Shown here: one piece after another, positions 1 through 64,000 of the stretch | Layout of the letters: every line of letters begins with the position of its first letter | Numbering within the stretch: position 1 is the first letter of the stretch | NCBI GenBank assembly: GCA_947501555.1 | Contig: CANMWG010000001.1 | Location: forward strand, 310,001 to 374,000 | DNA from: an uncultured Paracoccaceae bacterium | GTDB taxonomy: Bacteria; Pseudomonadota; Alphaproteobacteria; Rhodobacterales; Rhodobacteraceae | Reading direction: 5' to 3' | Length of the DNA: 64,000 nucleotides | Notes under the pieces: generated by a model | Databases searched by the model: none | Told to the model about the DNA's origin: nothing | What the model saw: only the letters and a program-made list of their open reading frames with translations | Program-made: the position numbers and the translations under genes

Positions 1-1
1 T

Positions 2-145
2 CCTCGGCAGCGCGCGTTGATCCTGCGCGCCGCAGAACTTGCCGTCGCACCAGTTGATGACCACCAAACCGTCGTTGAAATTGCAAAGCCTTTGTCCGAA
101 ATCCTATTAGCACAACAGGCGGAGCTAAAGCTTTCTGGGCGTTGA
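2..145 (+). CDS. C-terminal fragment of a protein truncated by the window edge (…LILRAAELAVAPVDDHQTVVEIAKPLSEILLAQQAELKLSGR*)
   Basis: Frame 2 is open from the window start to TGA at 143-145; no family recognised. Confidence 0.4.
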   Translation, partial: PRQRALILRAAELAVAPVDDHQTVVEIAKPLSEILLAQQAELKLSGR

Positions 146-223
146 GGCGGCTGGGATACACGGCGTGGTCTTGTGTCCGACCTGTTCCGTGTTAACCATT
201 CACATCAGTTGGATAGGTGTGTG

Positions 224-1534
224 ATGCGGTATGTTCTCAGTGGTGCTCTTATTTTTCTCGGCTGTGCTATTGCGGCACAGGAATTGCCGCGCCACCTGAC
301 AGATGCCGACTTCCGCCCCGTCCGCGAAGTTGAAGCCCGCTTGGGCCAGTTGCTGTTTTACGATCCCATCCTGTCAGGTAATCACAACGTATCGTGTGCC
401 ACTTGCCATCATCCTGCCTTTGGCACCAGTGACGGTCTGTCGCTGGGCCTTGGCGATGGCGGTGCGGGTCTTGGCCGTAAACGCGTGGCTGATCCGGACA
501 ATCGGCCCGAACAACGCATCCCAAGAAATGCGCCCGCGCTGTTTAATCTTGGCGCACATGAATTCACTGTGTTGTTTCATGATGGTCGTATCGAGGTGGA
601 CCCCTCCCGCCCCGGCGGTCTGCGCACCCCGTTGGATGCGGATATGGTGACGGGCTTTGCCTCGCTTTTGTCTGCGCAAACGATGTTTCCGGTATTGAGC
701 CCGGATGAAATGGCAGGTCATTACAGCGAAAACGACGTGTCCCAGGCCGTGCGCCGTGGCGTGATTACAGGGCAGGGCGGTGCATGGGATATTATCGCGC
801 GCCGGGTTGCGAATATTCAGGCCTATGCGGATGATTTTGTGGCGGTCTATGATCACATTGATGATCCCGCGCAGATCGGATTTGCCGACATATCAAACGC
901 GATTGCAGCGTTCATGGAATGGGAGTGGCGGTCCGACAATGCCCCCTTTGATGCGGTGTTGCGCGGGGAGGCAACGTTGCCGGAACCCGCGCAGACGGGG
1001 ATGCAGTTGTTTTACGGCAAGGCCGGTTGTGCCGCCTGTCATAGCGGTCCGTTTCTGACAGATCACGATTTTCACGCCATGGGTGCCCCGCAGATCGGCC
1101 CTGGCAAGGCGGCCCGCTTTGAAAGTCATGCCCGGGATGAAGGCCGGTTTCGGGTGACCGGGGACCTTGCCGATACATACGCTTTCCGTACGCCGTCTTT
1201 ACGCAATATTGCTCTGACGGCACCTTATGGTCATGCAGGTGCGCATAGCGACCTGCGCGCCTTTGTCATGGCGCATCTTGACCCGGTCGCGGGCCTGCAG
1301 AGTTACGACCTGGAGCATGCCTTTTTGCCCGATCTGCCTGTTGATGATGAACGCGGGTTCGAAGAATTCGACGCCATTGCAGCGGCGGTAGACGTGTCGC
1401 CCGTGCAGATGACAGAATCCGAAATCAGCGCGTTGCTTGCATTTCTGGATACGCTGACAGATCCCGGCGCGCGCGCAGGCCGGTTGGGTGTGCCTCTTGT
1501 GGTTCCAAGCGGTCTGCCGGTGGAACGCCCTTAG
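224..1534 (+). CDS. Di-heme cytochrome c peroxidase / MauG-family protein, secreted
   Basis: Two CxxCH motifs (CATCHH, CAACHS), signal peptide, RIPRNAPALFNLG and FRTPSLRNIALTAPYGHAG motifs; likely start ATG 224 rather than 173. Confidence 0.85.
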   Translation: MRYVLSGALIFLGCAIAAQELPRHLTDADFRPVREVEARLGQLLFYDPILSGNHNVSCATCHHPAFGTSDGLSLGLGDGGAGLGRKRVADPDNRPEQRIPRNAPALFNLGAHEFTVLFHDGRIEVDPSRPGGLRTPLDADMVTGFASLLSAQTMFPVLSPDEMAGHYSENDVSQAVRRGVITGQGGAWDIIARRVANIQAYADDFVAVYDHIDDPAQIGFADISNAIAAFMEWEWRSDNAPFDAVLRGEATLPEPAQTGMQLFYGKAGCAACHSGPFLTDHDFHAMGAPQIGPGKAARFESHARDEGRFRVTGDLADTYAFRTPSLRNIALTAPYGHAGAHSDLRAFVMAHLDPVAGLQSYDLEHAFLPDLPVDDERGFEEFDAIAAAVDVSPVQMTESEISALLAFLDTLTDPGARAGRLGVPLVVPSGLPVERP

Positions 1535-3006
1535 CGGGAAAATGTCAGGGCCGTGTTCGGCATGCCCTGGTACATGTCCTCGGCCCCGTCAGGCCATCGG
1601 ATATGAATGGCAGCGCTGGGCGCATTCCCGATGCCGAAATGAAGCGGAAGGGCTTCGCCCCCTGCATGTCCGCCGCCCACGGTGATCTGTTGCATTTGCG
1701 TGAAGCCGCCCGCGTTGACGGTGACTTGCGCCCCGACTGCATTGCGGTTCCCACCTTGTTGCTGCAAAGTGATGGTCAGCCAGTCACCGGTGTCTTCGGT
1801 GATATTGCGATAAAGCTCCATCGGCGCGCGCCGGTTCACCACCACCAGATCCAGCCGCCCGTCATTGTCGAAATCTGCAAGCGCTGCGCCACGGGATCGG
1901 TCTGTTGTGGCGATGCCAGCTGTTGCGGCCTTTTCGGTGAAGGTCCCATCTGCGTTTTGTATCAACAGGTTATTGGGGTCTTGCATCGCAAGACCGGGCA
2001 TTTGGTCGACATTGCCCTTGGCGATGAAAAGATCAGGTCGCCCGTCATTGTCCACATCGCCGAACTCTGCGTGCCAGCCCGTTGAGGGCCGCCCGTCATC
2101 GCCGGTATGCGGACGCTGCGCGTAGGTGCCGATGGTAAAGGGGGCGGCCTGATAGGTGCCGTCTGTGTTGGCGATCTGCAAAAGTTGATCACCCATGGAG
2201 GTCAGCATCACCTCATCCAGCCCATCGCCGGTCAGGTCCCGGCTGGCGATGCCCATCCCCCAGAGCGATGTGTTTTGCCAGCCGTCTTCGGGGCCAAGAA
2301 AGCGTTGGTCAGGGATGTCCCACATTTGTTCATATCCGTCACGGACGTAGTAGTGCCGGTCGTTCGATATACGAAGGGTTGGGCGTTCACGCGCGTCGCG
2401 GGTGGCCAACATGGAGAGTGGGCAGAAGCCTGGGGTCAACGACCTTTTTTGATACTCTCCCGCAATGGGGCGGAGCAGATAATTGTCGTCGCAGGCCTCA
2501 AAAGGGCCATCGGGATCATTCCGGTCAACATAGTTGCCGACCGCCATGACCGGCTGGCCGTCGGTGTCCCACCATGCTGTGAATGCTGTGGTCCAATCGT
2601 CGCTCGTTGGGATGAACCACCCTTCGGTTGTATCAGTAAAACGGCAATTGCCGTCGCCACGCAGTACTTTGTTTGGACCGACGCGCATCACAAACAGATC
2701 CATCAGGCCATCGCCATCAATATCAAGCGGGTAGGCGCCCGTGACGCCTGTGATTTCTTGAATGGGGTGTTGGCTGAAACGGAAATCGCCTTCGTTCCAG
2801 AACAGCGCCGCCGGGTTTTCGCCCCCTGCCGCAAAAATGTCGGGCAGGCCGTCGCTGTTGCAATCAAAGACCGCCACACCGCCGCCCACAAAATGTTCCC
2901 AGCCGCCGTCGTAGATGTGCGGTGGTAGGCCATTGGAGCGGTTTTGAAAGGTGGGCTCGGCGCTGGCGCTACTCGCCAACATCATCAAAAGGCCTGTGCG
3001 CATCAT
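1531..3006 (-). CDS. CRTAC1-like FG-GAP/VCBS repeat protein with ASPIC/UnbV C-terminus
   Basis: Repeated D-x-[DN]-x-DG motifs (DIDGDGLMDLF, DVDNDGRPDLF, DFDNDGRLDLV), C-terminal NAVGAQVTV…GGGHAGGEALPLHFGIG; signal peptide if start is near 3006. Confidence 0.8.
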   Translation of the reverse strand: MMRTGLLMMLASSASAEPTFQNRSNGLPPHIYDGGWEHFVGGGVAVFDCNSDGLPDIFAAGGENPAALFWNEGDFRFSQHPIQEITGVTGAYPLDIDGDGLMDLFVMRVGPNKVLRGDGNCRFTDTTEGWFIPTSDDWTTAFTAWWDTDGQPVMAVGNYVDRNDPDGPFEACDDNYLLRPIAGEYQKRSLTPGFCPLSMLATRDARERPTLRISNDRHYYVRDGYEQMWDIPDQRFLGPEDGWQNTSLWGMGIASRDLTGDGLDEVMLTSMGDQLLQIANTDGTYQAAPFTIGTYAQRPHTGDDGRPSTGWHAEFGDVDNDGRPDLFIAKGNVDQMPGLAMQDPNNLLIQNADGTFTEKAATAGIATTDRSRGAALADFDNDGRLDLVVVNRRAPMELYRNITEDTGDWLTITLQQQGGNRNAVGAQVTVNAGGFTQMQQITVGGGHAGGEALPLHFGIGNAPSAAIHIRWPDGAEDMYQGMPNTALTFSR

Positions 3007-4268
3007 GTGTAGATATCGCCCAAAGCACTGTCGGTCACTGCAGCAAGAGCGAGCGCTGTTGCCCCTCGTGCCCAGACCAGATCGCCCCATGTGTGGGTTT
3101 CGATCCGGCAGGGGCTGCGCCCGTGGTGCAGTGTGAGTTTCTGCATTTCTGCCAGCACCTCTTCGGCATAAAGATAGTCATACTGCATGCGCGCACCCGA
3201 GAGGATAATCAGTTCGGGATCAAAGAGTTGCACGACATTGGAGAGCCCTACCGACAAATACCGCCCGGCGCGCTGAAAGATCGTGCGCGCGGCATCATTC
3301 CCGGATTTGGCTTGGGCAAACAACGCATCAAGCATTGCATTTGGACTTTGCAGGTTGCGCGGATTGCGGTGCAGGGCGGTGGCGGCTTCCCGGGCGAGGG
3401 CGTAGTCGGCGAGGTAGGCCTCAAGGCAGCCACGCTGCCCGCAACGGCAGAGCGCCCCGTCCAGATGCACCTTGGTGTGTCCCAATTCCAGGCCCATCCC
3501 GCGCGAGCCGCGAAAGAGCCTGTTTTCCAGCACCATCCCCATCCCGACGCCGTTTTCAATTGTCACCACGGCAAAGTCGGACATGGACCGGCCCGCGCCA
3601 AACCAAAGCTCGGCCAAGGTCAATACATTGGCATCGTTGTCCACATGAAGCGGCACGCCGAACCGCGCCAGAAATGCCGCGGCGAGGTCGGCGTCCTGGT
3701 CGCTGAGCAGAGGTGACCAAGGAACAGTACCGGTTTCATGGTCCACAATGCCTGACATACCAATTGCGACCGCAGAAATATCTGCCAATGACTTGCCCGC
3801 GGCCTTCAACACAAGATCCATTAACGCATCGACTTCTTCGAGAAGCTCATCAAGGGATTTGCGATTTGGCGGCGTGGGTAGGGTGGCATCGGCCAGCATC
3901 TGCCCTGCAAAATCGGTTAAAACGGCGGAGTGATTTTCATCAGACAGTTTGATTCCGATAACGTGCCGGGCCTCTGGGACTACCTCAAGCGCGACTGGTG
4001 GTCTTCCACGGCCCGATTCGCGCGGCAGCCCTTCAACCTCGCGCAACAACCCTGCGCTAATCAAATCTGCACTGAGTGTTGTGGCGGATCCTGCGCTGAT
4101 TTCCAATGCGCGGGTCACATCCGTGCGGGCCGCACGTCCTGCTGCGCGGACATGTTCAAATATTTGCCGCCGCAGGGGTTTTTTATCTGCAGCACTGATC
4201 GGCAATAGGGGTCCGCAGCCTGCAGGGACATCAGATTCATTGGGATCAGGAGCAATGACGTCATACAT
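3003..4268 (-). CDS. ROK-family transcriptional regulator (XylR-like) with N-terminal wHTH
   Basis: HTH-like N-terminus, ROK motifs CRCGQRGCLEAY and HVDNDANVLTLAE; divergent from the xyl operon. Confidence 0.85.
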   Translation of the reverse strand: MYDVIAPDPNESDVPAGCGPLLPISAADKKPLRRQIFEHVRAAGRAARTDVTRALEISAGSATTLSADLISAGLLREVEGLPRESGRGRPPVALEVVPEARHVIGIKLSDENHSAVLTDFAGQMLADATLPTPPNRKSLDELLEEVDALMDLVLKAAGKSLADISAVAIGMSGIVDHETGTVPWSPLLSDQDADLAAAFLARFGVPLHVDNDANVLTLAELWFGAGRSMSDFAVVTIENGVGMGMVLENRLFRGSRGMGLELGHTKVHLDGALCRCGQRGCLEAYLADYALAREAATALHRNPRNLQSPNAMLDALFAQAKSGNDAARTIFQRAGRYLSVGLSNVVQLFDPELIILSGARMQYDYLYAEEVLAEMQKLTLHHGRSPCRIETHTWGDLVWARGATALALAAVTDSALGDIYT

Positions 4269-4286
4269 AGTTTGCGACTTGAATTA

Positions 4287-4300
4287 TTTACGCGTGTAAA
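4287..4300. promoter_or_regulatory. Candidate operator TTTACgcgtGTAAA between the ROK regulator and xylF
   Basis: Inverted repeat with 5-bp arms, 19 bp upstream of the ROK start codon. Confidence 0.35.
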
Positions 4301-4479
4301 GTTCGATTGAGAGTGGGTGTTATTGAGGATTGCACAAAAATTGAACGCCTTAAAAGCAAAATCGACAATTTTCCGGTAATTTTTATTTTGACAACTGAAA
4401 TTAATTGGGCATTTTGATGGACGTGGGGTCAACAACCCTGCGGCCCCCCTTGCATGGGGGTATTTTCTGGGAGGAACAC

Positions 4480-5508
4480 ATGCATAAATCTATTATCGCG
4501 GCAGCCATTGCTGTCGCCGGCTTCAACACAGCTGCATTTGCTGATGGTCATGGTGTCACGGTTGGCGTCAGCTGGTCTGATTTTCAGGAGGAGCGCTGGA
4601 AGACAGATGAAGCGGCCATGTTGGGTGCATTGGAAGCTGCAGGCGCTGAATATCTGTCTGCTGACGCGCAATCATCTGCCACCAAGCAGCTCGCTGACGT
4701 CGAAAGCCTGATCACACAAGGCGTTGATGCGCTGATCATTCTGGCCCAAGACGGCGCGTCCATCGGTCCGGCACTTGATGCGGCCGAAGCTGCGGGCATT
4801 CCTGTCATCGGTTATGACCGCCTGATCGAAGACCCGCGCGCCTTTTACCTGACGTTCGACAATGTCGAAGTGGGCCGTTTGCAGGCCGCAGCCGTGTTTG
4901 ACGTACAGCCTGAAGGCAACTACGTCATGATCAAAGGCTCACCAACGGACCCGAACTCTGACTTCCTGCGGGGCGGTCAGCAAGAGGTTCTACAAGCAGC
5001 GATCGACAGCGGTGCGGTTAAGATCGTGGGTGAGGCCTATACTGATGGCTGGCAACCATCCAATGCGCAGCGCAATATGGAGCAGATCCTGACGCAGACC
5101 AACAACGAAGTTGACGCGGTCGTGGCGTCAAATGACGGCACCGCTGGTGGTGTTGTGGCCGCGCTGGCGTCGCAGGGGATGGACGGTATTCCGGTGTCCG
5201 GTCAGGACGGTGACCATGCTGCGCTGAACCGTGTAGCACTTGGGACGCAGACGGTATCGGTTTGGAAAGACAGCCGCGAATTGGGCCGGAGTGCAGGTGA
5301 GATCGCCGTCGCATTGGCCGGTGGCGCGGCCCTTGGTGATATCGCAGGATCAGCGACATTCACATCGCCCGGCGGTGTAGATGTGACGTCGATGTTGCTG
5401 GCGCCGCAGCCGATTACGCAGGACAACCTGAATCTGGTATTAGAGGCCGGTTGGATCGAAAAAGACGTTCTGTGCCAAGGCGTTTCGGGCCTGGCTGTCT
5501 GCGAGTAA
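4480..5508 (+). CDS. xylF: D-xylose ABC transporter substrate-binding protein
   Basis: Periplasmic sugar-binding protein with signal peptide; followed by permease, ATPase, xylB, xylA; GGGAGG RBS before ATG 4480. Confidence 0.88.
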   Translation: MHKSIIAAAIAVAGFNTAAFADGHGVTVGVSWSDFQEERWKTDEAAMLGALEAAGAEYLSADAQSSATKQLADVESLITQGVDALIILAQDGASIGPALDAAEAAGIPVIGYDRLIEDPRAFYLTFDNVEVGRLQAAAVFDVQPEGNYVMIKGSPTDPNSDFLRGGQQEVLQAAIDSGAVKIVGEAYTDGWQPSNAQRNMEQILTQTNNEVDAVVASNDGTAGGVVAALASQGMDGIPVSGQDGDHAALNRVALGTQTVSVWKDSRELGRSAGEIAVALAGGAALGDIAGSATFTSPGGVDVTSMLLAPQPITQDNLNLVLEAGWIEKDVLCQGVSGLAVCE

Positions 5509-5599
5509 GTCACGCGTTACCCAACTCCGTCCCATCCGCAGTCGCGGGTGGGACGCAAGAATGAGCAGCCCTGCCAAAAGGGTTGAGGGAGGGAACCTA

Positions 5600-6865
5600 A
5601 TGTCCAACGGGCTTGGGAAATTTATCAAAACATTGCAACTCGACACGCGCTTACTGGGCATGATCGGTGCGTTTATTGTGATCTCGGTCGCGTTTCATGT
5701 GGCAACGGGCGGCACGTTTCTGACGCCGCGCAACTTGTTCACGTTGACCTTGCAGACCGCATCAGTCGCGGTGATGGCTGCGGGCATGGTGTTTGTCATT
5801 GTCACCCGGAATATTGATCTGTCTATCGGGTCGCTTTTGGGCGTTGTCGGCATGTTGATGGGTGTCATACAGGTGAAAATCCTTCCGGAGATGCTTGGCT
5901 TTGGACATCCGGCAATCTGGATAATCACGTTGGTTGTGGGCATTTTTCTGGGTGCCGCCATTGGCGCCTTTCAAGGCTGGTTAATTGGCTATCTGGTGAT
6001 CCCGTCCTTCATTGTCACGCTCGGCGGCTTGCTGATTTGGCGCGGTGCGGCTTGGTGGGTGTCAAAGGGCACCACGATTTCCCCGCTTGATCCGAATTTT
6101 GTGATGTTGGGCGGGGCGAGCGGTACGATTGGTGTGACCGCAAGCTGGATGTTGGCCATGGTCGGGTCCGCGCTGACAATCTGGTTTCTGGTCAGCAGTC
6201 GCCGCAAGCACATCGCGCATGACTTCGCCGTCAAGCCTGTCTGGGCTGAATATGCGCTCGGCGCGATCCTTGTCGGAGCGATCTGCGGAATTACCGCGAT
6301 TATGAACGCGTATATGGTTCCAACCCGTCTGTTGGAACGCCGCTTTGCGGCCGATGGGTTGGAAATGCCTGAAGGCTATACCGAGGCCTACGGTTTCCCG
6401 ATCTCAGTCTTGATCGTTCTTGCCGTGGCCATTGCGATGACAATCATTGCCAAGAAGACCCGCTTTGGCCGTTACGTCTTTGCGATGGGCGGCAATCCGG
6501 ATGCGGCTGAACTGTCCGGGATTAATACGCGCATGCTGACCGTGAAAGTATTTGCGCTGATGGGTGCACTGACGGCCATCGCTGCCGTGATTGCTTCGGC
6601 CCGTCTCGGGTCTGCCGGATCGTCACTTGGTGAATTGGACGAACTGCGCGTGATTGCCGCTGCCGTTATCGGTGGCACGGCGCTAGCGGGCGGTGTTGGG
6701 ACGATCTACGGCGCGATCCTAGGGGCCCTGATCATGCAGGCGTTGGTATCCGGCATGGGCATGGTGGGGGTCGATTCACCATTGCAGAACATGATCGTAG
6801 GGGGCGTGCTGATCCTTGCCGTCTGGATCGACATTATCTATCGCCGCAAAACAGGAGACGCATGA
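5600..6865 (+). CDS. xylH: Xylose ABC transporter permease
   Basis: BPD_transp_2-type polytopic permease, NIDLSIGSLLG motif, operon context. Confidence 0.88.
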   Translation: MSNGLGKFIKTLQLDTRLLGMIGAFIVISVAFHVATGGTFLTPRNLFTLTLQTASVAVMAAGMVFVIVTRNIDLSIGSLLGVVGMLMGVIQVKILPEMLGFGHPAIWIITLVVGIFLGAAIGAFQGWLIGYLVIPSFIVTLGGLLIWRGAAWWVSKGTTISPLDPNFVMLGGASGTIGVTASWMLAMVGSALTIWFLVSSRRKHIAHDFAVKPVWAEYALGAILVGAICGITAIMNAYMVPTRLLERRFAADGLEMPEGYTEAYGFPISVLIVLAVAIAMTIIAKKTRFGRYVFAMGGNPDAAELSGINTRMLTVKVFALMGALTAIAAVIASARLGSAGSSLGELDELRVIAAAVIGGTALAGGVGTIYGAILGALIMQALVSGMGMVGVDSPLQNMIVGGVLILAVWIDIIYRRKTGDA

Positions 6866-7614
6866 TGACCACGCCTTTGCTTGAAATGCGCAATATCTCG
6901 ATTCATTTTGGCGGAATCAAAGCGGTTGATGATGTCTCAATCGATGTGATGCCGGGCGAGGTGGTGGGCCTGTTGGGCCATAACGGGGCTGGGAAATCGA
7001 CCTTGATCAAGATCTTGTCCGGGGCCTACAAAAAAGACGCCGGTGAGATTTTCGTGGATGGTCAAAAGGTTGAGATTAACAGTCCCATCGATGCCCGCAC
7101 CCATAACATCGAGACGATATATCAGACCCTTGCCTTGTCCGATAATCTGGACGCCGCATCCAACCTGTTTTTGGGGCGTGAGATCACGACGAAGTTTGGG
7201 TTGGTCGATGACACTGCGATGGAGGCGGAAAGCCGCAAGATCATGGCTCGGTTGAACCCGAATTTTCAGCGGTTCTCGGAGCCTGTCCGGTCGCTTTCCG
7301 GCGGGCAGCGCCAATCGGTGGCAATTGCCCGCGCAGTCTATTTCAACGCCCGCATATTGATCATGGATGAACCAACCGCAGCGCTGGGCGTACATGAAAC
7401 CGCGATGGTTGCTGATCTGATCAAAGAACTGAAAGCCCAAGGGCTGGGCATTTTCCTGATCAGCCATGACACCCGCGAGATGATGGACCTTTGCGACCGT
7501 GTGTCCGTCATGAAGAACGGCCAGCTGATCGGAACCGAACGGGTTGAGGACGTGACCGAGGACGATATTCTGTCGATGATCATTATGGGTAAGAATCCTA
7601 AAAAGGCGGCTTAA
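6862..7614 (+). CDS. xylG: Xylose ABC transporter ATP-binding protein (single ABC domain)
   Basis: Walker A GHNGAGKST, LSGGQ, Walker B ILIMDEP; overlaps xylH by 4 bp. Confidence 0.88.
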   Translation: MMTTPLLEMRNISIHFGGIKAVDDVSIDVMPGEVVGLLGHNGAGKSTLIKILSGAYKKDAGEIFVDGQKVEINSPIDARTHNIETIYQTLALSDNLDAASNLFLGREITTKFGLVDDTAMEAESRKIMARLNPNFQRFSEPVRSLSGGQRQSVAIARAVYFNARILIMDEPTAALGVHETAMVADLIKELKAQGLGIFLISHDTREMMDLCDRVSVMKNGQLIGTERVEDVTEDDILSMIIMGKNPKKAA

Positions 7615-9053
7615 TGTATATCGGACTTGATTTGGGGACGTCCGGCCTCAAGGCTGTTTTGATTGACGATCAACAAGCGATTTTGGCTGAGGCAACGACC
7701 CCATTAGAGGCCGTGCGCCCCGCGCTCGGCTGGTCAGAGCAGGCGCCGGCGACGTGGTTGGACGCAGCGGATGCAGTGATCCGCGACTTGGGCGCAAAGG
7801 TGTCTTTGGGGGCTGTGCGCGGCATTGGCCTGTCGGGTCAGATGCATGGCGCGACTTTGCTGGATGCCGATGACGAAGTCTTGCGCCCGTGTATTTTGTG
7901 GAATGACACAAGGTCTGCGCTTGAGGCGGCCGAGCTGGACGCCGATCCGCGCTTTCGCGCGTTAACGGGCAATATCGTGTTTCCGGGGTTCACTGCGCCC
8001 AAGCTTGTCTGGGTGGCCCGCCATGAACCACATATCTTTGCACGTGTGGCCCGTGTGTTGTTGCCGAAGGACTACCTGCGCCTGTGGCTGACTGGCGAGG
8101 CCGTGGCAGAGATGTCTGATGCGGCGGGCACAAGCTGGCTGGACGTGGGCGCGCGTGATTGGTCGGATGACCTGCTGGCGGCGTCGGGCATGACCCGCGC
8201 GCAGATGCCACGATTGGTGGAAGGGTCTGAGGTTTCAGGCACGATCCGGGATGAACTGGCCAGTCGCTGGGGCTTGCCCAAGGGTGTCGTTGTTGCAGGC
8301 GGTGGTGGCGATAATGCTGCCAGTGCGGTTGGCGTTGGCGTTGTAAAGGCTGGCGATGCATTTGTATCGCTGGGCACATCTGGCGTGTTATTTGCCGCCA
8401 GCAATGCCTATCAACCTGATCCCGCGACGGCTGTACATACGTTTTGCCACGCTTTGCCTCAGACCTGGCACCAGATGGGTGTGATTTTGGCGGCGGCGGA
8501 TGCTTTGAATTGGTTTGCCGGGGTTGCCGGGCAGTCCTCGGCCACCCTGACGGGTGTTCTCGGGCCGTTGCAAGCACCGGGCCGGGCGTTGTTTTTGCCC
8601 TATCTGGGCGGCGAGCGCACCCCGCATAATGATGCGGATGTGCGTGGCGCATTCCTGCATTTAGATCATGGATCGGACACAGCGGCGATGACCCGCGCGG
8701 TGCTGGAAGGTGTGACCCATGCGATCCGCGATAATTTTGATGCCCTGACCAGTACCGGCACCCGGATCAATCGTTTGATTGCTGTCGGTGGTGGGTCGAA
8801 ATCGGATTACTGGGTGCAGGCGATTGCCACATCGCTTGATATGCCGATTGAACTGCCTGTGGCCGGTGACTTTGGCGGCGCGTTCGGGGCGGCGCGCCTG
8901 GGGATGATGGCCGCGACCGGGGCGGGGATCGAGATCGCAACGCCGCCCAAAATCGCCCGCACGATTGATCCTGAGACACGACTAACAGCCGCGTTTGCAC
9001 AAGCGCATACACGCTACCGCGCCAGCTATGCGGCGTTGAAAGGACTAAAATGA
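7614..9053 (+). CDS. xylB: Xylulokinase
   Basis: FGGY kinase: [43 protein letters not shown]. Confidence 0.93.
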
Positions 9054-10354
9054 CCGACTTTTTCAAAGGTATTCCCACCGTCACCTATGAGGGGCCGGAC
9101 AGCGACAATGACTATGCCTTTCGCCACTACAACCCTGATGAGGTGGTGATGGGCAAGCCGATGAAGGATCACCTGCGCTTTGCCTCTGCCTACTGGCATT
9201 CATTTGCTTGGCCGGGCGGTGATCCGTTCGGCGGGCAGACCTTTGATCGCCCTTGGTTTGGGGACAGCATGGATCATGCGCGCCTGAAGGCGGATGTGGC
9301 ATTTGAGATGTTCCAGATCCTTGGTGTGCCCTACTTCTGTTTCCATGACGCAGACGTGCGCCCTGAGGGTGACAGCTTCGCTGAAAGCACGAAGAACCTG
9401 TCCGAAATTATTGATTACTTTGCAGAAAAGATGGATCAGACTGGCGTGAAATTGCTTTGGGGGACGGCCAATCTGTTCTCGCACAAGCGGTTTATGTCAG
9501 GGGCTGCCACCAATCCGGACCCGGATGTTTTTGCCTATTCTGCGGCCACGATTAAGACCTGCATGGATGCCACCATGAAGCTGGGCGGTGAGAACTATGT
9601 CCTGTGGGGGGGTCGTGAGGGCTATGAGACCTTGCTAAATACTGACTTGGAGCGCGAACGTCAGCAGGCGGGCCGCATGTTGCAGATGGTGGTCGATTAT
9701 AAGCATAAAATGGGCTTCAAAGGCGCGATCCTGATTGAGCCAAAGCCGCAGGAACCGACCAAGCATCAATATGATTATGATGTGGCCACGGTTTACGGGT
9801 TCCTCAAAGAGTTCGGTCTTGAGGGGGAAGTGCAGGTGAATATCGAGCAGGGTCATGCGATCTTGGCTGGGCATTCGTTTGAACATGAATTGGCCATGGC
9901 CCGCGCGCTGGGCATTTTTGGGTCCATCGATATGAACCGCAATGACTACCAATCCGGGTGGGATACCGACCAATTCCCGAACAACGTTCCCGAGATGGCG
10001 TTGGCCTATTATGAGGTGCTGCGTGCGGGTGGGTTTACGACCGGTGGGACCAATTTTGACGCGAAGTTACGGCGGCAAAGCATTGATGCAGAAGATTTAA
10101 TTCTGGCACATGTAGGTGGAATGGACGCCTGTGCTGCGGGTTTGAAAGCGGCTGCGGCGATGTTGGAAGATGGCAAATTGGAGGCCGCCCGCGATGCCCG
10201 TTATGCGGGATGGGATACGCCAGACGGGCAGGCTTTGCTGGTGCAATCTACGCTTGAGGATTGCTATGAGGGTGTCATCCGGGACAACCTCAAACCCGAG
10301 CCCCGTTCGGGTCAGCAGGAACGGCTTGAGAACCTCGTGAGCCGCTACCTCTGA
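9050..10354 (+). CDS. xylA: Xylose isomerase
   Basis: [42 protein letters not shown] signatures. Confidence 0.96.
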
Positions 10355-10412
10355 CCTTGTGCCTTATTGCGCTGCTGCCTAGGTTGCGGTGTAAGGGGAC
10401 AGGCGGAACACC

Positions 10413-11366
10413 GTGATAGGCACGATTTTCAAAGCGTTTGGGCGCAAATACATGGATGTGACGTTGCGGTCAGGTCCGGAGTATGTGGTGCGCATTATCG
10501 AACGCCCCGGTCTGTGGATGGATGCAGAGGCGCTCGCGCGGCTTAGCGAGAGCCTGCGCGCCGTTGCCGCCCGGACGCTGGATGCAGGGAGCCTGACTTA
10601 CGGCGTGTTTTCAGGTGATAAATCGCGCATGGGCGCCGTCGTTATCACCCTTGTATCCCGCCAAGATGGGACGCCAATCGCCTTTAACGCGCTGGCGGTG
10701 ATGACGTTGGAAGGTGCCCCGCGCGCGGTCGAGGTCTTGCATCTGGGGCTGGTCGTGGTTGACCCAGATGAGCGGTCCAAGAACCTGTCGTGGGTTTTGT
10801 ATGGGCTGACCTGTTTCTTGATCTTTTTCCGCCGCCAGTTTCGTCCGGTCTGGGTGTCAAACGTGACACAAGTGCCTGCAGTGGTTGGGATGGTGTCGCA
10901 GATGTTCTCTGATGTTTGGCCCGGTCCGGATAAGGGGCGGCGCACATTGAATCATCTGTTGCTGGCGCACCGGATCATGGACACGCAACGCCATGTGTTT
11001 GGCGTGGGGCCAGATGCGGGTTTTGAAGAAGAAAAGTTCGTGATTACAGATGCTTATACGGGTGGGTCTGATGGCTTGAAGAAGACCTGGGAGAGCGCCC
11101 CAAAGCATCGCGATGACCGCTACAATATGTTTTGCGCCAAGCAATTGGACTATGAGCGCGGCGATGACATCTTGCAGTTGGGCCGCATGGATTTGGCCGC
11201 CATGCGCAGTTATCTGGCCCGCCAAGTGCCAAAGTCAGCCGTGATCGGTTTGCTTCTGACCGCCGGTTTGGTGGCGCTGCGCCGGTTGGTGTTACCGGCG
11301 GTGCATTGGGCTGATGCCAGCAAAAGCTGGTCGATCCTGCGTCCTCGCAAGGGGGCGGATCAATGA
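10413..11366 (+). CDS. Uncharacterised protein, possibly GNAT-like N-acyltransferase
   Basis: Long ORF co-directional with xylA; LHLGLVVVDPDERSKNLSWVLYG resembles a GNAT acyl-CoA-binding loop; family not certain. Confidence 0.65.
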   Translation: MIGTIFKAFGRKYMDVTLRSGPEYVVRIIERPGLWMDAEALARLSESLRAVAARTLDAGSLTYGVFSGDKSRMGAVVITLVSRQDGTPIAFNALAVMTLEGAPRAVEVLHLGLVVVDPDERSKNLSWVLYGLTCFLIFFRRQFRPVWVSNVTQVPAVVGMVSQMFSDVWPGPDKGRRTLNHLLLAHRIMDTQRHVFGVGPDAGFEEEKFVITDAYTGGSDGLKKTWESAPKHRDDRYNMFCAKQLDYERGDDILQLGRMDLAAMRSYLARQVPKSAVIGLLLTAGLVALRRLVLPAVHWADASKSWSILRPRKGADQ

Positions 11367-12571
11367 TTGCTTCGGCCACTGTCTCAATCCAGCTCTTTTT
11401 GTCCTGCGCTGCCCTTTTGGGCCTTTTGGTCCTGCACCGCGTCCTGGTACGGCGCGACCCATGGGACCCGATCAACCGCCGATTTTTGTTCAGTGTACGG
11501 GTGGCGATGTTGTTGTTTGCCGGGAGAGTATTGTTGATCACCACAGGGATAGCGGCCTTTAGAACGCCGGTTTTATTGGCGGCGGGTTTGATTCCGCTTG
11601 CGGCCCTTCTTTTGGTTGAAGGCCTGCTGCGTCAGCATGCGCCGGTGGCGATCAAAGCGTTTGTGGCCGGTGGTTCTGCAGTTCTTGCCGTTCTGTCGTT
11701 ATGGTATTCCAGTAGTATTGATCCAGCCCGCTTGTTCTTATTGCTGGGATTTCAGGTGACAGGGTTTGTTCTGGCGGGTTGGCTTATCGTCACCCGCGAC
11801 CGCGCATCACTTTCTGCGGCTGAAAATGCGACCGTGGTCAGGCTTGGGTTGTCGTTGTTGCTGTTTATCCCTTTGGCTGCGGGGGATTCTCTGCTGGCCT
11901 TCATCGATTTGCCAATCCAGTTTTCGGCCCTTGGTGTGCTGATCCTGTGCTGGTTGGCGATCGGCCTTGGCCGCGTCCATTTGGGGCATCGGGCCACTTT
12001 GACCAGCCTTGCGGTCATGATTGTAGCCGCTGTCATGGTTGGCGGCATGATAGGTTTTCTAACCGAGCTGGGCCGCGATGGTATCTTGCTTTGCGTGGCT
12101 GCGATCATGACGACCTTGTTTTTGGTCGCGATCCTGAATGATGCGCGCGCCCTGCGGCTTGAAGAACAGAGCATGGGGTTGTTGCGCCATTTGGCGACAG
12201 CCAGGACCGATGATCCGATGACGTTTTTACGTTATCTGCAAGCCCATCCCTTGGTCGACGGCGCGGTGGTTGTCAGCCAAGAGAGCTTGGCAGGTTTGCA
12301 AGATGATGTCTTGGAACGCATATTTGCGGCAACCCCTGTCTTGCGCAGGTCCGCTGCGCCTGCCTTGGGCCCGGTTGCCGATGATCATATCGCCTATTTG
12401 TTTGATCGCTATTCGGCCACCCATGTCATGCTGGCCACGTCTAAGCCGCGCGTATTGGTGGCGTTGTCGATGCCCACGCTCAGCGCGTCACCATCGGCGG
12501 AAATGGAACTACAAGTCGTTCAGCGCATGGCGGCGCTGATGGCTGCAAAAGAGGAACGATCTCATGGATAA
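11363..12571 (+). CDS. Uncharacterised polytopic membrane protein with soluble C-terminal region
   Basis: Multiple hydrophobic segments in the first ~260 aa; 4-bp overlap with the upstream gene, 8-bp overlap with the downstream gene. Confidence 0.7.
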   Translation: MIASATVSIQLFLSCAALLGLLVLHRVLVRRDPWDPINRRFLFSVRVAMLLFAGRVLLITTGIAAFRTPVLLAAGLIPLAALLLVEGLLRQHAPVAIKAFVAGGSAVLAVLSLWYSSSIDPARLFLLLGFQVTGFVLAGWLIVTRDRASLSAAENATVVRLGLSLLLFIPLAAGDSLLAFIDLPIQFSALGVLILCWLAIGLGRVHLGHRATLTSLAVMIVAAVMVGGMIGFLTELGRDGILLCVAAIMTTLFLVAILNDARALRLEEQSMGLLRHLATARTDDPMTFLRYLQAHPLVDGAVVVSQESLAGLQDDVLERIFAATPVLRRSAAPALGPVADDHIAYLFDRYSATHVMLATSKPRVLVALSMPTLSASPSAEMELQVVQRMAALMAAKEERSHG

Positions 12572-13748
12572 CATGCGCGCGATGGCCCGCCGGATTTTTG
12601 ATGCGGGCGTGCAGGCTGCTGATCCGTATAGCGCCGTTGAAGCGGCCTTGGATGCCGTGCCTGCGCCAGGTTTGATTGTCGCTATAGGCAAGGCCGCTGG
12701 GTTGATGGCCAAAGCCGCATTGGTTCGGTTTTCTGGTGTGCCATGTTTGGTTGTCACGAATTATGAGAATGCGACCCCATTAGAAGGTGCCCAAGTCTTC
12801 GCCGCTGGCCATCCTGTCCCGGATGAAAATGGAGCGGCTGCGGCGCAGGCGGTGATCAGTGCATTGGCCGATGCGTCAGGGCCTGTTTTGGCTTTGATGT
12901 CAGGCGGAGGGTCCGCGCTTTTGCCTGCCCCTGCGGGTGATTTGACCTTGGCGGATAAGGCCGCGGTGAATGCGCTTTTGCTTGGCGCTGGTCTGGATAT
13001 CACCAAGATGAACTTGGTGCGGCAGCAGTTGTCCGCACTAAAGGGTGGCGGCTTTTTACGTCATGCCGCCCCGCAATCGGTGTCCGCGCTGATCCTGTCG
13101 GATGTGATTGGTGATGATCTTTCGGCAATAGCGAGCGGCCCCACGGTTGGCCCGATTGGTACGGCAGAGGACGCCGCGGAAGTGCTGAAAGGCGCCGGGC
13201 TGTGGGATCAGCTGCCCGAAACTGTGCGGGTCCATTTAATGCATCCTGCGCCAGTTGCGCGGTTACCGGATGCGACCAATATCCTCGTTGGATCAAACGC
13301 CAAAAGCGTTGCAGCCATGGTTGCGGCCGCTGATGATGCCTTTGTCTTGCCTGATCCTGTTGAGGGTGATGTGGCCGACGCGGCCCGTCTGATCTGTGAT
13401 CAGGCCCGGCCGGGTATTACCCTTTGGGGGGGTGAGACGACGGTTGTTTTGCGCGGTGATGGGCGCGGGGGGCGCAATCAGGAACTGGCGCTCCGGATCG
13501 CGATTGAGGCGCGTGCACGCGGGTGGACGGATTGGGTCTGTTTGCAAGGCGGCAGCGATGGCCGCGATGGGCCGACGGATGCGGCGGGTGGTTTGGTCGA
13601 TCAACATACGCTGGATAAGATTGATGATTTCGCGGGTCTGCTCGCGAACAATGACAGTTATGCAGCACTCGCGCAGGCGGGGGATTTGCTGATCACGGAT
13701 GCAACGGGCACCAATGTGGCCGATCTTGGCGTGATGATCCGCCGTTAG
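12564..13748 (+). CDS. Glycerate kinase, DUF4147/MOFRL type
   Basis: LALMSGGGSALLPAP, ALILSDVIGDDLSAIASGPT, C-terminal GRGGRNQELAL…GTDGTDGPTDAAG-like motif. Confidence 0.9.
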   Translation: MDNMRAMARRIFDAGVQAADPYSAVEAALDAVPAPGLIVAIGKAAGLMAKAALVRFSGVPCLVVTNYENATPLEGAQVFAAGHPVPDENGAAAAQAVISALADASGPVLALMSGGGSALLPAPAGDLTLADKAAVNALLLGAGLDITKMNLVRQQLSALKGGGFLRHAAPQSVSALILSDVIGDDLSAIASGPTVGPIGTAEDAAEVLKGAGLWDQLPETVRVHLMHPAPVARLPDATNILVGSNAKSVAAMVAAADDAFVLPDPVEGDVADAARLICDQARPGITLWGGETTVVLRGDGRGGRNQELALRIAIEARARGWTDWVCLQGGSDGRDGPTDAAGGLVDQHTLDKIDDFAGLLANNDSYAALAQAGDLLITDATGTNVADLGVMIRR

Positions 13749-15025
13749 TCGACGGGCAGTCCGCTGGGTACTGTGTCGGGCCGTCCCATGGGCCGGGTCA
13801 GGGCGGTGTCGCCTGTCAGCGCGTTTATGAAGGCCACGAGATCGGCGATGTCGTCGTCGCTGAGGGTCATCGGCTGAATGTCCCGCACGGAGGCTTGGCG
13901 CGCCATTTCACGCGTGTCGGCCTGGATCGCGAAATCGCCAGCGGCCAGCCAAGGAACTTCGGGCAGGTTGGCCGTTTCGGGTGTCCAGTCGATGGGGCCT
14001 GCGTTTGCGTGGTGCCGGATCATGGCCTCAAGTGTCGGGTAGGCCCCGTTGTGCCCGTAGGGCGCTGTGAGGGCTGCGTTGCGCAGGGATGGCGTGCGGA
14101 ATTTATAGGCGTCCTCCAGCAGGTTGGTTTCGGCCATCCGCCCCACATCGCGTGAAATTTGATCCCAGCGCCGGGTGCGTCCGGGGCCAAAAGCGGGCAG
14201 GCCGAGGGCGTGAAAGTTTTGGTCCGTGAACAGGGGCCCTGCGTGGCAGGATGCGCAGCGATTGTTAAAGAAAAGCTGACGGCCCCGTTCGGCATCGTCG
14301 GGCAGGGGTGTGCCAGTCAGCCATTTGTCGTAGGGGCTGTCATAAGATTGCCATTCGGAGGCGATGAATGCACCGAGTACATTGCCGATTTCCACGATTG
14401 TCACGTCGCTGGGTTCTTCAATATGATCAAAGGCTTGCACGAACATTTCGCCATATGCGGGGATCGTTCGCACCCGCTTGGCGATGATCGGCCAGCCCCG
14501 GTCGATCCGGTTACTGACCGCGCCGATGATGTCGTTTTCGCCAAGGTTTCCGGCCATCTCAAACTGCGAGGTCATCGGGAATAAAGCCTGTGCGGCCAGT
14601 AGGTTACCCAGCCCTTCGGGCAGCCATTCGTCGGCGGGGGAATCGAAGCCGTTGCCGTAGATATCCGAGGCTGTCAGCCGCCCGTCGTGGAACAGTACTT
14701 CAACGGAATTATGCCCAAGATTCCAAAGGGCTGGTGCATTTCTTGGGATGCGTTTTCGGATGCGATCGGGGCCCGTTCCCGGGCTTCTCTCGGGGCCGAT
14801 GCCTATACCGCCTTCGCCGATCCCCAGTGAGAGCCCGTCTGCCCCCGCCAGATCATGGTGATGACATGTTCCGCAGGAAATATTTCTGTTTCCTGACAGT
14901 ATCTTATCGTAAAAGAGCAACTGCCCGATCCGGGCTTGATCCGGGTCGGTGGGGATGTAATCATCTGCCGAAATCACCTGCGCTGCGGCCATTTGCCCGG
15001 CACAGATCAGCCCGAGGAGCCCCAT
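13745..15025 (-). CDS. Di-heme cytochrome c peroxidase / MauG-family protein (paralogue of 224-1534)
   Basis: CGTCHH and CASCHA heme motifs, RIPRNAPALWNLG, FRTPSLRNAALTAPYGHNGAY; likely start ATG 15025 with signal peptide. Confidence 0.85.
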   Translation of the reverse strand: MGLLGLICAGQMAAAQVISADDYIPTDPDQARIGQLLFYDKILSGNRNISCGTCHHHDLAGADGLSLGIGEGGIGIGPERSPGTGPDRIRKRIPRNAPALWNLGHNSVEVLFHDGRLTASDIYGNGFDSPADEWLPEGLGNLLAAQALFPMTSQFEMAGNLGENDIIGAVSNRIDRGWPIIAKRVRTIPAYGEMFVQAFDHIEEPSDVTIVEIGNVLGAFIASEWQSYDSPYDKWLTGTPLPDDAERGRQLFFNNRCASCHAGPLFTDQNFHALGLPAFGPGRTRRWDQISRDVGRMAETNLLEDAYKFRTPSLRNAALTAPYGHNGAYPTLEAMIRHHANAGPIDWTPETANLPEVPWLAAGDFAIQADTREMARQASVRDIQPMTLSDDDIADLVAFINALTGDTALTRPMGRPDTVPSGLPVD

Positions 15026-15526
15026 ATGTATCGCGTACAGATGGCGTACAGAACCTGTACATACATGCTTGCGTTTGGCCTGTTTTGGACGAGTCCGGCC
15101 CAAGCGGATATGGAAACCGCGCGCGATCTGATGGAAGCGGGTGAGTATGCCGAAGCGAAAGCCTTGTTCGAAGTTTATGCCCGTTCCGGCAATGCTGAGG
15201 CTGAGGAACTGATCGGCGTCATGTATGCCCTTGGCTTGGGCGTTGCCCGCGATGATGAGCGGGCGTTTGACTGGTATCTGCGGGCGTCGTTGAAAGGGCA
15301 TGCGGGGGCGCAATCCGGGCTTGGCTGGTATTACGAAGTTGGCCGGGGGCTGCCCGCGCCTGATATGGTACGAGCCTATCTGTGGTATGCGTTATCGGCA
15401 ATAGGCGGGGATCCGGATGCGCTTGATTCATTGGAGTTGATTACGCCCCGTTTGACGGATGAAGAGCGGGCGCGGGCGGAGGTGCTGGTGGATGACTATA
15501 AGGGGTGGATGTATCCGTTTCGGTGA
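15026..15526 (+). CDS. Sel1-like repeat (SLR/TPR) secreted protein
   Basis: Sel1-type repeats AEAEELIGVMYALGLGVARDDERAFDWYLRAS and AQSGLGWYYEVGRGLP; signal peptide; start could also be 15041. Confidence 0.75.
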   Translation: MYRVQMAYRTCTYMLAFGLFWTSPAQADMETARDLMEAGEYAEAKALFEVYARSGNAEAEELIGVMYALGLGVARDDERAFDWYLRASLKGHAGAQSGLGWYYEVGRGLPAPDMVRAYLWYALSAIGGDPDALDSLELITPRLTDEERARAEVLVDDYKGWMYPFR

Positions 15527-15602
15527 GTGACTTGAAGCCATGCAGCTTGTGGTGGTATTTCGGACCTGTTGTTTGAGTTAGTTTGCCGAGAAATACACCT
15601 TC

Positions 15603-16217
15603 ATGGAAATCCTAATTGTCTTAGCGCTGATTATTGGTGCGTTTTTCCTTCTGGACAGAAAATCTTGGAGACATGACACTCCACCGTCAGAATCCCAAGT
15701 AGTCGAGCCATTGAGGCCACGGCCTTCGCCTTCGCCCATCAACCGTCCGCCACCGCCTGTGGCGCGTCAGGGGACCCGACTGCCACAAGAAGAGGTCGTT
15801 TTCGGGCGTGCCTATGTCACCGATGGCGACGGTCTGCGCATCAAGGGCGAGGAAATTCGTTTGTTCGGTATTGATGCGCCGGAATTCAACCATCCCTTTG
15901 GAAAGAAAGCGAAATGGGCGTTGCTTGGTTTGTGTAAAGGACAGGATGTGATGGCTATTGCGGCTGAGCGGGACAACCATGACCGTCTGGTCGCACGCTG
16001 CTTTTTGGCGGATGGACGTGATCTTTCAGCCGAGATGGTAAAGTTGGGTTTGGCTTTGGATTGGCCGAAGTTTTCGGGCGCGATCTATGACCGGTTTGAA
16101 CCCCCTGACGTGCGCAAAAAGCTGTGGCTGGCGGATGCCCGTCAGAAAGGCCGCATGGATGTTTGGAAGAAGTTTGAAGCGCAGCAACAGGCACGCAACA
16201 CTGCAAAGGCGCATTGA
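15603..16217 (+). CDS. Thermonuclease (SNase-like) family protein with N-terminal membrane anchor
   Basis: VTDGDGLRIKGEEIRLFGIDAPE and DRLVARCFLADGRDLSAEMVKLGLA motifs. Confidence 0.85.
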   Translation: MEILIVLALIIGAFFLLDRKSWRHDTPPSESQVVEPLRPRPSPSPINRPPPPVARQGTRLPQEEVVFGRAYVTDGDGLRIKGEEIRLFGIDAPEFNHPFGKKAKWALLGLCKGQDVMAIAAERDNHDRLVARCFLADGRDLSAEMVKLGLALDWPKFSGAIYDRFEPPDVRKKLWLADARQKGRMDVWKKFEAQQQARNTAKAH

Positions 16218-16348
16218 TCGCAGCAACTTGGAATGTTTGGTCGGCATTTATCCAAAATTCGAGATAATCGGCCAATTGGTTTGTTGGCCATAGCAACGCA
16301 TTGGTAACCACCGCGCGTGCAAGATGCTGAGAATGTAAAATATGAAAG

Positions 16349-16822
16349 GTGTTTGCTTTGAACTCAATCTCGTTTTCACCATCCGCCATGCAGGGCGCAT
16401 CCGGGCAGCAAAAGCCGCCCCCGCCGCCCAAAGGCGAGGATCTAATTTCGCAGTTTGATAGTGATGAAAGCAGTTCGCTTTCCCTATCAGAACTGGACGA
16501 TTCCAAACTGGGCGAACGTCTGGCCGGCCAGTTTGATGATCTGGACACAGATGGCGACGGCCTGCTGAATGTCTCTGAACTGGATGCCGGTGCGAAACAA
16601 GGCGGTGGTCAGGGTGGCCCTGGCGGCGTTGGTGGTCCGCCGCCGGGTGGTGGCCAAGGTGGCCCACAGCAAAGTGCGACGACCGATGCGGATGTGGAAT
16701 CGCTGTTCCAAAGCTTGTTCGACGCGCTTGAGACGGAAGAAACCACGGATGCATCAAGCATCTTGGGACTTGCACAGCAAACTTATACGGATGTGCAGGC
16801 CCTGTTTGCTGAGGCTGCCTGA
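16349..16822 (+). CDS. EF-hand domain protein with Gly/Pro/Gln-rich linker
   Basis: DSDESSSLSLSEL and canonical loop DTDGDGLLNVSE; GTG start. Confidence 0.7.
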   Translation: MFALNSISFSPSAMQGASGQQKPPPPPKGEDLISQFDSDESSSLSLSELDDSKLGERLAGQFDDLDTDGDGLLNVSELDAGAKQGGGQGGPGGVGGPPPGGGQGGPQQSATTDADVESLFQSLFDALETEETTDASSILGLAQQTYTDVQALFAEAA

Positions 16823-16880
16823 AATCTAAGATTGAGGCGCGTTACGTGATGTCTCAGATATTTCGTCATAGGCCATAAAG

Positions 16881-16914
16881 AACTGGCCGCAGGTGAGCGG
16901 CCAGTTGGTTTTTT
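16881..16914 (+). terminator. Rho-independent terminator
   Basis: AACTGGCCGC-aggtga-GCGGCCAGTT followed by GGTTTTTT, downstream of the EF-hand gene. Confidence 0.85.
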
Positions 16915-16992
16915 CGGTTGCAGGTGGGGTCTATTGCGTTTGGCGAGAGACCTGAACCGCCCTGCACTTATGCTGCTACAGAAATCGACCTT

Positions 16993-17062
16993 GAGCTTGA
17001 ATCACTGTTTCGCTGCCTCTTTCTGCGGTCGAACGCGAAAAGCGATAAGCGATGTCTTGAGT
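16993..17062. repeat. Degenerate copy of an intergenic repeat also present at 46085-46180
   Basis: CTTGAATCactgtTTCGCTGCCTCTttCTGCGGTCGAACGC shared with CTTGAATCgcaaTTCGCTGCCTCTccCTGCGGTCGAACGC. Confidence 0.6.
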
Positions 17063-17134
17063 TGAAGGTCGAACGCTTTAAAGCTGCGCAATGTTGGCTG
17101 AAACCGGTGGCGCAGAGCGAATCCCCAAGAGGCT

Positions 17135-17524
17135 CTAGACTGAATGTTTCACAATCAAGGCTATCAACAAACTCAACACCAGGCCTAATCCTAAGGCTGT
17201 CGCTGACTCGTAGGCACCGAGACCCACTCCGAAAAACCAAAGTTCATCGCCGTGCCTCCCCGGCAAAACACAGAAAACAAACATAACCGTCGTTATCGAG
17301 GTCGAAACGAGGAACCAATGCCATGACACTACGAAATTTGCCAATGTGAGAATGATTAACGGCCAAAAAAATGCAAGGATGGCGTAATGAAACACTCCTA
17401 GGTCGCTATTAAATCTCCCTATGGAGCGCTGCAGGTTAGCATTTGGGAAAATAACATCGACAATTGCTATGGACGCCACAAACGCAAAAGCGACAATCGT
17501 CGATCTCATGTACATTTTTTTCAT
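17135..17524 (-). CDS. Small uncharacterised membrane protein
   Basis: Several hydrophobic helices; start likely ATG 17524; AT-richer than surroundings and adjacent to an IS remnant. Confidence 0.5.
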   Translation of the reverse strand: MKKMYMRSTIVAFAFVASIAIVDVIFPNANLQRSIGRFNSDLGVFHYAILAFFWPLIILTLANFVVSWHWFLVSTSITTVMFVFCVLPGRHGDELWFFGVGLGAYESATALGLGLVLSLLIALIVKHSV

Positions 17525-17532
17525 ATGGTTCT

Positions 17533-17721
17533 CAACCTGGCAAACTGTTTTCAACACCCGTTGGAGGCTTTGAAGTAGCGCGGCAATCTGATTATCAGCT
17601 TGAACCCACCTTTGGTACAGCTTGAAGAGCTGCTCCGATTGCTAAGTTCCGCCTGCAGATCGCGCCATAGCTGATCTGTGCGCACGATCCAAAACGCTGC
17701 TTCGAGAAACATGCGCGTATC
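17533..17721 (-). mobile_element. Decayed IS5-family-like transposase fragment
   Basis: Minus-strand translation RMFLEAAFWIVRTDQLWRDLQAELSN then, after a frame change, EQLFKLYQRWVQADNQIAALLQSLQRV resembles the IS5 N-terminal region (RMFIEAVLWIARTGxxWRDLP…F.RW). Confidence 0.55.
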
Positions 17722-17813
17722 CAACCCAGTGCACTCCGGTGCACTTTTCTCTCGGAAAAAAGATCAGTCGCAATCCACTCCAGGCCCTCAAAAAGCAAAT
17801 CTGCTCGGGTCAA

Positions 17814-17841
17814 TTCAACCCTCCCGTTTGGGAAGGTTGAA
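17814..17841. terminator. Strong hairpin downstream of dctP (possible 3' end/stabiliser)
   Basis: TTCAACCCTCCC-gttt-GGGAAGGTTGAA, 11/12 paired, no adjacent T-tract; 43 bp beyond the dctP stop. Confidence 0.45.
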
Positions 17842-17883
17842 TCAGAACTGCAGACAAATGAGACAACTGAATGTCCACCGGCC

Positions 17884-18936
17884 CTAGTTCAGGTCGCTTG
17901 CGTATTCCGCTTCGAGTTCGGCCTCGGCCTCACCTACGGCTGTGATCAGCGCGTCAAGGATTTGATCGCCGCCGTCGACGTTGGCACGGAACCAATCCTG
18001 TACAGGCGCTGCGGCTGCAGCGAAGGCGGCCTTTTCTTCGGGTGTTGGCACATAAAGATCACCGCCACCTTCAACAAAAGCTGCGTAGGCTTCGATTGAT
18101 TTCCGCTTGGGTGATGCGAAAGTCGCCTGCTGCAACTGGCTGAACCCGTCAACCACGACGCGCCGCAGGTCTTCTGGCATCGCCATGAAGTTTTCGTTGC
18201 TCATCCACCACAGCGCACCCATGTAGGCGTGCCCGTCTAGTGTCATGTACTGAAGACCCGCATCTGGGAATTTCATGCCCATGATGTCAGTGATCCCGTT
18301 TTTGGACCCTTCAACGACGCCCGTTTGGAACGATGTGAACAGCTCAGGCCATGGGATTGGTGTTGGCGATGCACCCAAGGCGCGGACCAGTTCCTGCGGC
18401 AGATCGGCGACCACGGTACGGATTTTAAGGCCTTCCATGTCGGATGGGCTGGCCACGCGGCGTTGGGTGTTGGCAAAGTTGCGCCACCCGCCCGTGTTCC
18501 CGATGGTCATCAGCCGGATGGTGTCGCCGGATGTTTCCAACGCCATGTCACGCATCGTGCGGACGAAATCGCTGGTCAGCACGTCTTCTGCGATCCGGTC
18601 GTTGGCCATCAGATAGGGGAGGTCAAGCACCTGCACATATGGGAAGATGCCGGCTGCCCCACCTGAGGTGGAGATATAGACATCAATCGATCCCTCGGAC
18701 ACGCCTTCCAGACATTCCGCACCGGTCGCGCACAGCTGCGTGCCGATGAAGAGTTCAACCGCGATCCGTCCGTTGGATGCGGCTTCTACATAGTTTTTGA
18801 ACACAACCAGACCGTCATAGTCTTCGTCGTTTTCGTTTGAGTTCGCGGTGGCCCGGATCGTGAAATCTTGCGCCCATGCGCCCAGCGGTGTCGCCAGCAG
18901 GGCGGCGGTGGCCGCGATTTTGAGGTGGTTCAGCAT
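17884..18936 (-). CDS. TRAP transporter substrate-binding protein (DctP family)
   Basis: Signal peptide, ASNGRIAVELFIGTQL, GLKIRTV motifs; upstream dctM/dctQ. Confidence 0.9.
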   Translation of the reverse strand: MLNHLKIAATAALLATPLGAWAQDFTIRATANSNENDEDYDGLVVFKNYVEAASNGRIAVELFIGTQLCATGAECLEGVSEGSIDVYISTSGGAAGIFPYVQVLDLPYLMANDRIAEDVLTSDFVRTMRDMALETSGDTIRLMTIGNTGGWRNFANTQRRVASPSDMEGLKIRTVVADLPQELVRALGASPTPIPWPELFTSFQTGVVEGSKNGITDIMGMKFPDAGLQYMTLDGHAYMGALWWMSNENFMAMPEDLRRVVVDGFSQLQQATFASPKRKSIEAYAAFVEGGGDLYVPTPEEKAAFAAAAAPVQDWFRANVDGGDQILDALITAVGEAEAELEAEYASDLN

Positions 18937-18958
18937 AATTCTCTCCCTATTGATGCTG

Positions 18959-20530
18959 TTAATTGATGCCCGGTGCCGGGCTAATGCAAGCGCTAAACCC
19001 GATGTCCGGGGCGCAGCCCAAGAAGCCCGTCAGGTAAGGCACTGTCATGGAAATGGCGGGGATATAGGTGATCAGGAAGATCACCAAAATTTCCACCGCA
19101 AGGAATGGCAGAATAGCTTTGGCGATGGTTTCCACCTTTTCGCCCGAAACCGTACTGGCCACGAACAACACAAGCCCCATGGGCGGCGTTGCCAACCCCA
19201 CGGTCAGGTTTACGCTCATGATGATTGCGAAGTGGACAGGATGCACGCCGAGGTCCACAAAGATCGGTCCCAGGATTGGCCCAAGGATGATGATTGCTGG
19301 TCCTGCGTCAAGGAACATGCCCACGACGAAGAGTAGGAGATTGATCAGGAACAGCAACACTAGCGGGTTTTCCGACAGCGACAGGATGTAGTCTGACAGG
19401 ATTTGTGGTGCGTAGCTGAGGCTGACCACGGTTTTGAACGCGACCGCAGCCCCAACCAGTAACAGCACGGCTGAGGTGCCGAGGGCTGAACGGGTGAGGA
19501 CCTCGCCCAGGTCTTTGATTTTCATCGACCGCAGCACGAAGAAGCTGACCACCAGCGCATAGGCGACGGCGACGGCAGAGGCCTCGGTTGGGGTGAAGAC
19601 ACCCACCAGGATCCCGCCGAGGATGATGATGGGGGTTTGCAGTGGTGCCACGGCTTTTTTGCAGACCATCCGGAAGTCGTGGCTGACCCGGCCCCGGTAA
19701 CCCATCAGCATGAAGTGCGCGACGGCAAGCAGGGCCAGGAAGACGATCCACAGGTTGAGGCTGTGGATTTTGTCGCCTGCTTCGTTGATCTGAGCAAGCC
19801 CGACGGTTGTAGCCAGCCCGCTGTAGACAGCCATCAGCAACCCGGCCAGATTGATCCGGATCAGGGCGAAGCTGACCCAGTATTCGACTTGAGTGATTTC
19901 TTGGTTTTTGGTGACGATCCGTTCGGCCTTGGGCAGGTCATAGCGGTCGGCCAAGAGCCGCACCATGACCATCAGCCCAACCCCAACCATGATGCCGGGC
20001 ACGATGCCTGCAAGGAACAAGGCCGCAACGCTTTCGCCCATGACGTAGGCGTAGATGATCATGATCCCTGACGGCGGGATGATCGGCCCGATCACGGACG
20101 ATGCGGCAGTGATCGCGGCGGCGAATTTACGAGAGTAGCCGTTTTTCTCCATCGCGGGGATCAGGGTTGATCCGAGCGCGGAGGTGTCGGCCACCGCAGA
20201 GCCCGAGAGGCCTGCGAAGAGGATGGACGACAGGATGTTCACATGCGCCAGCCCGCCGCGCAGGTGGCCCATGAAGGCTTGGGAAAATTCAACCAAACGC
20301 AGGGTGATCCCACCCCGGTTCATGATTTCACCGGCCAGCATAAAGAAGGGCAGGGCCATCAGCGGGAAGCTGTCCATGCCGTTGTAAAGATTGCGATAAA
20401 GCCCAGCGACGACGTTACGCGTGTCGCCTTCGTACATGATCAGGGCGATGGGTGATGCCAGCAGGGCAAAAACCACCGGCAGCCCGATCATGATAAGGAT
20501 CAGGAAGAGCGGGAGGAATAATAACAGCAT
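18959..20530 (-). CDS. TRAP transporter large permease (DctM family)
   Basis: Polytopic; PLMALPFFMLAGEIMNRGGI, IGPIIPPSGIMIIYAYV. Confidence 0.93.
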   Translation of the reverse strand: MLLLFLPLFLILIMIGLPVVFALLASPIALIMYEGDTRNVVAGLYRNLYNGMDSFPLMALPFFMLAGEIMNRGGITLRLVEFSQAFMGHLRGGLAHVNILSSILFAGLSGSAVADTSALGSTLIPAMEKNGYSRKFAAAITAASSVIGPIIPPSGIMIIYAYVMGESVAALFLAGIVPGIMVGVGLMVMVRLLADRYDLPKAERIVTKNQEITQVEYWVSFALIRINLAGLLMAVYSGLATTVGLAQINEAGDKIHSLNLWIVFLALLAVAHFMLMGYRGRVSHDFRMVCKKAVAPLQTPIIILGGILVGVFTPTEASAVAVAYALVVSFFVLRSMKIKDLGEVLTRSALGTSAVLLLVGAAVAFKTVVSLSYAPQILSDYILSLSENPLVLLFLINLLLFVVGMFLDAGPAIIILGPILGPIFVDLGVHPVHFAIIMSVNLTVGLATPPMGLVLFVASTVSGEKVETIAKAILPFLAVEILVIFLITYIPAISMTVPYLTGFLGCAPDIGFSACISPAPGIN

Positions 20531-21126
20531 CAGTCGGCCCCCTGAAAATCATCTGCGCTGAGCGGTTTCAGTTTGTCGCCTTGCCCTGCGAGTTTGATGA
20601 TTTGCCGGATCATCAGTTCAAGGTTGACCAAGATCAGCAGGTTCACCCCGACCCATAGCGAGGCGTACTGAAAGTTGTTTTGAAATTTGTCGCCGCATTT
20701 GCCGATCTCAATCCCGAACGGCCAACGCAGGGAGGAGGAACAGCCCCGGCCTGAGAGCGTATCGACGTGGTTGTTCAGGCCGCGTTCCCACGCGATGAAC
20801 AGCACCCACATAGCGATGCACATCAACAAGAAGGTCAGCAGTCCTGAAATCAGTTTTGGCAGCGCACGTTCCAGCATGTCGATCGCCACAAACCCGCCCA
20901 TCCGGTAGGCGAGCGGCGCCATCAGCCCGGTCATCCAGAGCATGCCGAAGCGCGCGCCTTCCTCGGTCCAGTTGGGTGCGTCGTTGAGCACATAGCGGAA
21001 GAATACTTGCCCCAGGATCAGGCAAACCATGATCCCAAGCGCCGCGACCGCGATGGCCTTGCCGATTGCAAGGACCCCGGTGTTAAACCGTTCTAATGGC
21101 CACAAAAGGCCGAACAGGACCGACAT
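20530..21126 (-). CDS. TRAP transporter small permease (DctQ family)
   Basis: Short 4-TM protein with APNWTEEGARFGMLWMTGLMAPLAYRMGGFVAIDML motif, adjacent to dctM. Confidence 0.88.
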   Translation of the reverse strand: MSVLFGLLWPLERFNTGVLAIGKAIAVAALGIMVCLILGQVFFRYVLNDAPNWTEEGARFGMLWMTGLMAPLAYRMGGFVAIDMLERALPKLISGLLTFLLMCIAMWVLFIAWERGLNNHVDTLSGRGCSSSLRWPFGIEIGKCGDKFQNNFQYASLWVGVNLLILVNLELMIRQIIKLAGQGDKLKPLSADDFQGAD

Positions 21127-21205
21127 GCCGGCTCCTCCCCTGTTTCAAGTCCGGGCGTTTTTGCCCTTGTCGTTTGGGCAGCTTAACCACCCCTTTGGCT
21201 GTTTG

Positions 21206-21709
21206 TCAGCCTTCTTTGAATTCCCCATATTTCCCAGCGTGGAAAACCAGCGGTTCGCCCGCGCTATGGTGTGCTTTTGTCACCCGGCCGATGATGATCA
21301 CATGGTCGCCTGCGTCATGGGTCGCTTCCAGATTGCATTCAAATGAGGCCAGCGCGCCCTCTATGATCGGCATTCCACAATGGGACAGATGCATTGGCAC
21401 GTCGCTGATCGCTGTTTTGGATCTGAGGATAGTTGCGCAGATATCGCGTTGATCGGCCCCTAGCACATGGATTGCGAACCGTCTTGAACCTGCGAAATGC
21501 TCAAACCGTTTGGATGATTTGGCCGGTGACCACAGCACCAATGGCGGGTCGAGCGAGACGCTGGCAAAGCTGTTCGCAACAATCCCAACCGGTCCTTCGG
21601 GACCGTCTGTGGTGATCACTGTCACACCGGTCGCGAAGCTGCCCAAAGCCCGTCGAAAGCCGTCGCTGTCCGTGCCGGGGTCGAACGTCTGAAGCGTGCT
21701 TGCGTCCAT
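21206..21709 (-). CDS. Flavin reductase family protein (candidate SmoA-like partner of the LLM monooxygenase)
   Basis: FRRALGSFATGVTVITTDGPEGPVGIVANSFASVSLDPPLVLWSPAKSS; 1-bp TAATG overlap with the AKR gene. Confidence 0.9.
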   Translation of the reverse strand: MDASTLQTFDPGTDSDGFRRALGSFATGVTVITTDGPEGPVGIVANSFASVSLDPPLVLWSPAKSSKRFEHFAGSRRFAIHVLGADQRDICATILRSKTAISDVPMHLSHCGMPIIEGALASFECNLEATHDAGDHVIIIGRVTKAHHSAGEPLVFHAGKYGEFKEG

Positions 21710-22599
21710 TATGGTACCTCTTGGCCGAGTGCTGCTGTATAGAGTTCGAACCAGGTTTGGCGGTCCATGTTTACTTTCAAAGCGTCAGATAGTGATTTGA
21801 TTCTGTTTATATTATTTGTCCCCATGACTGGCATGATGTTGGCAGGATGCGCGAGCAACCAAGCCACCGCCACGGCGCCGCTATCGACGCCATTGGCCTC
21901 GGCCACCGATGCCAGTGCCTTTTGCGGTGCGCCGGTACCGGTCATCAGGCTGCCGCCGCCAAGCGGCGACCAAGCCATGATCGGCACGTCCCGTTCTTGT
22001 AGGTAGGCGACATCGCCATTGGTGAACCCTTGGTGCGCTGTCAACGACAGTTCAATCTGGTTGGTGATCAGCGGCGTGTCCATCGCCGATTGCAGCAAGG
22101 TCCAATCGTGCAGTTTGAAATTGGACACACCGACGCTGCGCACTTTGCCCGAGGCGACCAGTTCGTCCAGGGCCGCGCCTGTTTCCTTGTGGTCCATCAT
22201 GGGATCTGGCCTGTGAACAAGCAGCGTGTCGATCTTGTCCACATCCATCAGCCGTAGGGAATGATCGACCGAGGCGAGGATATGCGCGCGGCTGGTGTCG
22301 TAGTATTTCACCCGTGCGTCGCTGTAACGGCCCATCGGCGCCACGATATCGCATTTGGTGACGATCTCGATCTTGTCTTTCAGGGCAGGGGCGGCCTTGA
22401 GCGCGTTGCCCAGTACTTCTTCGGCCTCATAACCGCCGTAGATGTCCGCCTGATCCATTGTGGTGATGCCTTGCTCCAGGCACGCCTCGATCTTGGCCTG
22501 GACATGGGCCGTGGATGTATCTGTGTCATCCCCAAGTCGCCACATCCCGTAAACGATGCGGCTGAAGGAAAGGTCGTCGGTAATTTGGATGCGGTTCAC
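21709..22599 (-). CDS. Aldo/keto reductase (candidate SmoB-like 6-oxo-glucose reductase)
   Basis: AKR catalytic residues in MDQADIYGGY, VTKCD, LLVHRPDP; GTG start overlapping the LLM stop by 4 bp. Confidence 0.88.
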   Translation of the reverse strand: MNRIQITDDLSFSRIVYGMWRLGDDTDTSTAHVQAKIEACLEQGITTMDQADIYGGYEAEEVLGNALKAAPALKDKIEIVTKCDIVAPMGRYSDARVKYYDTSRAHILASVDHSLRLMDVDKIDTLLVHRPDPMMDHKETGAALDELVASGKVRSVGVSNFKLHDWTLLQSAMDTPLITNQIELSLTAHQGFTNGDVAYLQERDVPIMAWSPLGGGSLMTGTGAPQKALASVAEANGVDSGAVAVAWLLAHPANIMPVMGTNNINRIKSLSDALKVNMDRQTWFELYTAALGQEVP

Positions 22600-23753
22600 T
22601 TGCGGATCCCTGTGCCAAGTGGCGTGGCTGGTGTTTCAGATGGCACACGCCCGTATTCATGGGGCAATGAGCAGGTTTTGAGCTGTGGCATAACGCGACT
22701 GCCGAAGTGTTCGGCCTCGTCTATATGCGGATAGCCTGAGAAGATGAAAGCACGGATGCCCATCTTTTGATAGGCCTCGATTTTCGTCATGATCTGGTCG
22801 GTGGACCCCACCAGTGCCGCCCCGCAGCCAGAGCGCGCCCGCCCGATGCCTGTCCAGAGCCCGGGTTCCACGTAGCCGAATTTATCGGCCAGTTCCCGTG
22901 CTTTAGCTTGGTGTGCGACGCCAAGGCTGATGCTGTCATGCGCCCGGTCCCGGATCAGTTTGCCGTATTCATCATCCAGCTTGGAGGCGATGTAGTCGGC
23001 GTATTCTTTGGCTTCCTGTTCAGTGTCGCGCACGATCATGTGGACGCGCAAGCCGTAGTCGAGCGTGCGGTTGTGGGCCTGTGCCCGTGCATGCACGTCT
23101 TGCATCCGTTGCTTCAGCTGGTCCATGGGTTCAGGCCACATCAGGTAGACGTCGCATTGCGCCCCGCAGAGTTCCAGCGCCGCAGGTGAGTAGCCGCCGA
23201 AGTAAAGCAGGGGCCCGCCATTTTGCTGGTATGGTCGGGCTGGTTCGGTAGGCACGTTCTTGAATTGGTAAATCTCGCCGTCGTGGTTGATTTCGTCCTG
23301 CGTCCAAGCTTGGCGCAGGATTTCAACAACCTCATGACTGCGTTTATACCGGTAGCTGCTTTCGGCCACTTCGCCGGGGAAGTCGCTGCTGATCACATTG
23401 AGCGTCAACCGCCCTTTGAGCATATGATCAAGTGTTGCGACGGTCCGTGCCAGCATAATCGGCTGCATTTCCCCGCAGCGTATCGCCGCCAGAAAATTCA
23501 TCCGCTCAGTCAGTGGTGCCATACCCGCGACGAAAGACAATGTGTCTTGTCCTACCTGAAAAGAAGAGGGCGCTAGGATGTTCCGGAAGCCTTGTTTTTC
23601 CGCCGTCAGGGCGATGTCGCGGCAATGCTCCCATGAGGAGCGCAAATCGCCGTCAGGGACGCCGAGGAACTGATAATCATCGGAACATAGTGCGGAAAAC
23701 CAGCTGACTTCTGCCGCATCAAGATCTGCGCTGGTGACCGGTACGATGGTCAT
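22596..23753 (-). CDS. LLM-class flavin-dependent monooxygenase, SsuD-like (candidate sulfoquinovose monooxygenase)
   Basis: SsuD-like layout: LAAIRCGEMQPIMLARTVATLDHMLKGRLTLNVISSDFPGE, LYFGGYSPAALELCGAQCDVYLMW. Confidence 0.87.
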   Translation of the reverse strand: MTIVPVTSADLDAAEVSWFSALCSDDYQFLGVPDGDLRSSWEHCRDIALTAEKQGFRNILAPSSFQVGQDTLSFVAGMAPLTERMNFLAAIRCGEMQPIMLARTVATLDHMLKGRLTLNVISSDFPGEVAESSYRYKRSHEVVEILRQAWTQDEINHDGEIYQFKNVPTEPARPYQQNGGPLLYFGGYSPAALELCGAQCDVYLMWPEPMDQLKQRMQDVHARAQAHNRTLDYGLRVHMIVRDTEQEAKEYADYIASKLDDEYGKLIRDRAHDSISLGVAHQAKARELADKFGYVEPGLWTGIGRARSGCGAALVGSTDQIMTKIEAYQKMGIRAFIFSGYPHIDEAEHFGSRVMPQLKTCSLPHEYGRVPSETPATPLGTGIRK

Positions 23754-23804
23754 CGATTCTCCTCCCGGGTGAGTGTTATTAACCCTTGCCTAGCATGCAA
23801 AATT

Positions 23805-23815
23805 TTGTGAAACAA
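23805..23815. promoter_or_regulatory. Candidate operator TTGTgaaACAA in the divergent LLM/GntR intergenic region
   Basis: 4-bp arm inverted repeat inside TTGTGAAACAATAGTGTATCAATTTACA; imperfect second half-site downstream. Confidence 0.3.
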
Positions 23816-23857
23816 TAGTGTATCAATTTACATGTGCTGGCCAGAGGAGGGGTCGCC

Positions 23858-24565
23858 ATGGCGAAAACCTCTGCGCTGCCCAAGTTCATTCAACTTAGCG
23901 AAATGCTGATGCGCGAGATTGCTGCGGGCCATCTGGCGGATGGGTCACGTCTGCCGCCTGAACGGGAAATGGCGGATGATTTGGGTGTGGCAGTTGGGAC
24001 CTTGCGCAAGGCGCTGGCCGATGTGGAGGCGAAGGGATTGCTCGACCGCATACAAGGGTCTGGCAACTATGTGCGTCATCGCCCGGCGGTCGATTCTGTC
24101 TATGCCTTCTTTCGGCTGGAACTGTTGAAGGGCGGTGGTTTGCCCACGGCGGAGGTTTTGTCTGTGGATCGCTTGGCCAAGCCTGACGGCTTTGCGCGCT
24201 TGGGTGGTGATCCGCAGGGGCATCGTATTCGTCGCTTGCGGTTCTTAGATGGTGTCTTGGTCGCTTTGGAGGAAATCTGGCTCGATGGTGCCCAGCGTGA
24301 TGTGATCGCTGTCAGTGATCTGTCGGAGTCGCTTTACCATTTTTATCGCCATGAATTGGGATTGGTCATCGCCGCTGTCGAGGACCGTATTGGTGTGGAT
24401 GCTTTGCCAGATTGGACACCCGACACTTTCCATCTGCCCGCAGGTCACACCACAGGCCATATCGCGCGGGTGAGCCGCACCGCCGCCAAGCAACCGGCTG
24501 AATTTTCGCGCACGTGGTACGACGCCGCGCGCGCTGCTTATATCTCTCGTATGGGAAAAGGTTAG
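23858..24565 (+). CDS. GntR-family (HutC/UTRA type) transcriptional regulator
   Basis: MREIAAGHLADGSRLPPEREMADDLGVAVGTLRKALADVEAKGLLDRIQGSGNYV wHTH and UTRA-like C-terminus. Confidence 0.9.
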   Translation: MAKTSALPKFIQLSEMLMREIAAGHLADGSRLPPEREMADDLGVAVGTLRKALADVEAKGLLDRIQGSGNYVRHRPAVDSVYAFFRLELLKGGGLPTAEVLSVDRLAKPDGFARLGGDPQGHRIRRLRFLDGVLVALEEIWLDGAQRDVIAVSDLSESLYHFYRHELGLVIAAVEDRIGVDALPDWTPDTFHLPAGHTTGHIARVSRTAAKQPAEFSRTWYDAARAAYISRMGKG

Positions 24566-24571
24566 AACAAC

Positions 24572-25660
24572 GTGGATACGGTAAACTACGGCCTGATTGG
24601 CTGCGGCATGATGGGTCGCGAACATATTCAGAATATCAATCTTCTGCCCCAAGGCCGTGTGTCTGTGGTCTATGACCCGGTGACGGAACTGGCCGAGGCC
24701 GCCGCGACTTTGGCTGAGGATGCCCATGTGGCCGGATCACTGGAAGAACTGCTCGCGTTTGACGCGCTGGATGCGGTGGTGATTGTGAGCCCCAACTACC
24801 TGCATGTGCAGCAGCTGAAACAGATTGTGGCGACCCGACCGCTGCCCATTCTGTGCGAAAAGCCGCTCTATACTGACCCAGCGGACGCCCCGGTGCTGGA
24901 TGCGCTTTTTGCGGATTACCCGCATCCGGTTTGGGTCGCCATGGAGTATCGCTATATGCCCCCTGTCGCCGCACTGATTTCGCAGGCCGAGCAGGCCACA
25001 GGTGGCATCAAGATGCTGACCATCCGCGAGCATCGCTTTCCGTTTTTGCCCAAGATTGGCGATTGGAACCGTTTCAATGCCAAAACAGGCGGGACCTTGG
25101 TTGAGAAATGCTGCCATTTCTTTGATCTGATGCGCCTGATTTTGGACGATGAACCCGTCCGCGTTATGGCCAGCGCTGGCCAGTCGTTGAACCATATGGA
25201 TGAACGCTATGAGGGCGTCGCTCCCGACATTTGGGACAATGGCTATGTTATTTTGGATTTTGCCAAAGGGTCGCGTGCCATGCTGGAGCTTTGCATGTTT
25301 GCCGAAGGTTCAAAATGGCAGGAAGAGATCAGTGCGGTGGGCCCTAAGGGCAAGATCGAGGCTTTGGTGCCTGGTCCTGGTCGGTTCTGGCCCAAGCTGT
25401 TGGGCGATCCGCCCGTGCCCCAGATGATTATCAGCCCGCGCGCGCCCAAGGGTCCTTATGTGTCAGAGATCCCTGTCGACCCCACGTTGCTGGACGCTGG
25501 TGATCACAATGGATCGACCTACTATCAACACCAGCGTTTTAACGCTGTTGTGCGGGGAGAGGGTACAGTCGAAGTAACATTGCACGATGGTGCAAAAGCG
25601 ATCGCCATGGGCCTTGCCGCGCAGGAAAGTGCGCAGACAGGCCAAGTGGTCAAGCTTTGA
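24572..25660 (+). CDS. Gfo/Idh/MocA family NAD-dependent oxidoreductase
   Basis: GLIGCGMMGREHI Rossmann motif, ILCEKPL, KCCHFFDLMRLIL; GTG start. Confidence 0.9.
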   Translation: MDTVNYGLIGCGMMGREHIQNINLLPQGRVSVVYDPVTELAEAAATLAEDAHVAGSLEELLAFDALDAVVIVSPNYLHVQQLKQIVATRPLPILCEKPLYTDPADAPVLDALFADYPHPVWVAMEYRYMPPVAALISQAEQATGGIKMLTIREHRFPFLPKIGDWNRFNAKTGGTLVEKCCHFFDLMRLILDDEPVRVMASAGQSLNHMDERYEGVAPDIWDNGYVILDFAKGSRAMLELCMFAEGSKWQEEISAVGPKGKIEALVPGPGRFWPKLLGDPPVPQMIISPRAPKGPYVSEIPVDPTLLDAGDHNGSTYYQHQRFNAVVRGEGTVEVTLHDGAKAIAMGLAAQESAQTGQVVKL

Positions 25661-25661
25661 C

Positions 25662-25943
25662 TTAGTTGCTGAGTTCCGCGGAGGCTGCGCTGTCGATGCA
25701 GTCGGGGCCTTCGCACACCGATACCAAATCAGCGGCCACGTTCACCGTGCCAACTGTCGTTTCGATGATGTAGGTATTGTCTTCGAACGCGACAAACTCT
25801 CCAGTGAGCGTAAGGCCGTTGAGTTCGAAGGTTACCGAGATTTCGTCTGCGCTGGCGATTGATGGTTGCATTGCCGTCAATACAGACATTGCGATCAAAC
25901 CGACCAGACCCTTTAATTTAATAGACATGCTCAACATGCTCAC
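25662..25943 (-). CDS. Small secreted protein of unknown function
   Basis: Signal peptide (LIAMSVLTAMQPSIASA) followed by ISVTFELNGLTLTGEFVAFEDNTYIIETTVGTVNVAADLVSVCEGPDC. Confidence 0.6.
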   Translation of the reverse strand: MSMLSMSIKLKGLVGLIAMSVLTAMQPSIASADEISVTFELNGLTLTGEFVAFEDNTYIIETTVGTVNVAADLVSVCEGPDCIDSAASAELSN

Positions 25944-26265
25944 TGGTTGTGCGGCGCTTCGCCGCTGTTTCCGATGAGGCCGATTAGAGCTCTGGACCTC
26001 TAAAAGTCAATGAAGATGTCCGCCAAAATGTCGATAAAATTGCCAAAAATCCGCTAATCGGCTATACCTTGCCGGTGGCGTGTTTGGAATATGGTTTCAT
26101 TATGTCAAGCGCCTGAGAATATGGCGCATTTCGCCACTTTTGTGCATGATTTGGTTGCTGTTTTCGTATCTACTTTTTGCCCTTTGGGAGCACAGACCGG
26201 CCGCTGAGAATCGATGATCGGGTTGGGAGGGCAATGCCGTCTGGATGGACGTCAGCAAAGTTTGG

Positions 26266-27111
26266 CTACAGCGCGATGTAGCCCAGCCCCGCGAATGCCA
26301 AAAGACAACCACCCCATTGCAATGCCCGCATACGCTCTTTGAGGAACACCGAAGCTAACCAGATTGCAGGCAACCCGTACATTGATGTAGCCACGGCTGT
26401 ATATTGCGCATCCGGTAAATCCCCTGCCGAGACAATCGCAAGGATCGCGATGCAATCCGTCAGACCCATGACGCAGAGAACCGGGACTGCCCGTCTGTCT
26501 GGCCAGAAAGGTATTTTCCAGATCACCAGCACGCCGATGGCCACCCCTAACGTCACAGCCCGCGTTAGCATTGCCGACTGCATTTCATTGCTGACCGCCG
26601 TGAGGGCCTGTCCGAATTCGAAGGTGGCTGTAAACCCGAAGGCTGTGATCGCCGCATAGAGCATTGTCAGCCCCTTTGGTGGGATGTCGCCTTGGTCTTC
26701 ATCCGCAAAGCCCGCCACGATCCCGATCCCACAGAGGATCACCAGAACTGCCCCCCATTGCGCTGGGGTAATGTGAGTGCCCGTCACTGCCGCGAACCCC
26801 ACCGATAAGACCGAGAAACAGGCCACTATGGGTGCCGCGAGCCATAAAGGCCCTCGCTGAAATGCCGCGTAGAGCCCAAAGACCGCAACCGCAAAGGACA
26901 GCCCCGCCCCGAGGCTGAGTGCCGCGCTTTGCCCGGTCATCGCTTGCAGATTGCCCGTTGCCAGTGTGAGCCCCGACTGCAGGATCAACCCAACGAGCAG
27001 CACGACGAAGATGCAGGTTCCGATTGCGTTTTTCTGCGTGATGAACCGGACGAGGAAATCATGCACGCCCCAGGCCAATGCTGCGATCAGGCCGAGGCCA
27101 AGCGCGCTCAT
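26266..27111 (-). CDS. DMT/EamA-family transporter
   Basis: Duplicated multi-TM architecture (SALGLGLIAALAWGVHDFLVRF…); start ATG 27111. Confidence 0.8.
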   Translation of the reverse strand: MSALGLGLIAALAWGVHDFLVRFITQKNAIGTCIFVVLLVGLILQSGLTLATGNLQAMTGQSAALSLGAGLSFAVAVFGLYAAFQRGPLWLAAPIVACFSVLSVGFAAVTGTHITPAQWGAVLVILCGIGIVAGFADEDQGDIPPKGLTMLYAAITAFGFTATFEFGQALTAVSNEMQSAMLTRAVTLGVAIGVLVIWKIPFWPDRRAVPVLCVMGLTDCIAILAIVSAGDLPDAQYTAVATSMYGLPAIWLASVFLKERMRALQWGGCLLAFAGLGYIAL

Positions 27112-27272
27112 TTCCGGCGTCGAAAGAAAGGGATCATGAACACAAAGCAGGCGATCAGGAAGAAGACGCTGCCAAACATCGACCAAAAGTGCCCGATGCT
27201 AGCGATAATGAACCCGATTGCGGAAATCACGAAGAGTATCCAGCCGATGAAGTTGATTTGATCGTCAGTCAT
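27108..27272 (-). CDS. 54-aa small membrane protein absent from the ORF track
   Basis: MTDDQINFIGWILFVISAIGFIIASIGHFWSMFGSVFFLIACFVFMIPFFRRRK*; ATGA overlap with the EamA gene. Confidence 0.65.
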   Translation of the reverse strand: MTDDQINFIGWILFVISAIGFIIASIGHFWSMFGSVFFLIACFVFMIPFFRRRK

Positions 27273-27361
27273 GACCGGCTATCCTTGATTGCGGTGGACA
27301 AGATGGATTGTTATTCTTATCGTTAAATAAAATTTCCGCTCATGCAACACGCGAGAGACAT

Positions 27362-29743
27362 ATGTCGTCCGTTTTCGCAACTGTCCCGCCGGGCCCGCCG
27401 CGCCCCAGCCAAAGTTTTGAACCTGCGGTGTTCGCATGGCCCAAGGGCACCGAGCGCTATGTCGTCGCAGGTGCCGGTGCGGTTTTGATCCCGGTTGCTG
27501 CGGGGGATGCTTTGACCGTCGTCAATGACGAGGGGGCGCAGCCCTGCGAAATCCTTGCTGCAGATCCAAGCGGCCAGGTTGATCTGCAGATCATTGGCGC
27601 CAAGGGGCAGGGGCCTGCCCTTGGGTTGCAGGCCCTGCTGACGGGGTCGGATATGTCGCTGCAGGGATTGCGCTTGGGGCTTGAGGCGCGCGGGATTGAT
27701 CTGGCCGGTGCTGCTGTGGTGCACCTCTTTGAAGCCACCACGCCTGCGGGCGTCAGTGAGGCCTTTCGCGTGCAGCGTGACGGTGTCGTTGTGATTGCCG
27801 CCCCGGCCCCAGTGACCGGTGGCGTTATGGACATTGAAGCGCAGAATACGGCCACCCCCCTGACCGTCACCATCACCCGGGCTACCCTGACATCGCACAG
27901 CAAGTTTCGCTTGCCTGATCCTTTGGCTGAGCCTTTGCAGGACATCGCGGTGCACGCCCAGACGGCAGAGGCTTATTTTGTGAAGGCGGGCGACTTTATC
28001 CAGATTTTGGATGTGGATGGGCGGCAATGCACGGATTTCCAGTGTTTTAGCGCCCGTAAGCTGGATCGTGGTATTGAGCATGCGCTTGATGTCACCACCA
28101 CGCGGACCATCATGGGTCATGCTTATCCGATGCCGGGGCTGCACGCGAAATACTACGATCAGGACAATTTGCCCTTGGTCGAAGTGGTGCAGGATACTTG
28201 CGGGCGCCATGATGCTTTTGCCATGGCCTGTGCTGCGAAATATTATGATGACATCGGGTATCCGGGCCATGCGAATTGTTCAGATAATTTCAATGGCGCG
28301 CTTGATCCTTATGGTGTGACGGCCCGCCCCGGGTGGATGGCGATCAACTTCTTTTTCAATACGGGCATCGATGACCATGGTGTGATGTACGCCGATGAAC
28401 CGTGGTCCCGCCCAGGTGACTATGTGTTGTTGCGCGCCCTGACCGATCTGGTTTGTGTGTCCAGCGCTTGCCCCGACGATACAACGGCTGCCAATGGCTG
28501 GAACCCCACGGACATTCATGTGCGCACCTACGCCGCCAAAGAGCCCTTTAAGAAATCCATCGCCTTGCGTGCGACCCCAGATTCGGAGCCCAAGATGACC
28601 AAGGAAACTGGTTTTCACGCGTGTTTTGCCAAACATACCCGCAATTTTGTGGAATATAACGGCTATTGGTTGCCCAATTGCTTTGCCGCAGCCGGGCCCA
28701 TCGCGGAATATACCGCCTGTCGTGAACAAGCCGTGATCATGGACCTGTCGCCCCTGCGCAAGTTTGAAATTACCGGGCCTGATGCCGAGGCCCTTTGCCA
28801 ATATGTCTTCACCCGCAATATGAAGACACTGCCGGTGGGGGGCGTCGTCTATACGGCCTTATGTTATCCTCATGGCGGCATGGTTGATGATGGCACTGTT
28901 TTCCGCCTCGGCCGCGACAATTTCCGTTGGGTCGGCGGTGCAGATTACAGCGGCATCTGGATCCGCGAACAGGCCGAGGCGCTGGGGCTGAATGCTATGG
29001 TGCGCTCATCCACGGATCAATTGCATAATGTGGCTGTGCAAGGGCCTGCCTCACGTGATCTGCTGCGTGATCTGATCTGGACAGCCCCGCATAACCCTGC
29101 ATTTGACCAGCTTGCCTGGTTCCGTTTCACCCCTGCGCGGCTGCGCGATGAGGCCGGAACGCCGATTGTTATTTCGCGCACCGGCTACACGGGCGAATTG
29201 GGCTATGAGGTGATGTGCCATCCCAAGCATTGCGCAGAAGTCTTTGATGCGATCTGGGAGGCGGGCCAGCCCTATGGGTTGACGCCGCTTGGGTTGGAGG
29301 CCTTAGATATGGTCCGGATTGAGGCGGGTTTGATCTTTGCCGATTATGAATTCAGCGATCAGACGGACCCGTTTGAGGCGGGTATCGGTTTTACCGTGCC
29401 GCTGAAATCGAAGCCGGATGATTTTATCGGGCGTGACGCGCTTTTGCGCCGCAAAGAGCATCCGATGCGCAAGCTGGTCGGTCTTGATATTGATGCCGAG
29501 ATTGAAGTGGGCCACGGGGATTGCATCCATGTGGGTCGTGCACAGGTGGGCGAGGTGACGTCTTCCATGCGTTCGCCGCTTTTGGGGCGCAACATTGCCC
29601 TGGCCCGGGTTGATGTGGCCTATGCGGATCCGGGGACCAAGCTGGAGATTGGCAAGCTGGATGGTCACCAAAAGCGCCTGCCTGCGACAGTGCGTGCGGA
29701 TGTGGCAGCTTATGATCCCAAGAAGGAAAAGCCGCGGTCTTGA
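27362..29743 (+). CDS. tdm: TMAO demethylase-like protein (N-terminal DUF1989, C-terminal GcvT/aminomethyltransferase)
   Basis: DUF1989 motifs RQCTDFQCF, HANCSDNFNG, SSACPDDTT; GcvT motifs ISRTGYTGELGYEVM, GLEALDMVRIEAGL; same window as tmm, gmaS and dmm genes. Confidence 0.82.
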   Translation: MSSVFATVPPGPPRPSQSFEPAVFAWPKGTERYVVAGAGAVLIPVAAGDALTVVNDEGAQPCEILAADPSGQVDLQIIGAKGQGPALGLQALLTGSDMSLQGLRLGLEARGIDLAGAAVVHLFEATTPAGVSEAFRVQRDGVVVIAAPAPVTGGVMDIEAQNTATPLTVTITRATLTSHSKFRLPDPLAEPLQDIAVHAQTAEAYFVKAGDFIQILDVDGRQCTDFQCFSARKLDRGIEHALDVTTTRTIMGHAYPMPGLHAKYYDQDNLPLVEVVQDTCGRHDAFAMACAAKYYDDIGYPGHANCSDNFNGALDPYGVTARPGWMAINFFFNTGIDDHGVMYADEPWSRPGDYVLLRALTDLVCVSSACPDDTTAANGWNPTDIHVRTYAAKEPFKKSIALRATPDSEPKMTKETGFHACFAKHTRNFVEYNGYWLPNCFAAAGPIAEYTACREQAVIMDLSPLRKFEITGPDAEALCQYVFTRNMKTLPVGGVVYTALCYPHGGMVDDGTVFRLGRDNFRWVGGADYSGIWIREQAEALGLNAMVRSSTDQLHNVAVQGPASRDLLRDLIWTAPHNPAFDQLAWFRFTPARLRDEAGTPIVISRTGYTGELGYEVMCHPKHCAEVFDAIWEAGQPYGLTPLGLEALDMVRIEAGLIFADYEFSDQTDPFEAGIGFTVPLKSKPDDFIGRDALLRRKEHPMRKLVGLDIDAEIEVGHGDCIHVGRAQVGEVTSSMRSPLLGRNIALARVDVAYADPGTKLEIGKLDGHQKRLPATVRADVAAYDPKKEKPRS

Positions 29744-29754
29744 CCGGCGCGAAC

Positions 29755-30408
29755 CTATTTTCGTGAGAAATTCATGTCTGGTGCCACCAGCCGTTCTATG
29801 GGCCCTGTCCAGGCGTAGGCCAACAGGCAGGGATCAATGTCGCCTGTTGTGATGCGGTGTTTGCTTCCCGGTGTATTCAGGATCAACGAGCCGGGCGCGA
29901 AGACGGCTGCATTGTTTTCAGACCATGAGCCCGAAACGGAGATATAGCTTTCCTCAATCTCGGTATGGCTATGTTGCGGATAGGTGGTGGCGGGTGCAAA
30001 AAGCACAAACCCGATGATCAGATTGTCCGCATGGACCGGCCCGCGTGGGCCCAGAACTTCGCAATAGGCGTATTTCTTGATCAGTGATTTGGGCAGTTTT
30101 TCGTAGCCATAGACCCATTCCAGCTTGGGGGCGACTTCGCGCAGGGCCCGGGCCATCCCTTGCATCGCACCGCGCTCACCAAGGTCAAGGGCGCGGGGCA
30201 GATGTGCTGTGACCGGCAGGGATTGAGAGGGGTTTTCCTGGATCACGGGGTTGGATTTCATCGCGTTCGACAACCTGTCGCGCACCCGTTTGCGATGACT
30301 GCGGATCGTGGGGCTGCCCCCCGAAGAGCCCATCCGGTAGAGGGTATCAAATTCCTGCAGCAGGTATTTCCAGTTGGGATGATCCTGCAACCGGGCGGGC
30401 TCTGACAT
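29755..30408 (-). CDS. dddL: Cupin-domain DMSP lyase, DddL type
   Basis: FVLFAPATTYPQHSHTEIEESYISVSGSWSENNAAVFAPGSLILNTPGSKHRITTGDIDPCLLAYAWTG and N-terminal WKYLLQEFDTLYRMGSSGGSPTIRSHRKRVRDRLS match DddL. Confidence 0.8.
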   Translation of the reverse strand: MSEPARLQDHPNWKYLLQEFDTLYRMGSSGGSPTIRSHRKRVRDRLSNAMKSNPVIQENPSQSLPVTAHLPRALDLGERGAMQGMARALREVAPKLEWVYGYEKLPKSLIKKYAYCEVLGPRGPVHADNLIIGFVLFAPATTYPQHSHTEIEESYISVSGSWSENNAAVFAPGSLILNTPGSKHRITTGDIDPCLLAYAWTGPIERLVAPDMNFSRK

Positions 30409-30651
30409 GATCGTTTGCTCCTGCAGGGGGAATGGTCGTGATCGCAGTTTTATGTGGCATCAAAGGTGCGTCAATACCTCGCGGTTCGTGTCTGTGCTTT
30501 TTCATGGATTTTGCCATCCGGGTTTCCGTAACGATGCCGCCTCGTCCGACGAAGACCGAGCAAGCATCGATCCGCGCTTAAGCGGACTTTCGTCAGGTTG
30601 AGCTGAAAGCCTGCTCTGCGGACGAAGCCGACCTTCGCTCCAGCTGCGCCA

Positions 30652-31107
30652 ATGTCCTCTATGCATGTTTCTTGGCCCATGCTATCTGAAAGTATGTTGA
30701 TTGAATTTTTTGATAAGCTGAAAGAATCGAAATGGTTGCCTTGGCTTGGCACGGCACCGTTCATTCTCGGTCCTTTCGTCATCATGTTTAATGGTGATGT
30801 GTCGGGCGGGCTGGGACTCCTAGCCTTCCTCGCAAGTATGTTGGTTGGCTTAGTCTTAGGCGGTAAACTCGCTCAGGTTTTCTCTACTCGGATTGTCAAG
30901 GTCTCCGAAGATGTGGAAATCCGCCTTACTGCGGCCGGCTGTATTTTCGGGTTCTGGTTCCTCCCTGTCCTCGTAGTCATGTTTACAAATCCCGACCTAG
31001 GAACCGAAATAGGACTGCACTCAATCACCTCGCATTTCTTTGTGGCATGCTTTGGGGCTGGAGTTGCCTTTTGCGTGACACCCGGAAGTTCTAAAGTCGA
31101 CAATTAG
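30652..31107 (+). CDS. Uncharacterised small membrane protein
   Basis: ORF with four hydrophobic segments; start could be 30679; no family recognised. Confidence 0.45.
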   Translation: MSSMHVSWPMLSESMLIEFFDKLKESKWLPWLGTAPFILGPFVIMFNGDVSGGLGLLAFLASMLVGLVLGGKLAQVFSTRIVKVSEDVEIRLTAAGCIFGFWFLPVLVVMFTNPDLGTEIGLHSITSHFFVACFGAGVAFCVTPGSSKVDN

Positions 31108-31449
31108 TCCCGACGTACACACAATCTTTATCCAGATACTTGGATCTTCCCGGGTGGACACGTCGAAGACAGCGAAACGTTTGAAGAAGCTCTTGTCCGA
31201 GAACTTGCCGAAGAGATTGGTGTTTCTCTAACAGCGTGGCGAAGCTTAGATCACTTTCGGTACGTGAATGGCGAAACGACCTTTCACTTTTATGCAGTGG
31301 ACGAATGGGACGGTGAGCCAATTAACCTCGGGCAGGAACACAATGAAATCCGATGGGTCGACCTAGTTGAGGCACATATGATGCCGAAACTTACGTTCCC
31401 AATCTATGCCAACATGTTCTCTGAGCTGGCTAGCACCCGACAATTCTAG
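31108..31449 (+). pseudogene. N-terminally truncated NUDIX hydrolase
   Basis: Open frame …RRTHNLYPDTWIFPGGHVEDSETFEEALVRELAEEIGVSLTAW… contains a complete Nudix box but follows TAG at 31105-31107 with no usable upstream start. Confidence 0.65.
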
Positions 31450-31643
31450 ATAGCCAAGAAACAGACATTCGTCGTGCTGCAGCATTCGGGAAGTTTGGGC
31501 TCACACCCGCCGTTCGCTGCATTCCGCGTTAATGGCCGCTTACGATCCATGTCCTCGTGTCAGCGGCCCGTCCTCGTTTGGCTGTACGATTAATGAAATG
31601 AGATCTGGGGGCTACTCCTTTGAGGGTGCGCATTTCCCGTCGC

Positions 31644-32387
31644 CTATTCTTTGAACCAGCCGGTTGCCAGCGCTCTGGCCCAGTCGGCCCGTCCGTTTCG
31701 GGCGGCAAGTCGGCTCGCGTCTTCCGCAGGGTAGGGCTCGGACCGGAACGTGATGTCCCATTCGCCGTCTTTTGCGTCGACCACAGCGTAGGAGGCGTTT
31801 GGTGTGCCGGTTTGCACGTAGTGATAGACCGGTGTGTCATCGTCATAGCCCGGGCATCCCACGCTGCCAGGGTTCACGATCGTGCGCCCATCTGGCAGCC
31901 GGATGCAGCGCGGGATATGGGTGTGGGCACAGAGGATCAGGCTGGCGTCGATCCCGTCGGCCTCGCGCGTGATTTCGGCCAATGTGGCGGGCCGCACTGT
32001 GCCGTTTTCGTCAACCCGTTCAAGCCAGTAGGTGTTGTCGCTGCGTGGTGTGCCGTGGCACATGAAGACCTGATCAAAGATGGTGCGCGTGGTTGGTAAA
32101 CTTTCGATCCATGCAAGGTCGTCGTCGCCAAGCTGGTCGAAGGCGACCCTGTCCGAGGGGCCCATCGCGGACGGATCTTGTTCGATCAGGTATCGGTCGT
32201 GATTGCCCCGAATTGACGGAAAGTCACGCGTTCTCAGCAGGTGGGCTGTTCCCGCCGCATCGAGCGGGCCGCTGAAGACATCCCCCAGGTTAACAGCCGT
32301 TGGTACCCCAAGCCTGTCCATGTCCTGCAGCACCGCCTGCAAGGCCAGGGCGTTCCCGTGGATGTCAGCGATGACTGCAAATTTCAT
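31644..32387 (-). CDS. Metallophosphoesterase family protein
   Basis: MKFAVIADIHGNALALQAVL, SIRGNHDRY, ICAHTHIPR, VNPGSVGCP motifs. Confidence 0.9.
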   Translation of the reverse strand: MKFAVIADIHGNALALQAVLQDMDRLGVPTAVNLGDVFSGPLDAAGTAHLLRTRDFPSIRGNHDRYLIEQDPSAMGPSDRVAFDQLGDDDLAWIESLPTTRTIFDQVFMCHGTPRSDNTYWLERVDENGTVRPATLAEITREADGIDASLILCAHTHIPRCIRLPDGRTIVNPGSVGCPGYDDDTPVYHYVQTGTPNASYAVVDAKDGEWDITFRSEPYPAEDASRLAARNGRADWARALATGWFKE

Positions 32388-32434
32388 GCATCCGATACCA
32401 CAACATCGTGGCACATCAGGCAAGCTGGCAATTA

Positions 32435-33769
32435 CTAGTTCTGCAAATAGACCTCGAGGCTATCATCCAGCGCGTCTTTCCAGGGCGTATGGTGTTTGGG
32501 TGCCATGGTGCCGGTGATCACGGATTTATAGCCGTTGTCCCGGAACGTCATGATCCCTTTCTTCTTGTGTCCTTTCCATTCCTTGAAGGCTTTGCAGGCC
32601 CCTTCGACGTCGAAGCTAGGATAGTCTGTTTCATCGATCAGCTCTTTGACGTAGTCGCCCTGGTACCAGATTGCATCGTAGTCGTCCTCGCCCGCGTCTT
32701 CCCGCGCTACGCGGTCGGTGACGTCGGCGGCCATTGTTGCCGCATCGGGCAGGTTGATCCGCCCCATGATCACGTCACGTGCCCACCAGGCCTGCGCGTC
32801 GAACATATTGAATGTGAACCATTGGTCCTGCATTCCGATGTAGAACAGATCCGGATCGCCCAGATAGGCCACGCCTTTATAGAGGTCCGCTGTGGCCAGC
32901 CGGTTGGCTGTCTTGAGCTTGAGGCTGTCGGGCAGGAAGGGGAAGTGATGTTTGTACCCGGTGCAGAGGATCACAGCGTCAATGTCTTTGCTGGTTCCGT
33001 CCTTGAAGTAGGCGGTATTCCCGTCAACTTTTGTCAACAGCGGGACTTCGGCCCAGTTGTCGGGCCAGTCGTACCCCATGGCTGCTGTCCGGTGGCTGAC
33101 CGTGATCGATTTGGCCCCGTATTTCCAGCATTGTGAGCCGATGTCTTCGGCCGAATAGGATGTGCCGACGATCAGGATATCCTTATCCTTAAACTCAAGC
33201 GCGTCTCGGAAGTCATGCGCGTGCAGGACCCGCCCTTTAAAGCTGTCGAACCCTTCGAAATAAGGCACGTTCGGTGTGCTGAAGTGGCCGGTGCAGACGA
33301 TGACGTGGTCGAAGTCTTCTGTATAGGTCCGGTCATTGGGCAGATCGGTCACCGTGACTTTGAATTTGCCCTCTTCTTTTTCGACCCAACGCACAGCTGT
33401 TGAGAACCGGATCCAATCCCGCACCCCTGCTTTTTCGACCCGTCCTTGGATATAATCAAAGAGCACCGCCCGCGGTGGGTAGCTGGCGATTTGTTTGCCG
33501 AAGTGTTCCTCAAAGGAGTAATCCGCGAATTCTAGCCCTTCTTTGGGTCCGTTCGACCACAGGTAGCGATACATGGACCCGTGCACTGGTTCGCCGTATT
33601 CATCGAGCCCCGTCCGCCATGTGTATTTCCAAAGCCCCCCCCAATCGGATTGCTTTTCAAAGCAGACGATTTCGGGGATGTCCGCGCCTTTGGCTTGTGC
33701 GGATTGAAAGGCCCGCAACTGGGCGAGCCCTGAGGGCCCCGCACCAAGGACAGCAATGCGTTTTGACAT
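32435..33769 (-). CDS. tmm: Trimethylamine monooxygenase (class B FMO family)
   Basis: GAGPSG FAD site, FMO motif [16 protein letters not shown] site [19 protein letters not shown]; sequence reads as marine bacterial Tmm; methylamine context. Confidence 0.9.
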
Positions 33770-33827
33770 GGGATTCTCCTGATCTTTTGTTGCCAGTATT
33801 GCAGGGTAAATATCACCAAAGGTCAAT

Positions 33828-33850
33828 AATTATTCTTGATGTGAATAATT
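33828..33850. promoter_or_regulatory. Palindrome AATTATTC-ttgatgt-GAATAATT upstream of tmm
   Basis: Perfect 8-bp arms between the eutC stop and tmm start; related sequence TTATTCTTATCGTTAAATAA at 27311-27330 upstream of tdm. Confidence 0.5.
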
Positions 33851-33851
33851 T

Positions 33852-34610
33852 TCAGGCGGGGCTTGGATCATCGGGTGCTTTCAACGCGGCCCGTCGCTGG
33901 TTCATTTCCACGCCGCTGCATCCAAGTTGCCGCATGGTTTGGATCAGCGCCGCCGTTTGTCGCGCGGCTTCGGTGATTGGCAGCCCTTGTTCGCGCACGT
34001 TGGACAGGCAATGGCGTGCGCTGTCGGGGGTTTGCTCGCTTGGGTTTTGCGTAATGTAGACCCCAAGCCCGTCCGCTGCGGATAGCCCCGGCCGCTCGCC
34101 CAGCACCATGACAACGGTTTGCGCCCCCATCGCACGGGCGATCCCATCACCCAAGGCCACCCGTGCCTGTTGGGCCAAGATTACAGGCGAGACCGTCAGC
34201 CCGGATTGCGTCAGCATTGGCGCGAGGGCCGCCATGAACGCCACCCCGTTGAGCGTGACTGCCACTGCAGACAGCCCATCGCCCAAGACCAGCCCCACAT
34301 CGGGTGCGGGGTCTTGCGCGAGCCCTGCAATTTGATCTGCGGGCAGTTGCCGCCCCAGATCGGGCCTGCGGACGAACTCATCGCGGTGCGTTGCGGCACT
34401 TTGCACCCGGTAGTGCGGCAGGTTTACTGCATCGAGCGCGGTGCTTAGCTCGGCGACATCGATGTCCGAGGTTACCGCTTCGCGTGCCCTTGCGTGATCG
34501 AGCGCGAAGTTCAGTGTTGTTGCCGTGTCTTGTGCTGCGACCCTTTGGCCGAAGGTCAGCCGGGCTTGTGTGATGGCGGCGATGGTTTTGCGTGTCGTCA
34601 GATCTGTCAT
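33852..34610 (-). CDS. eutC: Ethanolamine ammonia-lyase small subunit
   Basis: DVGLVLGDGLSAVAV, VVMVLGERPGLSAADGLGVYIT; follows eutB with ATGA overlap. Confidence 0.93.
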   Translation of the reverse strand: MTDLTTRKTIAAITQARLTFGQRVAAQDTATTLNFALDHARAREAVTSDIDVAELSTALDAVNLPHYRVQSAATHRDEFVRRPDLGRQLPADQIAGLAQDPAPDVGLVLGDGLSAVAVTLNGVAFMAALAPMLTQSGLTVSPVILAQQARVALGDGIARAMGAQTVVMVLGERPGLSAADGLGVYITQNPSEQTPDSARHCLSNVREQGLPITEAARQTAALIQTMRQLGCSGVEMNQRRAALKAPDDPSPA

Positions 34611-35983
34611 GCCGCAGGCAATCGCAGCTGGCCGAGCACTTGCTCAATCTGGGGCAGCTGTACGTCGGCTGTGCCCACGCCCATGTCTTCCATCCATTTG
34701 GCGAACTCGGGGGCAGGGGGTCGCTGCAGCGTGTTTCGAATAAAGCCTGCGTCTTGGTAGGACAGGCTTTGGTAGTTCAGCATGATATCATCCGCCCCGG
34801 GCACGGTGATGACAAAGCTGACCCCGGCGGCGCAAAGGACCGTAAGCAGAAGGTCCATATCGTCTTGATCGGCGTAGGAATGGTTGGTGTAGCAAACGTC
34901 TACCCCCATCGGCAGGCCAAGCAGTTTACCGCAAAAATGATCTTCAAGCCCGGCGCGGATGATCTCTTTTCCGTCGGCCAGATATTCGGGCCCGATGAAC
35001 CCCACAACTGTGTTGACCAGCAGAGGGTTGTACTGCCGTGCGACCGCGTAGGCGCGGGTTTCTATGGTTTGCTGGTCCATGCCATGGTGCGCCTCGGCCG
35101 AGAGTGCCGCCCCCTGGCCGGTCTCAAAATACATCAGGTTGCTGCCTTCAGGTGCACGCCCTAATCCGCGGACGGCCTGATGCGCCTCTTCCAGCATAGG
35201 TAGCGTCACCCCAAAGCCTGCATTGGCCTTTTGTGATCCGGCGACCGATTGGAAGACAAGATCGACAGGGGCGTTTTGTTCCATTGCTGCGAGTGCGGTG
35301 CTGACATGACCCAGCAGGCAATGCTGCGTGGGGATGTTCAGTTGGGTCCGGATGACCTCAAGCACCTCGCAGATGCGGATGTAGTCGGGCACTGTATCTG
35401 TGGCGGGGTTCACCCCGATCACAGCGTCGCCCGTCCCCATCAACAACCCATCGATGGCCGAGAGGGCGATCCCCCGGCTATCATCGGACGGGTGATTGGG
35501 CTGGTTGCGCGTCGACACATGCCCGCGCAGCCCGATGGTGTTGCGAAAGCGCGTGATGACTTCGATCTTGGCCGCCACGGCGATCAGGTCTTGGTTGCGC
35601 ATGATCTTGCTGACGGCGGCGACCATTTCAGGGGTCAGCCCGAAGCGGATGGCGTGCAGTGTGTCTCCGGTTACTGCCGGATCAAGCAGCCAACCCCGCA
35701 GCCCCCCGACGGTTAGGTGTGACACCGGCGCGAAGGCAACCGCATCATGTTGCGCGAAAATCAGCTCGGTGACGTCATCGCCGTCAACCTCAAGCACATC
35801 ATCCAGAAAGGCCTGCAGTGGCAGGTCCGCCAGACAGTACTGTGCGGCGATCCGCTCAACTGGGCCGCTGGCGGCTAGACCCGCCAAGGCGTCGCCCGAC
35901 CGATGCGGTGTGGCGTGTGCCAGTAGCACTTTGAGAGAGGGCCAGGCGAAACGCTGCCCGCCGATGTCAGCGCGCAGCTTCAT
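34607..35983 (-). CDS. eutB: Ethanolamine ammonia-lyase large subunit
   Basis: ADLPLQAFLDDVLEVDGDDVTELIF, GTGDAVIGVNPATDTV, FETGQGAALSAEAHHGMDQQT, GMDVCYTNH-like motifs. Confidence 0.95.
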   Translation of the reverse strand: MKLRADIGGQRFAWPSLKVLLAHATPHRSGDALAGLAASGPVERIAAQYCLADLPLQAFLDDVLEVDGDDVTELIFAQHDAVAFAPVSHLTVGGLRGWLLDPAVTGDTLHAIRFGLTPEMVAAVSKIMRNQDLIAVAAKIEVITRFRNTIGLRGHVSTRNQPNHPSDDSRGIALSAIDGLLMGTGDAVIGVNPATDTVPDYIRICEVLEVIRTQLNIPTQHCLLGHVSTALAAMEQNAPVDLVFQSVAGSQKANAGFGVTLPMLEEAHQAVRGLGRAPEGSNLMYFETGQGAALSAEAHHGMDQQTIETRAYAVARQYNPLLVNTVVGFIGPEYLADGKEIIRAGLEDHFCGKLLGLPMGVDVCYTNHSYADQDDMDLLLTVLCAAGVSFVITVPGADDIMLNYQSLSYQDAGFIRNTLQRPPAPEFAKWMEDMGVGTADVQLPQIEQVLGQLRLPAA

Positions 35984-35998
35984 TGCCGGGGCCTTGGG

Positions 35999-37324
35999 TC
36001 AGATGTCGAGCGCATTGTCCTTTTCCCATTGGCTGAAATGCTGCACGAAACTATCCCATTCCTGCAGCTTCATTTTGACGTAAGAGGCCGAGAATTCAGC
36101 ACCCATGGCCGTCTTCAATGCCTTATCTTTATCGAATTCGCGTATCGCATCCAGCATATTCAACGGCAGTTTTGGCGCACCGCGCACTTTGTGGCCTTCG
36201 GCGTACATGTCGATGTCGTAGCGCTTGCCCGGATCTGCCTGCGACTTGATCCCCGACAGGCCAGTCGCGATTATGACCGCTTGCAGCAGATAGGGGTTCA
36301 CCGCCCCGTCAGGCAGGCGCAATTCGAACCGTCCGGGCCCAGGGACACGCACCATATGCGTGCGGTTGTTGCCAGTCCATGTGACCGTGTTGGGGGCCCA
36401 AGTGGCACCAGATGTGGTGCGCGGCGCGTTGATCCGTTTGTAGCTGTTCACCGTGGGGTTGGTGATCGCGGCTAAGGCGCTGGCGTGTTTCATGATGCCA
36501 CCCAAGAAATAGCGCCCTTGGTCAGACAGCCCCAGTTCTTTGGTCTGGCTGCTGTCGTCAGGGTCGGTCGCGAAGACATTTGTTTTGCCGTCCATATCCC
36601 AGACCGAGATATGGGCGTGGCAGCCGTTACCTGTCAGGCCTTCAATCGGTTTGGGCATGAATGTCGCCCGGAAGCCGTGCTTTTCGGCCACGGATTTTGT
36701 CATGAATTTGAAGAAGGAATGTTTGTCTGCCGTCTTTAGTGCATCATCGAATTCCCAGTTCATTTCGAACTGCCCATTCGCGTCTTCGTGGTCGTTTTGG
36801 TAGGGGCCCCAGCCGAGTTCCAGCATGTAATCGCAAATTTCGCGTACCACATCATAGCGCCGCATTACGGCTTGCTGGTCGTAGCAAGGCTTAGCGGCGG
36901 TATCGAATTCATCGCTGATTTGGCTGCCGTCGGGCGTCAGCAGAAAATATTCCGCCTCAATCCCCGTTTTGACGCGCAGCCCTTCTGCGGCGGCCTCATC
37001 GATTAGTTTGCGCAAGACGTTGCGGGGCGCTTGGGCCACGTCTTCGCCTTCCATCACGCAGTTGCCTGCGACCCATGCGACCTCGGGTTTCCAGGGCAGT
37101 TGGATCACCGACGATGGGTCCGGTACGGCCAGCATATCGGGATGCGCGGGGGTCATATCCAGATAGGTTGCGAAACCGGCAAAACCTGCGCCGTCTTCCT
37201 GCATGTCTGCGATGGCTTGCGCGGGCACCAGTTTCGCCCGTTGCCCGCCGAACAGGTCGGTGAAGCTAATCATGAAGTATTTGACGCCATTATCGGCGGC
37301 GAATTTGGCAAGATCTGTCGTCAT
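35999..37324 (-). CDS. gmaS: Gamma-glutamylmethylamide synthetase (glutamine-synthetase-like)
   Basis: GS fold motifs IEAEYFLL, NGCHAHISVWD, VPGPGRFELRLPDGAVNPYLLQA; adjacent to mgsCBA. Confidence 0.9.
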   Translation of the reverse strand: MTTDLAKFAADNGVKYFMISFTDLFGGQRAKLVPAQAIADMQEDGAGFAGFATYLDMTPAHPDMLAVPDPSSVIQLPWKPEVAWVAGNCVMEGEDVAQAPRNVLRKLIDEAAAEGLRVKTGIEAEYFLLTPDGSQISDEFDTAAKPCYDQQAVMRRYDVVREICDYMLELGWGPYQNDHEDANGQFEMNWEFDDALKTADKHSFFKFMTKSVAEKHGFRATFMPKPIEGLTGNGCHAHISVWDMDGKTNVFATDPDDSSQTKELGLSDQGRYFLGGIMKHASALAAITNPTVNSYKRINAPRTTSGATWAPNTVTWTGNNRTHMVRVPGPGRFELRLPDGAVNPYLLQAVIIATGLSGIKSQADPGKRYDIDMYAEGHKVRGAPKLPLNMLDAIREFDKDKALKTAMGAEFSASYVKMKLQEWDSFVQHFSQWEKDNALDI

Positions 37325-37353
37325 TGGATATGTCCTGTCGTCTAAATCATTCA

Positions 37354-37378
37354 GGCGAGCCCGAGGTGCGGGCCCGCC
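37354..37378. repeat. Inverted repeat/hairpin in the mgsC-gmaS intergenic space
   Basis: GGCGaGCCCG-aggtg-CGGGCcCGCC; no U-tract. Confidence 0.5.
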
Positions 37379-37390
37379 TGCGGGGAAGGG

Positions 37391-38734
37391 TTAATAGCCT
37401 GAGCCGGGTTTGCCGGGGTACCAATCGGTGCCGGCCAGCGGGATTTTCGCCATGGCCGCCGCTTCCAGCGTGATGGCGCACAGGTCTTCGGGTTCGAGAT
37501 TGTGCAGATGGCTTTTCCCGCAAGCCCGCGCGATGGTTTGCGCCTCAAGCGTCATGACCTTGAGGTAGTTGTTCAGGCGACGTCCGCCCTCAATCGGGTC
37601 GAGCCGCGCCATCAGGTCAGGGTCTTGGGTGGTGATGCCTGCAGGGTCGCGCCCTTCGTGCCAGTCGTCATAGGCCCCCGCCGTGGTGCCGAGCGCGTTA
37701 TACTCTGCCTCCCATTTCGGATCATTGTCCCCCAGCGCGATCAATGCTGCTGTTCCGATGGACACCGCGTCGGCCCCAAGCGCTATGCATTTGGCAACAT
37801 CCGCCCCGTTGCGGACCCCGCCGGAGACGACCAGCTGCACCTCGCGGTGCATCCCAAGGTCTTGCAGGGCGCGGACCGCTTCGCCGATGCAGGCAAGTAT
37901 GGGTTGGCCGACGTTTTCGATAAACACGTCTTGCGTGGCCGCCGTGCCGCCTTGCATACCGTCAAGGACCACTACGTCTGCCCCGGCTTTGACCGCAAGC
38001 GTTGTATCAAAATAGGGCCTTGCGCCGCCGACTTTGATAAAGATCGGGACTTTCCAGCTGGTGATTTCGCGCAACTCGATGATCTTGATCTCCAGATCAT
38101 CCGGTCCGGTCCAATCAGGGTGGCGGCAGGCAGAGCGTTGGTCAATACCCTTTGGCAGATTTCGCATTTCAGCGACCCGGTCCGAGATTTTCTGACCCAG
38201 AAGCATACCACCGCCCCCTGGTTTGGCACCTTGACCGACGACGATCTCAATCGCATCGGCGCGGCGTAGATCGTCCGGGTTCATCCCGTAGCGCGAAGGC
38301 AGATATTGATAGACCAGCTTTTTAGAATGTCCGCGCTCTTCCTCGGTCATTCCGCCGTCACCTGTGGTGGTGCAGGTTCCGGCGAGCGTTGCGCCGCGCC
38401 CCAAAGCCTCTTTTGCAGGTCCCGAGAGCGCGCCGAATGACATCCCTGCGATGGTAATCGGGATATCGAGCTTGATTGGATTGGTCGCGTTGCGTGTGCC
38501 TAGCGTGACGCTCGTTTCACATTTCTCGCGGTACCCTTCGAGCGGGTAGCGCGACATTGATGCGCCCAGAAACAGCAGGTCGTCAAAATGTGGCAGCTTG
38601 CGTTTGGCCCCGCCGCCCCGGATGTCGTAGATGCCTGTGGCTGCAGCCCGCCGGATTTCAGCGTTGGTCGGGTTCGAGAATGTCGCAGACTGAATTGGGA
38701 CAGTTTGCGGCGCAGTTGTTTGATCGGTTTTCAT
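37391..38734 (-). CDS. mgsC: N-methylglutamate synthase subunit C (glutamate-synthase FMN-domain-like)
   Basis: GltS FMN domain: ISIAGMSFGALS-type motif, VVGQGAKPGGGGMLLG, VVSGGVRNGADVAKCIALGADAVSIGTA. Confidence 0.9.
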   Translation of the reverse strand: MKTDQTTAPQTVPIQSATFSNPTNAEIRRAAATGIYDIRGGGAKRKLPHFDDLLFLGASMSRYPLEGYREKCETSVTLGTRNATNPIKLDIPITIAGMSFGALSGPAKEALGRGATLAGTCTTTGDGGMTEEERGHSKKLVYQYLPSRYGMNPDDLRRADAIEIVVGQGAKPGGGGMLLGQKISDRVAEMRNLPKGIDQRSACRHPDWTGPDDLEIKIIELREITSWKVPIFIKVGGARPYFDTTLAVKAGADVVVLDGMQGGTAATQDVFIENVGQPILACIGEAVRALQDLGMHREVQLVVSGGVRNGADVAKCIALGADAVSIGTAALIALGDNDPKWEAEYNALGTTAGAYDDWHEGRDPAGITTQDPDLMARLDPIEGGRRLNNYLKVMTLEAQTIARACGKSHLHNLEPEDLCAITLEAAAMAKIPLAGTDWYPGKPGSGY

Positions 38735-38745
38735 GCGCGGGCCCT

Positions 38746-39423
38746 TCAGTAGGCGTTATCGATGTTGAAGTTATACAGTTTGCGGGCTGACCCGTAGCGT
38801 TTGAACTCTTCGGGTTTTGCATCCGCGCCGGCCCGTTCCAGCAGGTCGGCAAGCAGTTCCAGATGTTCGGGCCGCATCTCTTTTTCGATGCAGTCGGCCC
38901 CAAGGGATTTCACCGATCCGCGCACAAAGAGCCGTGCTTCATAGAGGCTGTCGCCCAAGGCGTCCCCTGCATCACCGCAGACCACCAGATTGCCGGTTTG
39001 GGCCATGAAAGCGGACATGTGGCCGATGTTTCCATGCACGACGATGTCGATGCCTTTCATAGAAATTCCGCAGCGGCTGGAGGCATTCCCTTTGATCACC
39101 AGCAATCCGCCATGGCCGGTGGCCCCGGCATATTGGCTGGCATCGCCGTCGATAATGACCGTGCCGCTCATCATATTTTCGGCCACACCGGGCCCGGCGG
39201 ACCCTTTGATATTGACCGTCGCCTGTTTGTTCATGCCCGCGCAGTAGTAGCCGGTTGAGCCTTTGACGGTCACGTCAATAGGTGCGTCCAGCCCGCAGGC
39301 GATCGCATGAGCGCCTTTAGGGTTTTCGATGCTCCAAGCGGTTTGGTTCGTCATTTCGGCCTGCGCGTGCAGGGTTGCGTTGAGGTCGCGCAGGGACGTT
39401 GTTTCCATGTCGATAGTTTGCAT
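38746..39423 (-). CDS. mgsB: N-methylglutamate synthase subunit B (GXGXG domain)
   Basis: GltB C-terminal repeat pattern (GSTGYYCAGMNKQATVNIKGSAGPGVAENM, ATGHGGLLVIKGNASSRCGISMKG). Confidence 0.88.
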   Translation of the reverse strand: MQTIDMETTSLRDLNATLHAQAEMTNQTAWSIENPKGAHAIACGLDAPIDVTVKGSTGYYCAGMNKQATVNIKGSAGPGVAENMMSGTVIIDGDASQYAGATGHGGLLVIKGNASSRCGISMKGIDIVVHGNIGHMSAFMAQTGNLVVCGDAGDALGDSLYEARLFVRGSVKSLGADCIEKEMRPEHLELLADLLERAGADAKPEEFKRYGSARKLYNFNIDNAY

Positions 39424-40355
39424 TACGCAGCTGCCTTTTGCGAAGTTGGCGTGCCACCATGTGACCAGAAATAGACGGTTGCTGGTTCAGGCTCCCACAC
39501 CCGTGCGTTTTCGATGTTGGGCAGGTCGACCAAAGCCCGGTATTCTGATCCGAAGGCGACATATTGGTCTGTCTCGGCCATGACGGCTGGCTTACATGCG
39601 ATGGGATCACGGACGACGCCAAACCCATCTTTGGTGCCGACAACAAAGGTAAAGAACCCATCAAGGTCGTCGAGCGCTCTTTCGAGCGCTTCACCCAGAG
39701 TTGCCCCATTTTGCATCTGCCATGTCAGATAGGCCGCGCCAACTTCTGTGTCGTTTTCGGTTTCAATATGGATACCTTCGCGGCGTAGCTTGCGGCGAAG
39801 GGCGTTGTGGTTGGACAATGAACCGTTGTGCACGAGGCACTGATCATCGCCGGTATTGAATGGATGGGCGCCCATTGTGGTTACAGCTGATTCCGTCGCC
39901 ATGCGCGTATGGCCGATTCCATGACTGCCTGATAATTGAGCAACGCCGAATTGGGCCGCCACATCCTTGGGCAGGCCAATTTCCTTATAAATCTCTAATT
40001 TTTCGCCCCGGCTCATGACGCGCAGGCCAGAATTAGCGTTTGTTAATGCCGTGCGTGCGGCCGTCAGCAGATCAGTGGGGACTTGCAAAACGGCATGGGT
40101 GCTTTTGACGGTCATCTCGATGGGGGCGCCGCCCAGCTTGTTCGACAATGTTTCGTCCAGCCCTGAAAAGCTTGTTAGTGGATCGTCCGACTGGACGACA
40201 AGCTTTGATTTTGTTTGGTTTTCTTGGCTGTAGATCGCAATGCCAGCACTATCGGGACCGCGGTCCGTCATTGTGACAAGCATAGAGGTAAGTAGCTGAC
40301 CCAGCTGAGGTTCCAGCGCCTTGTCTTTTAGAAAGAGACCGACAATCCCGCACAT
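39423..40355 (-). CDS. mgsA: N-methylglutamate synthase subunit A (class II glutamine amidotransferase domain)
   Basis: N-terminal MCGIVGLFLKD with catalytic Cys2, ISHTRMATES-like IGHTRMATESAV, LVHNGSLSNHNALR. Confidence 0.9.
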   Translation of the reverse strand: MCGIVGLFLKDKALEPQLGQLLTSMLVTMTDRGPDSAGIAIYSQENQTKSKLVVQSDDPLTSFSGLDETLSNKLGGAPIEMTVKSTHAVLQVPTDLLTAARTALTNANSGLRVMSRGEKLEIYKEIGLPKDVAAQFGVAQLSGSHGIGHTRMATESAVTTMGAHPFNTGDDQCLVHNGSLSNHNALRRKLRREGIHIETENDTEVGAAYLTWQMQNGATLGEALERALDDLDGFFTFVVGTKDGFGVVRDPIACKPAVMAETDQYVAFGSEYRALVDLPNIENARVWEPEPATVYFWSHGGTPTSQKAAA

Positions 40356-40408
40356 CTTGTTTCCTTACATTTTCACCCAGCATTGAGGCCAGGTCCGAAT
40401 CAAAGCTA

Positions 40409-40424
40409 GCACCAATTCTGGTAC
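40409..40424. promoter_or_regulatory. Candidate NtrC-type site GCACCAATTCTGGTAC in the mgsA/amt divergent region
   Basis: One position off the GCACC(N6)GGTGC dyad consensus as I recall it; ammonium transporter context. Confidence 0.35.
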
Positions 40425-40564
40425 CCCTCAACTATTGGGAAAAAAATATTCATGTCAGGCAAAAATAGCTTTGCAAAGAAAATTTCTCATGTTTGAATTT
40501 TTGTACAGGCCTCTGCGCTAGCGCGTCGCGGCCGAAAAAAAACGTAATCGGACAGGGGAAGACC

Positions 40565-41950
40565 GTGGAACAAGAACTCGCAGATCTGGCGGCGCAAGTC
40601 GCGGAGATACAAACAAAGGGGGATCTGACGAACACGATGTTCGCAGAGCTCTATTACTACCTTACCATCCCGCTAATGGTTATCATCCACGCGGGGTTTC
40701 TGGCCTATGAGATGGGTGCATCGCGCGCTAAGAACGCGTTGTCGTCAGGCACAAAGAACATTCTGGCCTTCGCATTCGTTATTCCGGCTTTCTACTTTTT
40801 TGGCTGGTGGGTCTATTGGGGTTTCCCAACAGGTTTCAGCCTGTCTGAAGGCCCCAACGGGATTTCGGGCGCGGCTTATGCCAATGCCATCGCGTGGCCG
40901 TGGGGTGAAAGTGCGGCCTATATGGGTCCGAACACTGAAGACCAGATCGATGGTGTGTTCTGGGGTGCCTTTGCCCTGTTTGCGGCGACAACCGCATCGA
41001 TCATGTCTGGTTCGTTGATTGAGCGTATCCAGACCGTTGGCTTCGTGATCCTCGCGATCATCTTGGGCGGGTTTAGCTGGACGTTGGCCGCTGCATGGGG
41101 CTGGCATGCAGATGGATGGTTGATCCAGAAGTGGGGTGTCCACGATTTCGGTGCTGCCGGTCTGGTGCATGCTGTCGCGGCGTTCTTTGCCTTGGGTGTT
41201 CTGATCAACCTGGGCCCGCGGATTGGCAAGTTCAACGCAGATGGCACGGCGAACGAACTGCCCGGCCATAACATGCCCTTCGCGGTCACAGGCTTGATGC
41301 TGATTATTGTCGGCTTCTGGGGCTTCTTGATGGGATGTGTCGTCGTCGGCGGCGAGGCCTGGTCTTGGGGTGGCAACTATTCCACTATCTACGGCACACC
41401 AACCAACCTTGGTGCGTTGGCATTCAACGTGTTGATGGCCATTGGTGGCGGTATCATTGGGGCTTGGGTTGTGACGAAAGACCCGTTCTGGATGATGTCT
41501 GGCGCGCTGGCTGGGATTATCTCGGTGGCTTCTGGCGTTGATCTTTATTGGCCTTCGCTGACGTTCATCATTGCACTTGGTGCGGGGGCTTTGCTGAAAC
41601 CTGCGGCTGCTGTGTTAGAGAAGTTCGGTATCGACGATGCCGTTGGTGCGGTCACTGTGCACGGGACCATTGGTATCTATGGCATGTTGATCTTGGGCGT
41701 GACGGCTGCGGGCTATCCTGCCTTGGGCGGTGAAGGTGCGCCGACGATCAACCTGGTTGGTCAGTTTGTCGGATCAGTCGTCTTTATCGCAATCGGTCTG
41801 ATCACGGGCTACGTCTCCTCGTTCGTCTTGAAGGCGCTGGGCATGCTACGGGTTCCAAGAGAAGCCGAGCTGGCAGGCCTCGATACGGTGAAAATACCGC
41901 TACAGGCCTATCCTGAGGGCATCCAGATGTCCGCACCTCCGGCTGAATAA
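40565..41950 (+). CDS. amt: Ammonium transporter (Amt family) with short N-terminal coiled-coil-like segment
   Basis: Polytopic; GAAGLVHAVAAFFALGVLINLGPR, GGIIGAWVV, VTVHGTIGIYGML; start likely GTG 40565 with AGGGGA RBS. Confidence 0.88.
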   Translation: MEQELADLAAQVAEIQTKGDLTNTMFAELYYYLTIPLMVIIHAGFLAYEMGASRAKNALSSGTKNILAFAFVIPAFYFFGWWVYWGFPTGFSLSEGPNGISGAAYANAIAWPWGESAAYMGPNTEDQIDGVFWGAFALFAATTASIMSGSLIERIQTVGFVILAIILGGFSWTLAAAWGWHADGWLIQKWGVHDFGAAGLVHAVAAFFALGVLINLGPRIGKFNADGTANELPGHNMPFAVTGLMLIIVGFWGFLMGCVVVGGEAWSWGGNYSTIYGTPTNLGALAFNVLMAIGGGIIGAWVVTKDPFWMMSGALAGIISVASGVDLYWPSLTFIIALGAGALLKPAAAVLEKFGIDDAVGAVTVHGTIGIYGMLILGVTAAGYPALGGEGAPTINLVGQFVGSVVFIAIGLITGYVSSFVLKALGMLRVPREAELAGLDTVKIPLQAYPEGIQMSAPPAE

Positions 41951-41978
41951 CTGAAAAAACAAAAAAGGACGAATTGAT

Positions 41979-42149
41979 ATGGGATTTCCATTTGAACCAG
42001 CCACATGGGACGGCGTTTCTGGCCCGATCTTCATGGGCTACGGCGGTGCGATGCCGGGGCTGTTCTCAGTGATCGCAATTGGCTTGTGCATTGGCGTGCT
42101 GGCGATTGGCCAAATGTCAGAGGCCAAAAGCTACGCCAAATACAAGTAG
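41979..42149 (+). CDS. 56-aa single-TM small protein downstream of amt, absent from the ORF track
   Basis: MGFPFEPATWDGVSGPIFMGYGGAMPGLFSVIAIGLCIGVLAIGQMSEAKSYAKYK*; AAAAAAGGAC upstream; followed by a terminator. Confidence 0.7.
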   Translation: MGFPFEPATWDGVSGPIFMGYGGAMPGLFSVIAIGLCIGVLAIGQMSEAKSYAKYK

Positions 42150-42162
42150 CTTTGAAAACTTG

Positions 42163-42195
42163 GAAAGAGGCCCGATCCGTTGGGCCTCTTTCTTG
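42163..42195 (+). terminator. Rho-independent terminator after amt and the small ORF
   Basis: GAAAGAGGCCC-gatccgtt-GGGCCTCTTTC then TTG; stem nearly uninterrupted. Confidence 0.8.
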
Positions 42196-42287
42196 CCTAC
42201 TAGGAAACTTTTTTGAATATCAGTCTTGATTCTGACCCATCTCTGAGTCTCAATCAGGTCAAATACAAATGACGTAAGGAGAGCCCG

Positions 42288-43436
42288 ATGGCCATTCTTT
42301 GGAGAACATCCGCGCTGGCACACCGCCACGCCGAAATTGGCGGTGAACTGGAGGATTGGAACGGGATGGGCACCGCCTGGTTCTATGATGGTACGCCTGA
42401 GCGCGCCAAAGCCGATTATGAGGCCATCCGCACCAAAGCTGGGCTGATGGATGTGTCAGGTCTAAAAAAGGTCCATGTCGTGGGGGCCGATGCAGCCTAT
42501 GTCATCGACCGTGTCACCACCCGCAATGTTGAAAAGATCGCCCCCGGTCGGTCAACCTATGCTTCGATCCTGAATTCTGAGGGCAAGTTCATCGATGATT
42601 GCATCATCTACCATATTGCCGTGAATTCCTGGCTGGTTGTGCATGGCACTGGCACCGGGATGGAACAGCTTGCCGCTGCCGCTGCGGGCAAGAATTGCGA
42701 AATCCTGTTTGATGATGATCTGCACGATATGTCATTGCAGGGTCCTGTTGCTGTGGACCTATTGGCGCAAGAAATTCCATCAATCCGCGACCTGGCATAC
42801 TTTGGCCTGATGCAAACCCGCCTTTATGGCCGCGATGTCATGATCAGCCGCACCGGGTACACGGGCGAACGCGGGTATGAGATTTTCTGCCGCGCAAAGG
42901 ACGCAGTGCACCTGTGGGATAGTATTCTGGCGGCGGGCGCGCCCATGGGTGTGCGTCCCGTGCAGTTCAGCACACTTGATATGCTGCGCATTGAAAGCTA
43001 TCTGCTGTTCTACCCCGGCGATAACTCAGAAACCTTCCCGTTTGAGGATGAGCCTTGTGGCGATACGCTTTGGGAACTGGGGCTGGATTTCACGGTTTCC
43101 CCCGGCAAAGAAGGGTTCGTGGGGGCAGAAAACCACTATGCATTGAAGGGCAAAGAGCGCTTCAAGATTTTCGGCGTTAAACTGGCCGAGAGCATGGATC
43201 AGATGGAAATGCATGCCCGTGTCTTTGCTGATGGCAAGGATGTCGGTGTGATCACCTATGGCCTGTCATCTGAGTTGAATGGCTATTCCGTCGCTATCGC
43301 CCGGCTTGATCCTTCTGTCGCTGTTCCCGGCACAAAGCTGGTCGTCAAACAGCTAGACGGCACTGAATTGGCGGCAACTGCGGAAGAAATGCCATTCTAT
43401 GACAAAGACAAATCGATCCGCACTGCAAAGGGTTGA
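42288..43436 (+). CDS. dmmD: GcvT/aminomethyltransferase-family protein of the dimethylamine monooxygenase cluster
   Basis: GcvT motifs ISRTGYTGERGYEIF, STLDMLRIESYL; heads a 4-gene cluster with ferredoxin reductase and DUF3445 protein. Confidence 0.8.
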   Translation: MAILWRTSALAHRHAEIGGELEDWNGMGTAWFYDGTPERAKADYEAIRTKAGLMDVSGLKKVHVVGADAAYVIDRVTTRNVEKIAPGRSTYASILNSEGKFIDDCIIYHIAVNSWLVVHGTGTGMEQLAAAAAGKNCEILFDDDLHDMSLQGPVAVDLLAQEIPSIRDLAYFGLMQTRLYGRDVMISRTGYTGERGYEIFCRAKDAVHLWDSILAAGAPMGVRPVQFSTLDMLRIESYLLFYPGDNSETFPFEDEPCGDTLWELGLDFTVSPGKEGFVGAENHYALKGKERFKIFGVKLAESMDQMEMHARVFADGKDVGVITYGLSSELNGYSVAIARLDPSVAVPGTKLVVKQLDGTELAATAEEMPFYDKDKSIRTAKG

Positions 43437-43437
43437 G

Positions 43438-44037
43438 ATGATGTCTAAGTTCGCATTCCCCCCCAGTATCAAAAGCCGCCCTGTGTGGGGCACGTTTGAA
43501 GCGCGACAAGGGCCCGCCCATTTGTTCATCGCGGATGCTCAGGGGGGCGAGGCGATATTGGATGTGGCCACCCCTGATTTGATGGCCTCGGGTCATATTA
43601 TCTACATTCCACGCGGCACAGATTTTGCTGGGAAATTGCGCGCCTTGAACCCGGCACAGTTTTACGAAGGCCCAAGCTATGCGGCTGCGGTCAGCCGCAT
43701 CCGACGGACGCTGCAAGACGCCAAGATGGGCCTACAGGTCTATCTGGCGGGCACTGAAGGTTTAATGGGCCAAGCCATGCTTGAGGTGACACAAGCCGGA
43801 ATTCCGCATGCGGCGATCCAGACCGAGCATCGCGGATCAACTGCGCGGCGCATGCAATGTGTGCATTGTAAGGGTTTTACAGAAGATGTCGAAACGTACC
43901 CGTTTCAATGCAGCCATTGTGGGCTAAACCTGTTTGTGCGTGATCATTACTCACGTCGTCTGGCCGCCTATCAGGCCGTTTGCATCGATGCGGAAGATCC
44001 CGGAAATGTCCCCGCACCAAAGGGGATCTACGAATGA
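43438..44037 (+). CDS. dmmA: Dimethylamine monooxygenase subunit DmmA-like (C-terminal Cys-rich motif)
   Basis: MQCVHCKGFTEDVETYPFQCSHCGLNLFVRDHYSRRLAAYQ C-terminus; between dmmD and a reductase. Confidence 0.75.
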   Translation: MMSKFAFPPSIKSRPVWGTFEARQGPAHLFIADAQGGEAILDVATPDLMASGHIIYIPRGTDFAGKLRALNPAQFYEGPSYAAAVSRIRRTLQDAKMGLQVYLAGTEGLMGQAMLEVTQAGIPHAAIQTEHRGSTARRMQCVHCKGFTEDVETYPFQCSHCGLNLFVRDHYSRRLAAYQAVCIDAEDPGNVPAPKGIYE

Positions 44038-45017
44038 GTGCGGCCCCGCAGAAAGCCAAGGCCGGTGCCGAGAAGATCGACGTGGTCGTCAGCGCGGTGG
44101 TGCCCGTCAACGATCTGGTCAAACGGTTTGAATTCAAACGGGCCGATGGTGCAGATTTCCCGCCGTTTTCAGGTGGTGCCCATACGGTTGTGACCATGAA
44201 AGACGGAGCCCGTGATCGGCTGAACCCTTATTCGCTGATGTCTGATCCGGCGGATCTGTCAACCTACGCGATTTCTGTGCGCCGAGATGATGCAGGGCGT
44301 GGCGGGTCGGTGTTTATGCATGACAAGGTGGCCGTGGGTGATGCGATGACCATCACCTATCCGGTCAATCTTTTCAGCCTCGATCTGCGCGCGAAGAAAC
44401 ATATCTTCTTTGCGGGCGGCATCGGGATCACGCCGTTTCTGTCCATGATCGGGCAGCTGGAACAATCCAACGGAAATTGGGAACTGCATTATAGCGCGCG
44501 CTCTGCCGCGCTTGGGTCTTATGTTGACCTGTTGACGGCGAAGTTCCCGACCAAACTGCATGTCTATTATGATGACCAAGACCAGAAAACCCCGCTGAGC
44601 GATCTTTTGGATGGGCAACCCTTGGGCACGCACGCCTATGTTTGCGGCCCCGCAGGCATGATCGCATGGGTGAAAGAGACGGCGCAGGGCATGGGCTGGC
44701 CTGCGCCCCATGTGCATTCTGAAGAGTTTCTGGCCCCAGAGCCCGGCAAACCCTTTGAATTGCGTCTGTGCAAGTCTGACAAGACCATCACGGTTGGCGA
44801 AAACGAAAGCATGCTGGAGGCGATTGAGCGTGCGGGCGTCGATGCACCGTTTTTGTGCCGTGGTGGATCCTGCGGGCAATGCGAAACGGATGTTGTGAGT
44901 GCGACAGGTGATTTCATCCACCGCGATCACTGGCTGGAGGGAGAAGAGCAAGCATCGGGCAAGAAAATCATGCCCTGCGTCAGCCGCTTTGTCGGTACAT
45001 TGGAGCTTGATAGATGA
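44034..45017 (+). CDS. dmmB: PDR/VanB-type ferredoxin reductase (dimethylamine monooxygenase reductase subunit)
   Basis: FMN/NAD reductase LNPYSLMSDP, GGIGITPFLSMI, 2Fe-2S motif CRGGSCGQCETDVV. Confidence 0.82.
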   Translation: MSAAPQKAKAGAEKIDVVVSAVVPVNDLVKRFEFKRADGADFPPFSGGAHTVVTMKDGARDRLNPYSLMSDPADLSTYAISVRRDDAGRGGSVFMHDKVAVGDAMTITYPVNLFSLDLRAKKHIFFAGGIGITPFLSMIGQLEQSNGNWELHYSARSAALGSYVDLLTAKFPTKLHVYYDDQDQKTPLSDLLDGQPLGTHAYVCGPAGMIAWVKETAQGMGWPAPHVHSEEFLAPEPGKPFELRLCKSDKTITVGENESMLEAIERAGVDAPFLCRGGSCGQCETDVVSATGDFIHRDHWLEGEEQASGKKIMPCVSRFVGTLELDR

Positions 45018-46084
45018 CCATTCAGTTCAACGACGAAACTTTCCGCGACGATTATTCCTTTCATAATTCTGACTGGGCGATCAAACGTTTTCCGTTCCCG
45101 TTCCACGAAGACAGTTACATGTATTCGGTCAATATGGAGCAACATCGTGGCGGCCCAGCGGGCTCAGTCTACGAAAAACGTTTTGATGTCGATGAACACT
45201 ATGTCTCAGAGATGCGCGATCGCGCTTTGGTCTTGGCGGATGATCCGCTGCGCTGTCAGTCGTTGCCACATATGACACTGGCGGGCTGGGATCTGCTTGA
45301 GCTGATCATGGTCAGCAAGTCTGAGGACTATCCGGACCTGTTTGAGCTGCACCGCGATGGCAATAAATGGCGTTGGATCAATAAGCCTTTGGGTATTGAT
45401 GACAGCTTTACTTTCTTGGATGAAACAACGCTGCCATACGGCCCGATGGAATATATCACCCGGCAATCGCAAGGCGATTTTGCGGTGTTGGATCAGCGTG
45501 AAGACAATCTGTGGATGGATGCGGGCATGATCACGACCCAGGCCGATTGGTCCTTGGATTTTGACATCGGCATGAACTTTTTTGAATGGCACGCGCCGGT
45601 CCCTATGGCCCACGAGATGGGGATATTTAAGCGGGCGCTGAAATTCCTGCTGAACATCCAGCAAGGTGCGCCCGCGCGGCGGCTGAATTGGACGATGACG
45701 GTCAATCCGCTGTTGGATACCAGCCCAGAAAACTATCATAAATGGGGTGTTCAGAAAACGACGCTGACCCCTGACAACATTGGTGCAAAACAGCATTTGC
45801 GGGTGGAATTGCAGACCTTCTACCGACTGCCCCGCTCCAACGGGTTGGCGTTTCCGATCCGTTGTTATCTGTGCAGCTTTCAAGACCTGATGACCATGCC
45901 CAAATGGGGTCGCCGCTTGCATCGGGTTGTCCGGGATCTGCCGGATGAATTGGCGACCTATAAGGGATTTATCGATAATCGGCCGATGATGCTGGATTAT
46001 CTAGGCCAGTTTGATGATGGATTGCCCACCAGCCCCGGCGTTTTCCCAAACTTTGAGACCGAGCCACCGCTGAAAATTGGCTAG
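45014..46084 (+). CDS. dmmC: DUF3445 heme-dependent oxidative N-demethylase family (dimethylamine monooxygenase subunit)
   Basis: Overlaps dmmB by 4 bp; PGRRPHRM-less DUF3445-type sequence with VNPLLDTSPENYHKWGVQKT and RVELQTFYRLPRSNGLAFPIRCYL. Confidence 0.8.
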   Translation: MTIQFNDETFRDDYSFHNSDWAIKRFPFPFHEDSYMYSVNMEQHRGGPAGSVYEKRFDVDEHYVSEMRDRALVLADDPLRCQSLPHMTLAGWDLLELIMVSKSEDYPDLFELHRDGNKWRWINKPLGIDDSFTFLDETTLPYGPMEYITRQSQGDFAVLDQREDNLWMDAGMITTQADWSLDFDIGMNFFEWHAPVPMAHEMGIFKRALKFLLNIQQGAPARRLNWTMTVNPLLDTSPENYHKWGVQKTTLTPDNIGAKQHLRVELQTFYRLPRSNGLAFPIRCYLCSFQDLMTMPKWGRRLHRVVRDLPDELATYKGFIDNRPMMLDYLGQFDDGLPTSPGVFPNFETEPPLKIG

Positions 46085-46180
46085 AGCGTTTTGCGTTTGA
46101 CTTGAATCGCAATTCGCTGCCTCTCCCTGCGGTCGAACGCAATTTGCGATGTAGGTGGCTCAGATAAAACGCAAAACGCT
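46085..46180. repeat. Nested palindromic element with 14-bp terminal inverted repeats
   Basis: AGCGTTTTGCGTTT (46085-46098) and AAACGCAAAACGCT (46167-46180); inner CTTGAATCGCAATTCGCTGCCTCTCCCTGCGGTCGAACGCAATTTGCGATG; exactly fills the gap between convergent stops. Confidence 0.75.
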
Positions 46181-46825
46181 TTAGGTCCCTTGCGGGTAGC
46201 TGATAATCGATAAGAAGCGGGCAGGGAGCTTGATCAGGTTCTCTGGCCCGTGCGGCGCGTCCGCATCAAAGAACAAGGTGTCGCCGGGTTTCAGATCATA
46301 GAGTTGGTCACCGTGGCGATATTCGACTTCGCCTTCGAGCATGTAGATCGTTTCAATCCCGCCATGCTGGAAGGTAGGAAAACGGTCAGATTTTTCTGAC
46401 AGGGTGATCATATAGGGTTCCACGATCACGCCACTGGTGTTGGCACCAATATGGCCCAGAAGGTTGTATTGGTGGTTGGCGCGGGTGCCTTCGCGTTCAA
46501 GCTCGACCCCTTCGCCGGATTTGGTGTGGACCGCGCTGCGGGATTCCTCAAACCCGCGGAAAAACGTAGTGATCGGCACGGCCAAAGCATTGGCGAGGGT
46601 TTGCAAAGTGGTCAGCGAAGGTGAGGTATTGCCGTTTTCGATTTTCGACAGCATGCCAATTGAGAGGCCTGTGGTTTCCGACAAGTCAGCCACAGTGATT
46701 TCCTGCTTGCGGCGATGGGCCCGCACCTCGCGGCCGATGGCGACCTCAAGCACATTTTCGCGCTTTTCGCGCAGACTGTGAGGATCCTGCAGCAGGGCGG
46801 TGCTCTCTTTCAATGTCGCTGTCAT
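46181..46825 (-). CDS. XRE-family regulator with C-terminal cupin sensor
   Basis: HTH ITVADLSETTGLSIGMLSKIENGNTSPSLTTLQTLANAL; cupin IYMLEGEVEYRHGDQLYDLKPGDTLFFDADAPHGPEN. Confidence 0.9.
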   Translation of the reverse strand: MTATLKESTALLQDPHSLREKRENVLEVAIGREVRAHRRKQEITVADLSETTGLSIGMLSKIENGNTSPSLTTLQTLANALAVPITTFFRGFEESRSAVHTKSGEGVELEREGTRANHQYNLLGHIGANTSGVIVEPYMITLSEKSDRFPTFQHGGIETIYMLEGEVEYRHGDQLYDLKPGDTLFFDADAPHGPENLIKLPARFLSIISYPQGT

Positions 46826-46927
46826 ATTTGGTCTCTGTCTAGTTTGTCCTGCCGGGCCGGAAGGCATTTTTTGCAATATATCATGGCTTTGCAGCGAAGA
46901 AGATATCTTTTTCGTCCGTCGATATTT

Positions 46928-47887
46928 TCATAACGGCGGGTCAATTGCCATATTTTGTTTGCGAAAACTGCTTGGGCTGCAGCCTGTATGCGCTGTAAAT
47001 GCCACCGAAAAACTAGATTGCGCGGCAAAGCCTGTCATGTGCGAAATCTCGGTCAGGGGCAGACAGGTATGTTCCAGCAGACTGCCTGCCAAATCAAGCC
47101 GTAACCCTCGGTAAAACTGTGCGATGCTTTGTCCCAAAGTGGTCTGGAAGAGCCGTTGGAGGTGGCGCGGGGACAGGTCCACCAGTGATGCCAATTGTGT
47201 CACATCCAATGGGTCGCCCAGATGGCTTTCCATCAAAGTGATTGCCTCGCTTACCGGGATGGGCAGCGAGCCGAAGCGAGCGTCCGTGCTGGTTTGTTGC
47301 GGTGCGCCTGACGGCCGGATTTCGGTTTGGATAAACCAATCTGCAATGCGCCGCGCAAAGGCGGTGCCATGTTCGGCAGCGATGATTGCATACATCATAT
47401 CCAGCGGTGCTGTCCCACCGGCGCAGGTGTAGCGATTACGGTCGATGATGAAGAGTCGCCGTTCGATCAGGTAGCTGTCAGACTGCTGGCGCAAATCTTC
47501 AATATGGTGCCAATGTACTGTGAAACGTCTGTTTTCCAACAATCCCGCCCGGGCCAGAATGGCACTGCCGCCAGAGATACCGCCCAAAGCCACCCCTTGT
47601 CTGTCTTGTGCTTTGAGCCAGGCGAAAAGTTTTTGATCCTGCAGTGCGACCGGATTTCCGCCGGCGACCACGAAAATGAGATCAAATGCGGGCAGCTTGT
47701 CTGAAATCGCATGCGTCGGAAAGGATGCGGCCAAGCTGGAGGACGCAGATGTGCCATCACGCGAAAGGCCGACAATGTCGTAGATTTGTCGGTCCGCGAA
47801 GAGGTTAGCGGCACGCAAAGGCTCCATCGCGGCGGCCGTGCTCATCATCGCGAAACCGTCGACAAGATAGAAACCGATCCGTTTCAA
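46928..47887 (-). CDS. GlxA-family AraC transcriptional regulator (DJ-1/GATase1-like plus AraC HTH)
   Basis: DLIFVVAGGNP…GGISGGSAILARAGLLENRRFTVHW and AraC HTH TQLASLVDLSPRHLQRLFQTTLGQSIAQFYRGLRL; likely TTG start 47887 with AAGGGA upstream. Confidence 0.85.
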   Translation of the reverse strand: MKRIGFYLVDGFAMMSTAAAMEPLRAANLFADRQIYDIVGLSRDGTSASSSLAASFPTHAISDKLPAFDLIFVVAGGNPVALQDQKLFAWLKAQDRQGVALGGISGGSAILARAGLLENRRFTVHWHHIEDLRQQSDSYLIERRLFIIDRNRYTCAGGTAPLDMMYAIIAAEHGTAFARRIADWFIQTEIRPSGAPQQTSTDARFGSLPIPVSEAITLMESHLGDPLDVTQLASLVDLSPRHLQRLFQTTLGQSIAQFYRGLRLDLAGSLLEHTCLPLTEISHMTGFAAQSSFSVAFTAHTGCSPSSFRKQNMAIDPPL

Positions 47888-47981
47888 TTTTCTGTCCCTT
47901 TTTGCAACAGAATTGTCGCTTTTTCGAAAATTGTAGGTCACTGGAACACGTATAACAAGCTTAAGTCTATTGGAGCGAAGA

Positions 47982-49232
47982 ATGACGTTTTCCGGATTTC
48001 GGGTCATCAAAGAAGCCTTGACCGGTCATCGCGGTTGGGGGCCGCTGTGGCGCACGCCGGACCCGCAGCCGGAGTATGACATCATCATCATCGGCGGTGG
48101 TGGCCATGGTCTTGCGACGGCCTATAATTTGGCGAGAACTTACGGAAAACAGCGGATCGCAGTTTTGGAAAAGGGCTGGCTGGGCTCGGGTAATATTGGC
48201 CGGAACACGACGATCATCCGCTCGAATTACTTGCTGCCGGGCAACCAACCTTTCTATGAGCTGTCGATGAAGCTGTGGGAAAACCAAGAGCAGGATCTGA
48301 ACTTCAATTCGATGGTGTCGCAGCGCACGATCCTCAATCTGTTCCATTCCGACGGTCAACGCGATGCCTACCGGCGGCGCGGCAATACGATGCATCTGAC
48401 GGGGGCAGGCGGGACGTTGCTTGGGGCGGATGAGCTGCGCCAGATTGCCCCTTACCTGAACTTCGACAACGCGCGCTTTCCGATCAAGGGCGCCTTGCGC
48501 CAGGAGCGGGCAGGCACCGCCCGTCATGATGGGGTGGCCTGGGGCTATGCGCGCGCGGCGGATCGGTTGGGTGTGGATATCATTCAGAACTGCGAGGTCA
48601 CCGGTTTTGAAATCGAACAGGGTCGCGTGACGGGTGTTGAAACCAGCCGTGGCTGCATTGGTGCTGCGAAAGTTGGCGTTGCGGTGGCCGGGTCAACCAG
48701 CCGGGTGATGCAGATGGCGGGGTTGCGTTTGCCCATCGAAAGCCATGTGCTGCAAGCCTTTGTATCCGAGGGGCTAAAGCCAACTGTTCCCGGTGTCATC
48801 ACCTTTGGCGCAGGCCATTTCTATGTCAGCCAATCCGACAAAGGCGGGTTGGTTTTTGGCGGCGATATCGACGGCTATAATTCATACGCCCAACGGGGCA
48901 ACTTGCCAGTTGTTGAGGACGTCATTGAGGGCGGCATGGCGATCATGCCCATGATCGGTCGTGCGCGCCTGCTGCGGTCATGGGGTGGGATCATGGACAT
49001 GTCCATGGATGGCTCGCCCATTATCGACCGCACGCCAATTGAGGGTCTCTATCTGAATGCGGGCTGGTGTTACGGCGGGTTCAAGGCGACGCCCGCGTCA
49101 GGCCGCGTTTTTGCGCATTTGCTCGCCACCGACACCCCACATGAAACGGCCACCGCCTTTCGTCTGGACCGCTTCGCGCGGGGCTATGTTATCGATGAAA
49201 AAGGGGCGGGCGCGCAGCCCAATCTGCACTGA
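47982..49232 (+). CDS. mgdA: N-methylglutamate dehydrogenase subunit A (sarcosine oxidase beta-like)
   Basis: FAD-dependent SoxB-like: YDIIIIGGGGHGLATAYNLARTYG, KGWLGSGNIGRNTTIIRSNYL; assigned to Mgd by context with gmaS/mgs. Confidence 0.78.
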   Translation: MTFSGFRVIKEALTGHRGWGPLWRTPDPQPEYDIIIIGGGGHGLATAYNLARTYGKQRIAVLEKGWLGSGNIGRNTTIIRSNYLLPGNQPFYELSMKLWENQEQDLNFNSMVSQRTILNLFHSDGQRDAYRRRGNTMHLTGAGGTLLGADELRQIAPYLNFDNARFPIKGALRQERAGTARHDGVAWGYARAADRLGVDIIQNCEVTGFEIEQGRVTGVETSRGCIGAAKVGVAVAGSTSRVMQMAGLRLPIESHVLQAFVSEGLKPTVPGVITFGAGHFYVSQSDKGGLVFGGDIDGYNSYAQRGNLPVVEDVIEGGMAIMPMIGRARLLRSWGGIMDMSMDGSPIIDRTPIEGLYLNAGWCYGGFKATPASGRVFAHLLATDTPHETATAFRLDRFARGYVIDEKGAGAQPNLH

Positions 49233-49241
49233 GGCTATGTT

Positions 49242-49526
49242 ATGTTGATCCCCCACCCTTTACTTGGTCCGCGTGATGCACAGGAATTCACCTATCTGGG
49301 TGATGCATCCTTGCTGTCCCGTCCGGACCCAGATGCCCCTGATGCAGTGGATGCGTTTTGCGACTATGTGTTTCTGCGCGACAATCCGGCTGGCGTGCAC
49401 AAAGAGCTTTGGTACCACGAACAAGGTGACCGGTCTTGGCTGGTCGTAATCCGCAATACTGTCACACATGAGGTTTTGGGTGCGGAACTGGCCACGGATG
49501 TTATGCGCGCAAAGGGGGCCACATGA
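49242..49526 (+). CDS. mgdB: N-methylglutamate dehydrogenase subunit B (sarcosine oxidase delta-like)
   Basis: SoxD-like: CPxCGxR equivalent replaced, YVFLRDNPAGVHKELWYHEQGDRSWLVVIRNTVTHEV. Confidence 0.8.
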   Translation: MLIPHPLLGPRDAQEFTYLGDASLLSRPDPDAPDAVDAFCDYVFLRDNPAGVHKELWYHEQGDRSWLVVIRNTVTHEVLGAELATDVMRAKGAT

Positions 49527-52453
49527 CCCGTTTGTCAGGCGGTCTGATCGATCGCAGCGCGCCGCTGAATTTCACCTTTAATGGCAAGTCTTATCAAGGG
49601 TTTGCAGGGGATACGCTGGCCTCAGCCTTGTTTGCTAATGGCGTGCGTTTGGTGGGGCGATCGTTTAAGTATCACCGTCCGCGGGGTATCGTTTCTGCCG
49701 GATCAGAAGAGCCCAATGGGTTGGTTACACTTGGGCATGGCGCGCGGCAGACGCCCAACACCCGGGCGACGATGGTGCCGCTTTTCGAGGGGTTAGAGGC
49801 CCGTAGTCAGAACCATATCGGCCCTTTGGGGTTTGATATGATGGCGGTGAATGATTTGGCCGCTCCGCTGTTGTCGGCGGGGTTCTATTACAAGACGTTC
49901 ATGTGGCCAAAAGCCTTTTGGGAAAAGCTCTATGAGCCTGCAATCCGTCGCGCCGCGGGTCTTGGTGCCTTGTCGGGCCAGCCTGATCCGGATGAGTATG
50001 ACCGCGGCTATTTGCATCCTGATGTGCTGATTATTGGAGCCGGGGCTGCTGGTCTGATTGCCGCGCTTTTGGCTGGTCGTGCAGGTGTTGATGTCGTGCT
50101 CGCAGATGAAGATGCCCGGATGGGTGGCCGCTTGTTGGCTGAAGGCGGGGTGTTGAACGATACGCCAGCCCCTGATTGGGTCGCAGGTGTTTTGGCAGAA
50201 TTGGCCAGCTTGCCCAATGTCCGTTTGATGCCGCGGACGACTGTTTTTGGTGTCTATGATCATGGTATTTTCGGCGCGGTGGAGCAGGGAGCTGACCCGC
50301 TGATCGGTCCGCGCGAAACGCTGTGGCGGATCACTGCGAAACAGGCGATCTTGGCTTCCGGCGCGACGGAGCGGCATATACCTTTTGCCAATAACGACCG
50401 CCCGGGCATTCTGTTGTCGGGGGCTATGCGCGCCTATGCCAACCGCTGGGCTGTGACCCCGCAAGGGGCAGCGACTGACCGCATCGCGATCTTTACCAAC
50501 AATGATGATGGGCACCGGACAGCGTTGGCCTTGCGGGCTTTGGGCCAACCGGTTTTTGCCGTCATCGACACGCGCAATGATGCACGCAGTTTGGGTGATT
50601 ATACCACCCACGAAGGCGCGGTTGTCAGCGATACGATGGGCCGCAAAGGGTTGCGCGCGATTGAGGTCACCCAAGGGGATAGATCCACTTGGTATGAATG
50701 TGGGGTTCTGGGCGTCTCGGGCGGCTGGAACCCAAATGTGCATCTGGCCTCGCACCATCGCGGCAGACCCCATTGGGATGAAAACCGGCTGTGCTTTTTG
50801 TCTGAAGATGCCCCGCAGGGGCTGCATATTGCCGGTGCCGCAGCAGGGCAGGGCAGCACCGAGGCGGCATTGAAAAGCGGGTTATCGGCTGCAAGGGCAG
50901 CTTTGAAAACGCTTGGTGTGAAGGTTCCAAGGATGACGCTGCCGCAGGCCAATTCCGAACCCGATCAAATCAGCGCGTTTTGGCATGTCCCCAGTCGCAG
51001 CCGGGCTTGGGTGGATTTGCAGAACGATGTCACCGTCAAAGACCTGAAACTGGCGCATCAGGAAAACATGGCGCCCGTTGAACATCTGAAACGCTGGACG
51101 ACGCTTGGGATGGCCACGGATCAGGGAAAAACCGCGAATGTGACTGCCCTTGCCGTGATGGCCGAACTGACCGGCAAGACCATCCCGGAAACCGGAACGA
51201 CGATTTTTCGTCCACCTTATACGCCTGTGTCCCTGGGCGTTTTGGGTGGGGGTGACACGGGGGTTCACTTTCGCCCCCGCAGGTTGACCCCCACCCACCA
51301 TTGGGCCGACGCGCGTGGCGCTGTCTTTGTTGAGGCAGGGGCCTGGATGCGTGCCCAGTACTACCCCACACCCGGCGAGACCCACTGGCGCGAGACGGTC
51401 GACCGCGAGGCGGCAGCGGTCCGCGCGGGTGTTGGTATTTGCGACGTCACCACATTGGGCAAGATCGATGTGCAGGGGGCGGATGCGGGCGCTTTTTTGG
51501 ACCGGATCTACGCCAATATGATGGGCACGCTGAAGCCCGGCAAGGTCCGCTATGGGTTGATGCTGCGCGAGGATGGGCAGCTTTATGATGACGGCACCTG
51601 TGCGTGTCTGGCCGAGGGGCATTACGTGGTCACCACGACCACAGCCAATGCCGGATTAGTCCTGCAACGGATGGAATTTGCGAGCCAATGTCTATGGCCT
51701 GAATTGGATGTCTCGCTGATCTCAACCACTGACGCTTGGGCGCAAATCGCCATCGCCGGTCCGAAGTCCCGCGAGCTGCTGGCCCGTTTTGTGGATGATT
51801 TTGATCTGTCGAATGACGCATTCCCGTTTATGGGCTGTGCCGCATTGACCATTTGCAAGGGACTGCGGGCCCGGCTTTTCCGGATCAGCTTTTCCGGTGA
51901 ACTGGCTTATGAGCTTGCGGTGCCTGCCCGCTATGGCCATGCGGTGATGGCGCGGTTGATGGAGGAGGGCGCCGATCTGGGCGTCACCCCTTATGGCACC
52001 GAAGCTTTGGGCGTGCTGCGAATTGAAAAGGGCCATGCCACAGCCAATGAGATCACCGGTCAGACGACGGCGGCCATGTTGGGACTGGGCCGGATGGTGT
52101 CTGCGAAGAAGGATTCCATTGGTGCGGTGATGTCGCGGCGCGAAGGGCTGGTGGATGAGACACGCAGGCTTGTCGGGTTTGTGCCCGTTGATGCGGATGA
52201 TCCGGTTGTCGCGGGGGCGCATTTGTTTGCACCCGACGCCCCGCAGGACCTCGCGCATGATCAGGGCTGGATTACCTCTGCCTGCTATTCGCCACATGTA
52301 GGTAGCATGATCGGGTTGGGCTACATTGAAAGTGGTGCCGACCGGACGGGGGAAGAGGTGATCGCAGCCAATCCGCTTGAAGGGCAGCATATCCGGATGA
52401 AGATCACCTCTGCCCATTTTGTTGATCCAGAAGGGGAGCGTTTGCGTGACTGA
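49523..52453 (+). CDS. mgdC: N-methylglutamate dehydrogenase subunit C (sarcosine oxidase alpha-like)
   Basis: SoxA-like 976 aa: LNFTFNGKSYQGFAGDTLASALFANGVRLVGRSFKYHRPRGI, VLIIGAGAAGLIAALLAGRAG, C-terminal GcvT domain. Confidence 0.82.
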   Translation: MTRLSGGLIDRSAPLNFTFNGKSYQGFAGDTLASALFANGVRLVGRSFKYHRPRGIVSAGSEEPNGLVTLGHGARQTPNTRATMVPLFEGLEARSQNHIGPLGFDMMAVNDLAAPLLSAGFYYKTFMWPKAFWEKLYEPAIRRAAGLGALSGQPDPDEYDRGYLHPDVLIIGAGAAGLIAALLAGRAGVDVVLADEDARMGGRLLAEGGVLNDTPAPDWVAGVLAELASLPNVRLMPRTTVFGVYDHGIFGAVEQGADPLIGPRETLWRITAKQAILASGATERHIPFANNDRPGILLSGAMRAYANRWAVTPQGAATDRIAIFTNNDDGHRTALALRALGQPVFAVIDTRNDARSLGDYTTHEGAVVSDTMGRKGLRAIEVTQGDRSTWYECGVLGVSGGWNPNVHLASHHRGRPHWDENRLCFLSEDAPQGLHIAGAAAGQGSTEAALKSGLSAARAALKTLGVKVPRMTLPQANSEPDQISAFWHVPSRSRAWVDLQNDVTVKDLKLAHQENMAPVEHLKRWTTLGMATDQGKTANVTALAVMAELTGKTIPETGTTIFRPPYTPVSLGVLGGGDTGVHFRPRRLTPTHHWADARGAVFVEAGAWMRAQYYPTPGETHWRETVDREAAAVRAGVGICDVTTLGKIDVQGADAGAFLDRIYANMMGTLKPGKVRYGLMLREDGQLYDDGTCACLAEGHYVVTTTTANAGLVLQRMEFASQCLWPELDVSLISTTDAWAQIAIAGPKSRELLARFVDDFDLSNDAFPFMGCAALTICKGLRARLFRISFSGELAYELAVPARYGHAVMARLMEEGADLGVTPYGTEALGVLRIEKGHATANEITGQTTAAMLGLGRMVSAKKDSIGAVMSRREGLVDETRRLVGFVPVDADDPVVAGAHLFAPDAPQDLAHDQGWITSACYSPHVGSMIGLGYIESGADRTGEEVIAANPLEGQHIRMKITSAHFVDPEGERLRD

Positions 52454-52994
52454 TTTGATCCCCATCACCGCGTTGGGCACGGCAGCGGCTGAAACGACCC
52501 GGATCGGCCAATATGAATTGCATGAAAACACAGGGCTGGCCTTGGCATCACTGTCTTGCGCAGATGATGTGAAACCTTTTGGTCTGGCGCTGCCGGAGCC
52601 CGGCAAAATGACCCAAGATCCGCAGAGGCGGTCTGCGATTTGGATGGGCCAGGGCTTATGGTTGATCGCAGCGCAAGATCAGGCTGACAGCGACTTTGCG
52701 CACAGTTTGGGCGAGGAGCTTGGGCCGACATTTGCTGCAAAAATCACCGAACAGACTGATGCTTGGGTGGCTTTTGACATCAAAGCGACCAGCGAAGGGG
52801 ACATTCAAGCCGTTCTAGAACGATTGGTGAATTTGCCGTTTTCCGCCACTGGCCCGGGTTGCGCTGTCCGCACGCTTGTCCATCACCTGAGCGTCTTTAT
52901 TTTGCGCCCGAATCGCCAAGAAATTACTTTCTTGGGGTTGCGTTCCTACGCTGAAAGCCTTCACCACGTGCTGGAAGCATCCCTTCGAAAATGA
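52446..52994 (+). CDS. mgdD: N-methylglutamate dehydrogenase subunit D (sarcosine oxidase gamma-like)
   Basis: SoxG-like, GTG start at 52446 overlapping mgdC; AVRTLVHHLSVFILRPNRQEITFLGLRSYAESLHHVLEAS. Confidence 0.75.
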   Translation: MTDLIPITALGTAAAETTRIGQYELHENTGLALASLSCADDVKPFGLALPEPGKMTQDPQRRSAIWMGQGLWLIAAQDQADSDFAHSLGEELGPTFAAKITEQTDAWVAFDIKATSEGDIQAVLERLVNLPFSATGPGCAVRTLVHHLSVFILRPNRQEITFLGLRSYAESLHHVLEASLRK

Positions 52995-53034
52995 CATGCC
53001 TATCGAACCCTCCCTCTAACACAACGGACCCATC

Positions 53035-53919
53035 ATGAACCGCTATTGCTTGACCGTGACATGCCTGCGCGCGCGCGGCATTATATCTGCAATCTCGACC
53101 TATCTTGCTGAAAAGGGCTGCAACATCACAGCCAGTCATCAGTTTGATGACCCCGATACAAGCCAGTTTTTCACCCGGTTAAGCTTTACCTCCGAGGAAG
53201 GTGTTGGGCTAGCCGAGTTGGAGCAGGATTTCGCTGCAGTGGCTGCAGGTCACGCGATGGATTTTGCCTTTCATGATGACGCGACCAAGATGAAGGTTGT
53301 GATCATGGTCAGCCGCTTCGGCCATTGCTTGAATGACCTTTTGTATCGCGCCCGTATTGGTGCATTGCCGATTGAAATTGTCGCGGTGATTTCCAATCAT
53401 ATGGACTACCAAAAGCAGGTCGTGAACGCGGATATTCCCTATCACTGCATCAAGGTGACCAAAGAGAATAAACCGGAAGCGGAAGCTGCCATTATGGCGG
53501 TTGTTGAGGAGGCGGGCGCCGAGCTGATCGTCCTGGCCCGCTATATGCAGATTTTGTCTGACGAGATGTGCCAGAAAATGTCGGGCCGGATCATCAATAT
53601 TCACCACTCTTTCCTGCCGAGCTTTAAAGGGGCCGCCCCTTACAAACAGGCCTTTGCCAAGGGTGTGAAGCTGATCGGCGCAACCTCGCATTATGTGACG
53701 GCTGATCTGGACGAGGGGCCGATCATTGAACAGGATATTGTGCGCGTCAGCCATGCACAGAGCGCGGATGACTATGTGTCATTAGGCCGCGATGTGGAAA
53801 GCCAGGTACTGTCCCGCGCAATCCATGCCCATGTGCACCACCGCGTCTTCGTTAACGGATCAAAGACAGTGGTCTTTCCCGCGCCCCCAGGCAGCTACAG
53901 TTCCGAGCGTATGGGGTAG
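53035..53919 (+). CDS. purU: Formyltetrahydrofolate deformylase
   Basis: ACT domain then GART-like domain: VSRFGHCLNDLLYR, LARYMQILSDEMCQKMSGRIINIHHSFLPSFKGAAPYKQAFAKGVKLIGATSHYVTADLDEGPIIEQ. Confidence 0.95.
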   Translation: MNRYCLTVTCLRARGIISAISTYLAEKGCNITASHQFDDPDTSQFFTRLSFTSEEGVGLAELEQDFAAVAAGHAMDFAFHDDATKMKVVIMVSRFGHCLNDLLYRARIGALPIEIVAVISNHMDYQKQVVNADIPYHCIKVTKENKPEAEAAIMAVVEEAGAELIVLARYMQILSDEMCQKMSGRIINIHHSFLPSFKGAAPYKQAFAKGVKLIGATSHYVTADLDEGPIIEQDIVRVSHAQSADDYVSLGRDVESQVLSRAIHAHVHHRVFVNGSKTVVFPAPPGSYSSERMG

Positions 53920-53926
53920 GACCCAG

Positions 53927-53951
53927 GAGGATAGGCGATCCGTCTATCCTC
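53927..53951 (+). terminator. Hairpin downstream of purU
   Basis: GAGGATAG-gcgatccgt-CTATCCTC perfect 8-bp stem; weak T-richness downstream. Confidence 0.5.
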
Positions 53952-54033
53952 AATAATTGCTGTTTCTACTTTTTGATGGGATTGATCTACATTTGCATTC
54001 CAGCAAGTGTATCAACCCAGATGAGGTGGAAAT

Positions 54034-54252
54034 ATGGATCCCAGAGATGAGGCGGCTGATGACTATGACGCAATTGCATCCGAGTTGGAGCGTGCTGCAG
54101 CGCATGCGCGCGTCTCAGCTCAGCATTTTCGGGATCGCAACATTCCATCTGCCGGTGCACATACCGTGGCACTGCTTGGCCACTTAGAGGTCGCTAAAGA
54201 GCTCTTGGCGACCCGGGCAAAGATTGCTGCCAAAGTCGCGACGTTATCTTAG
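54034..54252 (+). CDS. Small uncharacterised 72-aa helical protein
   Basis: MDPRDEAADDYDAIASELERAAAHARVSAQHFRDRNIPSAGAHTVALLGHLEVAKELLATRAKIAAKVATLS; AGGTGG before ATG. Confidence 0.55.
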   Translation: MDPRDEAADDYDAIASELERAAAHARVSAQHFRDRNIPSAGAHTVALLGHLEVAKELLATRAKIAAKVATLS

Positions 54253-54335
54253 GGCTTTCAACGCTGCTTTGGCTTACACCGGCGGGCCGGATCTGCAACG
54301 TACCGGTTAGGCTCTGAGATTATCTGAGAAGCGCC

Positions 54336-55973
54336 TTAGTTTCCGGCGCCTTCCATTTTGCGCGCCGCTGTCACACCTTCAAGCCAGCCGATTTTCATCT
54401 CGGGGACCGAAGAGAGCAATAGGTCCGTATAGTCGTCAAAGGGCGGTGCCAGCACGTCGCTTTTGCTGCCATACCGCGCCAATTTGCCCAAATGCATCAC
54501 CGCAATGGAATCGGCGATTGCCCGCACCGTTGCAATGTCGTGGGTGATAAACAGATAAGCCACGTTTTCGCGCGCTTGCAGATCGAGCAAAAGTTTCAGG
54601 ATGCCATCGGCCACAAGCGGGTCAAGCGCGCTTGTCACCTCATCGCAGATGATCACCTTTGGGTTTGCTGCCAGTGCTCGCGCAATGCAGACCCGTTGTT
54701 TCTGCCCCCCTGAAAGCTCGGCCGGGTACCGCTTGGCCGTGTCTGCTGGCAGTTCGATCTTCTCAAGCAGGGCGGCGACCTGTTTGTCGCGTTCCTTGCC
54801 CTTGACGCCAAAATAGAATTCTAGTGGCCGCCCGATGATTGTTGCGACCGTTTGGCGTGGATTCATGGCTGTATCGGCCATCTGATAGATCATCTGGATA
54901 TCGCGCAAATCATCCACAGGGCGGTTTGCCTGCACCGGAGTGAGCGTCCGGCCTTCAAATGTGATCTGACCCGAAGAGGCGGGCAGAAGCCCTGTCAACA
55001 CGCGTGCGAGCGTCGATTTTCCTGATCCACTTTCCCCCACAACGGCTAAGGTTTGCCCGGCGAAAATGTCGACTGATACATCGTGCAGCACCTTCGGCCC
55101 TTTACCGTATCCTGCAACGATATTTTGCATGCTGATCAGTGGCGTCTCTGTCTGGTCCTGCGCGGCGTGCGTGATGGATCGCACCGAGACGAGCGCTTTT
55201 GTATAGTCCTCCTGCGGGGCTTCGATGATCTGTTGTGTGCTGCCGTGTTCGACCTTTTTGCCGTTGCGCAGGACCATGATTTCATCCGCCACCTGCGCCA
55301 CAACAGCAAGGTCATGGGTGATATAAAGTGCGGCCACCCCGGTGAGCCGAATGGCGTTTTTAATCGCGGCCAAAACGTCAATCTGGGTTGTTACGTCAAG
55401 CGCGGTTGTCGGTTCGTCAAAGACAATCAGGTCAGGCTGAGGGCAGAGCGCCATCGCCGTCATGACCCGTTGCAATTGACCGCCCGACACCTGATGCGGG
55501 TAGCGGGAGCCAATGTTTTCTGGGTCTGGCAGGCTGAGGGCTTTGAACAGGTCGACGGCGCGTGCTTCGGCTTCGGCTTTGGTGGCAAGCCCATGTTCCA
55601 AAGTTGCCTCGATCACTTGATCGATCAAACGATGCGCCGGGTTGAAGCCTGCTGCCGCCGATTGCGAAACATAGCACACTTCGCGTCCGCGCAGTTGGTT
55701 TAGCCCTTGTCGGTTCAGCGTCAGGATATCGCGTCCGTTGACAAAAACTTCGCCGCCGGTGATTTCGACGCCGCCTCGGCCGTAGGCCAGCGATGACAGG
55801 CCGATCGTAGACTTGCCAGCCCCGGATTCACCGATGAGCCCCAGTACCTTGCCTTTTGCCAAAGTGGTTGAGACACTTTCGACGATGGTGATATCGCGCG
55901 CGGGTTTGCCCGGTTCACGCACCGATACGCCGATTTTCAGGTTCCGAATGTCAAGAAACGCGTCAGCTGTCAC
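54336..55973 (-). CDS. Dipeptide/oligopeptide-type ABC transporter ATP-binding protein (fused double ABC)
   Basis: Two ABC cassettes: GESGAGKST/VSGGQLQR and GESGSGKST/LSGGQKQR. Confidence 0.93.
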   Translation of the reverse strand: MTADAFLDIRNLKIGVSVREPGKPARDITIVESVSTTLAKGKVLGLIGESGAGKSTIGLSSLAYGRGGVEITGGEVFVNGRDILTLNRQGLNQLRGREVCYVSQSAAAGFNPAHRLIDQVIEATLEHGLATKAEAEARAVDLFKALSLPDPENIGSRYPHQVSGGQLQRVMTAMALCPQPDLIVFDEPTTALDVTTQIDVLAAIKNAIRLTGVAALYITHDLAVVAQVADEIMVLRNGKKVEHGSTQQIIEAPQEDYTKALVSVRSITHAAQDQTETPLISMQNIVAGYGKGPKVLHDVSVDIFAGQTLAVVGESGSGKSTLARVLTGLLPASSGQITFEGRTLTPVQANRPVDDLRDIQMIYQMADTAMNPRQTVATIIGRPLEFYFGVKGKERDKQVAALLEKIELPADTAKRYPAELSGGQKQRVCIARALAANPKVIICDEVTSALDPLVADGILKLLLDLQARENVAYLFITHDIATVRAIADSIAVMHLGKLARYGSKSDVLAPPFDDYTDLLLSSVPEMKIGWLEGVTAARKMEGAGN

Positions 55974-56796
55974 CCCGACCCCCTTTCAAATCTGTTGTAC
56001 GGTTCAAGATCCAATCGGCAATCAGATTGATTGAGATGGCCAGCACAGCAATAGCCCCCGCCGGAATCAAGGCCGCGGGAATACCGAAGATGATGCCGTC
56101 CTTGTTTTCTTTGACCATGCCGCCCCAATCCGCCTCGGGTGGTTGAATGCCCAGACCTAGAAAGGACAGTGCCGAAAGGAATAGCACAGCGAAAATGAAC
56201 CGAAGGCCCAATTCCGCGACCAGAGTGGATAGCGCGTTGGGCAGGATTTCACGGGTGATGATCCAGATACGGCCTTCGCCGCGTAGTTTGGCGGCTTCGA
56301 CGAAATCCATCACGTTGACATCGACAGCGACAGCGCGTGACAGGCGGAACACCCGCGTCGCATCCAGAATGCCCATCACGAAGATCAGCGTCACGATGTT
56401 CGCTGGCAGCACTGACAGCACAACCAAGGCGAAAATCAGCGTGGGGATCGACATCAGCAGATCGACGGATCGCGATAGCAATTGGTCTGACCAACCGCCG
56501 ATGACGGCGGCGAACATGCCCAGAAACGACCCAAGGGTGAATGATACCAGCGTTGCGAGGGCTGCGATTGTCAGCGTTGTGCGCGCGCCGTAGATCATTC
56601 TGGTCAAAAGATCGCGCCCAAGATTGTCGGTGCCCAACAGATGCTCGGACGACATTGGTTCCCAGACGTCCCCAACGATTTCGCTCATGCCATAAGGCGC
56701 GATCAGGGGGGCAAAGACAGCTGCCAGCACGAAAATGCTGGTCGCGATGATGCCAAGCCAGGCGCTGACGGGGATTGATTTGATATCCATTTCCAA
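55963..56796 (-). CDS. ABC transporter permease (DppC-like)
   Basis: HLLGTDNLGRDLLTRMIYGARTTL, ARLRGEGRIWIITREILPNAL-type EAA loop. Confidence 0.93.
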   Translation of the reverse strand: MEMDIKSIPVSAWLGIIATSIFVLAAVFAPLIAPYGMSEIVGDVWEPMSSEHLLGTDNLGRDLLTRMIYGARTTLTIAALATLVSFTLGSFLGMFAAVIGGWSDQLLSRSVDLLMSIPTLIFALVVLSVLPANIVTLIFVMGILDATRVFRLSRAVAVDVNVMDFVEAAKLRGEGRIWIITREILPNALSTLVAELGLRFIFAVLFLSALSFLGLGIQPPEADWGGMVKENKDGIIFGIPAALIPAGAIAVLAISINLIADWILNRTTDLKGGRGDS

Positions 56797-56798
56797 AC

Positions 56799-57755
56799 CT
56801 ATTTTGGATGCCGCAAGCGGGGATTTGACAGGACCGAGACGATATCGGCCACAAGGTTCAGACCGATATAGATCGCTGCGAAAACAAGGCCGCAGGCCTG
56901 CACCACGGGCACATCGCGTTTGGCGACGTGATCAACCAGATATTGCCCCATTCCTGGGTAGACAAAGATCACTTCAACTACCACGACGCCGACGATCAGA
57001 TAGGCGAGGTTCAACATCACCACGTTGACCACAGGCGACACGGCATTGGGCAGCGCGTGCTTCCAGATGATCTTGAACGCAGCCAACCCCTTTAGCTCGG
57101 CGGTTTCAATATAGGCCGATTGCATGACGTTCAGGATCGCCGCTCGTGTCATACGCATCATATGTGCCAGCACAACAAGGGTCAGCGTCACCGCAGGTAG
57201 GACGACCGCCTGCAACCTGTCACCGAAGGGCATGCCCTCATAGACGGTCGCCACGGTTGGAAACCAGCCTAGCTTGACCCCAAAGACCAAGATCAGCAGG
57301 TATCCGATGAAGAATTCGGGCAGGGAAATACAGGCGAGTGTCGCGCCGGAGATCATTTTGTCGGGCCAGCGATTTTTGAACCGAACGGCGATCAGGCCGA
57401 GCAAGATCGCGGTGGGCACGGACATCACCGCAGCAACAGTCGCCAAGAATAATGTGTTGCCCAGCCTGAGGCCAATCGCTTCGGATACGCTTTGTCCGCT
57501 TGTCAGCGCTGTCCCCAGATCGCCGGTGGCGATACCGGCCAGCCACGCGAAATAGCGGGTTATTGCAGGCTCATTCAGCCCCAATTCAGCCCGCAAATTG
57601 GCTAGACTTTCGGGTGTTGCGGATTGCCCGAGGATGGATTGAGCGACGTCACCGGGCAGGATTTGCGTCCCCACAAAAATCAGGATCGAAACCGCAAACA
57701 GCATCAGAATGCCCAGCGAAATTCGCTGGGCAATAAGTTTTAGCGCGAGGCTCAT
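56799..57755 (-). CDS. ABC transporter permease (DppB-like)
   Basis: GDLGTALTSGQSVSEAIGLRLGNTLFL, AELKGLAAFKIIWKHALPNAVSPVV EAA loop. Confidence 0.93.
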   Translation of the reverse strand: MSLALKLIAQRISLGILMLFAVSILIFVGTQILPGDVAQSILGQSATPESLANLRAELGLNEPAITRYFAWLAGIATGDLGTALTSGQSVSEAIGLRLGNTLFLATVAAVMSVPTAILLGLIAVRFKNRWPDKMISGATLACISLPEFFIGYLLILVFGVKLGWFPTVATVYEGMPFGDRLQAVVLPAVTLTLVVLAHMMRMTRAAILNVMQSAYIETAELKGLAAFKIIWKHALPNAVSPVVNVVMLNLAYLIVGVVVVEVIFVYPGMGQYLVDHVAKRDVPVVQACGLVFAAIYIGLNLVADIVSVLSNPRLRHPK

Positions 57756-57756
57756 A

Positions 57757-59340
57757 TCAGCTTGTGACCCACATTTTCATTGGGCCGTAGAAGTTCATCA
57801 GCTCAAAGCCTTTGCTTGGGCCCCAGCCCGCAACGTCATCAGACACAGCGTCGATGAAGTTGTTGAACATCGGACAGATCAGACCGCCTTCTTCATGGAC
57901 GATCATACCCATATCCGCGTACATTTGGGTCCTGTTCGCGGCGTCCAATTCAGCCCGCGCGGCGAACAGCAACTGGTCGAATTGTTCATTGAAGAAGCGT
58001 GTGTCGTTCCAGTCTGCCGTGGACAGGTAAGCGGTAGAATACATCGCATCTTGCGTCGCCCGTCCGCCCCAATAGCTTGTGCAGAACGGCTGGTTGTTCC
58101 AAACCTCTGACCAGTACCCGTCACTGGGCTCGCGGCTGATATCCAGCGTGATCCCCGCAGCGGCGGCACTTTGCTGGAACAGCTGTGCCGCATCCGGTGC
58201 ACCAGGGAATGAGTTATCGGAGGTCCGCAACAGGATGCTGCCGTCATGGCCTGAGGCGTTGTAGTGGAAGGCTGCCTTGTCGGGATCATAGGACCGCTGC
58301 TCTAATTCGCTGAAGAACGGATATGAGGCGTTGATTGGCGTGTCATTCCCGATGCTGCCGTTTCCGAACAGGATCTTTTCGACCATCTCTTCGCGGTTCA
58401 TGGCGTATTTCAACGCGAGGCGCAGATCTTTGTTGTCATAGGGGGCCGTGTTGGCGTGCATGATGAACACATAATGACCCGCACTTGGGACAGAATGCAC
58501 TTCGACACCTGCCATCCGGCTGACCAGTGATGCCACTTTCGGAGGCACCCGGTTGACCATATGCACTTGGCCTGATTGCAACGCGGCCACCCGTGCCGTG
58601 TCATCGTTGATCACAGTCATCTCGATGCTAGCTGCATGGCCAAGATCGGGGTCCCAGTAGTTGGGGTTCTTTTCTGCAACGAACCGCACGCCCATCTCGA
58701 CGCTTTGCAGCACATATGGCCCGGTGCCGATTGCCGCGGTCGGATCGTCTTTACCGCCGTTTGGCTGGATCATCAGGTGATAATCTGACAGCAAGAACGG
58801 CAGATCCGCGTTCGGGCTGTCGAGTTCGATGATGAATGCGTCGCCTTCAGCGCGCATGGCGCTAATGCTGGTCAAGAGCCCAAGAGCACCAGAGGTCGAA
58901 TCCTCATTTGCGTGCCGTTCGAGCGTGGCCAAGACGTCCTCGGCGGTCAGTGTCTGACCATTAGAGAAGGTCACGCCATTGCGGATTTTGAATGTCCAGG
59001 TTGTGGCGTCAGCCGAGGCTTCGAATTCGGTGGCCAAACGCATTTCAAGCCCGCCATCAGGTGCCAGCTCAACAAGCGGTTCACCCCAAAGGCGGTTGAC
59101 CATCGCAGCGGTTGAGTTCGCGGCCAATGCCGGATCGAGGCTGTCTGTTGAGGCCCCGCCTTGCATGGCCACCTTGATGGTGCCGCCCTTGATTGCGCCT
59201 TGCGCCATCACAGCGCTGGACAGCAGAGTATTTGCCGTTGCTGCGGAAAACCCCAATGCGCCCGCGCGCCCCAGGAAGCTGCGCCGGTCAAGGCGTTTGC
59301 GGGCCACTTGTTGGCTGAGATACTTCAGTTCGTCGTTCAT
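57757..59340 (-). CDS. ABC transporter substrate-binding protein (SBP_bac_5), Tat signal
   Basis: N-terminal RRSFLGRAGALGFSAA; family-5 SBP sequence features. Confidence 0.92.
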   Translation of the reverse strand: MNDELKYLSQQVARKRLDRRSFLGRAGALGFSAATANTLLSSAVMAQGAIKGGTIKVAMQGGASTDSLDPALAANSTAAMVNRLWGEPLVELAPDGGLEMRLATEFEASADATTWTFKIRNGVTFSNGQTLTAEDVLATLERHANEDSTSGALGLLTSISAMRAEGDAFIIELDSPNADLPFLLSDYHLMIQPNGGKDDPTAAIGTGPYVLQSVEMGVRFVAEKNPNYWDPDLGHAASIEMTVINDDTARVAALQSGQVHMVNRVPPKVASLVSRMAGVEVHSVPSAGHYVFIMHANTAPYDNKDLRLALKYAMNREEMVEKILFGNGSIGNDTPINASYPFFSELEQRSYDPDKAAFHYNASGHDGSILLRTSDNSFPGAPDAAQLFQQSAAAAGITLDISREPSDGYWSEVWNNQPFCTSYWGGRATQDAMYSTAYLSTADWNDTRFFNEQFDQLLFAARAELDAANRTQMYADMGMIVHEEGGLICPMFNNFIDAVSDDVAGWGPSKGFELMNFYGPMKMWVTS

Positions 59341-59344
59341 TATG

Positions 59345-61393
59345 TTACTCCATCCTGTCCTGATGTTTATTTTGTTTTGCGGCTGTTTGCCTGTCTACAC
59401 TGTCGTAAAAGGATCGCTGATAAATGCAGTGCTTCCCTTCAAATGCCTGAAAATTAACTGTTACATAGTAGGTGTTTGCGTCGCTATGCATCGCCATCTC
59501 GACACGTGTGGTTGCGGCGAAATCATCGCGGGAAATGGATCGATCCCAAGTGATTTCGGCTTTCGGGGTCGTGATGTCGGCCTCATTGATTGACCAAACC
59601 TCCTCGACTGCGCTTGTTGTCTTTAATCCGTGGTCAAGATGTTCTGTTTCACCATGATCCGCAGTGATCACGAGTTGATGCCCCCCGTCAACCAATCGCA
59701 TCTCTTTCGTCTCATTTGGGTTGCGGGTCCGGGTTTCGGCTGGTGTATCATCAGGTTCGAGTGGTGGACAGTCCCAATCCAGTCCGGCGGCATCCTTCAA
59801 TTGAGGCAGGTCCAGCTGGACATCGGAGAAAGATAGTTCAACTTGCCCAGGCTCTGGCCAGATGAAAGGCCAGTAAGACGCTGAAATTGCGAGCCGAATA
59901 CGGTGCCCCTTTGGGACAGTATAGGCGGCCTGATCAAGTTGAAGCGTGACTTCGTAAGGGGTGCCGGGTGTGAGTGGTTCTGCGGTTTCAAAGCCATTCC
60001 GGAATGCGAGATTTAGAATGCCAAGACAAATCATTGTGGATGAGCCATCCGGTGCGACATCACACAGGCGCGCGATCATTTGCCCGTAGGGCTGATCCGA
60101 TGCCACATTGCAGCGCAGGACGCCAGCCCCAAGCAGCGCAAAATTGTCTTCGAGCGGCACCCCGTCAAAGCAGACGGACAGAGCGTCGTCAGATGCTTGG
60201 TTGTCAGGCAATTCCCCGGGGCCAAATCCAAAGGGGAAGAATTCGCCAAACATCTGTCCGCAGAGCGGATGGCTGGCAACTTTGACGGTGCCTTCAAAAG
60301 GCGTGTGCTGAGGTGCGATTTGCGGTGCGGGCCATTGCGGTAAACCGATCCAGCGCCCAGGGCGATGGTCATAGCTTGTTTTGGGCGCGATCCCATCCAT
60401 CAGGTAGACGCGATAGTCTGGATCGTCCTCAACACCATTATGCGCGCCTTTCAGCCATCGGTCCCACCAGCGCAATGCTTCGCTGAGGAAATTCATACGC
60501 GGCTCAGGCGAGGCGATATGGGGGTACTTGTGGTTCCACGGCCCAACAATAGCCTTGACCGGGCCGGAGGTTCCGCCCTCCAGAAGTTTCGCGGAGGTGT
60601 TGCGGTATCCGTCGTGCCAGCCGCTGATGCTAAGCACCGCGGCTTCGATTTTTGTGAAATCCTCGCAAACAGAGCCGTGCTGCCAATAGGCATCGCGGGA
60701 TGCATGGCGCAACCAATCGCTGATCAAGAAGGGTGTATTTTCGAGCCGATGAAGCCAGGTTTTGCGCCAGTCGGCACCGACCAACGCAGGATCAGGTGGC
60801 ATGGACATCCAGGACATGGCCGTTGCGGCCCACCCGACATTTTCGGTCAGCTGGCATCCGCCCTTGTAATGGATATCGTCATGGAACCGGTCGACACTGG
60901 AACACAGGCTGATGACAGCTTTCAGGGCAGGGGGCTGCCGTGCTGCAACTTGCAGGCTGTTGAAGCCACCCCACGAAATTCCCATCATCCCAACGGAGCC
61001 CGAACACCAGGTTTGCTCGGCGATCCAGCCAATGGTCTCTTCGATGTCCGACAGTTCCTGTTCTGAGTATTCGTCTTCAAACAAGCCATCGGAATCGCCA
61101 CATCCGCGCAAATCCACCCTTAGACAGACATAGCCATGCGGTGCCATCTGCGCATGGGTTGTTTCATCTCGTGCTGCCGTGCCATCGCGTTTGCGGTAGG
61201 GCAGCATTTCTAAGATCGCTGGAAGAGGATCATCTGCGGCAGTGTCCGGCATCCAGACCTTGGCGGACAAGGTCACACCATCGCGCATGGATATCCGCAA
61301 ATCATCAATAATTTTCACCGGTTGCAATTCGGTAGCCAGAACGAATCCCTCATTTTTCTCACGTGAGAAATTGCAGATTTCAATCGATGGCAC
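59345..61393 (-). CDS. CocE/NonD family hydrolase (X-Pro dipeptidyl-peptidase-like)
   Basis: Nucleophile motif GSVGMMGISWGGFNSLQVAA, RVDLRGCGDSDG; true start probably downstream of 61393. Confidence 0.88.
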   Translation of the reverse strand: MPSIEICNFSREKNEGFVLATELQPVKIIDDLRISMRDGVTLSAKVWMPDTAADDPLPAILEMLPYRKRDGTAARDETTHAQMAPHGYVCLRVDLRGCGDSDGLFEDEYSEQELSDIEETIGWIAEQTWCSGSVGMMGISWGGFNSLQVAARQPPALKAVISLCSSVDRFHDDIHYKGGCQLTENVGWAATAMSWMSMPPDPALVGADWRKTWLHRLENTPFLISDWLRHASRDAYWQHGSVCEDFTKIEAAVLSISGWHDGYRNTSAKLLEGGTSGPVKAIVGPWNHKYPHIASPEPRMNFLSEALRWWDRWLKGAHNGVEDDPDYRVYLMDGIAPKTSYDHRPGRWIGLPQWPAPQIAPQHTPFEGTVKVASHPLCGQMFGEFFPFGFGPGELPDNQASDDALSVCFDGVPLEDNFALLGAGVLRCNVASDQPYGQMIARLCDVAPDGSSTMICLGILNLAFRNGFETAEPLTPGTPYEVTLQLDQAAYTVPKGHRIRLAISASYWPFIWPEPGQVELSFSDVQLDLPQLKDAAGLDWDCPPLEPDDTPAETRTRNPNETKEMRLVDGGHQLVITADHGETEHLDHGLKTTSAVEEVWSINEADITTPKAEITWDRSISRDDFAATTRVEMAMHSDANTYYVTVNFQAFEGKHCIYQRSFYDSVDRQTAAKQNKHQDRME
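61355..61370. promoter_or_regulatory. Perfect 16-bp palindrome TTTCTCACGTGAGAAA, candidate operator
   Basis: Self-complementary over 16 bp, between divergent CocE/NonD and XRE genes. Confidence 0.65.
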
Positions 61394-61415
61394 TATAGAG
61401 TGATTATATGCTACT

Positions 61416-62240
61416 TTGCGCTATTTTAAGCCAATCGGAATGGACTTTATGCCAGACCTGCAAGACCGGAAAAACCTACCCGAAAATTTACAATTTCTTT
61501 GTAGGTTTCGTAAATCGCGATCCGTGGTCGCCAGAGAGATTGGCCTGAACAGACAACAGTTTGAGAAATATTTATCCGGGCGGGCGTTTCCGTCCAGTCA
61601 CGTGCGACAACGCATTGCCGCCTATTTCGGTATCTCGTTTGAAAGCCTGGTCCTCCCGCCCAAGACATTTCAAGAAGCTCAGGCTGATCTAGAGATTTTG
61701 GGCGCGGCAAACACTTTCGGACTTCCCGAGACCAGCACGCAAGAACTGGCTTTTCTGCGCCACTACGTGGGGGCCTTCCAAACCTATTTTCTAAACCCAG
61801 CCTGGCCCGGAAAAATCCAGGCTGGTGTGGTTTTCGTGAGAGAGGAAAACCGGCAAATTAGTACGATCTTTTACAACCGGACACGCGACCCGGACACGAA
61901 TGACCTGCATCGTTCCCGTTTGGATGGTCAACTGTTCTTGCGCGGTGAACGGTTGTTTCTGTTGGAAAAGACGCGGGGCACTGAAGACCGCATTTCTGAA
62001 ACGATCCTCTATCCGCCGCATCGCCACAGCGGAAAATACCTGACGGGTATGTCTTTCGGTGTGACTTGGCGGCCGTATAGGGTGCCCTTTGCGACACGGA
62101 CAATCTGGCGGCGATTACCTCAGGCAATGGCATTGCGCACCGTTTTGCAAAATTGCGGAATTCGCGATCCGGACCATAGGTCATTGGACCCCATTGTGAG
62201 AAAGTTCATGCGTGAAAATCTAGCGGCCTATACGATTTGA
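61416..62240 (+). CDS. XRE/HTH-domain transcriptional regulator
   Basis: LQFLCRFRKSRSVVAREIGLNRQQFEKYLSGRAFPSSHVRQRIAAYFGISFESL; start could be ATG 61440 or 61449. Confidence 0.85.
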   Translation: MRYFKPIGMDFMPDLQDRKNLPENLQFLCRFRKSRSVVAREIGLNRQQFEKYLSGRAFPSSHVRQRIAAYFGISFESLVLPPKTFQEAQADLEILGAANTFGLPETSTQELAFLRHYVGAFQTYFLNPAWPGKIQAGVVFVREENRQISTIFYNRTRDPDTNDLHRSRLDGQLFLRGERLFLLEKTRGTEDRISETILYPPHRHSGKYLTGMSFGVTWRPYRVPFATRTIWRRLPQAMALRTVLQNCGIRDPDHRSLDPIVRKFMRENLAAYTI

Positions 62241-62453
62241 GCCATGGCAATTGATACCGCAATGTTCGGTTTGGCCATGGAAAAAAGCTGCAGTCACGCT
62301 TTTCCAATTGCTCTCTTTGCGTCAGATCTGGACCTGGTATCCACCGGAGAGAAGCTTGCTTATAGTGGCGATATCCAAAGCGCTGAGTCGTCGATAAGTG
62401 GCAAATAGGGGGGTGGAAACTTTGCCCCGCAACAGTTTGAATGTACAAGAAAA

Positions 62454-63440
62454 ATGAAGATAGATAAGCACGCTAGACTTTCTGTTGCCCCAATGATGGA
62501 CTGGACGGATCGCCATTGCCGCTATCTGCACCGTCTGATGTCGCAGCACACGTTGCTCTATACCGAAATGGTCACCGCACCGGCTGTTATCCATGGTGAT
62601 CGTGACCGGTTGCTTGGGTTTGATCCCGCCGAACAGCCTGTTGCGCTGCAACTGGGGGGCTCTGACCCCGCACAATTGGCCCAAGCCGCCCGTATTGGTG
62701 CAGCGTTTGGCTATTGTGAGATCAACCTGAATTGCGGATGCCCGTCGGATCGTGTGCAGTCTGGTCGATTTGGTGCCATTTTGATGGAAGATGCCGCATT
62801 GGTCGCAAATTGCGTGTCAGCGATGCGGGACGCGGTGGATATCCCGGTGACTGTTAAGTGCCGGATTGGCGTCGATGACCAAGACCCGCAACAGGTTTTG
62901 CCCGACTTTCTTGCACGCGTTTCTGCTGCAGGCGTTGATCATTTTGCTATCCATGCACGCAAAGCTTGGTTGCAAGGCCTGAGCCCAAAGGAAAACCGCG
63001 ATATCCCGCCACTTGATCATGAATTGGTCGTGCAGATGAAGGGTCTATTTCCCCATCTGACGATTGCGATCAATGGCGGCATTGCATCGCTTGATGCGGC
63101 CGAGGCGTTCTTGGCCCAAGGTCTCGATAGCGTGATGATCGGGCGTGCGGCCTATCACACCCCAAGTGAGATTTTGTTGCAGGCTGACGCAAGGATATTC
63201 GGCGGTGGTACGCCGCGGACGGCCGCCGAGGTCGTGCATTTGATGTTGCCCTATATCGAGACCCATTTGGCCGCAGGCGGCCGCCTTGGCCAGATCACCC
63301 GCCATATGTTGGGGCTTTTTCAGGGCCAGCCTGGCGCACGCGGGTGGCGTAGGCACCTTTCTGAGAATGTCCATGCTGATGGGGCAGGGCCGCAGGTGGT
63401 ACTGGATGCGCTGGATCATGTCACCCGGGTCGCGGCGTAA
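62454..63440 (+). CDS. dusA: tRNA-dihydrouridine(20/20a) synthase
   Basis: SVAPMMDWTDRHCRYLHRLMSQHTLLYTEMVTAPAVIHGD, INLNCGCPSDRVQSGRFGAILM. Confidence 0.96.
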   Translation: MKIDKHARLSVAPMMDWTDRHCRYLHRLMSQHTLLYTEMVTAPAVIHGDRDRLLGFDPAEQPVALQLGGSDPAQLAQAARIGAAFGYCEINLNCGCPSDRVQSGRFGAILMEDAALVANCVSAMRDAVDIPVTVKCRIGVDDQDPQQVLPDFLARVSAAGVDHFAIHARKAWLQGLSPKENRDIPPLDHELVVQMKGLFPHLTIAINGGIASLDAAEAFLAQGLDSVMIGRAAYHTPSEILLQADARIFGGGTPRTAAEVVHLMLPYIETHLAAGGRLGQITRHMLGLFQGQPGARGWRRHLSENVHADGAGPQVVLDALDHVTRVAA

Positions 63441-63449
63441 GGGGCAGAT

Positions 63450-64000
63450 ATGGACGATATGCTTGTTATGGCCGCGCTCGGCGCGATGCTGCTGGTTTTG
63501 GGCGCTGCGTCCGGGGTTCTGGCTGGGCTATTAGGCGTCGGGGGCGGGATCATTCTGGTGCCTGCATTCCTGGTTGTTTTCACGGTCCTTGGCTTTGACA
63601 GTCCGGAAGTTATGCAGATGTGTCTGGCCACCTCACTGGCGACGATTGTGGTAACATCCGTCCGGTCGGTTCTGGCGCATGACAAGCGTGGCGCGGTGGA
63701 TTGGGTGGTTCTGAAGACCTGGGCGCCAGGGCTAGTGTTGGGGGCGCTCCTGGGTGTGTTGACGGCGTCAGTCCTGGGATCAGCCGTTTTACAGGTAATT
63801 TTTGCGATCCTGGCCGGCGTTGTCGGCGGCTACATGACGTTTGGGCGCCGGAACTGGCGGTTAGGGCGCCGCATGCCTGTGGGTGTTTTACGCGCCGCTT
63901 TGTCGGCGGTCACTGGTTTCTTGTCGGTCTTGCTGGGCATTGGGGGCGGGTCGTTTGGCGTGCCGATAATGTCCTTGCATAATGTTCCGATCCACAAAGC
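63450..64000 (+). CDS. Sulfite exporter TauE/SafE family protein (truncated by window end)
   Basis: MDDMLVMAALGAMLLVLGAASGVLAGLLGVGGGIILVPAFLVVF… open to the window edge; not in the ORF track because no stop is present. Confidence 0.85.
   Translation, partial: MDDMLVMAALGAMLLVLGAASGVLAGLLGVGGGIILVPAFLVVFTVLGFDSPEVMQMCLATSLATIVVTSVRSVLAHDKRGAVDWVVLKTWAPGLVLGALLGVLTASVLGSAVLQVIFAILAGVVGGYMTFGRRNWRLGRRMPVGVLRAALSAVTGFLSVLLGIGGGSFGVPIMSLHNVPIHK

Follow-up and report, generated by a model that had tools for sequence, protein, structure and literature searches.

A predicted GH188 NAD+-dependent sulfoquinovosidase beside a sulfo-SMO operon in a Paracoccaceae bacterium, with a candidate sulfoquinovose regulon

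Sulfoquinovose, a sulfosugar of plants and algae, is produced in an amount estimated at 10 billion tons a year, for the most part in glycosidic form (PMC10755693). A marine bacterium's access to the sugar therefore depends on whether it has a sulfoquinovosidase (SQase). This raises a question about a 64,000-nucleotide stretch of DNA from an uncultured Paracoccaceae bacterium (hereafter, the window), in which a gene of the Gfo/Idh/MocA superfamily lies beside a sulfo-SMO operon: does its product release sulfoquinovose, and which other genes are controlled along with it? An original prediction had proposed that the gene encodes a GH188-like NAD+-dependent SQase. PDB sequence matches, active-site residues, phylogeny, and a modeled structure all support that proposal, and the product of positions 24572-25660 (forward strand) is very probably a cytosolic GH188 NAD+-dependent SQase tied to the sulfo-SMO operon.

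The sqgA-like gene has a GTG start and encodes 362 amino acids. The open reading frame contains the GCGMMGREH, CEKPL, and KCCHFFD motifs from which the original prediction took the protein to be a Gfo/Idh/MocA member, and Pfam agrees, with both the N- and C-terminal GFO_IDH_MocA domains above cut-off. A phmmer search against the PDB matched the protein over its whole length to 8zn9 (E 9e-153, 63-64% identity), the PDB title of which names a marine sulfoquinovosidase, and at an E of about 1e-114 to FlSqgA (8qc2, 52% identity) and ArSqgA (8qc3, 53% identity). Only GH188 SQases matched better than E 1e-16; the first match outside the family was an inositol dehydrogenase (E 6e-16). An AlphaFold model (pLDDT 94, pTM 0.92) was superposed on NAD+-dependent SQase structures, as had been suggested at the outset. 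Foldseek gave TM scores of 0.96-0.97 and an rmsd of 1.1-1.5 Å to 8zn9, 8qc2, and 8qc6 (for 8zn9 alone, 0.97 and 1.1 Å), versus TM scores of about 0.75-0.82 and an rmsd of 3.5-6.6 Å to non-GH188 relatives. The 8qc entries contain NAD+, and some also contain sulfoquinovose.

The protein shares its fold and its NAD+-binding Rossmann domain with characterized GH188 enzymes, along with their catalytic residues and sulfonate-binding triad. Kaur et al. (2023, PMC10755693) assigned Lys107, Tyr136, Glu189, His193, and His321 of ArSqgA to the sugar site and Arg166, Leu170, and Lys172 to the sulfonate site. A single numbering offset fits all eight published positions to the PDB sequence, and all eight mappable catalytic or sulfonate residues are identical in the 362-residue protein, where the sugar-site residues are K97, Y126, E178, H182, and H312. 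The sulfonate triad, whose absence was to have counted against the original prediction, is present as R155, L159, and K161. A further residue, E153, aligns with the glutamate at ArSqgA position 164 by the same numbering; the ArSqgA counterpart of GH109 Tyr226 is printed as Glu163 (PMC10755693), apparently a misprint or a numbering error. K97, Y126, E153, R155, L159, K161, E178, H182, and H312 are invariant across 111 GH188-like sequences, and none of seven Gfo/Idh/MocA paralogues carries the full set of nine. Published family frequencies are 98.3% for R166, 96.0% for L170, and 96.7% for K172 (Backlund and Higgins, PMC11465081), and the protein has the common Leu type of sulfonate site rather than the Tyr variant.

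Immediately upstream of the GH188 gene, on the forward strand, is a gene for a regulator with Pfam GntR and UTRA domains (23858-24565). Its start is probably the ATG at 23858, which has a GAGGAGG ribosome-binding site just upstream, while the mechanical open reading frame begins at a GTG at 23834; only 6 bases separate its stop from the GTG of the GH188 gene. Divergent from this pair, on the reverse strand, runs smoC-smoB-smoA-dctQ-dctM-dctP. The 385-residue product of 22596-23753 resembles an FMNH2-dependent, luciferase-like sulfoquinovose monooxygenase, with full-length phmmer matches to 7olf (E 4e-226) and 7oh2 (E 1e-218) and the next family following at E 7e-59 (7jv3). The product of 21709-22599, an aldo-keto reductase resembling the 6-dehydroglucose reductase SmoB, matches 7bby/7bbz at an E of about 1e-129, with the next match at about 1e-61. 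We take 7olf/7oh2 and 7bby/7bbz to be the Agrobacterium/Rhizobium SmoC and SmoB, respectively, of Sharma et al. 2022; their PDB molecule names are generic. The gene at 21206-21709 encodes a SmoA-like flavin reductase (Pfam Flavin_Reduct, E 2e-38). SmoB and SmoC together have been treated as enough to call sulfo-SMO (PMC13372026), and here SmoA, SmoB, and SmoC are encoded together at 21206-23753, so that the SmoABC-like operon previously proposed is indeed in place. Beyond it, at 17884-21126, Pfam identifies a TRAP transporter made up of the small permease DctQ (20530-21126), the large permease DctM (18959-20530), and the solute-binding protein DctP (17884-18936), a predicted receptor for sulfoquinovose or sulfoquinovosyl glycerol.

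Comparison of 80 named loci defined a conserved module in which the regulator gene adjoins the GH188 gene in 79 loci, and SmoC, SmoB, and SmoA are encoded in 79, 79, and 77, respectively. Since gene order is kept across these loci, the arrangement is not due to chance. TRAP genes adjoin smoA in 54-55 of the 80, and some relatives carry ABC genes at the smo locus. The same comparison excluded from the module an EamA-family permease gene just downstream of the GH188 gene (26266-27186).

The original prediction had also stated that no other glycosidase was visible. For GH31, this extends to the whole genome (99.6% complete), in which the catalytic domain PF01055 was not found; the control search worked, being positive in 6 of 14 known genomes. 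Judged by its named relatives, the genome belongs among roseobacters of the Yoonia/Loktanella group. Across 37 genomes of the genus, 31 carry both GH188 and SmoC and 5 carry neither, counts uncorrected for shared ancestry; in the one remaining genome, the GH188 gene is truncated by a contig end. According to PMC10755693, GH188 is near-universal in marine roseobacter sulfo-SMO clusters, which are without GH31. The gene studied here is thus already explained by the 2023 literature; it confirms a known, recently described family in a known setting and is not a new kind of enzyme.

Several loci depart from the common arrangement. In one genome, the GH188 gene is interrupted at residue 202, leaving two frames in an otherwise intact cluster (G017:C2:487331-488411), the result of a frameshift or a sequencing error. 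In a metagenome-assembled genome (L144:8141-10375), smoB lies directly beside the GH188 gene, and smoC, gntR, and the operator described below are missing, through deletion or assembly error. Neorhizobium (L122) and Rhizobium (L143) loci combine smoC-gntR-GH188 with ABC genes and are without clear adjoining smoA or smoB orthologues. Also, three genomes of the same genus (G023, G008, and G031; loci L046, L047, and L048, respectively) have a GH188/smo cluster that is only 61-63% identical, and in L046, ABC importer genes adjoin smoA. The two of these represented in the tree, L046 and L048, fall in another subclade, nearest to Pacificibacter, and the cluster may therefore have been replaced by horizontal transfer.

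By analogy with the published mechanism of the GH188 family, the enzyme would begin by transferring a hydride from C3 of a sulfoquinovoside to bound NAD+, with the C3 hydroxyl held by K97 and H182 and the sulfonate by R155 and K161 together with the L159 backbone. Y126 or E153 would then abstract the acidified C2 proton, the aglycone would depart from C1 with the aid of H312, and water would be added. Finally, NADH would return the hydride to C3, so that, overall, a sulfoquinovoside of alpha or beta configuration, for example sulfoquinovosyl glycerol, would be hydrolyzed. SmoC and SmoA would desulfonate the freed sulfoquinovose, yielding sulfite and 6-dehydroglucose, which SmoB would reduce to glucose; the substrate would enter through the adjoining TRAP transporter, and the GntR protein would regulate the system through an ATCAAT operator. 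In one respect, the original prediction needs correction. It had included Mn2+ in the assay, and the characterized GH188 enzyme is metal independent, being merely stabilized by Mn2+ (PMC10755693).

Other readings of the protein were also weighed. An ordinary sugar or inositol dehydrogenase that merely adjoins the SMO operon would share the superfamily and its fold (TM about 0.8 for inositol dehydrogenase), and the top curated NCBIfam model for the protein is in fact the inositol 2-dehydrogenase IolG. Nevertheless, the protein scores 102.5 bits against that equivalog's cut-off of 355, and in structure comparisons its identity to non-GH188 dehydrogenases is about 16-24%, versus 48-63% to GH188 enzymes. 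The paralogues also lack the Y126, R155, K161, E178, and H312 set, and phylogeny, which the original prediction had named among its possible refuters, sets them apart: a branch with support of 99/97 separates the query, FlSqgA, ArSqgA, 8zn9, and 28 homologues from the seven Gfo/Idh/MocA paralogues (three of them encoded in the genome under study). An inositol dehydrogenase identity is rejected on the missed IolG cut-off, the residue set, and the tree, and the broader dehydrogenase reading is very improbable. Least likely of all is assignment to a different NAD+-dependent glycosidase family, be it GH109 or another, to which we give next to no chance. GH109 has the superfamily fold and related chemistry (PMC10755693), but no GH109 chain is among the sequence matches in the PDB (E below 0.001), the GH109 active-site tyrosine is replaced by glutamate, and the sulfonate loop carries GH188 residues; the GH109 identity is rejected on these grounds.

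A subtler alternative grants the GH188 fold and changes the reaction, so that the protein would act on another sulfonated glycoside or would be a sulfoquinovose 3-dehydrogenase rather than the SQase of the pathway. Since C3 oxidation opens the mechanism, loss of a later step would yield a dehydrogenase, and roseobacters were initially proposed to use free sulfoquinovose only (as stated in PMC10755693). Against this, every catalytic residue is retained, co-occurrence with SmoC is strict, and the closest solved relative, 8zn9, was deposited as a marine sulfoquinovosidase. We therefore regard this alternative as improbable and retain the pathway SQase, whose catalytic activity is predicted from characterized homologues and whose natural aglycone could differ from the presumed one.

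How the locus is controlled is suggested by the smoC-gntR divergent intergenic region. Between the two start codons, at 23806-23829 (no strand assigned), lies a predicted operator, TGTGAAACAATAGTGTATCAATTT, with two ATCAAT-like half-sites 11 bp apart. ATCAAT is found in all 79 aligned smoC-gntR intergenic regions, nearly always with a second half-site 11 bp upstream. The pattern TATCAATT occurs in 66 of the 79, compared with 0.28 expected after shuffling, a contrast whose significance is overstated because the regions come from related sequences. A weight matrix built from the sites scores 39.5 at 23806-23829, the next best score in the window being 3.9, and in a 2.1-Mb control of reversed DNA it matched nothing at a score of at least 12. 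In Rhabdonatronobacter (L116), a relocated smoC is preceded, at about 70-90 bp, by a site of its own, and no operator site is present at two distant GH188 loci (L051 and L052) where the GntR protein has no match. Matches to a one-mismatch pattern in two other genomes (G012 contig C3 and G004 contig C2; L150 and L151) are not claimed; a differently mismatched half-site is common to both. The GntR protein is the likely ligand of the ATCAAT operator.

Might the TRAP genes be incidental neighbors of smo? This was tested with four genomes in which dctQMP orthologues (64-90% identity) lie away from smo, and the idea was rejected, as all four unlinked operons keep the operator, roughly 180-300 bp upstream with scores of 26.9-36.1 (L165:1812, L166:1879, L167:1846, and L168:1471). 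Sites at these operons and at the moved smoC of L116 mean that the regulon link does not depend on adjacency alone. A DctP orthologue is present in 26 of 32 GH188-positive genomes versus 0 of 5 GH188-negative genomes (p 0.001 without phylogenetic correction). Also, the genome under study has a second exact copy of the operator (contig C1, 1181649-1181665; L146:6650-6666) upstream of an EamA/DMT permease gene at 1180523-1181380 of that contig, and the same position is occupied by a site in 9 of 13 EamA orthologues (scores of 12.6-38.0). Of the four without one, one belongs to a genome that has no smo cluster (G005), and three belong to genomes with a diverged cluster and no adjoining TRAP genes.

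We propose with reasonable confidence that the GntR protein beside the GH188 gene governs a wider sulfoquinovose regulon via a tandem ATCAAT operator, AHCAATNNTGTATCAAT, and that this regulon takes in TRAP DctPQM, as importer of sulfoquinovose or sulfoquinovosyl glycerol, and, in some members of the genus including the one studied here, the EamA permease encoded elsewhere. Transport of either compound by the TRAP system is suggested by its operator and gene context, as would be any role for the EamA protein. A survey of the open literature by titles and abstracts found no paper on a sulfoquinovose regulon with a TRAP (tripartite) transporter or a GntR regulator; it is uncertain whether the TRAP assignment is new.

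The presence of GH188 predicts that the strain would grow on sulfoquinovosyl glycerol and not on free sulfoquinovose alone. The operator, in turn, is a usable marker for transporters and other regulon genes that are remote from smo; in most relatives examined, it suggests import by a TRAP system and not by an ABC one. Elsewhere in the window, about 4 kb from the SQase gene, a cupin DMSP lyase is encoded at 29755-30408 on the reverse strand (PF16867, E 3e-48), which places two algal organosulfur functions close together. The same strand at 32435-37324 encodes a trimethylamine monooxygenase (NF058570, above cut-off), the EutB large subunit of ethanolamine ammonia-lyase, and a type III glutamine synthetase.

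Among known systems, FlSqgA from Flavobacterium sp. K172 and ArSqgA from Arthrobacter sp. U41 (GH188; Kaur et al. 2023, PMC10755693) resemble the protein in fold, catalytic residues, and sulfonate triad. GH188 was discovered via Arthrobacter sulfo-EMP clusters (PMC10755693), whereas the partner pathway here is sulfo-SMO. The marine enzyme 8zn9, deposited under the title "A vast marine sulfonate-based carbon cycle fueled by novel sulfoquinovosidases," is identical to the query at the nine tested active-site residues but belongs to a different subclade of the tree, one of roseobacter and Stappiaceae sequences. Agrobacterium smoABCDEFGHI is like the locus in having SmoA, SmoB, SmoC, and a regulator. 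That cluster reportedly has SmoI, an SQase of family GH31, as its glycosidase and the ABC system SmoEFGH for import. At the locus described here, the place of SmoI is taken by a GH188 gene, and instead of SmoEFGH, it is the TRAP transporter DctPQM that adjoins smoA.
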